Source of the DNA: a virus
Length of the DNA: 34,086 nucleotides
Reading direction: 5' to 3' (one strand)
Virus record (IMG/VR): IMGVR_UViG_3300037198_000088
Coordinates: 10,001-44,086 of that record
In this document: in pieces, positions 1-34,086 of the stretch
How positions within the stretch are numbered: position 1 is the stretch's first letter
Layout: every line of letters starts with the position of its first letter
Translations under genes and position numbers: made by a program
The notes under the pieces: model-generated
Seen by the model: only the letters and a program-made list of their open reading frames with translations
Database searches by the model: none
Told to the model about the DNA's origin: nothing

Positions 1-279
1 AACTGCGATAGTGCGGACGAGTTTGCTCTCTACTTTTGCGAAACCGTCGAGCCTTATTGCGTCACGCGAGCAGTCATGTCACCAGAGTCCGCAATGATTG
101 GTAAACTCAAATGGGCCTATGCTCAAACGCGCTGGGCTGAGTGCCTGCAATCTGGCAAGTGGGACGAGTACCTGCCACCGGGCTCGACTCACGTGGTGCA
201 AGCGAAACCGTGGGATATTGAGCGAGCAGTGGCAAGATTCGGTGGCGAGCCATTGCCGAAAGGAGAGTCGTTTTTATGA
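1..279 (+). CDS. C-terminal end of a PD-(D/E)XK/RecE-like phage nuclease (partial)
   Basis: The reading frame is open from base 1, so the gene starts outside the window and only its last 92 codons are seen. The tail has the pattern of the C-terminus of phage exonuclease VIII-like (DUF3799/PD-(D/E)XK) proteins: a helix with A-Y-A-Q-x-x-W-A-E-C-L, then a W-x-x-Y segment and a short V-Q-A-K-P-W-D stretch. The catalytic core would lie upstream and cannot be checked. An internal ATG at 76 is not needed as a start. The stop overlaps the next start as ATGA, so the first two genes are translationally coupled. The family call is resemblance only; an unrelated early phage protein is possible. Confidence 0.5.
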   Translation, partial: NCDSADEFALYFCETVEPYCVTRAVMSPESAMIGKLKWAYAQTRWAECLQSGKWDEYLPPGSTHVVQAKPWDIERAVARFGGEPLPKGESFL

Positions 280-683
280 ACGAATCGTTCCTAGCAGAAC
301 AGCACCGCGAGTGTTGGGGAGCTCTCGATTTCCTGGACGAACACATGCAGCCGACAACCAGGCAGGTCGTGATTGAATCGGTTGGAACCGGGAAGCCTCC
401 GGGTGGGGGGGACGAACGCAAATACTTTATTTGCAAGGGTGACAAGCGCAAAATGTTTCTCAAGAACAGCGCTCGAATCTTCATCGCCTACAAATTGGGC
501 ACGAAGGCGAACAAGGACATCGTTGGTTGCGCGCTGAAAATCACGGTACAAATGGCGCAAAGTCCCAAAGGCGGTAAAGTTTTTTCAATGACTGTCGTCG
601 ATGCTGTGTACCCAAAGAGTCGTCAGCAAGCTGCGCAGTCACCAGCAGACAGCCAAAAACAACGTGAAACGGGAGAAGACTGA
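276..683 (+). CDS. Conserved-type small phage early protein, function unknown
   Basis: A 135-aa soluble protein coupled to the upstream nuclease-like gene (ATGA) and to the downstream gene (TGATG). Residues about 46-110 follow a pattern I associate with small phage proteins found beside recombination genes: a K-Y-F-I-C strand, K-M-F-L-K-N with a following helix, then G-C-A-L-K-I-T-V and a final strand ending T-V-V-D-A. This could be a small beta-rich, nucleic-acid-associated fold, but no catalytic motif is visible. The last 20 residues are Gln/Ser-rich and probably disordered. A role in early DNA metabolism is inferred from context only. Confidence 0.75.
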   Translation: MNESFLAEQHRECWGALDFLDEHMQPTTRQVVIESVGTGKPPGGGDERKYFICKGDKRKMFLKNSARIFIAYKLGTKANKDIVGCALKITVQMAQSPKGGKVFSMTVVDAVYPKSRQQAAQSPADSQKQRETGED

Positions 684-877
684 TGAGCGAATCGAAGAAG
701 CAAGAAGTGTTGAATCAATTACAGAGCGCCGTAATATTGACGCAGCAACATGACTGGTTACGGGCGTCTATTGAGGCCTTGAAAGCTGCAGCAACGCTCA
801 TTGTGTTAGAGATGACGCGTGCCGAACTGCTGGGTGAGGCAATCCGCAAGACCGTTGGTTGCCCTGGGAGAGACTAA
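683..877 (+). CDS. Small helical protein, function unknown
   Basis: A 64-aa, mostly alpha-helical protein (Glu/Gln/Ala/Leu-rich) preceded by GGGAGAAG about 7 nt before its ATG, which overlaps the upstream stop. It is the last gene of the plus-strand early-type cluster; a strong terminator follows about 40 bp after its stop. I recognise no family. Coupling to the two upstream genes suggests a joint role with them. Confidence 0.65.
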   Translation: MSESKKQEVLNQLQSAVILTQQHDWLRASIEALKAAATLIVLEMTRAELLGEAIRKTVGCPGRD

Positions 878-919
878 GAGCGCGTCAGCAATCAATCCTC
901 ACTGACAGTTGATGCGTTC

Positions 920-963
920 CAACGCCCCGGGTTTATTGAAGGACTCGGGGCGTTGTTTTATTT
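920..963. terminator. Bidirectional intrinsic terminator between convergent operons
   Basis: A perfect 10-bp stem CAACGCCCCG (920-929) and CGGGGCGTTG (946-955) encloses a 16-nt loop and is followed on the plus strand by TTTTATTT. It ends the plus-strand early genes at 877. The stem also lies directly after the stop of the last minus-strand gene (958-960), where the minus transcript reads AAATAAAA before the stem. It therefore probably terminates the long late operon too, although the U-run is convincing only on the plus strand. Confidence 0.85.
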
Positions 964-1479
964 GGTGACCACTAGTGGGGCAGGGTTCATTTCAGCACGC
1001 GCTTCATTCCATCCAATTTTTGCGCCTTCGCGTGCGGATGCGAATGATATTTCTGCAGTTGACTTTTGCGACTTGCGAACTTCGTCTTTTGCTGCATCGA
1101 CAGCTACTTTGGCTGCCACTGCTGCTGCTGCCTCGGTCGTGCTGCGAGTCATCCATCCTCCCGCTAGAGATAGACATCCTCCGACCAGGATTCCTACTAG
1201 CACCATCACTCTATTGTCGCGCCTGCGCATGCCATGCAACTCAGCCACGCCAATTGACGCGGTGCCCGACATTTCAAGAGCTGCGCAACGTTGCTCGGGA
1301 TGAGGGCACAGACCTTTCGTGACCATGCCCAGGTGAATTGCCTGCACAACATCGAATGTCTTGTGTTGGATACTGCTTTGCCGATTGATCGCTCCAACAA
1401 TCTCGTTGTGCGTGGCATTGGGCGGCAGAAGACTATGGCCATCTGGTGGAGTTAGCTCGGTTGGGTCGGTATGAGTCAT
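958..1479 (-). CDS. Single-pass membrane protein, possible lysis accessory
   Basis: A 173-aa protein with a soluble N-terminal half, one clear membrane segment at about residues 91-110 (V-M-V-L-V-G-I-L-V-G-G), and an Ala-rich helical C-terminal tail of about 60 residues. It is the last gene of the late operon, coupled by ATGA to a cysteine-peptidase endolysin-like gene. The arrangement of one transmembrane segment plus a long helix fits a spanin-like or holin-associated protein in general shape only. No diagnostic motif is present, so the lysis role rests on position. Confidence 0.7.
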   Translation of the reverse strand: MTHTDPTELTPPDGHSLLPPNATHNEIVGAINRQSSIQHKTFDVVQAIHLGMVTKGLCPHPEQRCAALEMSGTASIGVAELHGMRRRDNRVMVLVGILVGGCLSLAGGWMTRSTTEAAAAVAAKVAVDAAKDEVRKSQKSTAEISFASAREGAKIGWNEARAEMNPAPLVVTK

Positions 1480-1982
1480 AATGTCAATTCCTCGAATAGT
1501 TTGACCGGGTCAACCCAGTGCTGCAACGGTCGTCCGTAATTCCACGACCACATGCCAGTCCCCATGGTGATCGCATTGTTCGTTCTCCCCCCACCAGCGT
1601 GCTCGATTTGCCGCAATGAATTCGGTTCGCTCAAACAGAATTCGACGTGGTCGTTGTTCTTGCCGTCATTCGCATAGTGCATCAGAGCGCCAGGTGGTGG
1701 GCACTCGATGGTCGATGTTGCGCGCACTAGAGCACCGTAGTCTCGTGCAATCTGCAGCACCCAAGCCATCGCCATTCCAATCTTGTACGGTCCAAGCAGC
1801 AGCTCGTGATTGACACCGCACGCGCGCCAAATGCCCAGTGCGAACATGGCACAATTCGTTGGAATTAGTACGTCCTGCGCAGGATCGTCGCCTGGAAAGC
1901 ACACGAGTTGTGCTAGCTCGTCACGTCGATTTGACAGCGAGCACCCGACAAAACTGCGAACGGTGGCAGTGAGATTGGTCAT
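1476..1982 (-). CDS. NlpC/P60- or CHAP-like cysteine peptidase, probable endolysin
   Basis: A 168-aa protein with the hallmarks of the NlpC/P60-CHAP superfamily: a nucleophile Cys44 at the start of a helix (P-T-N-C-A-M-F-A), then P-P-P-G-A-L-M-H-Y-A (about 95-104) and His112 in N-D-H-V-E-F. H128 is a possible further polar residue. Such enzymes cleave peptidoglycan stem peptides or cross-links. No export signal is seen, so it would need a holin or act as a virion enzyme. It lies at the end of the late operon between a tailspike and a membrane protein, and overlaps both by ATGA. Endolysin is the best call; a tail-associated lysin is the alternative. Confidence 0.72.
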   Translation of the reverse strand: MTNLTATVRSFVGCSLSNRRDELAQLVCFPGDDPAQDVLIPTNCAMFALGIWRACGVNHELLLGPYKIGMAMAWVLQIARDYGALVRATSTIECPPPGALMHYANDGKNNDHVEFCLSEPNSLRQIEHAGGGRTNNAITMGTGMWSWNYGRPLQHWVDPVKLFEELTL

Positions 1983-4411
1983 GCCGGATACTGCCCCGCG
2001 GCTTCCATGGCAGTCAGAAATTGCACACCGAGATAAGTCGATGGGTCTAAGAAAGTAGCCGTATACCCACCAGGGCCTGAGCTTGTCTTGGTATAAGCCG
2101 GGTACCGTCCTGTTGTGTTTGAGAATGTTACGGCTCCCGCCACGGAGTGAGCATCAGATGCCGCCCAAATTCCGTCGCCTGCTTGCCATGTGGCATATGG
2201 CGCGTTCACATTTATTCTGCAAAACCCATATTGGTTCCCGTTGACGACACAGCCAATTGAGTTGAAGTCACTCGAAATCCGCAAGGGGTGCGGCGGGACA
2301 CTCACAGTCCCTAGCGTCTCAAAATAAATTCCGAATCCTGACGTGACGTTGCGATTCCACGTTATCTGTCCGTAATTGTGCGTTCCTGTGCAATCGATAT
2401 TGATGCACACGGATTCATTGACAACGGTACCTAAGCGGACAAATGTATTGTCCTCGCCAGTGAAGATCATCGGATCGTTTATGCTACTGGAGTTATTTAG
2501 GTCTATATACCCACGCCCCGAACTAGCTTGAGCGCCACCTGTGACACAGAGGCAGTTGTGCATTTCAAGTTTCGCAACAGTCCTGGCGGTCAGAATCAGT
2601 CCCGGCGAATAGTCGCCTAAGGCGTATACGCGGGCGCGATTGAATACGTATTTGCCGCCTTCAATCACTTCCTCGACGGCGGGAAGCAACCGCTCCACCA
2701 GCAGATCATTTACGACGCATGACGGCGGGAAGACCGGTAAGGTCTGCGCTATAGTGTTGCCAGCTAAATACGCACAATATAGCTGGTCAAGAGCACACGG
2801 GCCAAGCGGCACGGTGCCCAGCTGAAGTTCTAACAGAATGCCAGACTCGTCTTTTATCACGCCGGCTGTTGGCTGACCAATGCAGGCGCAATTGACATAA
2901 TTGAAGAGAACTGGTTCGGCATCATTACCCACGCGCGCCCCAACGAAATGAGATAAGTATTCGGTCGCGCTAGCTTGCTGACATTTCCAACTAATGCAAT
3001 TCGTAAACGTGCCCCCGAAGCCGCCAAAGTTATGCTTGCGGCCGAAGTGCGCGTCGCAGTTCGTCCAACTGACGGCATCCTCAGCGGCGGACATGCCGCC
3101 CCCTCCGGAATGATGCGATTGACAACTAATAACGCCGACGTTTGCAGTGCAACCGCGACCGATGATTCCGCGAAATGTACATGCCCCTAGCGACCGGATA
3201 GCAAGCTCTCCAGTGCATACTTCATAAATGTGGCCGTCAGTGTTCGGATTAGTAGCTGCCGCTGGCCGCAGGTACACAACGACGTCAGATCCCGTTGGGC
3301 TAAATGATCCAACGATCGCGAACGAGCCCGGTGTCGTGCGCACAGTAGCCAAGTCCGCGACCCACTGCATTAGATTGCCGTCCACAATACAGTGGGGCTG
3401 TCCCACAGTCTCAGGCTCAATTGCAGCAATACCGTGGACTGTAGTTGTCCACGCCCCACTGCCTGCATCAGTCCAGGTGAGTCCTGTTACAAATTGATTG
3501 AACACTGGACGGTGTCCAGCACCGCAATCGTACACCGCAAATGTCTTATACTCGTCGCCAAACGCTGTAGTGAATATTGATCTACGTTCCAGACAATAAT
3601 TCGTGCCAGCTACGGGCGCTGGCAGCGTGAGCTTAGGCGCCTTGAGACTGAGTCCGCCGTTACTGTCGTTGCCACTCGTCGAGTAGTATTCGCAGCTAGT
3701 GGGGAACGTTAGCGTACTGACTCCGGTCGTTGTTGTAATCGCATGCACTTCTGTCACGCCGGCAACAGTCGTTGTGACGGTGCCAGTAAATGCGCCCGCT
3801 GCGACAGTGCCTTGAATGTGCACCGAGTAAGCGCCATAGGTCAAAGTCGAATCAAATACGCCACCAATCAGTGTTCCCATACCAGTTGCTGGTACGTCAT
3901 GCGTCCCGACGTGACGCTCGTCACACCACGTCACCGCCACTACACCGTCGCCTTTGATCGTGAGCTCAAACAGCTGCATCGCTAGGTCTGGCTCGGGTGG
4001 CGTAACGTATCCGCCGCCGCCACTGAGCACCGCATATTCCGGGAATGGGACGCCGCACCCGGTTCGGCTGGTCTGCCTCATGTAGCCAGCAAAAAATTGC
4101 GACGCTATCAACGAGTAAAACTCAGCCTCAATCTCCGCCCGCATATTGTTCAATGCTCCGGCACTGAGTACGGCCGTAACTGGACTGTTCTGTGAGTGAA
4201 CGGCTGGACTTGTGCCCTCGATGCCTCGTGTGATGGTCCAGGTGGTGCCAGCCATCGCAGTCACCAAGATCAGCTCTAGGCCGATTCTAATGCGAAACTG
4301 AGGAGCCGTCGGGAAGTTGGCGGTCGAAGCGACTGTCAGCGTCGCATCACTCGCGCCGATGCCAGCCGCCAGCACTGTCCTAGCCTGATTCGCAAAGCGT
4401 TCTGTGGTCAT
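1979..4411 (-). CDS. Tailspike / receptor-binding protein with beta-helix-like body
   Basis: An 810-aa protein. Residues about 1-110 form an adaptor-like N-terminus with a strand-rich segment (L-T-V-A-S-T-A-N-F-P and I-T-R-G-I-E-G-T) that probably attaches to the tail. From about residue 240 the sequence has the Y-Y-S-T-S-G-N-D-S-N-G-G signature that opens many right-handed beta-helix (pectate-lyase-like) tailspikes. Short strands rich in Asn, Gly, Cys and Thr follow. Gly-rich patches include the S-H-H-S-G-G-G-G turn. It probably recognises or degrades a surface polysaccharide of the host. No active site can be assigned. It is coupled upstream to a small adaptor gene and downstream to the endolysin-like gene. 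Confidence 0.8.
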   Translation of the reverse strand: MTTERFANQARTVLAAGIGASDATLTVASTANFPTAPQFRIRIGLELILVTAMAGTTWTITRGIEGTSPAVHSQNSPVTAVLSAGALNNMRAEIEAEFYSLIASQFFAGYMRQTSRTGCGVPFPEYAVLSGGGGYVTPPEPDLAMQLFELTIKGDGVVAVTWCDERHVGTHDVPATGMGTLIGGVFDSTLTYGAYSVHIQGTVAAGAFTGTVTTTVAGVTEVHAITTTTGVSTLTFPTSCEYYSTSGNDSNGGLSLKAPKLTLPAPVAGTNYCLERRSIFTTAFGDEYKTFAVYDCGAGHRPVFNQFVTGLTWTDAGSGAWTTTVHGIAAIEPETVGQPHCIVDGNLMQWVADLATVRTTPGSFAIVGSFSPTGSDVVVYLRPAAATNPNTDGHIYEVCTGELAIRSLGACTFRGIIGRGCTANVGVISCQSHHSGGGGMSAAEDAVSWTNCDAHFGRKHNFGGFGGTFTNCISWKCQQASATEYLSHFVGARVGNDAEPVLFNYVNCACIGQPTAGVIKDESGILLELQLGTVPLGPCALDQLYCAYLAGNTIAQTLPVFPPSCVVNDLLVERLLPAVEEVIEGGKYVFNRARVYALGDYSPGLILTARTVAKLEMHNCLCVTGGAQASSGRGYIDLNNSSSINDPMIFTGEDNTFVRLGTVVNESVCINIDCTGTHNYGQITWNRNVTSGFGIYFETLGTVSVPPHPLRISSDFNSIGCVVNGNQYGFCRINVNAPYATWQAGDGIWAASDAHSVAGAVTFSNTTGRYPAYTKTSSGPGGYTATFLDPSTYLGVQFLTAMEAAGQYPA

Positions 4412-4764
4412 AGTAGGATATCCAATGGCGCATCGAGTGCGCCTTTAAAGATTGTGGACGCGACGAATGCGCCCTCTTTGATCGCGAGGGTAAAGACCTT
4501 GACTACTTGATCGCCCGTGTCGAACTGCACCGAATTAGAAACCTGTGTCAACTCGTCAGGCGTGCCCCCGGAAATGTACGCGTAACTGGTCGAGTCATCT
4601 GTGAACGACGTTCGACCATCGGCACCCAGAATCACCGAACCTGCTACTAGATCCCATGTTGACGAATCGATGGATGTTGCTCCAAGCCGCGTCATTTCAG
4701 CTTGCCAATCGTACGCAAATCGAATGTTGTCGCCGGCTGTTTTTTTGTAGTGTGATGGGTTCAT
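4408..4764 (-). CDS. Small tail-fibre/adaptor-type structural protein
   Basis: 118 aa from an ATG preceded by GAGG seven bases upstream; an earlier in-frame start at 4818 lacks a good ribosome site and runs back into the preceding gene. The protein resembles small phage proteins built on an F-x-Y-D-W strand, an alternating-hydrophobic middle and a C-terminal D-x-V-V-K-V-F-T-L strand. These often sit before tail fibres or spikes and complete the adaptor. It overlaps the tailspike start by ATGA, which supports joint assembly. Function is inferred from position and general shape. Confidence 0.65.
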   Translation of the reverse strand: MNPSHYKKTAGDNIRFAYDWQAEMTRLGATSIDSSTWDLVAGSVILGADGRTSFTDDSTSYAYISGGTPDELTQVSNSVQFDTGDQVVKVFTLAIKEGAFVASTIFKGALDAPLDILL

Positions 4765-4789
4765 CTGGGCGCCTCGAATCGATTGGTAT

Positions 4790-5470
4790 CTATACCAGTG
4801 CGGGAAAAATTGAATCACCGTCAGTTGCCATCATGGATTCCGCGTGCTCAAACGAGATGTAGAAATAGCCATCTTTGCCCCACGATGGACCCCATGAGTT
4901 TGCGAACTTGAGGAGTCGCGCTTCCATATCGCATCCAACGCACTCGATGCAATGGCCACCACGGACCGCTCCAGTGGGCTTCACGAGTCCGTTATCGTCT
5001 GGATCATCGTAACCCTCGTACCAATCCCAGCCAACGTCACCGGGTCCAGTCTGCAGAGCGGTCAGGATATCGGTGAGTGAGAACGCGTTGGCGAAGCTCT
5101 TGACGAGTCCGAGTTGTCGGCACGCGTTCCAAGCGCTCGTAGTATCGGTTCCGGTGTCGTCGGGTGGATACGTGCCATCAATCGAGTCCAGCGTCGTTGC
5201 CAGCTCGTAGATTTTCAGCGCATCAGCTTCGGTGAACTGATGCGTGAATGGACCAGTGGAGAGTACGCCAGCGGCACCGTTGCCCTCGCATGAGCCAATT
5301 TCACCTTGATCGAATATTGGTACATTGCGTTTCCATTCGATGGTGCGCAGCGCAGAGCGAGGCAACGAACGAACGCCGTGCTGCTCTCTCCTCGGGTCAA
5401 TCGATACATGACGCCCCAGTCGCTTGCCGGGTACGATGATCTCAGGTTGCAGTCTGACTAATTGGTTCAT
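4790..5470 (-). CDS. Papain-family (C1-like) cysteine peptidase
   Basis: A 226-aa protein with the complete papain signature: oxyanion Gln55 and nucleophile Cys61 in V-P-I-F-D-Q-G-E-I-G-S-C-E-G-N, His173 in G-G-H-C-I-E-C-V-G, and Asn191 in F-A-N-S-W-G-P-S-W-G. The run W-G-K-D-G-Y-F after the Asn is also typical. No signal peptide or clear inhibitory propeptide is seen; the first 50 residues are a short basic segment. It sits among tail-tip and lipoprotein genes, coupled by ATGA to the upstream gene. It could be a virion protease acting on host surface proteins, a maturation enzyme or a lysis helper. Catalytic competence is well supported, the substrate is unknown. Confidence 0.85.
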   Translation of the reverse strand: MNQLVRLQPEIIVPGKRLGRHVSIDPRREQHGVRSLPRSALRTIEWKRNVPIFDQGEIGSCEGNGAAGVLSTGPFTHQFTEADALKIYELATTLDSIDGTYPPDDTGTDTTSAWNACRQLGLVKSFANAFSLTDILTALQTGPGDVGWDWYEGYDDPDDNGLVKPTGAVRGGHCIECVGCDMEARLLKFANSWGPSWGKDGYFYISFEHAESMMATDGDSIFPALV

Positions 5471-5865
5471 GGGTATCTCGACACGATATTGGGATCAGCG
5501 CACATTTTGGTTGCTAGAGTTTTGATTGTGATACCCTGCTGAGCTGCAACATTTTTGAGCGCTGCGTCTTTGGATAGCGCAGCAATGCAGTTGGCTGTGT
5601 TGCCGGGAAAAGCGCTCGAACCGCCCGTGGTAGCCTTGCCACCGGTTGCCAGCGCTCCACCGGTGCCAGGTGAGCCACCGGTTGATACTGAGCCGCCAAT
5701 GCCAGCAGCACCGCCCGTGTGCGGTTGCACTGCCGAGCACGCGTAGGACTGAGTGCCAACCATTACAGACACCGCAACGCCTGAGCTAGTAGCCGTGGCT
5801 CCACCGGTCGAGCCGCAAGCAAATGTGAGTAGCGTACTCAATGTGGCGCGTAGAAATTGGTTCAC
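5467..5865 (-). CDS. Secreted lipoprotein with TGG-rich low-complexity repeats
   Basis: 132 aa. The N-terminus (M-N-Q-F-L-R then a hydrophobic run ending L-L-T-F-A-C-G-S) looks like a short signal peptide with a lipobox and lipidation at Cys17. Residues about 50-85 are a low-complexity tract of T-G-G-A/S/K units, followed by a folded-looking C-terminus with two cysteines. Such T-G-G repeats are common in secreted lipoproteins of myxobacteria, which is the only host hint here. Neighbours are a holin-like protein and a papain-like protease, both coupled by ATGA. A surface or spanin-like role in the host envelope is plausible. Confidence 0.7.
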   Translation of the reverse strand: MNQFLRATLSTLLTFACGSTGGATATSSGVAVSVMVGTQSYACSAVQPHTGGAAGIGGSVSTGGSPGTGGALATGGKATTGGSSAFPGNTANCIAALSKDAALKNVAAQQGITIKTLATKMCADPNIVSRYP

Positions 5866-6314
5866 TTGATCACCTTGCGTTGTTCAACGATTGTGTATGT
5901 GTTCTCTGGATGCAGCGCGGATTGCTTCGCTTGCTCCGTTTGAATCGTGCTCAGTCCTGCGCAGAACAGAGTGTCAGCCTGCAACGGGTTAAGTTTGAAT
6001 GTTTGCTCTAGGCAATACGGAAACTGATCGCCATTGCTTGCCGTCGCTGCCACTAGTTGCGTCGAGGAGCACCCGGCAAGCAATACGATAGACGCTAACG
6101 TGACCAACGTTGCCTTGGTTGCGGTCGTTGCGTTCTTACCGTTGCCGGTGACATCGAAGTCTTTCATTACTAGCCCGAGAGCCATAACGACAATGCACAT
6201 TGCTACCTGTAGCCATTGAATTGGCGTACCGTTTTGGTACGCTGTGAGAGTTGTTTGAAGAATACCCAACGTTCCGAGAACGATGGCGCCTAGTGTTGTT
6301 TTCCAATTGATCAT
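5862..6314 (-). CDS. Holin-like membrane protein fused to a lipoprotein-like domain
   Basis: 150 aa. Residues about 7-26 and 35-51 are two strong membrane segments separated by a short polar turn, followed by a K/D-rich loop, as in small phage holins. A third hydrophobic run (about 68-81) ends in L-L-A-G-C-S-S, a perfect lipobox around Cys82, and leads into a soluble C-terminus of about 68 residues. It could be a true holin-lipoprotein fusion, or a nested lipoprotein could start inside at the TTG codon for residue 70, which has AAGG five bases upstream. It precedes a lipoprotein gene, so a holin plus outer-spanin set is likely. Membrane topology is inference. Confidence 0.65.
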   Translation of the reverse strand: MINWKTTLGAIVLGTLGILQTTLTAYQNGTPIQWLQVAMCIVVMALGLVMKDFDVTGNGKNATTATKATLVTLASIVLLAGCSSTQLVAATASNGDQFPYCLEQTFKLNPLQADTLFCAGLSTIQTEQAKQSALHPENTYTIVEQRKVIK

Positions 6315-6329
6315 AACGCTTTCTTTCCT

Positions 6330-8243
6330 TCAGCTGGCGTAGTTTCCGCCGCTATCGATGTCGATGAATAGAACCACGTCACTAGCGTTCGCTGCTGCAG
6401 GGCTTTGATATACGCTTATTTGTATGGTGCCGTTATTGGTACCAGTTAGTAGTACGTTACAAAAGTATCCGGCGCTTCCTGAGCCCGAGTTCAGATCTTG
6501 AATCATTTCTAATCCTCCCTGCAGTGCCCAAGTTCCACCTACCCGTAGGTTATAGATCAGCTGCTTTTGTATTCGCTCACGCATGCTGTTCGATACAGAA
6601 TCCATCCACTGCGATCGAATGGTGATAGTAGCCATCGTGTACCAGGTGGCGGAGTTTGGAATAACAGTATCACCTTTCCAAACTGATTCGGGAAACGCAA
6701 TAATCGTCGGAGTTTCACTCAGTACACGAGCGAGCTGTATGTGATACTTCTGCGCGCGATGCGTGCCTGTCTTCGCCGTCACGAGACTAGGGTCGGTCCA
6801 CGTGAGGTTACCACTATCGTCCGACTCAGCGATAAATCCCGTATGCGCACCCGTTCTCACGCGTAACGTCGGAGTGTCTACGTTTGCGGTCGGAGCAGTG
6901 GTTCCAAAACCAACGTAGCCCCCATTTGGTTGCATCAGTATGCTGTACGCTGTCGCTGTTCCGTCGCTTCGTTGGGCTTGGATGAACGAGATTCCTGTGC
7001 CCTGAACGCCAAACAACAGCCCATAGTTTCCTGCACCGCCGTCGTTTAGGAGCGCGAATTTCCCGCCGTTAGCGCCCAAGGTTGGAATAACGTCGCCAGT
7101 TCCTACGATGGACAATTGATTACCCGGAGCCGTGGTGCCAACTCCGACGCGGCCAGTGTTTTCGTGGATTGACGAGTCACCTAGTGAGTTAGTGCCAGTG
7201 AATTTCGCTAGTGTACCAGTTGTGCCCGTCGCATTTGCGGAACCCGCTGGGCCCGTAGCACCAGTGGCACCAGATGGACCTTGCGTGGCATTTGAGAATA
7301 GGATGAAGGCGAGCGAATTTGTATCAACGACGTCGCTTCCCGATGCATTGCTACAGACCCATCCGGTTGCCGCGTTTACGGTTCCGCCAGTCGAGAAGAA
7401 ATAAGAACCTGCTGCACCGTAGCCAGTCGTGAAATCGGCGGGTCTAGTCCAGGCGCCGGAATGCACCAACCAGCAGCCATTTTGAGACGCGGTGCTCTGT
7501 CCAATCAGCAGCACACGCATGCTATCGGTTCCAAGCGATACTCCGTCAACAGTGGTACTCAGGCCGCTCCGTGTTGCAATGTTGGTCGTAGACACGGCAG
7601 ACACTGACACATGTGGCTTGAGACCAACTGAGACACTGTCTACGTAGTGCTTGTTTGCTGGATCGGTGGGGTTTACCGGATCCGGGATGGTCGCTCCAAC
7701 ACGGACAAATGAGAGTGAGCCAAAGCCTACGATGTCAGATCCAGAATTTGGGTTGTTGGTACAAATCCAAATCGACGCTGAGTAAGTGGAACCCTGCTCA
7801 ACAAATATTCCAACACCTCCGACACTGCCAGAAAAATTGGACGGGCGTGCCCATGCTCCCGTCTCAAACAGCCACAGCCCATTCTGTGTCGCATCCGTTT
7901 GCGCGACACAGAGAACAGCTGCTCCTAGGTACCCCGCTACGCCATCGATAGTCGGTACGCCTGACATTGATGCGACGTTAGTCGTCGCGACGACTAACGC
8001 ATTGAGCCCTGATCCGGCTGGACCTGTAGCACCTTGCGGACCAGTTGCACCCGTTGGTCCTGTAGATCCTTGCTGACCAACTGATCCAGTTACTGTGATC
8101 GTGTGTGTGCCCGAGGCCGGATCGTACGCTACGCTCGCACCAACAAGATTGAGAGTCTCGACCTCCGGAGGCACTGGAATACCTCCTGATTCGATGTTGA
8201 TCGAACCCGAAGTTCCAGCTAATTCTTCGTCAAGATAGCTCAT
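6330..8243 (-). CDS. Tail fibre protein with collagen-like segments and duplicated domain
   Basis: 637 aa. A short N-terminal attachment region leads into Gly-X-Y collagen-like repeats (about residues 52-80), then two copies of a roughly 105-residue domain. Each has T-T-N-I/V-A, a V-D-G-V turn, Q-N-G-x-W-L and G-A-W-x-R-P. A second Gly-X-Y stretch follows, then a G-R-V-G-V-G-T-T-A-P motif common in fibre shafts, and a beta-rich C-terminal tip. No S74 autoprotease is recognised. The gene overlaps the upstream baseplate-linked gene by ATGA. It is probably a trimeric side fibre or receptor-binding fibre distinct from the tailspike. Confidence 0.82.
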   Translation of the reverse strand: MSYLDEELAGTSGSINIESGGIPVPPEVETLNLVGASVAYDPASGTHTITVTGSVGQQGSTGPTGATGPQGATGPAGSGLNALVVATTNVASMSGVPTIDGVAGYLGAAVLCVAQTDATQNGLWLFETGAWARPSNFSGSVGGVGIFVEQGSTYSASIWICTNNPNSGSDIVGFGSLSFVRVGATIPDPVNPTDPANKHYVDSVSVGLKPHVSVSAVSTTNIATRSGLSTTVDGVSLGTDSMRVLLIGQSTASQNGCWLVHSGAWTRPADFTTGYGAAGSYFFSTGGTVNAATGWVCSNASGSDVVDTNSLAFILFSNATQGPSGATGATGPAGSANATGTTGTLAKFTGTNSLGDSSIHENTGRVGVGTTAPGNQLSIVGTGDVIPTLGANGGKFALLNDGGAGNYGLLFGVQGTGISFIQAQRSDGTATAYSILMQPNGGYVGFGTTAPTANVDTPTLRVRTGAHTGFIAESDDSGNLTWTDPSLVTAKTGTHRAQKYHIQLARVLSETPTIIAFPESVWKGDTVIPNSATWYTMATITIRSQWMDSVSNSMRERIQKQLIYNLRVGGTWALQGGLEMIQDLNSGSGSAGYFCNVLLTGTNNGTIQISVYQSPAAANASDVVLFIDIDSGGNYAS

Positions 8244-8935
8244 ATTCCTGCTCCAAAATGAACGATGCTAGCCCACTGTTGGTTTTGCGTTCCCGTTGTG
8301 CCATCATTGGGCCAATCATAATGAAGCGTTGGATCGATTGCTGGTGATCCGTTGCTTGCGTTGCACGGGCTGTAAATCGTCACGTTGGATAGGGTAGCGG
8401 ACCAAGCCCACAGACTCATCGAGATAGCACCGGATGCAACTGCTGTGTGCAGTACCGACATTTGGAACACAAATGGCACCGCAGTCCCAGCAGTATTGGC
8501 AATCGACTCAAAAACTTGATTATAAGTTTTGCTGCCGATCTGAACTCGCACATAGGTCAATGACAGGACAGTATCGACCGACACTAAGTTTATGGGACTG
8601 ATATTGATGAGCAACCGATCACCAGCCGTAACAGTTGGACCAGCAAGCACTAGAGCAGATCCATCCAGGTCGTACACTTGTCGTGGAGTGTTGGCTACGG
8701 TTTGCGGGGATGGACCAATGTGCGTGTTGTCTGAGATACTTTTGCGCAGCCCAACGTAGAACCCCCTCACGGGCAAAGAATTGGTCAACCGAGCATTGAG
8801 ATTTGCGGTTCTGTCGGCAAGGTCTTGAAAGCCGCCGACTTCCGTCGTTGCGTTGCGTTGCGAAGAACCGTCGGGTGCCCTGACTTGAGTCGGGTAGTTT
8901 GCGGGGTTGTCGGTAAGCAGATCGAAAGTACTCAT
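8240..8935 (-). CDS. Tail fibre-associated structural protein, unknown fold
   Basis: A 231-aa protein with a polar N-terminal helix region (about 1-55) and a beta-strand-rich body. It has no membrane segment or enzyme motif. It starts 3 bp after the tail protein I-like gene and overlaps the fibre gene by ATGA, the usual place for a fibre adaptor or a secondary tail-tip protein. A structural role is inferred from that position. Confidence 0.65.
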   Translation of the reverse strand: MSTFDLLTDNPANYPTQVRAPDGSSQRNATTEVGGFQDLADRTANLNARLTNSLPVRGFYVGLRKSISDNTHIGPSPQTVANTPRQVYDLDGSALVLAGPTVTAGDRLLINISPINLVSVDTVLSLTYVRVQIGSKTYNQVFESIANTAGTAVPFVFQMSVLHTAVASGAISMSLWAWSATLSNVTIYSPCNASNGSPAIDPTLHYDWPNDGTTGTQNQQWASIVHFGAGI

Positions 8936-8938
8936 GGT

Positions 8939-9946
8939 TCACACCGTCCAGTAGACGTAGGAGGGGTCGCGCTCGGCAGGTAGTTGCCAATTTCCGGTCG
9001 GGTTAATCGAGTCGAAAGCAGTGGTGTCCAGCGGGTCGCCAACCTCGACTGGTAGTTCTGCGGCTGGCGCATCGTCGAAGCACAGAATCACCTGTTGCGG
9101 ATCGGCGTTAGGTGGCGACCAATTACGAACGATGGATAGAATTGCCTGGGCCGTGCTGAATGAACAGGTCGATCCGTAGGTAGGTATTGGGTCCGGTGTT
9201 GGGCTCGATGCTTGGTACGGGTCGAGTACAGTTCCCGTTGCCGTGTTGTCGGTGGTATTGTAATCAGTCCAAACACCGGCGTCAGTCCAGAGTCCATCGC
9301 GAGTCCACGGATGCCCGAACAGCAACACCCAGAACCGGCTCTTAGCGTCGAATGCAGATCCGCTGGGCTGTGGTCCCCAATCCCAATTGGATGGAGTCTG
9401 GTCGATGCTAGCCGTGCCTACGGGTGCTCCACTGAGGTAATCTCCGTTGTACAGATATCCGCCTGCAGCCAATGTGTATCGGGTTGCCGGCGACGTCGAA
9501 GTTCCATCGCCACAAATAATTCGCACCACCACGGGATACCCCTGCAGCAGAGCCTGCAATTGCTCCATAAGCACCCACGCGGAACCTTTACGGCGATTCG
9601 CTTGACGCCAGAACCACAGACGTTGAGCGTACTGCTGCGATGTCTCGAGAAATCCCCTTGGAATTCTGCGTTGCTGCCCGAGTAGATTCAGCGAGTAATC
9701 GTCGCCGAACCCAGGGAACGACGCGTTGAGTCCAGCGATGAGCGCGTCACCTTGCGCATCGAGTAGAGCGCCGTAGCAGGTCAGGAGTTTGTACCCATTC
9801 CCGCACTTCTTCGGATCGAGTGAAGCATTTCCAAGCAACCAACGTGGAGCTATCCCAAGCAATGTATCGCGCCAGGTGGGCGTTTGAGCTCCGCGCTTTA
9901 TGCCTCGCGCATTGCGGCCAATGTTGAATAGGAGTGAGCCAGACAT
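8939..9946 (-). CDS. Tail protein I-like baseplate protein
   Basis: 335 aa from an ATG that overlaps the stop of the baseplate J gene as TAATG; the ORF extends 60 codons further upstream but that part lies inside the J gene. The first 150 residues are helical with R-G-F-L-E-T-S-Q-Q-Y-A-Q-R-L and W-F-W-R-Q-A-N-R-R-K-G, resembling the gpI-type proteins that follow gpJ in P2/Mu-like phages. The C-terminal half is Trp/Gly/Pro-rich and beta-like. Position directly after J and before fibre genes supports a fibre-to-baseplate connector. Confidence 0.7.
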   Translation of the reverse strand: MSGSLLFNIGRNARGIKRGAQTPTWRDTLLGIAPRWLLGNASLDPKKCGNGYKLLTCYGALLDAQGDALIAGLNASFPGFGDDYSLNLLGQQRRIPRGFLETSQQYAQRLWFWRQANRRKGSAWVLMEQLQALLQGYPVVVRIICGDGTSTSPATRYTLAAGGYLYNGDYLSGAPVGTASIDQTPSNWDWGPQPSGSAFDAKSRFWVLLFGHPWTRDGLWTDAGVWTDYNTTDNTATGTVLDPYQASSPTPDPIPTYGSTCSFSTAQAILSIVRNWSPPNADPQQVILCFDDAPAAELPVEVGDPLDTTAFDSINPTGNWQLPAERDPSYVYWTV

Positions 9947-11169
9947 TAGGTCCTCACCACAGTAGCGTTCGTTGTGCCTTTGACCGCTTGCGTCGTTGCG
10001 CCTACCGATATGTCCCCAGTCCCGGAGCTCGTTGACACAGTGACCTTGATGACTGGATTGACAATGTTTGCTAGGTTTTGCGTGGCGTCCTGAATCGCGC
10101 TCTTGATGGAGTCGATGAAGATCCACCTAGTACCGGACAGGTGGTCACCATCAATCAGTGCGGTCGGTATTACGTAGCCGCCAATCGGGTATGAGGCGAA
10201 CAACTCATCCAGTGACGTTTCGATGTAGCCTTTGATTTGATCGTCACTCAACGAAGAGGTGGCATCAACGTAAGCAGTGTACGTGATTGCAACGACTGCT
10301 TGCACGACTACCTGTAGCACGGCGGTTACTCCGAGCGGTACGACCATCGTCTGAATAGCTACATTGAGACGACCGAGCGGTGTTGTGATGTCGTTCAGGT
10401 CACCAGGAACAACGCCACCCGAAGGCGATTCGACAACCAACGTCACCGGGTTACCGGAAACTACTCGGCACTTGCCGCAAATGAGCGAACCGTCTGCATT
10501 GGTTGCCGCGAGTGCCACGACTTCGTACGCTTCGTTAGGTCCATTGGGAGAAATGGCGGCTGTGCTTTTCTCGGCGCGATTGACTAGTCTCTGATCGCTC
10601 TCGTCATCTACACCCAGCAGCGTCGAAGTTACCGTGACCGATAGACCAGTGATTGCAGGGGACAGCGTGACAGTGGCACCAGCTGGAAGTGTCGAGGCAA
10701 AACCAACCTGGTCCGCTTCAATGGCGCTAGACGTTGAAGCGCTTGGAGCAACCGTAAATGTCGCCGTGTTGTGATACGTGTATTTTGACGTACTCTGGTC
10801 ACTGTTCGTTTTGGTGTAAGTGATCGTTAGATCTTCGGGGTCTAGCGTAATGCTGCTTGTGGATGCATTGACGAATGTGACGTTTCCGGCAGCTGGCTGG
10901 GCTAGACTTCGAGTCGTTCCCCAATCGAACTTGGCAACAGCACTTAGCCAGTCACCAGATGATTCTTGCAGGAACTTCAGCTTGATTGCATTGCTTGCCC
11001 ATTGCGTATAGGCAGCATTCCAAACTGACAGAGCCGCGGTAAGAGTTCGTATCGGTGAACCAACCTTCCACGTCGTAGTGTCGAGGCCAACACGCGTCAT
11101 CAGCATGTACAGCGTATTTTTGACTGAACTTGCCTGAATGGGCGCGATCAGATCAGTGAAGCTAAGCAT
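9946..11169 (-). CDS. Baseplate J-like protein
   Basis: 407 aa. A helical N-terminus (about 1-80) precedes a beta-rich region and a G-V-D-D-E-S-D-Q-R-L-V-N-R-A motif (about 190-203), the D-E-x-x-R-x-R type signature of baseplate J proteins. A domain with repeated V-V-Q-A-V-V-A-I-T-Y strands follows, then a helix-rich C-terminal segment with S-D-D-Q-I-K-G-Y-I. J proteins form the baseplate wedge around the hub in contractile phages. The start overlaps the stop of the gp25/gp46-like gene by 8 bp and the stop overlaps the next start. Confidence 0.85.
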   Translation of the reverse strand: MLSFTDLIAPIQASSVKNTLYMLMTRVGLDTTTWKVGSPIRTLTAALSVWNAAYTQWASNAIKLKFLQESSGDWLSAVAKFDWGTTRSLAQPAAGNVTFVNASTSSITLDPEDLTITYTKTNSDQSTSKYTYHNTATFTVAPSASTSSAIEADQVGFASTLPAGATVTLSPAITGLSVTVTSTLLGVDDESDQRLVNRAEKSTAAISPNGPNEAYEVVALAATNADGSLICGKCRVVSGNPVTLVVESPSGGVVPGDLNDITTPLGRLNVAIQTMVVPLGVTAVLQVVVQAVVAITYTAYVDATSSLSDDQIKGYIETSLDELFASYPIGGYVIPTALIDGDHLSGTRWIFIDSIKSAIQDATQNLANIVNPVIKVTVSTSSGTGDISVGATTQAVKGTTNATVVRT

Positions 11170-11719
11170 GCTGTTGCGCCTCAGTATTCATGGCGGTTAT
11201 GAGTAGACCTGCATCGGTCAGACTCATGGTGAGCGAGTAGGGTCCTAGTGACGTAGTTCCACCTAGGTCGATGATCAATCCATCAGGGCTGGTCGTTTGA
11301 GTGATCTTGCAGATACAAGTCAGGTTTCGATCGTCCATGAGTATCTGTTTCTGGATCGCACTCTGGTAGGTAGTGACATCTGTCGGTGTCATTCCCTTTT
11401 GGAGCAATTCCTGAATGTCGAACCCGTAGTCCGCTGGCTCGTCAATGAGGTCAAGGAATCCGAGCGGTGTGTTGATGCGCCGATAGTTGGCAGCAACTAC
11501 GCTCAGTGTGCTGTTCGGGTCGTCCATCTCAGTCATTGAGATATCGTCGAAGCAAGCAACGTCGGAGCCGTACCCTAGGTTTCCCGTGGGAGCCGCCACC
11601 TGTTGGCTCAGTCCGGTTGCAACGGTTCCGGTGATGTCCGCATCGAACACAGGCGTCGAACCATCGGGTAGCACGCCTCCGTTCAGGTACACGTCTATGG
11701 AGTCGAGAATTTCTTTCAT
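11162..11719 (-). CDS. gp25/gp46-like baseplate wedge protein
   Basis: 185 aa from the ATG forming an ATGA overlap with the upstream stop; the longer frame start at 11755 is rejected because it lies inside the upstream gene. The middle has N-Y-R-R-I-N-T-P-L-G-F-L then D-Y-G-F-D-I-Q-E-L-L, the same order of a T-P-x-G motif and Y-G-F/D motif as in gp25/gpW and Mu gp46-like wedge proteins. A helix and Q-I-L-M-D-D-R strand follow. Its place just before the J gene matches the usual order in Mu/P2-like phages. Confidence 0.75.
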   Translation of the reverse strand: MKEILDSIDVYLNGGVLPDGSTPVFDADITGTVATGLSQQVAAPTGNLGYGSDVACFDDISMTEMDDPNSTLSVVAANYRRINTPLGFLDLIDEPADYGFDIQELLQKGMTPTDVTTYQSAIQKQILMDDRNLTCICKITQTTSPDGLIIDLGGTTSLGPYSLTMSLTDAGLLITAMNTEAQQHA

Positions 11720-12213
11720 GGCGACACCCTGAACACGCCACCCATGGCGGTCCATGTTGCGCTGACCGAGGTGCCTAAGATAATCGCATTGGCATGACTA
11801 ACGCCAGAACCGTCCGGGAATCCTCCGGCAAGTTGCGCAGTAATAGCCGCACCCATGGCAGTAACGGGGCCGTCCCAAGCGTATGCAAACACGCCACCCG
11901 ACGCGAGCAGCGTTTGAAAATCGAGCATCAGTTGTATCGATGCCTTCAGAGCAGCAACGACAGCAACCATGATATTGATTTGAACTTCAATGGTGGGCGG
12001 CTGAATTCCGAGCGCGAGCGCCGCCTGAAGTGACGCGATGATCTGCTGACACAACTCAATCTGCGCAGCAAATGAGATTGATACTGATGGCTTCCAATTA
12101 GCGAGCGCTGCGAGTTGCGACTCGAGCCCAGCGAGTCCAACACCCAACGCGGTAACTACTCCGGGGAGTCCAACCGTCAAACTTTCTTCACCAACAAATG
12201 TCAAAGTGCTCAT
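11716..12213 (-). CDS. Baseplate-region protein, function unknown
   Basis: 165 aa from the ATG in the ATGA overlap with the spike gene. Residues about 20-110 form long Ala/Leu-rich amphipathic helices, and the C-terminus is Gly/Ala-rich (G-G-V-F-A-Y-A-W, G-G-F-P-D-G). I recognise no family. It lies between the spike and the gp25-like wedge, so it may be a small baseplate protein or a spike chaperone. Confidence 0.6.
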   Translation of the reverse strand: MSTLTFVGEESLTVGLPGVVTALGVGLAGLESQLAALANWKPSVSISFAAQIELCQQIIASLQAALALGIQPPTIEVQINIMVAVVAALKASIQLMLDFQTLLASGGVFAYAWDGPVTAMGAAITAQLAGGFPDGSGVSHANAIILGTSVSATWTAMGGVFRVSP

Positions 12214-13397
12214 CTGACGGCACCCGCTTTGGTTGACCCTGATACGATTACGCCTGGGGCTGTTGGGCTTGACCAAATGACGATACCGGTGGCGGGGTTT
12301 CCTCCAATCGTTCCGACGAACGTTGCGGGGGCTAGCACGGTTGTGACATTGTCCCCTTGCGTTGCTATGTTGGCAGCAGCCAACGCGTCACCAGGTCCAC
12401 CACCGAGCGTAATTCGTTTTGGTGCAAAGAACTGGTCTCTCGTGTCGCTCACTGGACAGACTGCTGGCAGGTCTGGATCGCCCTCGAGGAACTCAAGCAG
12501 CACAACGGAACCCGGTGACAACTCGGAATAGATTCCAGCGGGCGCGAAGTTTGGCACCATGCGCACGGGGGCTTTATCGGACAACGCGAGCAGGTTCAAA
12601 CGGCCGTCACCGCTCTGGCTGTCCACGCGGTAACGCCACTTCACATATAACTTTGGGTCGATGATTTTCTCGACGTGCTGCTTGATGAGTTCTGCGAGTC
12701 GGTTGGAACCGGTGAATGGAACCGGGCTGAGCCATGCGCTGACTACGATGCTTGAGCCCTCTGCGGTCAACGTGAATTCACGGACCGTCAGTGTGCCGGT
12801 GAATCGAGTGTCGTTGAGTTGCGAGCCAATCTGGATAACGTTCGGATCTTCAATCGCAATGGTGGCAAACTGGTTGCTCGGGTTCCATTCTACGACGTGA
12901 TAGAGCTTGGAGTCAGGAGTGCTTGGAGTTCTCGGTGCGATGTTGGTCAGTCCATCGAATCCCACCCACCAAGAAACCCCATCGGCGGCATCTTCTAGCA
13001 CCTGGAAAGCGATGGCACGACGAACATAGTCGTTGCCTAGTGACGCGTTTCCGGGCTGGCACACTCCAATGGTCTCACCCACCCGTTGCGCGACGTCCTG
13101 AGCTACTCTGCTAGCCTTGACCGCCGCGTCGTTGTGATACGCTAACGAGACCTCTTGCCCCCAACCGTTCGCTCCACCCACCAGGCGATAGCTAGAGCTG
13201 CCAACGAAATCACCAGAGTACGCAGGGTCGATGGTGCCCACATAGGACTGGCCGCCAATCGTGAGAGTTTGTTTTCCAGAGAGTGACACCTGATCACCGA
13301 TAACGACGGTTGCCACCCATGTGCCAGTAGTTGACACATGCAGCTTCACGCTTGCGCATGAGTTGCCACCAATTGACGGATTGGAAAGTTCGGTCAT
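12210..13397 (-). CDS. Baseplate hub/spike protein (gpV-like)
   Basis: 395 aa. Residues about 1-230 are beta-rich with no enzyme motif. Residues about 250-325 contain Y-V-K-W-R-Y-R-V-D, then L-S-D-K-A-P-V-R-M-V-P and P-G-S-V-V-L-L-E-F-L-E-G-D-P-D-L-P, which matches the OB-fold of gpV/VgrG-type spikes including the E-F-x-x-G-D-P-D motif. A Gly-rich strand-containing tail follows. The protein probably combines a hub-binding region with the membrane-piercing spike. It overlaps the gene on each side by ATGA. Confidence 0.75.
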   Translation of the reverse strand: MTELSNPSIGGNSCASVKLHVSTTGTWVATVVIGDQVSLSGKQTLTIGGQSYVGTIDPAYSGDFVGSSSYRLVGGANGWGQEVSLAYHNDAAVKASRVAQDVAQRVGETIGVCQPGNASLGNDYVRRAIAFQVLEDAADGVSWWVGFDGLTNIAPRTPSTPDSKLYHVVEWNPSNQFATIAIEDPNVIQIGSQLNDTRFTGTLTVREFTLTAEGSSIVVSAWLSPVPFTGSNRLAELIKQHVEKIIDPKLYVKWRYRVDSQSGDGRLNLLALSDKAPVRMVPNFAPAGIYSELSPGSVVLLEFLEGDPDLPAVCPVSDTRDQFFAPKRITLGGGPGDALAAANIATQGDNVTTVLAPATFVGTIGGNPATGIVIWSSPTAPGVIVSGSTKAGAVR

Positions 13398-14020
13398 AGC
13401 TTAGGCGCCGGGGCTGGTGTGTTCTGTATTGCAGCAAGATCTGCCTTGCGTTGCTCGTTGTATTTCTTCTGATCTAGGTTGCGTTGGTCACGCGCGTCCG
13501 GCGCTGCTCCTTTTGGCTTCTCGTAGGCTGCCTGTTGAATCTTCATCGCACGGTACCCGATGACCGGTATGTCAATTGTCCATTCCGTTGATTCTCCAAC
13601 ACGCTCTGGCTGGTGAACATCTTCGATGATCACATGAGTGATATTGATCGTTGGGTCACTAAGGAAAGGATGGTCAATGGTGATCGGGTTGATTACAAGC
13701 GCTTGCCCGTTGCCACTCCCGCCAGCTTTCGCGATGGGGTTTCGAAGTGCTTCACCTGCTGCTCCATTAAGTTTGAATACAGCCCAATCAATCCAATCTT
13801 GGTCGTCCTGAAGGTGAATCTTCAGAAGGAACTTGCAAACCTCCATGCCCCAGAAACGGTATCGAGCACCGGTGAGACCTGGACCGGATTGAATCTGAAT
13901 CTTGCGGGGAGCATGCGCGCCGATGACTTCGGTGTAGCCGGGAGTTTGCTGACCAGCTAGCAGCACATAGTCTTGCGGGCTGTGCTCGGGGCTCCAATAC
14001 TGGATGACAGTGTCAGCCAT
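13394..14020 (-). CDS. Tail protein between tape measure and spike, likely hub/baseplate
   Basis: 208 aa, starting 8 bp inside the end of the tape-measure gene. The core (about 20-165) is beta-rich with R-K-I-Q-I-Q-S-G-P, a Trp-rich Q-D-W-I-D-W-A-V-F and I-T-H-V-I-I-E-D strands. The last 40 residues are charged and Pro/Ala-rich, likely a flexible tail. In contractile phages this slot usually holds a tail-tip or hub component such as a LysM-type or gpX-like protein, but no LysM motif is seen. The family is not recognised. Confidence 0.6.
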   Translation of the reverse strand: MADTVIQYWSPEHSPQDYVLLAGQQTPGYTEVIGAHAPRKIQIQSGPGLTGARYRFWGMEVCKFLLKIHLQDDQDWIDWAVFKLNGAAGEALRNPIAKAGGSGNGQALVINPITIDHPFLSDPTINITHVIIEDVHQPERVGESTEWTIDIPVIGYRAMKIQQAAYEKPKGAAPDARDQRNLDQKKYNEQRKADLAAIQNTPAPAPKL

Positions 14021-15842
14021 GGGCGCCCCCGGTCTGAGCTAGACCAATCTGCAAACGGTCGCACAACACCTCATAGATCTCACGAGCGGTGTCTGCTGGA
14101 CTTCGAGCGCCGTCGACCGTGATTGTGATGTAGTTGTTCGGTGCGCTGGCTGCTGATGCTCGCGATCCGCCACCATAAGAGCCGACCGATGGTTGCGCGT
14201 TGGCTGGGATTTCAACCATCTCGCGCACGGCTGCATGCACCTGCGGCGTACCCTGGCGAATGCCGGCGGCCATACCAAGAGGCATCTGGTAGCCAATCTG
14301 GGCGCGCATTACGAGCGATGGGCTGTGAATCCCTAGGATGCTTTTCAGGAGCTTGATCGCACCGGTGCCAATGCCTTTGATTGCATTCCAAACGACACCA
14401 GCTGCGCCAGTGATACCGTCAGCGATGCCTTGCACCATCCACTTGCCGAGTCCGCTCCAATCGTAGTTGTAAAGTAGCTTTGCTCCTTTGTAGATACCGA
14501 GAAGCATCAAGCCAGCGAGAATCAACGGAGCCAGAACTATCAACGCGGTGGCCGCTATAGCGATACCTATTGATGCAAATGCTAGAGCAACCAATCCGGC
14601 AACAAAGAGAACTCCACCGAGAGCAATCTTAATACTAGTCAGGGCCAACAGCGTTCCTAGGTCACCTTTGTAATCGAAGGTTTTGGCGACCCATAGCTGA
14701 AGGTCGAGCCAATGCCCTTCGGCAACAAGCACCCAATAGATCATGTCCTGAATCATGTGCTTGACCGCAATGCCGGCGCCTTCAGAGCTGCCAAACAACG
14801 GGTTGAACATGTCCTCGAGGATACCCTTCATCAACTTGCCGCTGACCGTCGTCTCACCGAACAATGACAGCACCGTGTTGAGTGACTTTAGAAATCCTTC
14901 GATCTTGATGCCACCGAAAAGCAAGCCAACATTTTCGTGCAGCTTGGCCATCTGCTTCGAGAACCCGAGCGCTTGTCGAGTAGCCAAGTCGCCAAGGTCA
15001 TGCTTGACACGAGCCGCGAATCCTGCCGATGCCTTGCCCAAGAATCCGAATTGCCAGGACATGGCGCCCATGTACTTGTTCGCCTGGTCAACGTCGCCAC
15101 CGAATGCGGCCGTTGCAATCGACGTGGACTCAAGCGCTCGTTGCAGGTTCTTGCCTCGGTATCCCACTGCGTAGAGGTCCTTCGTGAACCCCATTACCTG
15201 CGTGCGCGCGAGCCCGTAGGTTGCTGCCATGAGGTTGGTAGAGGCCATCAATTGGTCAGCCTTGCCTGCTGCAATGCCCCACCAGTTTGGGATCTTGGTC
15301 ATTGCCTCAAGGGTAAGACTCTGTTCGCGGTAGAGTGACGCGTTGGCTAGGGCGAACTTGGCCATCGACACGGCAGCAGCTGCGAGGGCAATTCCGAGGG
15401 CAATCAGTGCTGCAACAGCTAGGACGACCACACCAACGAGTCCAGCGCTGCCCAGTTTACTCACGAGCCCCGCAACGGAACCCGACATACTGCCGATAGG
15501 TCCCGTTGCTCCAAGTAGGCCCGTCTTCAATGACTCGAGTCCCGTTGCGAGTTCCTTCGTAGGCATCTTGTCGAACGTGCCTCCGAGTGAGATGTACTTC
15601 GATTGAGCTCCGGCTATTACAATCTTTTGGTCTGCAATCTGCTGCCTGAGTTGACGAAACTGTGCAATTGAAACGGCCGAGCCGCCCTGAAGATTCTTCA
15701 GCGCCTTCTGCATTTGCGCCAAGGCCTGCGTGTCTGCATCAAGCTTGCCCCTCAGTTGCTCGAGTTGGGAAATTGCCGATACTCCGCTTGCACCGGTTTC
15801 GTCGGCAATCTCAACTCCGAAGCTTACAGTTGCGTCACTCAC
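14013..15842 (-). CDS. Tail tape-measure protein
   Basis: A 609-aa protein starting with GTG, with AGG 6 bases upstream. It has an N-terminal coiled-coil (about 22-80, Gln/Leu/Ala-rich), a long hydrophobic helix (about 135-158), a central helical region, a second hydrophobic stretch around 400-450, and the G-I-H-S-P-S motif followed by I-G-Y-Q-M-P-L-G-M-A-A-G-I that is typical of tape-measure C-termini. It would sit inside the tail tube, set its length and enter the host envelope during injection. It is short for a tape measure, which suggests a short tail if length scales as usual. Confidence 0.88.
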   Translation of the reverse strand: MSDATVSFGVEIADETGASGVSAISQLEQLRGKLDADTQALAQMQKALKNLQGGSAVSIAQFRQLRQQIADQKIVIAGAQSKYISLGGTFDKMPTKELATGLESLKTGLLGATGPIGSMSGSVAGLVSKLGSAGLVGVVVLAVAALIALGIALAAAAVSMAKFALANASLYREQSLTLEAMTKIPNWWGIAAGKADQLMASTNLMAATYGLARTQVMGFTKDLYAVGYRGKNLQRALESTSIATAAFGGDVDQANKYMGAMSWQFGFLGKASAGFAARVKHDLGDLATRQALGFSKQMAKLHENVGLLFGGIKIEGFLKSLNTVLSLFGETTVSGKLMKGILEDMFNPLFGSSEGAGIAVKHMIQDMIYWVLVAEGHWLDLQLWVAKTFDYKGDLGTLLALTSIKIALGGVLFVAGLVALAFASIGIAIAATALIVLAPLILAGLMLLGIYKGAKLLYNYDWSGLGKWMVQGIADGITGAAGVVWNAIKGIGTGAIKLLKSILGIHSPSLVMRAQIGYQMPLGMAAGIRQGTPQVHAAVREMVEIPANAQPSVGSYGGGSRASAASAPNNYITITVDGARSPADTAREIYEVLCDRLQIGLAQTGGAHG

Positions 15843-15853
15843 GAGGGCCTACT

Positions 15854-16464
15854 TTACGCGCCGAGCTGGCTGTTCATGTAGCTGGCCAGGAACACGGCAC
15901 CGGTAATCTGTTGCAGTTCTAGATCTGAATCGTCTGAGTCACTAGGGTGCAAGAACTCGATCAAGCACTGCCCGCAATAACGATTGTCCTTTCGAGCCCG
16001 GGCCAGGCTCCCTGTTATTTTCCCTCTACGTCACTCTGCTCCACGCCGGCAAGCTTGACCGCCGCGTTATTGGCCTTGCTCAGCAGTGCAGGGGTTTCGT
16101 CCTGCAGCTTGTTGAATTCCTCTTTTGACGGATGAATCAAACAACCTGCTATCAATTGAACCATGACCTGCTCTAGGCTCTGCTTGCCCGACGCTGCATT
16201 CGACTGGTACGAACGAAATGCTGCTTTGCTCGGCTTGCGCACTACGACCATGTCACCAGTGTGCGGCGCAAATACGGCTGCAATCTTGCGGCCTAGTTCG
16301 CCGTGCTCAGTGACAAGTTCGTCGAGTAGCAACTCGTTCTCCATCATCTTGATGGCAATCGCCTCATCACTTGCAGCCTTTTCAGCTGCGCGCTTGGCTC
16401 TTACTGCTTCGAGCTTGGATTGCAGTTCTTCTGTGGTTCCAGTTACGCTTACACAATTGACCAT
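15854..16464 (-). CDS. Tail assembly chaperone, -1 frameshifted long form (gpGT-like)
   Basis: If ribosomes slip back one base at the heptamer at 16018-16024, reading continues for 54 codons to TAA at 15854-15856, giving about 203 aa. The extension starts I-T-G-S-L-A-R-A-R and contains a C-G-Q-C pair, a polar D-S-D-D-S-D stretch and a helical end. It has no start codon of its own at its beginning, and it fills the otherwise empty gap before the tape-measure gene. This is the classic G/GT layout. Frameshift use is inferred from the sequence; efficiency is unknown. Confidence 0.7.
16015..16464 (-). CDS. Tail assembly chaperone (unshifted form)
   Basis: 149 aa. The N-terminus has a charged coiled-coil (about 14-52), followed by a strand pair with D-M-V-V-V-R-K-P-S-K-A-A-F-R and an alpha-helical C-terminal half. 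Genes in this slot, between tail tube and tape measure, normally encode a gpG-like chaperone that coats the tape measure during assembly. The reading frame ends in a G-GGA-AAA slippery heptamer immediately before TAA, so a second, longer product is expected. Confidence 0.78.
   Translation of the reverse strand: MVNCVSVTGTTEELQSKLEAVRAKRAAEKAASDEAIAIKMMENELLLDELVTEHGELGRKIAAVFAPHTGDMVVVRKPSKAAFRSYQSNAASGKQSLEQVMVQLIAGCLIHPSKEEFNKLQDETPALLSKANNAAVKLAGVEQSDVEGK
16018..16024 (-). promoter_or_regulatory. -1 programmed frameshift slippery heptamer
   Basis: On the minus strand the codons read GAG GGA AAA TAA. The seven bases G-GGA-AAA fit the X-XXY-YYZ rule exactly, and the stop follows at once. 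Re-pairing gives GGG AAA ATA, which opens the 54-codon extension. No strong downstream pseudoknot was established by eye. Confidence 0.7.
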
Positions 16465-16488
16465 GGTTTATCCGCTTTGGTTGGTGGT

Positions 16489-16968
16489 TTAGAATCGCAT
16501 CGCGTTGAACGTCGGGAGCCCATTGATGTAGGCTCTCAAATACTTGAACTCGATTTCACTCATGAGTGCATCGGGGCCCTCGTCGTGAGAGATGGTCTCG
16601 GTAACCCATGCAACATTTTCGAGTCGGATCGACTTGTCTGCAAACGTCTCTGACTCGACATACTGGATCATGTGGTCAAGTCGAGGCTCGGTAAACGAGA
16701 TATTGTCCGCAGCAAATGAAGCGTAGTAGTTGCGGATCGTTTCGACTGTGTCCGAATAGACCTTGAGTTTCAGCGGCTCGTAGCTCACCTTTCCAGCTGT
16801 ATAGGTGCGTGGTGCATGCGATCGACCCATGCCGTACCCATCGGAACGTTCGCGCTTCCAACCCGTCGCAATGGATGTCACGCCGAAGATCTGCTCACCA
16901 TTGATCGTGTAGATCAGTGACGACCAGCTGAATGGGTTCAGGTTTACTCGTTCTAGATCAAGTGCCAT
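16489..16968 (-). CDS. Tail tube protein
   Basis: 159 aa, single domain and beta-rich, with an N-terminal N-L-N-P-F-S-W-S-S segment, an E-R-S-D-G-Y-G-M-G loop and a strand K-L-K-V-Y-S-D. Size and position directly after the sheath gene and before the tail chaperone match the inner-tube subunit of contractile phages. No family-specific motif is decisive, so the call is mainly by gene order and length. Confidence 0.75.
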   Translation of the reverse strand: MALDLERVNLNPFSWSSLIYTINGEQIFGVTSIATGWKRERSDGYGMGRSHAPRTYTAGKVSYEPLKLKVYSDTVETIRNYYASFAADNISFTEPRLDHMIQYVESETFADKSIRLENVAWVTETISHDEGPDALMSEIEFKYLRAYINGLPTFNAMRF

Positions 16969-17001
16969 GTTCTAGCTCCAAATTGGTGTAAACGTAGTGG
17001 G

Positions 17002-18543
17002 TTAGCCGGGGAGCAAGAAGCCCAGGCGGAGATTGATGAACGTCGGGTAGGCGAGAGGTTGAATGCCACCCTCGACGGTGAGCGTTGGGTTGTTCACGCG
17101 CAGATCGTCCGTACGCAGTACCGACACCAGAGCGGCGGTGCACTTGTGCGGGTCAACGAGAGTTGTACGAATCAGCGTGTTTGCAAGCTCTTCGATGCGA
17201 TCTGCAACGCTCTTGAGGATGTGGCCAGTGTTGAGATCATAGTCCACGCCCTTTTGCAACTTCGTGTTGAAGAAACTCCACACGGTAGTTGCGAAAAAGC
17301 ACCACACTCGGAGGCGTTGGAAGTTGCTGAAAGGCGATCCGTTTTGAGCGATCAACGTTGGAAGATTGACGAATGCTCCTTGCGCATCAGTCCACGACCG
17401 AAGCACCATGAAACGCAGATCGTCGAGTCCAGGAGTAAGGCTTTCATCATGGCACCTGGCAAGTGGATTTCGGTTGCCATCCGTAATGCTCACCCCTGGT
17501 AATCCACCTAGCGTCTTGTCTGCACACGAGACTTCAATCGGTAAACTCTTGACGAACGGAGCAATCGCGTAGCTAGGCGGGAGAATGTATTGCGCCGGCC
17601 ATGTAGGATTTCCCGAAGCAACGAGAGCAGCACCAGCGTTCATTGCTGCCGGTACAGCTGAAGAGTACGCACCGAAATGAGTGATTGCCGTGCTTGCCTG
17701 ATAAGCTGAATCCGTTTGCGCAACTCCAGCCGTGACGGTCGGCAATGACGTATTGCCCATCCACCAGCGGAATAATCCACGAGCCATCAGTCCATTGATG
17801 AATGTGTCCATCGCTCCGCAAACACCAGTACTTGGAGTCGCATCGGTAATCTCTGACGCAAGCAAAACGCCTTCCCAGGATAGTGCGGAGTTTCCCAAAG
17901 CAATGTTTGCAGTAGCCAGATCGGCAACTGCAGCAGCCGGCGCGGTCTGTGTACCAGTGAACAGGTCGCCAACGTTCAGCGTACCTGCAGCGCAATCGAG
18001 TTGAATTCCCGAGTCAAAACCGCTTACCGTATTTGCAAGCTCAATGACGAAAGTCGAGGTGTCCGGCAGCTTGGTGACAGGCGATAGAGTGCGGAAGTTG
18101 TCAACGGTCCACTGGACATAGATATGGTCGGTTCCCAGCGTACCACCTGCTGCCGAAGTTCCGTTAGCCAGGATCACCTTGACAACAATCATCCCAAATT
18201 CACAGTCAATGAGATGAAGGCTTGCTCCATCAACCGTGACAACCGAAGTCGAAGGGGTGCCAGCTGCGCGCGTTGCAGTGACTGCGCTCACTACTCCTGC
18301 AGTCGTCGCATGCGTTCGTAAGCAGATGACAGTCGATGTCGGGTTCTGCACCGCGTAGCAGGCAGCCTCCACGAGCGGTCCTTGCCCAAACATCGCTTGA
18401 ATGTCAGTTGCCCTAGACAGAGCGATTGGAGTGTCATAGGCGCCAGATGTGGAGGGGCCCATGATTGCGAGCAGCTTGCCCGTACCAGGCGAGGCCGCTA
18501 CGTTGGCGGTAACTTTGGTGGTGGTGATTGTCTGAACAGCCAT
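17002..18543 (-). CDS. Contractile tail sheath protein
   Basis: 513 aa. The N-terminal region has K-L-L-A-I-M-G-P-S-T-S-G, followed by an insertion-like beta domain (about 80-200). The conserved C-terminal part includes R-F-M-V-L-R-S-W-T-D, L-Q-K-G-V-D-Y-D-L-N-T-G-H-I-L and a final strand G-G-I-Q-P-L-A-Y-P-T-F-I-N-L-R-L-G-F that fits the C-terminal hand-shake strand of sheath proteins. It resembles DUF2586-type sheaths. It is the strongest evidence that the phage has a contractile tail. Confidence 0.83.
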   Translation of the reverse strand: MAVQTITTTKVTANVAASPGTGKLLAIMGPSTSGAYDTPIALSRATDIQAMFGQGPLVEAACYAVQNPTSTVICLRTHATTAGVVSAVTATRAAGTPSTSVVTVDGASLHLIDCEFGMIVVKVILANGTSAAGGTLGTDHIYVQWTVDNFRTLSPVTKLPDTSTFVIELANTVSGFDSGIQLDCAAGTLNVGDLFTGTQTAPAAAVADLATANIALGNSALSWEGVLLASEITDATPSTGVCGAMDTFINGLMARGLFRWWMGNTSLPTVTAGVAQTDSAYQASTAITHFGAYSSAVPAAMNAGAALVASGNPTWPAQYILPPSYAIAPFVKSLPIEVSCADKTLGGLPGVSITDGNRNPLARCHDESLTPGLDDLRFMVLRSWTDAQGAFVNLPTLIAQNGSPFSNFQRLRVWCFFATTVWSFFNTKLQKGVDYDLNTGHILKSVADRIEELANTLIRTTLVDPHKCTAALVSVLRTDDLRVNNPTLTVEGGIQPLAYPTFINLRLGFLLPG

Positions 18544-18559
18544 GGATCGACCTCGAAAA

Positions 18560-19156
18560 CTAGGGTGGGGTAAGAGCTGGAATCGTCATGTCAGGAGCCG
18601 GCAAAGTCTCCGCCGGATCGGGAATCAAGTGAGTGCTCGGGAACGCAGTACCGTACGCATCGTCGGGAATCGGTGAACGTATTCTCCCCGTGACTACGAT
18701 GGCCGCGCCGTGTCGAGAGTCGGCGCCAATGTCGAGCAACCAACGCGCACTCTCAAGATGGACCTGACCCACTCGATGAGTTCCGTGCACAGCTCGATAG
18801 AGGCAGGCTCGCCAAGTGTCGTAGAGCATGCGGCAAACATTGTATTGAGCACGCTCGTTCGTTGCCTTGTCCTTGCTCGGATCGAACGCTTGCAGTTGCA
18901 CGTGGAACGCCTCGTCGAGATCTACTAGGTTGCGCGCTGACTGAGTCGCGGTCACCTGGATCGGAACCTTCGTGGCACCAAGTTCTTTGCCGAGTGATCC
19001 AGACTCATCACCGGGAGTCCACACAACTCGTTGAGTTGTCATCTGCTGGCGAACCGGTGGACGCCAACCGAAATGGATAGCAAGGTCAGGAATGTGAGCG
19101 ATCAAGTCGGAATTCGTTACGTCGACTAGGACCTCGAGTGCGGTTTTGGTGCCCAT
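18560..19156 (-). CDS. Tail terminator/completion protein
   Basis: 198 aa from an ATG overlapping the upstream stop (TAATG); the longer in-frame start at 19234 lies in the upstream gene. It begins with a helix (A-L-E-V-L-V-D-V-T) and has Q-R-V-V-W-T-P-G-D-E and L-D-E-A-F-H-V-Q-L-Q-A-F motifs, then a helical segment and a beta-rich end. This is the normal slot for the protein that caps the tail before the sheath gene. The family call is by shape and position. Confidence 0.68.
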   Translation of the reverse strand: MGTKTALEVLVDVTNSDLIAHIPDLAIHFGWRPPVRQQMTTQRVVWTPGDESGSLGKELGATKVPIQVTATQSARNLVDLDEAFHVQLQAFDPSKDKATNERAQYNVCRMLYDTWRACLYRAVHGTHRVGQVHLESARWLLDIGADSRHGAAIVVTGRIRSPIPDDAYGTAFPSTHLIPDPAETLPAPDMTIPALTPP

Positions 19157-19617
19157 TAGGTCGCCCCCTTCATGGTAGCCTTGCCCCAGGGGGTCGTAGA
19201 CTTGCCGCGATGCCCGCCCTTGCGTTGCATCCATTCGGGTCCGAATTCAATGATTCCAAGACGGATCGCATTGCCGAGTTTTTGGGGGAGCCCCTTGTTC
19301 GGCAGTATCTGGCGCGCAACTTCTTTGCGAGTACCAAATTGCGCGTAGACAGCCCCGCCGGTAATCGTGAGCCAGATGATCTTGCCTGAGGCTCTGACAG
19401 CCACGCGGACTTTTTGGAGTGCCTTGCCGCCGTCTCTGACGAGAGGGGCCCAAGTCTGGCCGTCTAGGGACTGACCAGAGGCCACGGCACTGTCGCATTG
19501 GGCCTGGATTATCGGAACAAGTTTCTCGGGCATCTTGGCAACGGCCTGGGATGTCGAGCGTATGTCTCGAATCCAGCCATCGACGGTTCGAATCGCAAGT
19601 GTTTTATCGACAGTCAT
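19156..19617 (-). CDS. Virion morphogenesis / tail completion protein (gpG/HK97 gp10-like)
   Basis: 153 aa with a helical N-terminus, a D-G-Q-T-W-A-P-L motif (about 52-59), a Y-A-Q-F-G-T motif near residue 91 and R-Q-I-L-P-N, in the order seen in phage virion-morphogenesis proteins that join head and tail. The C-terminus is basic (R-K-G-G-H-R-G-K). ATGA overlap with the upstream connector and TAATG overlap with the tail terminator support a shared head-tail joining step. Confidence 0.72.
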   Translation of the reverse strand: MTVDKTLAIRTVDGWIRDIRSTSQAVAKMPEKLVPIIQAQCDSAVASGQSLDGQTWAPLVRDGGKALQKVRVAVRASGKIIWLTITGGAVYAQFGTRKEVARQILPNKGLPQKLGNAIRLGIIEFGPEWMQRKGGHRGKSTTPWGKATMKGAT

Positions 19618-20075
19618 CTGCGCCCCGATCTGATGTACTGCGCGCGCATCCAGTCGTAGGGTGTGACGTCGCTACGACTCAACACCGATGGTTTGATTCC
19701 ACTAGCAGTAGGCATGTCAGCGCGAAGCGGCAGATCCCAAAGACCCTTCTCCGGATCGGCGGCTTCATTGAGCTCGGTCATTGTGAGTTCCGCGCGCTTG
19801 GCGCAGAGCTCTGGATTCTGATCTGATGGTGAGTAACCGCGCTTTGCCTTGACTTCAACATCTACCAGTTTGACAAGCCATCGTTTGATCTGATCCGGTA
19901 CTGGATCTTGAAACGGTGTGGCATAACGCTTCATCAACTTGCCGTCGATGGTGCCCGAGTAGCTGCCCAGCGTCGCGTCAATCCAACCCGGATAGTCCAC
20001 CTCCACTGTGTCAACGTCGATCGTTGGCAGCAGCGTCAGCAGGCGATAGGTTTTGACGATTAGATATTGCGACAC
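19614..20075 (-). CDS. Head-tail connector protein (Mu gp36/DUF1320-like)
   Basis: 153 aa starting at GTG, with GAGAAA nearby as a weak ribosome site. The order is an N-terminal helix-rich part, a G-T-I-D-G-K-L-M-K-R-Y segment and P-V-P-D-Q-I-K-R-W-L, matching DUF1320-type connectors (I-D-G-x-L-x-x-R-Y, P-x-P-x-x-x-K-R). It is the first gene after the capsid gene, separated by a 35-nt hairpin, and its stop overlaps the next gene. Confidence 0.72.
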   Translation of the reverse strand: MSQYLIVKTYRLLTLLPTIDVDTVEVDYPGWIDATLGSYSGTIDGKLMKRYATPFQDPVPDQIKRWLVKLVDVEVKAKRGYSPSDQNPELCAKRAELTMTELNEAADPEKGLWDLPLRADMPTASGIKPSVLSRSDVTPYDWMRAQYIRSGRR

Positions 20076-20092
20076 TTGGTTTCTCTTAGTGA

Positions 20093-20127
20093 TCCCGGAA
20101 CCACTCGCGGATTAAGTGGCCCCGGGA
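20093..20127 (-). promoter_or_regulatory. Intercistronic hairpin after the major capsid gene
   Basis: In the minus transcript TCCCGG-GG-CCACT pairs with AGTGG-TT-CCGGGA around a 9-nt loop. The two central GG/TT positions form G-U wobbles only in the minus RNA; on the plus strand they are A-C mismatches. No long U-run follows, so it is more likely an mRNA processing or attenuation structure than a strong terminator. Confidence 0.6.
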
Positions 20128-20138
20128 ATCCAATCCGC

Positions 20139-21341
20139 TTAGGCTGCCTTGCATTTGAAGATGTAATAGGGGTGGCCATACGCGGGCGTAGAACGACCTC
20201 GCGCTTGGCACTCCATTACATTGCGCCGACCGAGGTCAGCGTTCTTGCCGTCATACGGCCAGTATTGCGTCGTTGCGATAGGCTCGCGCTCACTCCACAC
20301 TAGACCTCCCAGTTGCGACATTGCGATCTGTTCCGCAATGACGTAGAAACTAGTGGGGTCCGCCGCGAGTGACGGGAACGTTTTGTCGGTTGACGACGTT
20401 GCAATCGTGAGCTCTGGCGCCTGAAGAATCGCCTTGAACCCAAGTGCTTGTAATTGCCCCTCAACTTTCTGCTCGATCATCGCTCCGACGTGCTCGACGG
20501 GTAATCCACCGGCGATGTCCATTGACCCGGCGCCTAGACTCGACGCGGGGTACGCGATAGACTTTGCAGCAAGCAACTGGCTCAGTCGTGGGCATAGCGT
20601 GGTAGGAGCCAGAATCCCGAGCGGACGAAGATAGCGTGGCATCAAGCCATTACTCATCCTAATCGATCCGATGTACGCCGCAATGTGTTGCAGGTACTCC
20701 AGTGACGCGTCAAACGTTGACGTCAAAACGTTCAGAGCACCGGGATAGATCGTGAGGTTTGGATCGGTAGTTGGGCAGGTGCCCCCACCGCCTCCCCATG
20801 CGGATCCTTTGGTTCCCGTGAAAATGTTACTGAACGTTCCACAGTTCGCTTGAACACCGGTGACCGGGTTGTACGGATGCGACTGAGAAAAGAATACTTG
20901 CGAGTCATAGGTTTGTTGCGCCGTTGCAGCCGCTTCACCACCGAGCAAGTATTTCCCAAGTTGCAACTGAGGATAGATCACCCCTTGTTGCGTAACCTGC
21001 GTGACCCAGTCCTCGATCAGGTTTACGCCAGCGCCATCAAGATCGGTGAACTGGTTCAGTGAAATCTCGTAGCGCCCCCCGACATTTCCGGGAACGAACG
21101 AGGTTTCTACCAGGGCAAGTTCGCGCGCCGGAAGGTCCGTAGACATACCGAGCGATTCAAGGTAGGCGGTTTCAAGTACCCACGTGACAAACTGTTTTGC
21201 AGAACGTGTGGGAATAAGGCGGGTGATCGCGGGATACCAGCAATTTTCAGATTTCAAGAAGTTGGCGTATGCCGTTTCCTTGATCTTGAGAATCGACTGG
21301 TCGATCCGGTATTGGAATGATGGATTGTAAAAACCAGGCAT
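20139..21341 (-). CDS. Major capsid protein (Mu gpT-like)
   Basis: 400 aa, somewhat longer than Mu gpT. The N-terminal arm (about 1-60) leads to a region with L-E-T-A-Y-L-E-S-L-G-M. The segment V-F-F-S-Q-S-H-P-Y-N-P-V-T-G-V-Q-A (about 159-175) resembles the F-x-x-x-H-P motif of Mu-type major head subunits. A Gly-rich loop (about 196-205) and a core of helices and strands follow. It is preceded by the decoration gene and the S49 protease-scaffold, the usual capsid module order. Confidence 0.82.
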   Translation of the reverse strand: MPGFYNPSFQYRIDQSILKIKETAYANFLKSENCWYPAITRLIPTRSAKQFVTWVLETAYLESLGMSTDLPARELALVETSFVPGNVGGRYEISLNQFTDLDGAGVNLIEDWVTQVTQQGVIYPQLQLGKYLLGGEAAATAQQTYDSQVFFSQSHPYNPVTGVQANCGTFSNIFTGTKGSAWGGGGGTCPTTDPNLTIYPGALNVLTSTFDASLEYLQHIAAYIGSIRMSNGLMPRYLRPLGILAPTTLCPRLSQLLAAKSIAYPASSLGAGSMDIAGGLPVEHVGAMIEQKVEGQLQALGFKAILQAPELTIATSSTDKTFPSLAADPTSFYVIAEQIAMSQLGGLVWSEREPIATTQYWPYDGKNADLGRRNVMECQARGRSTPAYGHPYYIFKCKAA

Positions 21342-21374
21342 TTGTAGCTCCTAAATCAATGTTGAAGGCGACGG

Positions 21375-22172
21375 TCACACCGCAGCGCTAAATACGAGGT
21401 ACGCCCAGTTGGAGGTTGTTGCGTTTCCTAGATTAGTCGCCTCGACTGTCCAGTGAATAGAAGCAGCCAGCGCGGTGAACTGAGTTACCGTTGAAACCTT
21501 GAACGTTACCGTGTAAGCGCCCTGAGTTCCGTCCGATTTGAACACCACTTTGGCACCATTGGCTACACCCGACGTGGGCAAATTGATGGTTGCGTTTGCA
21601 GTCAATCCCGATGCTGCATTTACAACGTACGTTGTGCCGCTAACCAAACTTGCACCGGTTGGCGACCACGCGTTGGATGTGAATGCCGCAGATGTGATAT
21701 CTATATTCTCACCTTGCGCCGTAGTGACAACGTGAATCTTCTCCACCATCACTCGACCACTACTATCTAGCTCTCGGGCGATGCCAGCGGGAATTCCCGT
21801 TGACGTCATGGTCACAGTCTGATTGTCCAGGAAGTAACACACTGATCCGATGTTAGCGAGCGCTACGGGTGATCCGGTATCGTTCAGGAATCCGAGTAGC
21901 TGTGCATCGTAACCTAGATCGACAACGCACGGGACGTCACCAGCACCACCGGGAGCAGTAGAGCTTCCGTCGTAGGCATCGGTGAATGTGCCATAGTATC
22001 CGTAGTTACTCGGACTGAGACCAGCGGTCATATTGACCAATTTACCCGTTGAGTAAACAATCGCCGCTGCCCAACCCTGCATCACTTTTTGCCCCGAGGT
22101 CAGAATCATCTGAGGAAAACGGCTCGACTTCGAGGGGTCGCGAAGTACGGGCGTTGTTGTTGCTGCTGTCAT
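21375..22172 (-). CDS. Head decoration/stabilisation protein
   Basis: A 265-aa beta-rich protein. The N-terminal half (T-P-V-L-R-D-P-S-K-S then repeated short strands with Gly turns) is followed by a domain from about residue 160 with T-S-A-A-F-T-S-N-A-W and a strand-rich end W-A-Y-L-V-F-S-A-A-V. It lies between the protease-scaffold and the capsid protein, where head decoration proteins usually sit. Assignment is by position and fold-like pattern. Confidence 0.72.
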   Translation of the reverse strand: MTAATTTPVLRDPSKSSRFPQMILTSGQKVMQGWAAAIVYSTGKLVNMTAGLSPSNYGYYGTFTDAYDGSSTAPGGAGDVPCVVDLGYDAQLLGFLNDTGSPVALANIGSVCYFLDNQTVTMTSTGIPAGIARELDSSGRVMVEKIHVVTTAQGENIDITSAAFTSNAWSPTGASLVSGTTYVVNAASGLTANATINLPTSGVANGAKVVFKSDGTQGAYTVTFKVSTVTQFTALAASIHWTVEATNLGNATTSNWAYLVFSAAV

Positions 22173-22208
22173 GGTGTTTGGTCCTAAAAATGAGGGTTAC
22201 GGTTTCGA

Positions 22209-23837
22209 TCACCCACCGAAGCGTCGAGTCATAAACTCGGCTTGTTCGGTTGCTGTAATGCTGCGGACGGCGTGGAAACCATCTTCGGTCTTGAAGAACT
22301 TGGGCTGATCGACTTGAGCGACCATGGACGTTGCGAACAATCGTTCTTGGTGCTCAGTGAGTGGTTCTTGCTGAGTACCGTTGACAGGCTCAGTTGCAGC
22401 TTGGATGGTTGACTTCGCACCGAGTCCAGCGATTGCAGCAGCAACCGTAGAAGGTGCAGCGACACGCGGCCAATTCTTAACTGCGTCCTCGACAGTTTTG
22501 AGGTCGGCTGACATCAAAGTCTTTCGCTGCGCATCGGAAAAGTCGGTGCGGTTTGCGAGTAGAGCGGTTCGCGTCGTAGCTTCAAGCCGCGTGATACGCG
22601 ACGCCGTTTTTTCCTCGTTGTCCTTGTCGTTGTCGGAAGGACCACCTTCGTTGTCCTTGTCGGGCTCCGCATGTTCCGGCTTTGGTTCAGCTTCGGCTGC
22701 CTTAGGGGCAGAGTTGCAAACCGCGATCATCTTGCGCGCCTTCTCTTTGTTTTCGTCAGTCTCGTTTGGGTCATCTACGGCTGCTTGTAGCGCCGCCATT
22801 GTTTCAGCAAAACCTGCCACTTTGGCCTCCTTTTTTGGTGTTGATTGCGAGGCCCGTTGTGCCTCAAATGTGCCACTGCTTAGCAGTGAAATAACTTCGT
22901 CTTCAGTTGCAATCTGATCGGCTAGACCCTTATCGATTGCAAACTGTCCATGAAAGCACGCTGCCTGGTAACTACGTACTTGCTCGATTGAAAGTGGTCG
23001 GTACGCGGCAACGCACTTGAAGAATTCCTCAGCGAGCGCGTTGCATTCAGCATCGAACGCTGCGACTACTTCGTCTGTCTTCTCGATGTGCGGGTTGGTG
23101 TCCGCCTTGCGAATTCCGCTGGAAACTACCGTGTATTTGAGCCCGAGTTGCTTGTCGGCTCCGGTGCAATCGATAAGATTGTGAATGACACCGATGCTGC
23201 CGACCATTCCAGTTTGCGGAATGAAGATATAGTCTGCCGCACAGGCGAGCGCGTAGGCTGCGCTGAAAGATTTTGAGTCAACGTAGCAGTACAGTTTCTT
23301 TCCTGCTGCTGCCATGATGGCGCGAATTTCCTGGACTGTGTCGAGGCATCCATCAACAAGTCCACCTCCCGAGTCGATGGACATAAGCACGCAACGAGCT
23401 GGACTCGATGCGGCGATTCGAATGCGTTGCTTGATCGCATCGTACGAGTCGGACCACGTCTCATGATGGGCAAGAGGCCCACCCCAACCAACGTCAACTA
23501 TCGCTAACCTATCGGTGCTGCGCGGTCTAGGTGGGCGAGGGATGTCGAACTGTGCGCCGACTAGGTTGATTGGAGCAGCGAGGTAACCAGGTACGAGCCA
23601 CTGACGAGTTTCGTACAGAGTAGCTCTCGACGCTTCATGTTCCGGTTCAGGTTCGCGAGTTTCTTTCGAGGGATCCGATTCTTCATCTTCATCGTCACCA
23701 TCGTCAATATCATCTTCGTCATCACCATCCGGATCTTCATCCACGCGAGTCAGAGGAGGAGCTTCGACATTTTCAGTCTTGAGCCAATCTGCATACGAGG
23801 CAGATGCTTTGACCTGATCGAATTGCTCGGCGCTCAT
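22209..23837 (-). CDS. Prohead protease of the S49/SppA type with C-terminal scaffold
   Basis: 542 aa. Residues 33-66 are highly acidic. Residues about 108-320 form the S49 domain: S-I-D-S-G-G-G-L-V-D-G, nucleophile Ser192 in S-F-S-A-A-Y-A-L-A, G-S-I-G-V, and a likely general-base Lys244 in S-S-G-I-R-K-A-D; the 52-residue Ser-Lys spacing equals that of Bacillus SppA. After about residue 330 a Lys/Glu/Ala/Pro-rich helical region looks like an internal scaffold cut during head maturation. It overlaps the upstream topoisomerase gene by ATGA. Confidence 0.88.
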   Translation of the reverse strand: MSAEQFDQVKASASYADWLKTENVEAPPLTRVDEDPDGDDEDDIDDGDDEDEESDPSKETREPEPEHEASRATLYETRQWLVPGYLAAPINLVGAQFDIPRPPRPRSTDRLAIVDVGWGGPLAHHETWSDSYDAIKQRIRIAASSPARCVLMSIDSGGGLVDGCLDTVQEIRAIMAAAGKKLYCYVDSKSFSAAYALACAADYIFIPQTGMVGSIGVIHNLIDCTGADKQLGLKYTVVSSGIRKADTNPHIEKTDEVVAAFDAECNALAEEFFKCVAAYRPLSIEQVRSYQAACFHGQFAIDKGLADQIATEDEVISLLSSGTFEAQRASQSTPKKEAKVAGFAETMAALQAAVDDPNETDENKEKARKMIAVCNSAPKAAEAEPKPEHAEPDKDNEGGPSDNDKDNEEKTASRITRLEATTRTALLANRTDFSDAQRKTLMSADLKTVEDAVKNWPRVAAPSTVAAAIAGLGAKSTIQAATEPVNGTQQEPLTEHQERLFATSMVAQVDQPKFFKTEDGFHAVRSITATEQAEFMTRRFGG

Positions 23838-24826
23838 GCTGCCTTGCCTTCAACGACGCGCTCGCGATATGCGTCAATCACGCGAGGGTTGATGTACTTT
23901 TCTTTGCAGATTGCTGGAGTGTTGCCGAGGAATTTGGAAGTTTCTTCAATCGCTTTCTTGATGTTCGCATCTGCTTCTTTCGCAGAAATCTTCGGGGGTG
24001 GCGCACTTTTCGAAAGCACGTCGAAGCACATTGAGCTCGCGTGAAACGTGCGAAAGTCTTTTGCTGTGATCTTGTCCGGCGATGCCTTCTCTAGATACCC
24101 GTTCACATCTGCCGCAGTCGAACCGAAGATCTTGTCACCGGGTTTCTTGCCTTCGGTGCGCTTCACGATCTCGGCAGCCAAGTCGCCTTCAACTCTACGG
24201 TTCCATTCCTTATGCGACTTTCCGGGAAACTTCAGGTTGATCGAACCATCTGAATTCTTTATGACATGCTCGGCGCGCAGAGTGGTAGCGCCTACGCTCC
24301 CCGTATCCTTCTCTGCATCGCTGCCTCCGACTCGTATTGTAGTCGTATCGATCAAACGAACGACCACCGCGCTATCAGCAGTCTTTGGATCATTCGATTT
24401 CGAATCACTTTCGATAGTCTTTCGAAGAGCTCCGATGTTCTTCGCCATCTTGGCAGCTTTCCCAAATTTGTAATCGGCTTGCTTCTGCATGTGCTCATCG
24501 GTGTATTGATACGTTTTGACTTCTTTACCGTTGCGGTTCTTGCGGAAAATGACTGCTTTTAGGCCAGTTTCACCGCTGAACTCATGAACCTTGTTGATCG
24601 TGTCGAGTGGAAATCCACCATAACCCTGCTTGCCGTTCTTGTCCTTTGGCTGGCGTGACGCGAGATCGGCGCGCGAAAGCTCCTTGCCTTCACCATGGAT
24701 CTCCGACTTTACGGTCTTCGACTTGTCACTTTCGGAACTGCCACCTCCGCCACCAGAACCGAACTTGCCGTCGTCCTTGCGCGGGTGCTTCGATTCCTCA
24801 AATTCCTTTTCAGCACGGAACGTCAT
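23834..24826 (-). CDS. Type IB DNA topoisomerase in the head gene cluster
   Basis: 330 aa. Residues about 113-325 match bacterial/poxvirus-type topoisomerase IB in order: a helical region, T-T-T-I-R-V-G-G (Arg165), G-S-V-G-A-T-T-L-R, L-K-F-P-G-K-S-H-K (Lys203), D-V-N-G-Y-L, T-A-K-D-F-R-T-F-H (Arg259, His262) and L-G-N-T-P-A-I-C-K-E-K-Y-I-N-P with the nucleophile Tyr311. The usual catalytic set is present. The N-terminal K-H-P-R-K-D-D-G-K-F-G-S-G-G-G motif is a type I associate with phage head-morphogenesis proteins and differs from cellular enzymes. Coupling by ATGA to the portal and to the prohead protease suggests a virion or packaging role. Confidence 0.85.
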   Translation of the reverse strand: MTFRAEKEFEESKHPRKDDGKFGSGGGGGSSESDKSKTVKSEIHGEGKELSRADLASRQPKDKNGKQGYGGFPLDTINKVHEFSGETGLKAVIFRKNRNGKEVKTYQYTDEHMQKQADYKFGKAAKMAKNIGALRKTIESDSKSNDPKTADSAVVVRLIDTTTIRVGGSDAEKDTGSVGATTLRAEHVIKNSDGSINLKFPGKSHKEWNRRVEGDLAAEIVKRTEGKKPGDKIFGSTAADVNGYLEKASPDKITAKDFRTFHASSMCFDVLSKSAPPPKISAKEADANIKKAIEETSKFLGNTPAICKEKYINPRVIDAYRERVVEGKAA

Positions 24827-26451
24827 GCTGCAACTTCCTTCGGTGCATCGGTTGACTTGCCAACGTCCCCAAGTTTCTTCTCACCCTCTTCGCCACCAAT
24901 CGGTTCAAGACCTTGAGAGCGACGGACTTCGTCAATCGTTATCGCCTTCGCAATGTCGGTCGGCGCCAGCGTGAGTTTGGGTGCGGTAGAGGCTCGCGCG
25001 ATTGGCCTCAGTTCTAGGCCGCTTTCACGTTCAAGCATCTTGCTCATGCTCTCTGGCTTTACCTGCAGGCCAACTTGGCTTGCGAGTTCAAGAATTACCT
25101 TGATCTGCTGGATGTCGATTCGTTCGGCAACGTCAACACGACTCGATGTCACTGGTATCGAGTACTGCGCAATGATCTCGTCCATGTCGATCTCGCGCCC
25201 GTACTTCGCAAGCATCGGCTCCAGTTTCTCAACTGCACCGGCGCATTGAATCCACGACTGTGCGGCGTTGGTTAGATCCTGCGGCGAACGTGTGTCGAAC
25301 TCAATGCACGGTGAACCCTCGATGTTTTCGACACCGTATTGCGAAATCGTCCACTGCGGCAGTATCTGAGTGTTCTCGCACATTGCCCACGAGTCGGCGG
25401 GCTCTTGAATGAACTCTTTGCGAATGGTTTGGAACAAGTTGTTGTTCAGAAAACCAGTTCCACCAGTCGTTGTGACCTCTTGACCAGCTGCGCAAATCGT
25501 GAGTTCTCGGTCCCAACGTGTGATCGACTTGTCGAAAATGTCGGCGCCTTCGGAACCAACTTCTAGAACCTTTGCGTCAAATCCAGGGGCTGGCGCGCTT
25601 GCCAGAAAGTTGGAACCCCAGTTGGCAAACGCCATGAACCAGGACTCGCGGTCACCTTGCGACGCGCCAACGGGTGCAGTCGTTACGATGCCCGGGTTCG
25701 CCATTCCGCGTTCGAGATTTCCCGAGCACAGTGCAGCATTTTCCTTGAGAATGAAGGCACGTGAGGCGGCGTACCAAATGCCGCGTTCCCACGGTGCTGC
25801 GTCAACGCCAGCGGGCTCCCACAGAACCCAATTGCCATCGCCCTTGATGATCGGCAGCAGTCCACCGGATGCTGAGCGATAGAACCAATTGCCCATGTTG
25901 GACGACCAGCGATAGACGAGGCCCTCGGGTGGCAACCGGCGGAGTACTGGGTACGACCGCCCAGGAACCTTGAGCAGCTCACCAACCGCGACGCCCATAC
26001 CAATGCCGTCCTGGATCATCAGCTTGGCCTGGTCGGGCGGAATCATCGCATCGTGAACGCTCTGGACGGACTCGTGGCCCTCCTGCAGTTGCGCGACGTA
26101 CTCAGCTTTACCCCTGAATTTACGTGGAAGCGTGACTATTCCGGCGCATCGAAGATTGAAAACTCCGCTGAAAACACCGTCACTCAGTACTGACTTCCAA
26201 AGTAATGCGGCACGGAATAGGTCACCGACCGCGGCATCCTGCATCGCCAGCTTGCGATCTTGGAGGAGCCAGTCGGTGATAAATTCGGGGCGGAGCGACA
26301 GGTGCCCACCCATCGCCTTGCGCCCTCGTTCGATGATCGGATCATCAATTCTAGGCCAATTTGCCCCAGGTTTCCCGACGTAACCCGACCGCGCCAGCAA
26401 CACGTCGATTACTCGAGATGCTGTCGCGGCTAGTGCGGTTCCTGCGCTCAC
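24823..26451 (-). CDS. Portal protein (Mu gp29/DUF935-like)
   Basis: 542 aa starting at GTG; a stop lies two codons upstream in frame, so this is the first possible start even though no clear ribosome site is seen. The helical and beta order, W-K-S-V-L-S-D-G, P-P-E-G-L-V-Y-R-W-S and the C-terminal I-T-I-D-E-V-R-R-S-Q-G-L-E-P-I-G-G-E-E-G motif match Mu-like portals. The portal is the dodecameric ring through which DNA is packaged and ejected. Unusually it is separated from the terminase by a 5-kb accessory island. Confidence 0.88.
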   Translation of the reverse strand: MSAGTALAATASRVIDVLLARSGYVGKPGANWPRIDDPIIERGRKAMGGHLSLRPEFITDWLLQDRKLAMQDAAVGDLFRAALLWKSVLSDGVFSGVFNLRCAGIVTLPRKFRGKAEYVAQLQEGHESVQSVHDAMIPPDQAKLMIQDGIGMGVAVGELLKVPGRSYPVLRRLPPEGLVYRWSSNMGNWFYRSASGGLLPIIKGDGNWVLWEPAGVDAAPWERGIWYAASRAFILKENAALCSGNLERGMANPGIVTTAPVGASQGDRESWFMAFANWGSNFLASAPAPGFDAKVLEVGSEGADIFDKSITRWDRELTICAAGQEVTTTGGTGFLNNNLFQTIRKEFIQEPADSWAMCENTQILPQWTISQYGVENIEGSPCIEFDTRSPQDLTNAAQSWIQCAGAVEKLEPMLAKYGREIDMDEIIAQYSIPVTSSRVDVAERIDIQQIKVILELASQVGLQVKPESMSKMLERESGLELRPIARASTAPKLTLAPTDIAKAITIDEVRRSQGLEPIGGEEGEKKLGDVGKSTDAPKEVAA

Positions 26452-26548
26452 GAGTCAAGTGATGGCTGATTTGACTGGCTAGGCGCAATGATTTATCGCA
26501 AGCTATCAAAAGTGTCTTTAGTGCACATTCACGGGAGATATTGAGAAC

Positions 26549-26791
26549 ATGACCAGAATGCTTGCGAACCATTTGCTGATTCGGATTGCAAACTCCGCGC
26601 CCTGTGGTCTCATTGCCGTGCGCACGTACTTACAAGGTGGTCTTCGACGTGCAAGCGTGATCGAACGCATTGAGTTAGCGTTGCGAGCGAATGACCTCGC
26701 GAGTTACATCACTGCCCAAGGCGCTTACCCAAACGCGCCACTCATTGCCGATGCTTCCGGTGATCCAGGTACCCCGGGATGGCGAGCGTGA
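26549..26791 (+). CDS. Possible small plus-strand protein beside the CRISPR array
   Basis: An 80-aa open frame on the plus strand, opposite to all neighbours, ending 7 bp before the first CRISPR repeat. Its codon choices look like real coding and the product would be a helical, basic protein (L-Q-G-G-L-R-R-A-S-V-I-E-R-I-E-L-A-L-R). A possible ribosome site (GGGAG) lies about 13 bases upstream of the ATG, rather far. It may be a regulator of the adjacent system or a chance frame in leader DNA. The 98-bp stretch between it and the portal gene holds nothing recognisable. Confidence 0.35.
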   Translation: MTRMLANHLLIRIANSAPCGLIAVRTYLQGGLRRASVIERIELALRANDLASYITAQGAYPNAPLIADASGDPGTPGWRA

Positions 26792-26798
26792 TATTCTT

Positions 26799-27048
26799 GT
26801 TGCAGTTGACGGCCTGCACGCCGTTGATGGTTTCTTGATGGTTTCCGGGCAGCTGCGGAGCTCGGCATACGTTGCAGTTGACGGCCTGCACGCCGTTGAT
26901 GGTTTCTACTCAGGCCGTCGTCTGTCATCCGTTGCGCGTTGTTGCAGTTGACGGCCTGCACGCCGTTGATGGTTTCTTCTTCGATGTGGCGAGTGATGCC
27001 CTGCCATTGCTTGTTGCAGTTGACGGCCTGCACGCCGTTGATGGTTTC
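26799..27048 (-). CRISPR. CRISPR array, 4 identical repeats and 3 spacers
   Basis: Four identical 36-bp repeats lie at 26799-26834, 26871-26906, 26941-26976 and 27013-27048, with spacers of 36, 34 and 36 bp. On the minus strand the repeat begins GAAACCATCAACGGCG and ends GCCGTCAACTGCAAC. An internal ACGGC / GCCGT pair forms a 5-bp stem with a 6-nt loop. The TGCAAC end resembles Cas12f-type repeats. The 72/70/72-bp period is not a multiple of 3 throughout, which argues against a protein repeat. Minus orientation is inferred because the first repeat overlaps the effector stop; the spacers show no match to this window by eye. Confidence 0.92.
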
Positions 27049-28462
27049 ATGTCTCGCGGATCTCTAATGGTATCGTGTCTTTGGATGCCACATTGCGAGC
27101 GGCGTTGATTCTTCGGTGAATCACTGCCCCGCAACTACCACATTTACAGATCGGGTCCTCTCGATAACCAAACGATTCATCGGACTTTTCACCGCATCGC
27201 GAGCAAGTAACGGAATTTCCGTAGCACTCCACCTCTCGCACGCGAGAGCCAAATCGTTGTTTGAGCAGCGCCGGACCAAGTCTCATTACTGATATTTGAT
27301 TACTGGCCTTTCCGTCCCATTCATGTGGTAGGTGGCCCACATCACTGCTCTCATGCTCTACCTTGATCATCTCTACTGCAGCTAGTGGCTTGACAAGCTC
27401 ATTGTACAATTGATGCATGACGCGTCGTTTCATTTTCTGATGCAGTCTACTGACGGTAGTTCGATCGGCGGATGGACGCTGAATTGATTCTAGAGACTGC
27501 ATTTGTGCGATCTTTCGAGACAGATCATGATTGCGAGGATTCTCTATGATTCGATCATGCTCCCCATCTGATGTCGCGGCAATAACGTCTAGACCCATAC
27601 TCACTCCGATTACGCTTCCCGGAATTGCTTCTGGAAGCGCACGGATCGGTACTACCTGTTTGATCGCCGCATACCATCCATCAGCCTGCTGAGATATCGC
27701 AACTCCCTGCATGATACGTCCCGTTGGTATGCGCCCTGGTAACTTTCCTAAAAACTTCATACCTTCAAACGATATCTGGCAGTCGTATGATCGGTGTTGT
27801 CCGGGCTTGTCGTATTTGGGGGTAAAGTTACCGACCTTCAAATTCTCACCACTACGAACCAACAAAGGCATATCGTCTCCAAGACGGCGAAACCTCTTTC
27901 TTCTCTGATTTTTTGCTCGACCTTTTCCACCTGCAGCTTTTCCGCTAGCAAAAAAAGTATGAACGAGCGCTTGAACGAGATGCGCGCTTGGCACCACTTC
28001 AATAGGTTCTTCTAGATTTCCAAGAATCACTTCGCGAAAAAACTGATAGTCCTGCTTTAGTGGTCGCTCTTCGCTTGAGTAGAGCGCGATCATTTCCGTG
28101 AGCTTTGGTCTCCAACTGCACTCCGGAAGCTTGTTGGTTGCATCGTGTACGCATCTAGACCATTCACGGACCGCATCGCGATGTGCCTCCGCTGATGCTT
28201 TCGATTCAGATGCTGTCATTGATTCGTAATCGGGACGCGTCGGTTTCGGTGATACTAGTCCGTAATGCACCGCATACGCTTCTCGAGCGTCGATGACCTC
28301 CTGAGTCTGTTTGCATAGCCAGTTCCAGCATGTGCGCAATGCGTTTTGCAATGCGAACAAACGCGCTTCCTGCTCTCGCGTTGGATAGATTCTTATCACT
28401 TCACCGCGTATCTCGTGTCGTTCTGGAATTTCAAAATTAGCTTTCATTCTCAGCACCCACAC
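27047..28462 (-). CDS. Compact TnpB/Cas12-like type V effector, RuvC apparently dead
   Basis: 471 aa from a GTG at 28462; an ATG at 28447, two bases after the upstream stop, is equally possible. The N-terminus (I-R-G-E-V-I-R-I-Y-P-T-R-E-Q) is the first strand of the TnpB/Cas12 wedge domain. A basic N-Q-R-R-K-R-F-R-R linker lies near 185-193. RuvC-I is I-G-V-S-M-G-L-D with Ser288 where the catalytic Asp belongs. RuvC-II keeps Glu369 in I-K-V-E-H-E. The zinc finger is intact (Cys420/423 and 441/444), but RuvC-III reads H-R-R-I-N-A-A-R-N, with Arg451 in place of Asp. It should bind crRNA and DNA yet not cut. It is very small for Cas12 and TnpB-sized; the adjacent array makes it a V-U-like effector rather than a transposon TnpB. 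The stop overlaps the first repeat. Confidence 0.85.
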   Translation of the reverse strand: MWVLRMKANFEIPERHEIRGEVIRIYPTREQEARLFALQNALRTCWNWLCKQTQEVIDAREAYAVHYGLVSPKPTRPDYESMTASESKASAEAHRDAVREWSRCVHDATNKLPECSWRPKLTEMIALYSSEERPLKQDYQFFREVILGNLEEPIEVVPSAHLVQALVHTFFASGKAAGGKGRAKNQRRKRFRRLGDDMPLLVRSGENLKVGNFTPKYDKPGQHRSYDCQISFEGMKFLGKLPGRIPTGRIMQGVAISQQADGWYAAIKQVVPIRALPEAIPGSVIGVSMGLDVIAATSDGEHDRIIENPRNHDLSRKIAQMQSLESIQRPSADRTTVSRLHQKMKRRVMHQLYNELVKPLAAVEMIKVEHESSDVGHLPHEWDGKASNQISVMRLGPALLKQRFGSRVREVECYGNSVTCSRCGEKSDESFGYREDPICKCGSCGAVIHRRINAARNVASKDTIPLEIRET

Positions 28463-28716
28463 TTCATTCCGACCGTTGCCGATTCAACTCGTTCGCACCC
28501 CAGCCCCCGCATGCACCCGCGCAGCACGCCGTCTGCCTGATACCAGTGTGACGACGCCTTGACTTGGCACGCCATTGGACAGCAGTACTGGCGAACGTTG
28601 GACTGGAAGCATGAGGCGTTACAATGGCGACACGCAAGAAGCCAGGCGACGAATAGAAAAACTGCTACTAACATTTTCACAGTTCGACCGTTGTCGTCGT
28701 GAAGTGACCGCGTCAT
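28450..28716 (-). CDS. Small exported Cys-rich protein
   Basis: 88 aa from the ATG in the ATGA overlap with the upstream gene. A membrane or signal segment at about residues 15-28 (M-L-V-A-V-F-L-F-V-A-W-L-L-A) is followed by a Cys-rich domain; ten cysteines occur in 88 residues, with C-R-H-C, Y-C-C and a final K-C-G-C. It is likely exported and disulfide-bonded. It is directly upstream of the effector gene, whose start overlaps or nearly touches its stop. It could be a superinfection-exclusion or envelope protein; no family is recognised. Confidence 0.6.
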   Translation of the reverse strand: MTRSLHDDNGRTVKMLVAVFLFVAWLLACRHCNASCFQSNVRQYCCPMACQVKASSHWYQADGVLRGCMRGLGCERVESATVGMKCGC

Positions 28717-29270
28717 TGTGTCACCCACTTCCCACCGATGGTTGAACAACTCGAGTGCAGCGCTACGAGGTTCGAATATGCCGCATCGAGATAGTAGTCA
28801 GTCTCCACAGCATCGGTGTGCATGTGACCCATGTCAATGCGAATCGAGTACGCGCACGAACTGGCAGCAGTGAGCCCTGCGCACAAATTGGTTAGGCTAG
28901 CTTGGTACTCCGATGTCTGGTAGATGCAAACGCTCTGTGCCGTCGCATATGCGAAGTTTTCGCACGATATGAGTCCCTGTGCCGAGTCGTAGTAGCCGTA
29001 GGAAACGAACGCTGTTGTGACTCGATGCCCACCAGTGCCGCATGGAATCTCTGGACCGGCGTCGATAATCTCGTCAACGGATTGCGCCGATTCAATTCCC
29101 TCTGCTGGAACTCCGGAGCACCCGGCAGCCATGAGCGCCGCCAGTGCAATCGCGCGCTTGATGGTCGATTCGATTTGCGAGGCAAGGCGTTCGCACTCGA
29201 GTCGTGCGCCGCGTGCCTTGCGTGACAGTTCGGTCTGGTCGGGTTCGGGTTGGATGTAGGAAATGTTCAT
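28713..29270 (-). CDS. Cys-containing protein with internal lipobox-like segment
   Basis: 185 aa. A charged N-terminus of about 40 residues precedes a hydrophobic stretch and A-L-M-A-A-G-C-S-G, a lipobox-like sequence around residue 51. This would fit an outer-membrane lipoprotein if translation starts later, but no good internal start was identified. The rest is soluble with several cysteines and Tyr-rich segments. It is coupled by ATGA to genes on both sides in the accessory island. Family unknown; envelope location is a reasonable guess. Confidence 0.6.
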   Translation of the reverse strand: MNISYIQPEPDQTELSRKARGARLECERLASQIESTIKRAIALAALMAAGCSGVPAEGIESAQSVDEIIDAGPEIPCGTGGHRVTTAFVSYGYYDSAQGLISCENFAYATAQSVCIYQTSEYQASLTNLCAGLTAASSCAYSIRIDMGHMHTDAVETDYYLDAAYSNLVALHSSCSTIGGKWVTQ

Positions 29271-29494
29271 GATTTGGTCTCGTCGAACTCAACAGGGCGC
29301 AGCAGAATGTCCATCGACTCGGTAATCTCGCTATCAAGACGCGCCTCGGTATACATGTGGATTGCGTCACTGAGAGCCATGACTGAGTCGCTCTTCGTGG
29401 GTCCGATGATCGCGAGTAGCTCCTTGGCGCGCATGACAAGCAGGTCGGCGGCGAGAATCACGAGGCTCTTGGCGGGTCGCACTGTGGTGGTCAT
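29267..29494 (-). CDS. Small helical protein, function unknown
   Basis: 75 aa from the ATG in an ATGA overlap with the HTH-zinc gene; the longer start at 29548 is inside that gene. It is mainly alpha-helical (A-A-D-L-L-V-M-R-A-K-E-L-L-A-I-I) with an acidic C-terminus. It has no known domain. Tight coupling suggests it works with its neighbours. Confidence 0.6.
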   Translation of the reverse strand: MTTTVRPAKSLVILAADLLVMRAKELLAIIGPTKSDSVMALSDAIHMYTEARLDSEITESMDILLRPVEFDETKS

Positions 29495-29859
29495 GACTTC
29501 GGGTCCATTTTTGTTTGTGCGACCAGATCGTTTGCACAATCCGGACAAATACCAACGTTGATCGCTAGATTACCCGAAATGTCTCTCTTAACCTCGGAGT
29601 CGAGGTTACAGCCGCAAGATTTGTCTGGTCTCCGTTTGCTGGCCCAAGATGGAAATGGTTTGAGCTCGGGGTATTTGGTCATCAGAATCGAGAGGTATGT
29701 CGGGCTCACGCCGATGGCTTCGGCAGCGTCTGACTGATAGTGGTGCTCTGCGACGCGCGCGAGAACGTAGGACACTGCGACGCGGTGTAGTCTGTGATCA
29801 GATGGGCAGTCGAGACAAGCACCGAGCGCGACTGCTACTGGGTTTTTGCTGACGGTCAT
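29491..29859 (-). CDS. HTH plus zinc-ribbon putative regulator
   Basis: 122 aa. Residues about 27-63 form a helix-turn-helix-like region ending A-A-E-A-I-G-V-S-P-T-Y-L-S-I-L-M, a typical recognition-helix pattern. The C-terminal third has four Cys as C-G-C and C-P-D-C, a possible zinc ribbon. A small phage transcription factor is the best reading and it may control the island. Coupled to neighbours by ATGA. Confidence 0.62.
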   Translation of the reverse strand: MTVSKNPVAVALGACLDCPSDHRLHRVAVSYVLARVAEHHYQSDAAEAIGVSPTYLSILMTKYPELKPFPSWASKRRPDKSCGCNLDSEVKRDISGNLAINVGICPDCANDLVAQTKMDPKS

Positions 29860-30170
29860 TCGCGCACCAGCTCCAATTTGAGTGAGGCCTGAGTGAGTTC
29901 AGCGTCCGTTGCTCCGATCATCTCAGAGTGGCTGCACAGTGCGACTCGTACCGACGCAATGCTGAGCTCGGGGTGTCGTGCCCAGAACATCGCGGCGAAT
30001 CCGCGCAGCACTACGACCACGATTGGGTCGCACAGGTTGGGCACCTGCACTGCCTGCACCGCGATTGATTCGCCTCGGTAGCTCAAGCAGACCACCAGCG
30101 CATCCTCGCCGGTCATGGCGCGTCGCATTCCGTGCGCGCGCAGTTGTTTGTCGATGGGTATGTGGCTCAT
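29856..30170 (-). CDS. Small protein, function unknown
   Basis: 104 aa, overlapping the upstream gene by ATGA. It has a hydrophobic central strand (P-I-V-V-V-V-L-R-G-F-A-A) and a helical end; not a clear membrane segment. No domain is recognised. Part of the tightly coupled small-gene set of the accessory island. Confidence 0.6.
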   Translation of the reverse strand: MSHIPIDKQLRAHGMRRAMTGEDALVVCLSYRGESIAVQAVQVPNLCDPIVVVVLRGFAAMFWARHPELSIASVRVALCSHSEMIGATDAELTQASLKLELVRE

Positions 30171-30490
30171 AAATCAAACCTCTGACATTTCAGATCTAAA
30201 TCTGCGTGCCTGATAATTCGCCGCAGTGGATACCGCATTTGGAGTCGTTCTTTGGTGGTGGCCGCTAGAGCGCGAGTGGCCACTGCCGCCATAATTGGCG
30301 TGGGTGTGAAAGTGTGACCACGATCAGCGAGCCAACGCGCATCTGACATCGTGATGCGTTGGAAATCCTCGATTGATGTATAGTCGTCTCTCATATCGAG
30401 ATAGAATACTACTCGCTCTAGTGTGGGAGTGATTCCCACGACTGTGATTGTTTCTCCAGAGTTGTAGAATTTGGCTGTCAATTCCGACAT
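30167..30490 (-). CDS. Small protein, function unknown
   Basis: 107 aa with alternating strands and helices (T-I-T-V-V-G-I-T-P-T-L-E-R-V-V-F-Y-L-D) and a basic end. The 18 bases ending in its ATG (GAGAGGACTGAGAAAATG on the minus strand) are identical to those before an internal ATG in the next gene upstream, so this leader has been duplicated. A conserved hairpin lies just upstream at 30515-30543. No family is recognised. Confidence 0.6.
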   Translation of the reverse strand: MSELTAKFYNSGETITVVGITPTLERVVFYLDMRDDYTSIEDFQRITMSDARWLADRGHTFTPTPIMAAVATRALAATTKERLQMRYPLRRIIRHADLDLKCQRFDL

Positions 30491-30514
30491 TTTCTCAGTC
30501 CTCTCACGCGCCCA

Positions 30515-30543
30515 AGCCCCGGCCTCTCTCGAGGTGCGGGGCT
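30515..30543 (-). promoter_or_regulatory. Conserved intergenic hairpin, copy 1
   Basis: AGCCCCG at one end pairs with CGGGGCT at the other, and an inner CCTC/GAGG stem closes a 4-nt loop that reads GAGA (a GNRA tetraloop) in the minus RNA. A near copy is at 31134-31161. Little U follows here, so it is a weak terminator at best; a processing or protein-binding site is possible. Confidence 0.55.
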
Positions 30544-30563
30544 AGACTAGACTGAATGGGTAT

Positions 30564-31103
30564 CTACTCAGCAAAATACGCGACTAGATCCAGATCGAGG
30601 ATCGCAAACTGTCGCCCGTCGTCGTCCCTCAGTCCTGGTTGGCACCCGCCGACCCCGAGCTCTATCAGGATGCCTTCGTGCGCGACCCCATCGGGCGTCG
30701 TGTACCCGATGCGACGCCCATAATCACCCATCGCCTCGATACGAGCGCAGTAGCCCGCGATACCGGCAGACAGCTCGTCACTGATGTCGCTGTCTGCGTC
30801 GATTACCTGATTGCCTGTGTTGATGATTTGGGTCATTTTCTCAGTCCTCTCTCGATCCCGGGTCACCACGCAGTAGTTGGGGTACTGACGTGTAATCAGC
30901 GCGTGCCTATCGTCCGCGGGTACAGAGACGTCGGCGAATTCGAACGTCTCAAAATCATCTCCTGCGGCTCCGCTCTCGCAGAGGTACGACTCTGTGCCCC
31001 ACTTGTCCGCGTAGCTCTGTGCCTGGACTCGAGCCGCTGCGATGTCGCTACCTGCGTCGATTGCTTGGTTGCCTGTAGTGTCCGTGATTCTGTATTTGGT
31101 CAT
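30564..31103 (-). CDS. Protein with internally duplicated start segment
   Basis: 179 aa from an ATG with AGGGAG about 10 bases upstream; the ORF extends further upstream but that part runs through the hairpin and the preceding gene. Residues 7-19 (D-T-T-G-N-Q-A-I-D-A-G-S-D-I) are echoed after an internal Met as I-N-T-G-N-Q-V-I-D-A-D-S-D-I. The internal ATG at 30836 has its own ribosome-type leader (GAGAGGACTGAGAAA), which the long frame translates as R-E-R-T-E-K. So this may be a two-module fusion or a long protein plus a nested 90-aa protein. No function is recognised. Confidence 0.6.
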   Translation of the reverse strand: MTKYRITDTTGNQAIDAGSDIAAARVQAQSYADKWGTESYLCESGAAGDDFETFEFADVSVPADDRHALITRQYPNYCVVTRDRERTEKMTQIINTGNQVIDADSDISDELSAGIAGYCARIEAMGDYGRRIGYTTPDGVAHEGILIELGVGGCQPGLRDDDGRQFAILDLDLVAYFAE

Positions 31104-31133
31104 TTTTTTGGTCTCCCTCACTGACACCCCAAA

Positions 31134-31161
31134 AGCCCCGGCCTCGTGAGAGGTGCGGGGC
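31134..31161 (-). promoter_or_regulatory. Conserved intergenic hairpin, copy 2
   Basis: GCCCCG (31135-31140) pairs with CGGGGC (31156-31161), with the same inner CCTC/GAGG stem as the copy at 30515-30543 but a different 4-nt loop. In the minus RNA it is followed by CTTTTGGGG, a short U-run, so partial termination is possible. Confidence 0.55.
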
Positions 31162-31182
31162 GGGGACGATTGCGGGGGACGA

Positions 31183-31434
31183 TTATCCCGCGTACACTCT
31201 GCGACCGTTGACGCGGACGTGGCCCTCGAACTGGTCACAGTCTAGGCTCTCAATGATGGCCTCCACATATTCGGTCGTACTGAGTCCGATATCATCGCAG
31301 TACAGAGCATCGCCCGTGTCCGAGTCGATGAGCATTTTGCCCGCTGCGCGCTTGCATTTAGCAACCATTTCGGTGTCACCATTGGCCGCGGCTTCGGATT
31401 TTAGAGTTTGGATTCTGCTGATTGGATTGGTCAT
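31183..31434 (-). CDS. Small protein, function unknown
   Basis: 83 aa from an ATG with GAGGAG seven bases upstream; the longer start at 31488 would put the candidate promoter inside the gene. It is helical at the start and has an acidic, strand-like end (I-D-S-D-T-G-D-A-L-Y-C-D-D). It is the first gene after a candidate promoter and palindrome and before the hairpin copy at 31134. No family is recognised. Confidence 0.62.
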   Translation of the reverse strand: MTNPISRIQTLKSEAAANGDTEMVAKCKRAAGKMLIDSDTGDALYCDDIGLSTTEYVEAIIESLDCDQFEGHVRVNGRRVYAG

Positions 31435-31459
31435 TGTGTTTCTCCTCACTGACAAAACT

Positions 31460-31509
31460 AGTATGGTACCGATTATCGCGCGCGGCAACTAATTAGTTAG
31501 TGCGCGCGA
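31460..31509 (-). promoter_or_regulatory. Candidate promoter overlapped by a 34-bp palindrome
   Basis: The palindrome (31476-31509) has 8-bp arms TCGCGCGC and GCGCGCGA around AACTAATTAGTT, itself a perfect 12-bp palindrome. On the minus strand TTGCCG (31488-31483) and CATACT (31465-31460) are 17 bases apart and match sigma70-type boxes at 4 of 6 each. The palindrome overlaps the -35 box, as a repressor site would. It lies between terL and the small-gene cluster. The rest of the 126-bp gap shows nothing else. Confidence 0.5.
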
Positions 31510-31559
31510 AGATAGTTCACGGGGCCGGTTCGTAATCTATGGGCCAGGTAGTCAGTTGT

Positions 31560-34013
31560 TTACATCCCTCGCCGCATTCGCTCGACCATCGCCTCATTCT
31601 GTCGCGTTAGCTCGTGCACAGTCATCGGACGTTGTTGCTGGCGCGCCTGTGCCGTCCTGCGTTCAGCTTGACCTTGCGACGTGCGCTCGTAGTCCAATTC
31701 ATAATTCGCCAGCACGTAACTCACGACGTCGACCGAGTTTGGGGACGCACCGTTCAATCGAGTGCGCATGAGAGATTTTGCAATGTAGACTCGAGTTGAT
31801 TTGTCATCCTCGACCTTCTGCGAAGACTTGAGCAATCGCAGCTGTGCGTCGAGTTTTGCATTCGGTGCATAACCAACTGCGCGAATAGTGAGCATGACCA
31901 TGTTGTCGATCATCCAGTCGCGGAACATCTTGAAACCTGGCTTAGGCGAGTTCTGCCCAGGCATTATACGCCATGCGCGCAACGGCTTGTCAGATCCGAG
32001 TGTTCGAATCAGTCGCATGAGTTCCGTTTCAAACTCGACACCGATGCGCGAGCTTGCGTCAAACCGAATCGGTATCGGATAGTCTTCGGGGCGAGCCCAC
32101 GTATCGACGAGCGCTTTGACTTCGACGAACACCGAGTCCTGGATGCTGCAATTCTTCTCGTACAACGACACAATCTTCGCACCGCGGCGCGCGCAGAATC
32201 CGTAGGGATCTGAGCCTGCGCGCTCACCACCGGGGTCAACCGCAATCGTGAGGGGCCCTTCGTCTCCCATTGAAGGCCAACGAACGTGCGCTTGCTCGAT
32301 ATCCACTTCATTCAACGCGAGCTCCGCGTCCCAATCCGGGAAATCTCCACTGACGCGCACTTGGTAAACGGGAGACTTTTTTCCGCGAATCGGGTCGAGT
32401 TGCGCAGCCATCTCAATTTCCTCAGGACTCATGAGTCCTTCGAATTGCTTGGAATACTTACTCGCCTCCTCGCAACTCAAGTGCACCTTTTTCCAATATT
32501 TTGAAATCTCTCCGTAGAACGTCTCGTAGAACGGTGTGTCGCGTAAAAATGGATTGCCACTCATTACAAACTTAGCAGTAACGGCTGACGCATTGAACTC
32601 GAGTGCGTAGAAGGACTCGTGGTCGAGTTCGCTTGCTTCGTCCGCGATAATCATGAATCCGTCACCGCCCGAGAATCCTAGGAGTCCTGCGGAGTCCGCG
32701 GCAACACGGCCATAGATGCATCGACCATCAGCCGCACGAAGCCCCCCAGACTCACCGTGGCAACTGTTGTGCATCTTGCCATCGAGCACCTGCGAGTGAG
32801 GGCATGGCCGTTGAGTGACTGCCTCCCTGCGACAGTTCAGACAGATCCCGGACTCGGACCATAGTTTCCTGATTTCTTTCCAGAGCTGCCCACCCAGCTG
32901 CTCTATCGTTGCGTTTCCGATCTGCACTTCGGCATGGGTGCGTGTCGCGAAATACCAGAGAGCAGCGATTGCGAGACTCGTGGTCTTTCCGCACTTGTTT
33001 CCCGATCTGCACGTCGTTCGCCGGTTGTCGCGGATCGCCTCGAGGAATTCGATCTGACCTGGCCAGAGGTCGATCCCCAGCACGCACCGAGCGAACCCGA
33101 CCGGGTCGTTTCGAAATTGGGTGATAGGAAATACCAGCAGGCGAGTCAACCGCAGTCGGTTCGCCGCGTCGCGCATCAGCACATTGCCGCCGGATATCAG
33201 TGCCGCAACCATCTCTCGCTCCTCGGGCATGGCGCGCAGGGCGTCGCACAGGCTCACTGTCACCTCCTGCCAGGGAGCGCACTCGAGTAGCTCGACGCTC
33301 GTGACCCGCTGGGTGAGCTTGCGCAACTTTTCTCGGATCGTGTCATGCACGGTGCGTAGCCGAAGGGAGTCAGCCGACCTTGTCTCGAGTGTGGCCAGGT
33401 TGGCGCGAGTGTCGCACTCGACCTGCAGGGCGCGCAATTTGGCCACGCACTCAGCTAGCTCCACAGCAGGCCCTACAGTGGCCGGGCTCGGGATTGCCCC
33501 GGCTGCCACTGTGGAGGCTCCTGCTAGCGCGCTGACGAGCTCCCGGTACTCAGGTGAGCTCAGGAGTGCGTCGGAGTCGGTAGAGCGCTCCAGCGCGTCA
33601 CCAGCGGTCCCCAACCACAGCCGCATGGCCGTCTTGGCGGATTCAATCCAGCCGGTCAGATCCTCGCGGGTGGCCAGCTGAGCGTCGAGCGAGTGCGAGA
33701 TTGACGGGACAGGAGGGGTCCACGTGAGGTCAGCATCGGGATTCGCTGCGGAAATTTTGGCGGCCATCTCCTCGCTGATCACCCGATCTCCCACGAGTAG
33801 CCGGTGCATTTGGCTTTTGTCGCACCCGTACTTCTGCGACAGTTTTAGCTCGCTCTGGAATTTACTCTCACGCTGTATAAATTCCAGGTGCGGCGTAAAC
33901 TCTGGACGCTGCCTAGGGTTGACAGCACCTTTTATTCCGCTTCCAGCCACCGTTTTCGAAATGCTTTCACACAATTCTTTCGCGATTGCCTTGTTTTTGG
34001 CTCGAATATTCAT
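31560..34013 (-). CDS. terL: Large terminase with N-terminal HTH extension
   Basis: 817 aa from ATG 34013, chosen because GGAG lies six bases upstream; an ATG at 34037 has no such site. Numbering from 34013: residues about 52-97 look like a helix-turn-helix, then about 200 residues of helical sequence. Then come Walker A R-S-G-N-K-C-G-K-T-T (336-345), a Cys/His insertion (C391, C394, C404, H406, C418), Walker B M-I-I-A-D-E-A (about 454-460), and nuclease aspartates D593 (A-V-D-P-G-G), D652 (R-F-D-A-S) and D762 (N-S-V-D-V-V). It packages phage DNA into the head through the portal. The long N-terminus could be a fused small-terminase function; no separate terS is visible here. The first 73 bases of the minus-strand direction (34014-34086) hold no clear gene. 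Confidence 0.9.
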   Translation of the reverse strand: MNIRAKNKAIAKELCESISKTVAGSGIKGAVNPRQRPEFTPHLEFIQRESKFQSELKLSQKYGCDKSQMHRLLVGDRVISEEMAAKISAANPDADLTWTPPVPSISHSLDAQLATREDLTGWIESAKTAMRLWLGTAGDALERSTDSDALLSSPEYRELVSALAGASTVAAGAIPSPATVGPAVELAECVAKLRALQVECDTRANLATLETRSADSLRLRTVHDTIREKLRKLTQRVTSVELLECAPWQEVTVSLCDALRAMPEEREMVAALISGGNVLMRDAANRLRLTRLLVFPITQFRNDPVGFARCVLGIDLWPGQIEFLEAIRDNRRTTCRSGNKCGKTTSLAIAALWYFATRTHAEVQIGNATIEQLGGQLWKEIRKLWSESGICLNCRREAVTQRPCPHSQVLDGKMHNSCHGESGGLRAADGRCIYGRVAADSAGLLGFSGGDGFMIIADEASELDHESFYALEFNASAVTAKFVMSGNPFLRDTPFYETFYGEISKYWKKVHLSCEEASKYSKQFEGLMSPEEIEMAAQLDPIRGKKSPVYQVRVSGDFPDWDAELALNEVDIEQAHVRWPSMGDEGPLTIAVDPGGERAGSDPYGFCARRGAKIVSLYEKNCSIQDSVFVEVKALVDTWARPEDYPIPIRFDASSRIGVEFETELMRLIRTLGSDKPLRAWRIMPGQNSPKPGFKMFRDWMIDNMVMLTIRAVGYAPNAKLDAQLRLLKSSQKVEDDKSTRVYIAKSLMRTRLNGASPNSVDVVSYVLANYELDYERTSQGQAERRTAQARQQQRPMTVHELTRQNEAMVERMRRGM

Positions 34014-34086
34014 AAGTGGCTCCAGAACCCCATGCATTACACTGCTGGCCGAAAAATTCCGTTACAGCTTTTATTTATCGCGGAAC

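Follow-up and report, generated by a model that had tools for sequence, protein, structure and literature searches.

A type IB topoisomerase encoded between the portal and head protease genes of a phage, a probable head-borne enzyme

The window analysed here, a stretch of 34,086 nucleotides, is part of a 44,086-base IMG/VR virus record and encodes a type IB topoisomerase (TopIB) among phage head genes. We consider it reasonably probable that this enzyme belongs to the phage head and not to the replication machinery, being recruited at or near the portal by an N-terminal tag, transported within the particle and acting on the phage genome.

The topoisomerase gene and its surroundings

The following features of the window carry the analysis; the five catalytic codons were located by Pfam and PDB alignments.

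23834..24826 (-): type IB topoisomerase gene, 330 aa, ATG start (PF01028; AF2/Foldseek)
24743..24802 (-): putative head-cargo tag FEESKHPRKDDGKFGSGGGG, residues 9-28, in the disordered N-terminus (motif survey with scrambled control; pLDDT <50 for residues 1-42)
23861..24487 (-): TopIB catalytic core, residues 114-322 (Pfam and PDB alignments)
24332-24334 (-): Arg165 codon
24218-24220 (-): Lys203 codon
24050-24052 (-): Arg259 codon
23921-23923 (-): Asn302 codon
23894-23896 (-): Tyr311 codon
24823..26451 (-): portal protein, Mu type (PF06074, E 1.6e-21), overlapping the topoisomerase start (ATGA)
22209..23837 (-): head maturation protease, S49/SppA type (PF01343, E 3.1e-26; phrog_53, E 3.9e-60), overlapping the topoisomerase stop (ATGA)
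20139..21341 (-): probable major head protein, gpT-like, with weak matches (PF10124, E 0.0016, below its cut-off; phrog_371, E 2.6e-4) and 25% identity to the head protein of the related locus L002
31560..34037 (-): terminase large subunit (phrog_2, E 5.5e-15)

The sole Pfam match of the ORF at 23834-24826 (-) was Topoisom_I (PF01028, E 1.2e-37, residues 114-322), with a score of 129.9 bits against a cut-off of 23.7. The top PDB sequence matches were all topoisomerases I/IB (6z01, L. donovani 2b9s, D. radiodurans 2f4q, human and variola). An AF2 model of the protein had a mean pLDDT of 80.7, with residues 1-42 disordered (pLDDT <50), and a Foldseek search with this model returned only TopIB structures as top matches (lowest E 3.6e-13). 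Profile, sequence and structure comparisons thus bear out the identity given by the original prediction. The catalytic Arg, Lys, Arg, His/Asn, Tyr set is present (R165, K203, R259, N302, Y311) and the pentad is kept across relatives. Arg165, Lys203, Arg259 and Tyr311 had been named correctly; His262, proposed as the fourth residue, is ruled out, since alignment places Asn302 at this position, in agreement with bacterial TopIB. The gene product can be taken as a TopIB with intact catalytic residues and is predicted to be enzymatically active. Comparison with the L002 topoisomerase gave a dN/dS of about 0.04-0.06 (dN 0.06; dS >1, near saturation), so that the protein is under purifying selection.

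The coordinates, the Pfam and PHROG matches and the overlaps agree with the predicted position of the gene, between portal and protease and ATGA-coupled at either side; the overlaps read as TCAT on the + strand at 24823-24826 and 23834-23837. Topoisomerase, portal, protease, probable major head protein and terminase large subunit are all encoded on the same (-) strand, and the record places primase/helicase-like ORFs of this phage over 25 kb away from the topoisomerase. Like the genes of head cargo, that of the window topoisomerase has portal, protease and capsid genes around it. Polyvalent proteins in the strict sense carry several domains per polypeptide; the window protein has one domain and the tag, and several domains are found in its relatives.

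Among close relatives, L001 is 99.8% identical to the window over 17 kb. In L002, portal, topoisomerase and protease follow one another as in the window; its topoisomerase protein is 89% identical to that of the window, its portal 30%, its protease 37% and its major head protein 25%. The DNA held in common with L002 forms one block:

23691..24811 (-): block with 80% nt identity to L002, from about codon 6 of the topoisomerase to its end, plus the first ~49 protease codons

This block starts near the tag and takes in about 49 codons of the protease, which suggests that the topoisomerase moves as a cassette. The topoisomerase of L011 is 47% identical over residues 33-324, is flanked by a major head protein and a tail sheath gene, and is without the tag. 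A scan of genome_contigs with the window clade gave no match, and only distant sequence relatives of the gene were found in cultured phages.

The window also contains, at 26799-27048, four exact 36-nt repeat copies with three unique 34-36-nt spacers, adjoined by a 471-aa Cas12f/TnpB-like gene (27047-28462 (-); PADLOC Cas12f, E 1.8e-18). Repeats and gene together are likely a phage-borne mini CRISPR array; the spacers had no matches other than themselves, in the window and in the near-twin L001. A similar repeat array lies upstream of the portal in L002 (best repeat copies 97% identical). To the left of the window, record positions of about 7500-10000 in L044 are given as N.

An N-terminal tag common to portals and head-linked enzymes

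The motif HPRKDDGKFGSGG lies at residues 14-26 of the window topoisomerase. A DNA pattern for HPRxxDGKFG matched at least 120 IMG/VR stretches and a scrambled pattern of the same composition matched 1, which rules out a chance origin of the tag. Among the matches listed, a wider consensus, [FW]xE[SG]xHPRxxDGKFGSGGG, was common to nearly all of 134 in-frame hits. These listed matches comprised 81 non-redundant tag bearers, the window protein left out. Pfam assigned portals (PF06381 25, PF05136 3, PF06074 1, PF04860 1) and enzymes (Nudix 14, ADP-ribosyltransferase (ART) 9, TopIB 5, zeta toxin 4, PBECR 3, InPase 1) among the 81 listed, and PHROGs revealed minor head proteins and head proteases as well. 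The five TopIB bearers in this list were retrieved by the motif alone. Tagged topoisomerases were found fused to portals, Nudix domains and other domains. A tblastn search of INPHARED with the 25-aa tag gave no match.

The N-terminus had been described as resembling head-morphogenesis proteins. The survey with its scrambled control strongly supports this likeness, the bearers being mainly portals, minor head proteins, head proteases and, with ART, Nudix, PBECR and zeta, enzymes earlier proposed as head cargo. The tag may act as a targeting signal or tether.

Two large proteins with the motif were also observed. A 1351-aa protein (L051:964-5016) has five HPRxxDGKFG copies with ParB-like and PI3/4-kinase-like matches, and a 1208-aa protein (L064:1661-5284, also in L008) joins portal, inorganic-pyrophosphatase-like and ADP-ribosyltransferase-like parts and carries the tag of the window topoisomerase.

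Portal fusions and gene order in other phages

A further group of TopIB proteins, clade C, came from a wider search, which gave 80 loci with a located TopIB domain; MAG contigs of genome_contigs supplied two. Portal and TopIB were encoded in one ORF in 27 of the 80. After clustering at 80%, 19 of 66 loci were such fusions, the portal preceding TopIB in all 19, and 18 more had a neighbouring portal. The tag (loose pattern) was carried by 45 of the 80 loci and the R-K-R-N-Y catalytic set by 78. A Pfam check of ten representatives showed seven portal fusions (PF06381), and Pfam confirmed the fusion in L166, a GTDB MAG contig. In L247, TopIB is joined to DUF2213, which is head-protease-like. Homologous TopIB domains are therefore found fused to a portal (PF06381) or to DUF2213, as head cargo is. 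An assembly artefact is an unlikely source of these fusions, given 19 non-redundant cases from different metagenomes with one MAG included. No portal-fused TopIB was found among the cultured phages of the INPHARED set. One ORF (L234:3240-5894) has a rubrerythrin/ferritin-like part between portal and TopIB.

In several phages, portal structures have the C-terminus of the protein pointing into the capsid interior. By analogy, a TopIB fused there would lie inside the head. The fusion to the portal C-terminus in relatives, together with the adjoining head protease gene, would also suit a factor that removes twist at the portal during DNA pumping by the terminase, to be lost or cut off before maturation. 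Such a restriction to packaging is unlikely, because the tag is also found on enzymes without an evident packaging role and, to our knowledge, well-studied tailed phages package their DNA without a topoisomerase of this kind.

Large phages have a separate TopIB lineage, placed in proteins of 1000-3125 aa between portal and protease. These polyproteins join TopIB to 2H phosphoesterase or poly(A)-polymerase-head domains; one of 2806 aa (L016:1944-10361) contains a LAGLIDADG-bearing intein. In the other arrangement seen in large phages, TopIB is a small gene with the terminase on one side and the portal on the other. The gene-order survey proposed with the original prediction, which used whole records with a detected portal, showed that TopIB near the portal recurs: it lay within 10 kb and on the same strand in 19 of 23 records against 3.4 expected from random placement, an enrichment whose P value overstates independence, as only 5 lineages (at 60% topoisomerase identity) stand behind the 23 records. 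In L017, L038 and Xanthomonas PhiXhv-12 the TopIB gene is at least 37 kb from the portal, and in Rhizobium phages it lies near a DNA ligase gene.

An IQ-TREE tree of 57 sequences separated the window clade, the large-phage clade and the portal-fused clade, and grouped the window clade with bacterial TopIB (UFBoot 100). Rows L036, L029 and L015 of the B lineage were not used because of very long branches or odd places, probably due to poor domain trimming. At least three TopIB lineages occupy the slot between portal and protease, and their separation in the tree suggests repeated recruitment to it. The gene might instead be an ordinary passenger of a late operon, serving replication or late transcription in the cell without any association with the head, and replication genes do lie near some phage TopIB genes. 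We regard this as quite improbable in view of the portal fusions, the head tag and the recurrence of the slot in these lineages.

Head association, target DNA and known systems

The original prediction held that the enzyme may travel in the head or relax DNA during packaging or ejection. The portal-TopIB fusions and the gene-order survey speak for the first part: association with the head has good support in the family and is likely for the window gene. Tag, fusions and gene order together make travel of the enzyme in the head likely, and the window topoisomerase is probably carried in virions. As it is a separate protein, its tie to the portal is drawn by analogy with its fused relatives. The second part, a role during packaging or ejection, is possible, as is delivery into the host as an effector.

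Under the head-borne reading, translation of the enzyme would fall between that of portal and head protease. The disordered HPRxxDGKFGSGG tag, seemingly the segment that links enzymes to portal C-termini in related phages, would draw it into the procapsid, to the portal or close by. The enzyme would then ride in the particle and relax twist in the phage genome at about the time of packaging or ejection, or within minutes of entry; its target might alternatively be host DNA.

In two published surveys, Nudix, ART, 2H, InPase and PBECR domains joined to a portal, a MuF protein or a head protease are described as packaged and injected (PMC5512222, PMC9503650). When their main texts were searched by term, no topoisomerase appeared among the effector domains. 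Packaged polyvalent or portal/MuF-linked effectors of the T4 Alt, Mu gp30 and SPP1 gp7 type resemble the window protein in their head-operon position (PMC5512222, PMC9503650). Fusion to portal and head protease also occurs in homologues of the window protein, and the tag is common to ART, Nudix, InPase and PBECR bearers. The window protein differs in having a single catalytic domain and no MuF domain (no Pfam, PHROG or NCBIfam match).

An exchangeable head-borne domain of this sort could, once ejected, relax the supercoils of the host chromosome and shut down or reprogram host transcription. This main rival has the packaging step in common with our explanation and differs in the target. The tag and the fusion partners are those of domains interpreted as injected effectors (PMC5512222, PMC9503650). 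However, TopIB has no particular tie to host DNA and relaxation of a whole chromosome by a few copies seems inefficient, and we therefore treat the host target as doubtful. Our leading, inferred reading is that the enzyme acts on phage DNA at about the time of packaging, ejection or entry.

Bacterial TopIB (D. radiodurans, PDB 2f4q/3m4a; Azospirillum and Sphingomonas plasmid homologues) are like the window protein in fold, in the catalytic residues, with Asn at the fourth position, and in being its closest branch in the tree, whereas the disordered N-terminal tag and the head operon are features of the window; the two bacterial neighbourhoods examined lie near ligD or metabolic genes. Vaccinia TOP1 is a TopIB carried in virions (PMC6336343). 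It is a precedent from an unrelated virus: poxvirus TopIB shares the fold and the particle-borne state with the window protein, but belongs to a eukaryotic virus with an unrelated packaging system. Jumbo-phage topoisomerase I (Motura, PaBG, RSL1, Lu11) has the TopIB fold of the window protein and is treated under DNA topology, without head linkage, in the accessible part of the source (PMC7824862); likewise, the accessible text on PaBG proteomics makes no mention of topoisomerase in particles.

Head-borne enzymes linked to portal or MuF proteins are a known kind, and the window TopIB is probably a new catalytic domain for this cargo class. We know of no topoisomerase at a portal. Literature searches found nothing on a portal-topoisomerase fusion, a head-borne TopIB in bacterial viruses or the tag; subscription journals were thinly covered, so this absence is not proof of novelty.

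Tentatively, and with some doubt, one may go further and see a topoisomerase built into the portal vertex as a component that recurs, unrecognised, in many tailed phages. It would set the twist of DNA in the channel during packaging and ejection and would have been recruited several times independently, with HPRxxDGKFGSGG as the tether or targeting tag that head-borne enzymes have in common. The findings bear on how DNA twist is handled while the phage motor packs and releases the genome, a question that the portal-TopIB fusions make directly testable, and the tag provides a simple sequence handle to find head-borne enzymes in uncultured phages.
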